Below are positions 1 to 7,233 of a DNA stretch of 7,233 bases, one piece after another (within the stretch, counting starts at the first letter, position 1; each line of letters starts with the position of its first letter). The stretch is from NCBI GenBank assembly GCA_016932955.1, contig JAFGBV010000274.1, forward strand, positions 1 to 7,233, read 5' to 3'. A program made the translations under genes and the position numbers. The notes below the pieces were generated by a model. It ran no database searches. It was not told where the DNA came from and saw only the letters and a list, made by a program, of their open reading frames with translations. The stretch comes from Anaerolineales bacterium. Its GTDB lineage: Bacteria; Chloroflexota; Anaerolineae; Anaerolineales; UBA4823.

Positions 1-1
1 G

Positions 2-238
2 ATCGAGGTGCTTAACAATACCGTGACCATTCGCGGTGAGTTCAAGGCTTGCACTGAGGAAAATACCAAGTACTTAGTGTGCGAGCTGCCCAATGGGCGC
101 TTTAGCCGTAGCCTCACCCTGCCAACCGCACTTGACGCTGCCAAGACTGAGGCTTCAATCAAGAACGGTGTGCTCTCCCTGCGTGTTCCCAAGGCTGAGG
201 CACACCGCCCGAAGACGATCAAAGTCAAAGCAGAATAA
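2..238 (+). CDS. Small heat-shock protein (Hsp20/alpha-crystallin family), 3' part
   Basis: This is the C-terminal part of an Hsp20-type ATP-independent chaperone, which holds unfolding proteins in the cytoplasm. The 5' end lies outside the window. The frame is already open at base 2 (Ile-Glu-Val-Leu-Asn-Asn), so the GTG at 8 is an internal Val codon and not the start. Visible parts of the alpha-crystallin domain are a beta strand reading NNTVTIRGE, the FSRSLTLP strand, and the family hallmark ASIKNGVLSLRVPK (A-x-x-x-n-G-V-L-x-x-x-x-P-K). The C-terminal tail ends TIKVKAE, where I-K-V fits the I-x-I/V motif that packs against a neighbouring subunit. About 78 of the usual 140-160 residues are present. 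The TAA stop abuts the stop of the convergent ppgK gene, so any terminator would lie inside ppgK. Family assignment is firm; the specific paralogue cannot be named. Confidence 0.9.
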   Translation: MEVLNNTVTIRGEFKACTEENTKYLVCELPNGRFSRSLTLPTALDAAKTEASIKNGVLSLRVPKAEAHRPKTIKVKAE

Positions 239-979
239 TCAACTTACCAGGCTCTTGGCAGCCATCGCCGCACCGACGATCCCGGCGTTGTTGCCCATTT
301 CGGCAGTTACAGCCGGAGTGCGCAAATTCAGCAAAGGCATGAAGCGTTCTGCTTTTTTAACTGCCCCGCCGCCCAGGATGAACAGGTCGGGCCAGAATAA
401 TCGCTCCAGCGTTCCCAGGTAGCGGTCGAAGCGGGTTGCCCATTTCTCCCAAGATAGTTTTTCCCGTTGGCGGGCAGCATCGGAGGCAGTCAGCTCCGCA
501 TCCTGCCCGCCAATTTCTATATGTCCCAACTCTGTGTTGGGCACCAATATACCGTCGATAAAGAGCGCCGTGCCCAGTCCGGTGCCGATCGTCACCATCA
601 TGACCACGCCCCGTTTATTCTTGCCAGCGCCGAAGCTCACTTCTGCCAGCCCGGCAGCGTCGGCGTCATTGACGACCACGACCCCGCAGCCGGTCGCCTG
701 GCTGAACAGGTGCGCAGCGTTCAATCCGATCCACTGTTTATGCACATTTGCCGCGGTGAGCGTCACCCCTCTGCGCACTACTCCCGGAAACCCACAACCG
801 ATTGCGCCTTTCCATTCGAACTGTCTGGCGAGTTGCGCCACGACTGCAGCCACCGCATGAGGCTTAGCCGGGCTGGGAGTGGGAATACGCAGCCTTTCGG
901 TCTGCATAACGCCGCTGGAAATATCCACCAGTGCACCTTTGATACCGGTGCCGCCGATGTCGATGCCTAAAATCCGCAT
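239..979 (-). CDS. ppgK: Polyphosphate glucokinase (ROK family)
   Basis: Probable cytoplasmic polyphosphate glucokinase, 246 residues. Family members phosphorylate glucose to glucose-6-phosphate using inorganic polyphosphate (often also ATP), feeding glycolysis. Seen in the sequence: phosphate-1 loop DIGGTGIKG (residues 7-15), GFPGVV (63-68), the NVHKQWIG segment typical of PPGK (78-85), the sugar-binding/catalytic-Asp motif VVNDADAAG (102-110), the adenosine/phosphate loop [11 protein letters not shown] (129-139) and ELGHIEIGG (150-158). The Cys-rich zinc motif of ROK sugar kinases and repressors is absent and there is no N-terminal helix-turn-helix, as expected for PPGK and not for a ROK repressor. 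Length is close to actinobacterial PPGK (about 250-270). The ATG at 979 is preceded by AGGAGAGA, a good ribosome site. It lies 22 bases downstream of the exported-protein gene, so the two are probably cotranscribed. Preference for polyphosphate over ATP is inferred from family resemblance. Confidence 0.88.
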
Positions 980-1001
980 GAATCTCTCCTGCCTTACCGG
1001 T

Positions 1002-1946
1002 TTACTTGATCACCCACAGCTCAACGTTGGTCATCCGGCAGTGGGTGCCATAGTCTTTGTTCGTGCCTGAGATTAACGTGTAGTTCAAGTTGCCGCTGGA
1101 CAGGGCGTCATCTTGTCGCCGCAGCACCTTCTCACCGTTGACCAGGAAGGTTATCCAATTACCATCCACTGCCAGGACGATGTCCGCCGCGCCTTCAGGA
1201 AATCCTACATCGCCATAATAGTTGCTGCCAACCAGGGCATAAATATTTTTATAATAGCGCGAGAAATACACGTTGCCATCAAGCCCCAGGTAAGTTAGAT
1301 AATGGTTCGGTATGCCATCCTCACGAAAGACAAATCCACAGCCGGTTGTCCAGGGATCAGGCGTCTTGCTGGCAGAATCCCACTCAGCATGGGCACGGAT
1401 GACAAAGTCAGTAGGCGAGAAGGCGGTGGGGAAGAACCAATACCAGCCAAGCTGCGCCCAGCTTTCATCAAAATCGATCAGTTTGAAGAAATTGCCCTCC
1501 GTGGTAGTCAAATATCCCTCACTCGCCAGGCGAGTCACCAGGTCAAGCATGGGCTGTGCCTGAGCAGTTGCCTGGACGATGGCATTTGCTGTTGCAGTCT
1601 GCCGGCGCACTACCTCCGCAGTGCCTGTGGCGGCGTGTATGGCGGTCGAAGTGGCATTTGCCGCTGTGCTTGCCTCGGCTTCAACCGTGGCGGTAGTGTC
1701 CAAAGCCGCGGCGGTTTGCTCGGCGCTCTGTGTCCCTTGAGCCTGGATGGTTTCTTCAATACTGATGGTCGCCTGAGCATTGGCGGTAAACTGAGCCCGG
1801 CGAGTCGATTTGGCATCTTGCGCTTGCTCAGTCTCTGCCAGGTAGCTGTCCTGGGTGGCCTGTGTATTTTCCTCTGAAGCGCTGCAGGCTGCCTGTGCAT
1901 AAAGGATACAAGCCGCGACCAACAAGCAGGTGATTCTTCTCAGCAT
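1002..1946 (-). CDS. Exported protein: Ala/Thr/Gln-rich helical stalk plus lectin-like C-terminal domain
   Basis: A 314-residue exported protein of unknown specific role. Residues 1-20 look like a signal peptide (MLRR, then a hydrophobic core). Cys21 after AQAA could be a lipid-anchor Cys, but Gln at -3 is a poor lipobox, so signal peptidase I cleavage after AQA is also possible. Residues 22-130 are an Ala/Thr/Gln/Glu-rich stretch with recurring TATA, AQAT and TAN units, probably a long helix or stalk; such stretches are common in Anaerolineae surface proteins. Residues 145-314 look like a beta-sandwich of the concanavalin A/LamG or DUF1080 kind ([37 protein letters not shown], closing NVELWVIK). 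Cys203 and Cys303 could pair in a disulfide. The start is well supported: AAAAGGAGGG sits 5 bases before ATG. It is the first gene of a probable unit with ppgK. A cell-surface binding role, perhaps to sugar, is inference. Confidence 0.75.
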
Positions 1947-1986
1947 TCGACCCTCCTTTTAGCAAGGAATAGATTACGCATTACCT

Positions 1987-1992
1987 ATTGTA
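1987..1992 (-). promoter_or_regulatory. Candidate -10 element for the exported-protein/ppgK unit
   Basis: On the minus strand this reads TACAAT (5 of 6 to TATAAT). A transcript would start near 1980, giving a leader of about 34 bases that includes the strong ribosome site at 1951-1960. The hexamer at the proper -35 distance (ACCTCA, 2010-2015) is poor, so an activator or another sigma factor would be needed, or the match is chance. Confidence 0.35.
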
Positions 1993-2016
1993 TCTTTTTT
2001 CTTCAGGAGTGAGGTC

Positions 2017-2111
2017 ATGAATCCCCAATTCACTTCTGTAACCGCGTAGCCACCTTGGTAGTAATGGCAATTGCTGATTCTGTCATCGGAATGCTCCTTG
2101 TCTTATCCTAA
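2017..2111 (+). pseudogene. Possible small hydrophobic peptide ORF, apparently frameshifted
   Basis: An ATG at 2017 follows AGGAG with 7-base spacing and opens a 10-codon frame (MNPQFTSVTA) that stops at 2047-2049. Shifting back one base at 2046 continues as VATLVVMAIADSVIGMLLVLS, stopping at TAA 2109-2111. Joined, this gives a 31-residue peptide with a single membrane-like segment. It may be the remnant of a small membrane protein, a programmed-frameshift product, or chance. No family is recognised. Confidence 0.2.
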
Positions 2112-2114
2112 CGG

Positions 2115-2131
2115 CTGTTGATCGACAACAG
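2115..2131. repeat. 17-base dyad, CTGTTG-N5-CAACAG
   Basis: A perfect 6-bp inverted repeat around the 5-base centre ATCGA. Its size and symmetry fit an operator for a dimeric regulator. It lies about 170 bases upstream of the exported-protein start. No known regulator is matched. Confidence 0.4.
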
Positions 2132-2150
2132 CGAGGAATAAACCTGACAG

Positions 2151-2172
2151 GCTGAACATTAACATGTTCTGC
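2151..2172. repeat. 22-base dyad, GCtGAACAT-TAAC-ATGTTCtGC
   Basis: A 6-bp perfect core (GAACAT/ATGTTC, 2154-2169) around TAAC, extended to 8 of 9 paired positions by flanking GC. It overlaps the -10 of the weak leftward promoter candidate at 2156-2184, the usual place for a repressor site. It is not a Gram-positive LexA box, because GAAC and GTTC are 8 bases apart, not 4. Confidence 0.4.
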
Positions 2173-2184
2173 AGTGCAAGTCAA
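2156..2184 (-). promoter_or_regulatory. Weak leftward promoter candidate overlapping the 2151-2172 dyad
   Basis: On the minus strand TTGACT (2179-2184, 5 of 6) is followed after 17 bases by TAATGT (2156-2161, only 3 of 6). It would read toward the exported-protein gene with a leader of about 200 bases containing the 2115-2131 dyad. The poor -10 keeps this tentative. Confidence 0.22.
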
Positions 2185-2197
2185 CCCCTGAGAAATG

Positions 2198-2234
2198 GTA
2201 AAGCACAGGCGTTCCCCCTCAGCCCGTGCTTTAC
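2198..2234 (-). terminator. Strong hairpin, probable terminator of the ECF/FecR transcript
   Basis: GTAAAGCAC (2198-2206) pairs with GTGCTTTAC (2226-2234), and GGC pairs with GCC beyond a single A-C mismatch. That gives a 13-position stem with an 11-base loop. It lies 66 bases past the FecR-type stop. On the minus strand the stem ends in GCTTTAC followed by CATTTCTC, so the T-tract is modest. It could be a weak intrinsic terminator, a 3'-end-protecting hairpin, or both. Confidence 0.6.
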
Positions 2235-2300
2235 AATGTTGACCCCGTGTTTAGATTTGTAGTCGCGCTCCCCTTTGAACGCGTATTTTCTATAGGTTCC

Positions 2301-4016
2301 TTACTTATCCTTATCTTTGACCTTTTCTGTCTTGGTCGGTTTTGCTTCCTTTACCTTTTCCGTAGGCGTCGGTGCTTGGTCTTCCAATTGTTGCTTTATT
2401 TCGCCCCATCCCATTCCGGCGCTGTACATAGCGAAAATTTCGCTCACGGGCACATCGTACTCCTGGCTCAGGCTGTATGCCAGCTCGATTTCTCCAAAGC
2501 CAAAGCCCTGGCAGAACCAGCTCATGATCTCTTCGTACGGCACCCCGAATCTTTCTGCCAGCGTCATCCCGGTTGGGTGTATCGCATCTCCTGAGCAATA
2601 ATCCTCGTTCGAAGGTGTTGGCGTAGCGATTACTTCTGGCGGCAGTGTCGCTTCAGGCGTGGGCGTGGATGTCGGAGTGAGGCTGTGGGTGGGGGTGGGA
2701 GTAGGAGTAGCCTCTGGTAATGGAGTGAGCGTTGGTTCTTCTTTTTCTTCACCAACATCATCTTCTTCACCATGCGGGCGGATGTGGACTGCCAGGTATT
2801 GCCCATCATCCTGGACGCTGAAGTCCACTTTAACCGTGTCTCCGATCTCCATGATTCCCGTTAGTTTCGTGTTGGCATCGATTAGCAATGAAGTTCCACC
2901 GACCTGCCAGATGGTTTCCCCAGTTGCCTCCAGGATGCCCGTGAAGCTGCCCTGGAATTGACCGCCGCTGGAGGTGAGCAGGTCTGCCCACCACTGCCCG
3001 GTTTCATCAATATGCCCGGCTGCTCGCGCCATTTCTCCAATGGCGGGCTTTCCCTGCACCAGCAAATCTTCCGTTATATTCATCTGAATATCGCCGATGA
3101 CTAGCGTGTCCTCATCCCAGGCGTTCAATATACCTTTGATCTGGAAGTCATATGCAGCAGGGTCATCGGGAGCCATGCCGGGCTGGGTAATTGTTGCCTG
3201 ACCGGTTTCGAGCAACACAGTTTCGCCAGCCGATTCCACCCACACACTGCCTTCGTTCACCGCGAACAGGGCACTTCCACTCGCCTGGTTAACCGTGACA
3301 CCAAAGTTTGTGCCTGTTACACTGGCAGTGCCAGAGGGGGTTTGAACTTGGTACAGGCTGTCGCCTGTTTTGAATGGAATAACATCGTGCAGCGTGTCTC
3401 CGGCGTGCTGGAGAAGCACGGCAACCATTTTCCCGTTCCAACCGCGCCTAACTTCTAGCAGACTCAGGTCGGTCTGCGCACCAAGGACGATTTGACTGCC
3501 GTCAGGAAGGCGCAGGGAAGCTGCGCCATCCGTCGAGGTGCGGATGCGCTCACCCTCGCGCACCCGCTCGCCCGACTGGATGGTTTGCCAGCGTTCTGGT
3601 TGATCTTGAGATAATACCTGTAGTACGCCAGCGGCTTCGACCACCTTGACCGTCGTCCAATTATGTAAAGTAATTGCCGCAAATGAGCCCGCTGCGGCGA
3701 TAACCATGAATGCCATTACCAATATGATTGCGCCGACCAGCCCCCCACTAAGTGCCCATCCCTTTGCGGGCCATTTCCAACCCGTCCGGCGGGGGGCAAA
3801 AATCTCCCGCGCCGCTTTCAACACCTTCTGTTGCTGCCGAGCAGCCTGTGCAGGTGAAGGCTCGGGATGTTGTATATGCTGAATTTGTGAAACTAGTTGT
3901 AGAAGGGGGCTATGTTCCTGGGCTTCGTCAGGCAATCCCTGCAAGATGGACTCCAGGTCCTGCCCGCTTTCCAGGGCATTCAGCAGATCCTGTAGTTCAT
4001 TGTCAGGGTTTCGCAT
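2301..4016 (-). CDS. FecR-domain single-pass membrane protein with DUF5666-like repeats, probable anti-sigma/sensor
   Basis: A 571-residue protein encoded directly after an ECF sigma factor and overlapping it by 14 bases. It is probably the membrane partner that controls that sigma factor. Residues 1-85 are a cytoplasmic helical region with a pattern (ALESGQDLESILQGLPDEA, PSPAQAARQQQ) typical of Chloroflexota anti-sigma-like proteins. Residues 91-117 form one membrane helix. Residues 125-275 are a FecR-like beta domain (GERVREGERIRT, LRLPDGSQIVL, TPSGTASVTGTNFGV, NEGSVWVE). Residues 290-347 and 356-412 are two DUF5666-like beta repeats. Residues 425-469 are an acidic then Pro/Thr-rich linker. 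Residues 486-545 hold two 30-residue repeats, and the end is a Lys-rich tail with TEKVK twice. The outer part is expected outside the membrane. The ATG at 4016 has GGAG 8 bases upstream. No TonB receptor gene is nearby, unlike classical FecIR systems. The signal sensed is unknown. Confidence 0.8.
   Translation of the reverse strand: MRNPDNELQDLLNALESGQDLESILQGLPDEAQEHSPLLQLVSQIQHIQHPEPSPAQAARQQQKVLKAAREIFAPRRTGWKWPAKGWALSGGLVGAIILVMAFMVIAAAGSFAAITLHNWTTVKVVEAAGVLQVLSQDQPERWQTIQSGERVREGERIRTSTDGAASLRLPDGSQIVLGAQTDLSLLEVRRGWNGKMVAVLLQHAGDTLHDVIPFKTGDSLYQVQTPSGTASVTGTNFGVTVNQASGSALFAVNEGSVWVESAGETVLLETGQATITQPGMAPDDPAAYDFQIKGILNAWDEDTLVIGDIQMNITEDLLVQGKPAIGEMARAAGHIDETGQWWADLLTSSGGQFQGSFTGILEATGETIWQVGGTSLLIDANTKLTGIMEIGDTVKVDFSVQDDGQYLAVHIRPHGEEDDVGEEKEEPTLTPLPEATPTPTPTHSLTPTSTPTPEATLPPEVIATPTPSNEDYCSGDAIHPTGMTLAERFGVPYEEIMSWFCQGFGFGEIELAYSLSQEYDVPVSEIFAMYSAGMGWGEIKQQLEDQAPTPTEKVKEAKPTKTEKVKDKDK
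2382..2561 (-). repeat. Two 30-residue repeats at the C-terminus of the FecR-type protein
   Basis: Residues 486-515 and 516-545 align without gaps at a 30-residue period. Matching positions include F490/Y520, V492/V522, P493/P523, E496/E526, I497/I527, G504/G534, G506/G536, G508/G538, E509/E539 and I510/I540. The core is aromatic-x-V-P-x-x-E-I, then G-x-G-aromatic-G-E-I. Each unit looks like two short helices with a Gly-rich turn. The domain lies outside the membrane, past the Pro/Thr linker, and may bind a ligand or cell-wall component. Confidence 0.75.
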
Positions 4017-4581
4017 TCGACGTGCTCCGATCCTCTAAAATTTGGCGAAGTGCGATCAATCCGCGGCGCTGCAATCCTTTGACTGCATCCTCACTGCATT
4101 TCAGCGCCAGGGCAGCCTCTTCGATGGAATGCCTTTGGATGAAACGCAGTATCAGCACTTCGCGTTGTGCCTGATTCAATTGAGCGAGGGCTCTTTGCAA
4201 GCTTTGGTTGTTCAACTGGCGTTCGACGGCTTCAGGGGGTTCTTCGCTATCGGCAGCCAGGTTTTCCGTCAAAGGCAAGCTTGTCTTGCCTTTCTCTTTC
4301 CGGTGGTAGTCAATCGCAATATTGTGAGCGATCTGATATAACCAGGCCTGGAAAGAGCCTCGTGGTTGGAAGGATGGCAACGCTCGTAACATACGAATGA
4401 AGACCTCTGAAGTCAGATCCTCAGCAACCTGTGCATCCCCCACATGGTAAAACAAGTAGCGAAAAACATCTGTTCGGTGGCGCAAATAGAGGTCGCGAAT
4501 AGCTACCTCATCCCCTTTTTGCGCTCGTACTACTTGCTCAATTGTTGTGGAAGATTCGGACCGGTTGTCGGTTACCATCAC
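4003..4581 (-). CDS. ECF-family RNA polymerase sigma factor (sigma-70 family)
   Basis: A 192-residue ECF sigma factor directing RNA polymerase to a specific promoter set, probably held inactive by the FecR-type membrane protein encoded next. Region 2 spans about residues 27-95: LYLRHRTDVFRYL, AEDLTSEVFIRML (2.2, core binding), and FQAWLYQIAHNIAIDYHRK (2.3-2.4, -10 recognition). An acidic linker (104-122) follows. Region 4 spans about 127-183: LNQAQREVLILRF, then the helix-turn-helix with SIEEAALALKCSEDAVKGL and QRRGLIALR. There is no region 1.1 or 3, as expected for ECF. The start is ambiguous, since GTG (4581) and ATG (4578) are consecutive in frame and only a weak AGAAG precedes them. The 14-base overlap with the next gene suggests translational coupling. 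No classical ECF promoter (GGAAC/CGTC) was found upstream, so autoregulation is not shown by the sequence. Confidence 0.92.
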   Translation of the reverse strand: MMVTDNRSESSTTIEQVVRAQKGDEVAIRDLYLRHRTDVFRYLFYHVGDAQVAEDLTSEVFIRMLRALPSFQPRGSFQAWLYQIAHNIAIDYHRKEKGKTSLPLTENLAADSEEPPEAVERQLNNQSLQRALAQLNQAQREVLILRFIQRHSIEEAALALKCSEDAVKGLQRRGLIALRQILEDRSTSNAKP

Positions 4582-4634
4582 TTCTGACCATATTAACGGA
4601 ATGACCTGGCAAAAGGAGTCGTATGACCTTCCTA

Positions 4635-4640
4635 ATTATA
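4635..4640 (-). promoter_or_regulatory. -10 element for the ECF/FecR unit
   Basis: The minus strand reads TATAAT (6 of 6) within an AT-rich run, giving a transcript start near 4628 and a leader of about 47 bases. No good -35 lies 16-18 bases upstream (TAATTT at 17). The promoter may be weak, activator-dependent or read by another sigma factor. Confidence 0.45.
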
Positions 4641-4690
4641 TATGCAAAACGCCTTACAAATTAGTCGATTTAATCTCTATCAGCACATTT

Positions 4691-4719
4691 TTGCCAGCCA
4701 GACTAAAAGGCTGTATAAT
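4691..4719 (+). promoter_or_regulatory. Sigma-70-type promoter for the IleRS-like gene
   Basis: TTGCCA (4691-4696, 5 of 6 to TTGACA), a 17-base spacer, then TATAAT (4714-4719, 6 of 6). Transcription would start near 4726, leaving a leader of about 45 bases before ATG 4771. That is too short for a T-box riboswitch. The spacer contains a small dyad (CAGCC-N9-GGCTG, 4695-4713). This is the best promoter in the window and implies that the gene is expressed. Confidence 0.75.
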
Positions 4720-4770
4720 TTTGTTTTGGTTGCCAGGTGCTGTCATAGTTTTCGAAAGTATGGTGCCGTG

Positions 4771-7233
4771 ATGTTCAAACCTGTTGCGGATCGCATCAAT
4801 GTAACTTTGCTTGAAGAGGAAGCCGCGCGTATTTGGAAAACACAGCGGGTCTACCAAAAGCTACGCCTTTTACGCCAGGACGAGCCGGCCTTTCATATTT
4901 ACCAATGCCCTGCTGTGACCAGCGGCAAGCCCGGTTTGCAAGACACCTTGGCGAGCGTGCACCAGGATTTCTGGTCGCGCTATAAGGCCATGCGAGGGTT
5001 GTGCGTAATACGGCACAGCGGCTGGAATACGCACGGTCTGCCGGTTGAGCTTCAAGCCGAGAGCCGGCTGGGGATTACCGGAAAAGGACAGGCCGAGAAG
5101 TATGGGATAGCGCGCTTCAACGATTATTGCCAGCAGTTAGCCCTGGATTCCGTCCAAAGTCGAGAGAACCTGAGCGAGCGCCTGAATGGCAGGGAAGAGA
5201 CGGAACCAGCTCCAACCAGCCATGACGAGCGCTCTGTTGAAGCCGTGTGGGGTCTGTTCAAGCAAGCCTGGGAGAGGGGTTTGGTATATCAGGACGAAGG
5301 CGTCATGCCCTATTGCCCCCATTGTGGCACTGTGCTGGCTGATTATGAAATCGTTCGACAGGCTGAGCCGGATGGATCGGCGGCGGCCTATGTTCGCTTA
5401 CCCCTCTTAGAAGACCCGGGTACATCCATCCTGGCCTGGGTTGGGCATGCCTGGAGCTTGCCGGGCAATGTTGCCGCTGCAGTCAACTCTGATGCGGAAT
5501 ACGTCATCATTGAGCATGATTTGCCCGCCAGCGAGGCTGGTGGAGAGGGTGGAATGGAAAAACTGATCATCGCCAGGGCTCTGGTTGACCAGGTCTTCGG
5601 TGATGCGGATGTGCGCGTGTACGAGACCTTCAAGGGGAGCAAGCTGAAAGGTCTGAAATATAGGCCTCTGTTCCAGTTCCTGCTGGTTGATAAACCAGCT
5701 TACCGGGTGATCCTGGATGATTTTTCAGTTGCCGGGCCGGGGGGCGGAATCGTGCTGATTACTCCAGCCTTTGATGCCCATCACCTCCAATTGGCCAGAC
5801 AGAATGACTTGCCAATGCTGACGCCCATCGGCAAGGATGGCACATTCATTTCCGAGATGCGCCCCTGGCGGGGAATGTTTTTTAAGGATGCCGAGGCTTA
5901 TATCCAGCAAGACTTGCAAGAGCGAGGCCTGCTGTACCGTGCCGAGCGGCATGACCAAAGTATTGCTCTCTGCCGGGGCTGCAACTCGCCTTTACTGCCG
6001 TATGTTCGTCAGGTCTGGTACCTGCGTGCCCAGGACGGGGATTGGTTGTTGGGGCGAGATCGTTTGTGGGGTACGCCGCTGCCAATCTGGCAGTGCATCC
6101 AATGCGGTCACCGGCTTGCTATCGGCTCATTGGAGGAATTATCACACCTGGCAGGCCGGAACCTGGCGGGCATGGATATACATCGCCCAATGGTGGATGA
6201 GGTGGCTTTTGCCTGCCCGCGCTGTGACGGATTGATGCGCCGCCTGCCGCAGGTATTAGACGCCGGGTTGGATGCTGCAGCCTTGTCACTGCTGCAATCG
6301 TCCGGCGAGGCAGAACCGGCCTATCCGGCAGATCTCGTTTGTGAGTCGGTCGAGCAGTCGAAAGCCTGGTTCAACGCCCTTCATATCCTGAGCAGCCTCT
6401 TCTGGGAGGGCGCGCCTTATCGACATTTGATCAGCCTGCCCATATTGATTGGAGATGAGGAAAACATCGCCGCCAACCATCACCAGCCGCTCGGCGACCC
6501 CTGGGATATCATCCATGATCATGGTGCGGATGCCTTACGCTGGGTTTTTCTGTCTGCCTGTTCGTCTGGCGACCAGGCCAGGTTTTCGAATGAGCTGCTT
6601 TTTGCTGCCAGGAATGATTTCGTCCTTCCGCTATGGGACACTTACGCCATGCTGGTCAACAGTGCAATTCAGGCAGGCTGGAGCCCCAATCCAACTGATG
6701 TTCCTTCCCAGGGCGATCTAGATCCCCTCGACCGCTGGCTTTCTTCCCGCCTGAGCCTGCTTGTCAGTGAAATGACCACTGCGCTCGAGGATTATGATAG
6801 TTTGCGCGCGTGCAGCCTTCTCCGGGTGTTTGTCACCGATCTATCAGGCTGGTATGTGCCGCTCTTGCGGCGGCGTTTTGTTGAAAATTCAGCTGCCGAG
6901 CACCGCAGCGCAGCCTTTTCATCCCTTTACCAGGCTCTCGTTACGCTTAGCCAATTGCTGGCACCTTTTCTCCCCTTCATCGCGGACGAGATTTATCAAA
7001 AGCTTGTACGCTCGTTTGATCTCTCAGCGCGTTCCTCGGTGCACCTGACCGATTGGCCCGTGATAGACAATGCGGCGATCGACCTCGAACTTAACCGCAG
7101 GATGGCGCTCTTACAAAGACTTGCCTCCCAGGGAAAGTCTGCCCGGCAAGCCGCCGGCATTGCTCTACACCAGCCGCTGGCAGGGGCGGTGATTGCGCTC
7201 GACAGCCAGGAGGAAGCCACCGCACTGCACCCC
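4771..7233 (+). CDS. Isoleucyl-tRNA-synthetase-like protein with replaced catalytic and editing motifs, 3' end outside window
   Basis: One open frame of 821 codons, without a stop at the window edge. The N-terminus MFKPVADRI matches IleRS starts, so ATG 4771 is preferred over the adjacent in-frame GTG 4768; the ribosome site is weak. The scaffold is IleRS of the archaeal/eukaryote-like type: RYKAMRG (70-76), GWNTHGLPVE (84-93), CP1 editing region (about 176-425), LWGTPLPIW (432-440), zinc knuckles C182/C185, C401/C404, C442/C445 and C482/C485, GADALRW (585-591), and an anticodon-binding domain from about 650 with DLSGWYV (690-696) and RRRF (700-703). Active-site signatures are replaced at gapless positions: HIGH by GLQD (55-58), KMSKS by IAANH (566-570), GWD by GWN (86), and WFDSG by GLDAA (499-503). 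Editing TTTP becomes VGHA (224-227) and the editing Asp pair His337-His338. By established class I synthetase mechanism it should not make aminoacyl-adenylate. A role in tRNA or protein binding is inferred; a normal ileS should exist elsewhere. About 200 C-terminal residues are missing. Confidence 0.88.
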   Translation, partial: MFKPVADRINVTLLEEEAARIWKTQRVYQKLRLLRQDEPAFHIYQCPAVTSGKPGLQDTLASVHQDFWSRYKAMRGLCVIRHSGWNTHGLPVELQAESRLGITGKGQAEKYGIARFNDYCQQLALDSVQSRENLSERLNGREETEPAPTSHDERSVEAVWGLFKQAWERGLVYQDEGVMPYCPHCGTVLADYEIVRQAEPDGSAAAYVRLPLLEDPGTSILAWVGHAWSLPGNVAAAVNSDAEYVIIEHDLPASEAGGEGGMEKLIIARALVDQVFGDADVRVYETFKGSKLKGLKYRPLFQFLLVDKPAYRVILDDFSVAGPGGGIVLITPAFDAHHLQLARQNDLPMLTPIGKDGTFISEMRPWRGMFFKDAEAYIQQDLQERGLLYRAERHDQSIALCRGCNSPLLPYVRQVWYLRAQDGDWLLGRDRLWGTPLPIWQCIQCGHRLAIGSLEELSHLAGRNLAGMDIHRPMVDEVAFACPRCDGLMRRLPQVLDAGLDAAALSLLQSSGEAEPAYPADLVCESVEQSKAWFNALHILSSLFWEGAPYRHLISLPILIGDEENIAANHHQPLGDPWDIIHDHGADALRWVFLSACSSGDQARFSNELLFAARNDFVLPLWDTYAMLVNSAIQAGWSPNPTDVPSQGDLDPLDRWLSSRLSLLVSEMTTALEDYDSLRACSLLRVFVTDLSGWYVPLLRRRFVENSAAEHRSAAFSSLYQALVTLSQLLAPFLPFIADEIYQKLVRSFDLSARSSVHLTDWPVIDNAAIDLELNRRMALLQRLASQGKSARQAAGIALHQPLAGAVIALDSQEEATALHP

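Follow-up and report, generated by a model that had tools for sequence, protein, structure and literature searches.

A catalytically dead-looking isoleucyl-tRNA synthetase retained beside a second IleRS in Anaerolineae-like Chloroflexota

Among synthetase relatives with other work, HisZ belongs to class II. According to the cited excerpt, it is a HisRS paralogue that acts as the regulatory subunit of HisG (PMC9437257), and it resembles the protein described here in being derived from a synthetase, in the apparent absence of adenylation and in its retention in bacteria; the partner of HisZ is known, whereas our protein is class I, close to full length with its CP1 and anticodon domains, and appears to have arisen by displacement. 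LeuRS-I, an additional LeuRS of Sulfolobaceae, is likewise class Ia, with a disrupted CP1 and no tRNA charging, but in the same excerpt it still makes leucyl-adenylate and binds tRNA-Leu (PMC9437257), whereas activation signatures are missing here. SbzA, as the cited passages describe it, is homologous to IleRS but does different work, and its genome encodes another IleRS as well; SbzA lies in an antibiotic gene cluster and retains its ATP motifs with slight changes (PMC6331615), whereas in our case they are lost. Only SbzA among these three is an IleRS relative. Type 2 IleRS, of which the cited excerpt gives GXHH as a working variant (PMC10485003), is the ancestor type, and active relatives at the same locus read GVHH and KMSKS; unlike them, the protein studied here lacks both His of GXHH, KMSKS, DVWFDSG and the editing residues, and falls below the NCBIfam ileS cut-off. 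Among the papers listed by our searches of the open-access (PMC) literature, none showed a dead full-length IleRS. If the more specific and at present doubtful proposal of a two-protein bacterial IleRS system, given at the end, is correct, such a system would be the first described that is built on a dead IleRS. A displaced essential enzyme might be expected to vanish; in this one bacterial family, genomes with just the native enzyme, with two active types, with a dead copy that is still kept and with no old gene left all seem to occur, a natural test of the use of a synthetase scaffold once its chemistry is gone.

The window gene and its relatives

The window, by which we mean the whole 7,233-nucleotide stretch of an Anaerolineales contig that was analyzed, ends inside a gene for a dead-looking IleRS, P0001 (Table 1). 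We call it type B, the type of about 1,050 aa with GVHH and KMSKS in active members (IMSKS in genome G188), as distinct from type A, of about 1,140 aa with MG(V/A)HH and MHKS where read. The claim of the first-pass annotation that the IleRS-like frame is open for 821 codons is confirmed to the window end, with no stop after ATG 4771, and the protein is a near full-length IleRS; an in-frame ATG also lies ahead of this start, at 4642. The window stops before the gene does: judged from orthologues of 958-968 aa, approximately 140 residues would lie beyond it, and a stop codon soon after the window end is possible. Pfam places tRNA-synt_1 at residues 20-600 and Anticodon_1 at 654-803, and the truncated frame of 821 aa scores 488.6 bits against TIGR00392 (ileS), under the cut-off of 621.4. 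The near-consensus promoter noted earlier is present as a match, at 11/12 positions, where shuffles of that 501-base region give 0.8 sites of ≥9/12.

A protein search recovered eight full-length relatives (P0002-P0009, 958-968 aa) with 54-66% identity to the window protein (63% for P0004), followed by P0010 with 46% identity and 1004 aa; the next proteins have 41-44% identity, and several of them are named isoleucyl-tRNA synthetase. P0002 comes from Chloroflexi bacterium RBG_19FT_COMBO_56_12, where it is named as hypothetical. Because eight orthologues share this level of identity and largely the same losses, the window gene is not a chance product. A profile search added no further close members among the best 120 matches, in which the score drops from 1508 to 1213 bits. 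Together with copies in six genomes (G016, G240, G183, G130, G193 and G022), the window protein and P0002-P0010 make up a dead-looking set of 16. An exact-word scan of genomes for orthologues of the window protein found none that was close (best 40%), and a plasmid search gave 215 records, every one below 60% identity. Searches with P0002 at tight thresholds, which are too strict for split matches, gave one match in 400 genomes and none in 396, and missed the dead B of G240, G183, G130, G193 and G022. An order-wide search with P0026 gave a match in 375 of 400 genomes, 60 of which were followed up by identity and frame length; a suspect among these 60 that was then read by residue, G022, proved dead. 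The count of dead B is thus a lower bound, at least six genomes.

Table 1. Positions of the features discussed, numbered from the first letter of the window
Feature	Position	Strand	Remark
Polyphosphate-glucose phosphotransferase (ROK)	239..979	-	Syntenic marker
FecR/DUF5666 protein	2301..4016	-	C-terminal stretch with relative in G022 (L046)
ECF sigma factor	4003..4581	-	Divergent from dead IleRS
Intergenic region upstream of dead IleRS	4582..4770	+	189 bp
Sigma-70-like promoter, TTGCCA-17-TATAAT	4691..4719	+	11/12 positions; consensus match only
Catalytically dead-looking type-B IleRS (P0001)	4771..7233	+	821 aa visible; 3' end past window
GLQD, residues 55-58	4933..4944	+	GVHH in active relatives
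Cys182/Cys185	5314..5325	+	Kept pair
CP1 (editing) domain	5371..5973	+	Approximate; core kept, editing residues lost
VGHAWS, residues 224-229	5440..5457	+	Replaces editing motif TTTPWT
Leu329 and His338	5755..5784	+	Replace editing-site His and Asp (H323/D332 to L/H)
Cys401/Cys404	5971..5982	+	Kept pair
Point of 31-column deletion	6034..6039	+	GRFGNWL segment of active enzymes gone
Cys442/Cys445	6094..6105	+	Kept pair
Cys482/Cys485	6214..6225	+	Kept pair
DAGLDAA, residues 497-503	6259..6279	+	Replaces DVWFDSG
IAANH, residues 566-570	6466..6480	+	Replaces KMSKS
Anticodon-binding domain (Pfam Anticodon_1)	6730..7179	+	Fold kept, basic residues eroded

Lost signatures and kept scaffold

Comparison with active relatives bears out the earlier proposal that the synthetic and editing signatures are altered while the scaffold is retained, and the loss of both chemistries from dead B appears well supported by the absence of these signatures. 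The two catalytic His residues (HXGH or GXHH) are kept together in none of the 16 dead rows; four retain one of them, at the third position in P0005 and G022_B and at the fourth in P0010 and G130_B. KMSKS is found in 0/16, and the editing motif TTTPWT is missing from 16/16. Both the editing His and Asp survive only in G183_B, with the Asp alone in P0003, P0005, P0009 and P0010 and the His alone in G130_B; DAWFDSG is still present in P0010. The predicted model of P0001 has pLDDT <50 in the loop equivalent to KMSKS (residues 564-572). Exact GLQD is read in P0001 and P0002, and P0003-P0009 read GLQV, DLQD, DLHD, TLQE, NLQD, GLQE and GLPF at this position. Orthologues do exist, as the first-pass annotation had asked, but they share GLQD loosely and none shares IAANH. 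At the GLQD site the loss is of the two His; the G is inherited, because active relatives already read GVHH and not HIGH. Eight other dead rows scanned with TIGR00392 all score below the cut-off (P0002, 493.2 bits; P0008, 480.1; P0010, 616.8, which is close; and the dead B of G183, 547.1; G193, 453.0; G022, 407.2; G240, 356.3; and G016, 340.3), and the type A of G016, taken as a control, passes it with 658.3. We note an altered stretch, GLQ(E/D)AL...HQD, that is common to the dead B of G193 (L030:6671-9811) and to most members of the window clade and reads GLQDTL...HQD in the window (4933-4968); the tree does not join G193 directly to this clade, and the likeness reflects either shared ancestry or convergence.

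The scaffold is kept unevenly, as scored at positions with ≥95% conservation across 16 rows of active B. Cys is retained at 99.3% over nine positions, eight of which form four C-x2-C pairs present in 16/16 dead rows; we take these pairs to be zinc binders, from what is known of IleRS. Retention is 0.76 for Trp, 0.55 for hydrophobic residues, 0.51 for Lys/Arg, 0.38 for Ser/Thr and 0.36 for His. Within CP1, Gly (0.96) and hydrophobic residues (0.85) are kept and Ser/Thr (0.27) and His (0.15) are not, and over all dead rows the conserved positions of the C-terminal part are retained at 0.42. Of 183 positions that active A and active B both conserve, followed in 15 dead rows (without G022), 89 are kept in ≥86% of the rows and 56 in under half. 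Relative to active B, the two catalytic halves of the window clade have diverged 2.1-fold and 2.0-fold, CP1 1.4-fold, the anticodon domain 1.5-fold and the C-terminal part 1.0-fold (1.5 there over all dead rows), so that relaxation is greatest in the halves that hold the active site. The Rossmann halves, CP1 and anticodon domain occur in IleRS order, as in a class Ia synthetase fold, and the predicted structure of dead B is a confident IleRS that matches IleRS2 of P. megaterium (8c8u, 8c8v, 8c8w, 8c9d). Judged from residues and models, dead B thus appears to keep both its cysteines and the IleRS fold. Net charge does not clearly separate dead from active B, and PADLOC gave no defence match in five proteins.

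Distribution, locus and leader of the two types

Among the 38 genomes of the family of G016, A alone occurs in 20, two A in one, B alone in seven, A with active B in three, A with dead B in five and neither in two, a tally made by score and frame length in which a minority of the lone A genes were read by residue and several are at the ends of contigs. The two A genes of G116 are at L038:4889-8383 and L039:4682-8110. With G022, from the wider order, dead B is found in six genomes, and A is present in 6/6, although the A of G130 is visible just as a fragment at the end of a contig. B with active motifs occurs in four genomes with A (including G277, from the wider order) and in seven without (Fisher p = 0.017 for dead versus active B against presence of A), and the B genes read in A-less genomes keep the active motifs in 7/7. 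The separate IleRS that the first-pass annotation had proposed to look for is thus found beside the dead copy in all six genomes where this is checkable, all of them other than the window's. Two further genes have unusual frames. G202 shows the reverse of the dead-B genomes, a type A in two overlapping frames (L037:2505-5989) with B intact, and here a sequencing error is possible. The sole IleRS found in G231 is a type B with intact motifs that ends at 850 aa (L045:5138-7690) within a 3.3 Mb contig, which is probably a sequence error, or else a truncated enzyme.

In the tree the dead rows fall with active B and apart from A, and they occupy the B locus; the window's own locus evidence consists of its ROK neighbour and a FecR-like stretch in common with G022. 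The ROK kinase also neighbours the dead B of G016 and G240 and the active B of G177; PadR-ModA-ModB genes neighbour active B in G177, G219 and G231 and dead B in G193, where A sits between ModB and dead B; RibD_C neighbours the active pairs of G171 and G277 and the dead pairs of G183 and G130; and NUDIX neighbours dead B in G016 and G240 and active B in G243 and G202. An unannotated 634-aa gene lies near dead B in G022, and part of the same gene near active B in G219. Because these neighbours are shared with active B, the dead gene is best taken as the former ileS at its original position and not as a stray duplicate. The IleRS paralogue of the first-pass annotation accordingly stands as a retained IleRS relative, but a displaced native ileS describes it better than a duplicate. 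The A-to-dead-B gap in tandem loci is 98 bp in G130, 110 bp in G193 and 218 bp in G183; one weakly TPR-like gene separates the two in G022, and they are on different contigs in G016 and G240. The NUDIX gene, which contains two NUDIX stretches, lies 3' of dead IleRS with the gene ends touching or overlapping (L028:5528-6487 and L033:5560-6537), and a relative of it is also 3' of active B in G243. The FecR/DUF5666 protein of the window has a Cys-containing C-terminal stretch, MSWFCQGFGFGEIELAYSL; in G022 (L046), a relative of this stretch (42% over 76 residues) is encoded ahead of both A and dead B.

Gene trees place the dead rows on one side (83/99 with 15 dead rows; SH-aLRT 99 in a quick tree with 12 of the 16), but long branches meet in these trees, and the grouping of G183, G130, G171 and G277 suggested by synteny survives the AU test (p = 0.34). 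Type A of the dead-B genomes is not one clade, with four changes, at least two of them forced by starred branches. B may have died once or several times independently.

An Rfam T-box lies immediately 5' of lone active B in 6/7 genomes (G219, G177, G151, G231, G222 and G108), with none before that of G243, and before A in 10/10 scanned loci (G016, G240, G193, G183, G022, G171, G188, G277, G202 and G116, the last represented by its second A copy only). This includes 5/5 testable dead-B genomes, the contig of G130 ending inside A. Although 13 of the 16 matches are under the Rfam gathering cut-off of 93, E-values are ≤3.1e-10, and the specifier region reads GAAAAUC, with AUC for isoleucine. In 15/16 the expected CCGGA comes next; the sixteenth, in G116, has GAAAAUC with a different continuation. 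No Rfam T-box was found before stand-alone dead B (0/3: the window, whose 189-bp intergenic region is shorter than the 219-position model, G016 and G240) or in front of the active B that G202 carries approximately 7 kb behind A. A T-box thus precedes 16/18 active first or stand-alone genes versus 0/3 dead ones (Fisher p = 0.0075), and it seems to accompany the copy that does the charging and to mark it as such.

Selection on dead B and its candidate role

Between G130 and G183, dead B has dN 0.41 with dS saturated and codon-position differences of 0.37/0.28/0.60, and A has dN 0.07 and dS 2.27; between G016 and G240, the values are dN 0.61 and dS 1.07 (0.43/0.41/0.54) for dead B and dN 0.16 and dS 0.63 for A. 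Saturation of dS in most pairs limits dN/dS, and P0002-P0010 were compared as proteins only. The dN/dS check proposed in the first-pass annotation, made on these other members, gives a divided answer: G130/G183 are constrained, but G016/G240 are nearly relaxed, with a constraint that seems weak at best. Because database proteins are biased towards intact frames, the genome copies are a fairer test of frame retention. The six of them contain no stop, whereas neutral simulations (60 per case) run to the observed identities give a mean of 13-29 stops and never fewer than six. In the window clade, rates vary among sites with alpha 1.10 (lnL gain 223; active B, alpha 0.47), and 195 of 811 columns are invariant.

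These data bear on the main rival reading, a long-lived relic in which B, redundant beside A and strongly relaxed, is slowly heading for loss with no present job. The dN of dead B, higher than that of A by a factor of 3.5-5.8 in the three pairs compared, the near-relaxed G016/G240 pair, the greatest divergence being in the catalytic halves (2.0-2.1 times the active distance) and the occurrence of A without any B in 21/38 family genomes are all as expected of a relic. Such a gene should however have gained stops, and there are none in the five genome copies compared at 36-51% pairwise identity, against a mean of 14-29 expected under neutrality, nor in the sixth (G022); the eight paired Cys are kept in 16/16, rates differ strongly from site to site, and dN is well below dS in G130/G183. 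We regard a relic as possible but unlikely. An assembly or binning artefact, which draft genomes of seemingly many contigs could suggest, is scarcely credible when nine database clusters and six genomes, with three of the six contigs >50 kb, show the same kinds of loss and have neighbours in common.

A retained protein might instead bind tRNA-Ile as a non-charging decoy, chaperone or sensor of uncharged tRNA. The anticodon domain keeps its fold and its Trp (0.94), and LeuRS-I of Sulfolobaceae is a precedent, in the excerpt cited, for binding tRNA without charging it (PMC9437257). However, the conserved Lys/Arg of this domain (7 positions) are kept at 34% on average versus 0.66 for hydrophobic residues, and stand-alone dead B has no tRNA-sensing leader, so that tRNA binding, one of the jobs first proposed for this protein, is weakened and now looks improbable. 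Still harder to sustain is an active but altered enzyme, such as an Ile transferase that uses Ile-tRNA. SbzA, an IleRS homologue with a new reaction, provides the model, and one of the two His survives in 4/16 dead rows; yet SbzA retains HIGH and KMSKS in slightly changed form, as far as the cited passages go (PMC6331615), whereas here KMSKS and the His pair are each found in 0/16, and no biosynthetic cluster was recognized among those flanking genes that were annotated.

We favor, with a probability of roughly 0.6, a displaced native synthetase, now dead, that is retained as a non-catalytic binding protein. The starting gene would be the type B ileS, an IleRS2 of the GXHH type, that was native to an Anaerolineae-like lineage of Chloroflexota and inherited vertically in it. 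Type A, a further IleRS, would have entered this lineage, in several genomes right before B and behind a T-box leader, and taken over tRNA-Ile charging, presumably in the window's own genome as well. B would afterwards have lost Ile/ATP activation and editing and stayed as a folded protein. Displacement and death of type B are well supported, and the signature loss, the coexistence with A in six genomes, the ancestral locus, the leader on the other gene and the open frames on which they draw are all read from sequence; the order of events is what we infer from them. Dead B would be made as a protein and still have a selected job, and a new job seems likely. The job would most probably be binding and not tRNA charging, as a scaffold or regulatory partner that acts through CP1 and the cysteine (zinc-type) modules and, in the window clade, perhaps also through the C-terminal part. 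Several observations speak against this reading: 20 of the 38 family genomes have A alone, so that B is dispensable; constraint between G016 and G240 is weak; dead B has a much higher dN than A; the C-terminal part is poorly kept over all dead rows; and nine of the 16 dead rows are database proteins, which are listed as intact frames only. A is one candidate partner because it is adjacent to B in tandem loci, in contrast to G016 and G240, where the two are on different contigs. The more specific proposal that dead B has become, perhaps several times independently, a non-catalytic subunit of type A or of some other enzyme, to which it would bind and whose activity it would tune, is doubtful at present. 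For annotation, domain searches call dead B an IleRS, and it should not be counted as the IleRS of the cell. Beside the A-dead B pair of G183 and G130 we also observed c-di-GMP-I riboswitches, at L031:1038-1113, L031:3171-3251 and L032:671-752.
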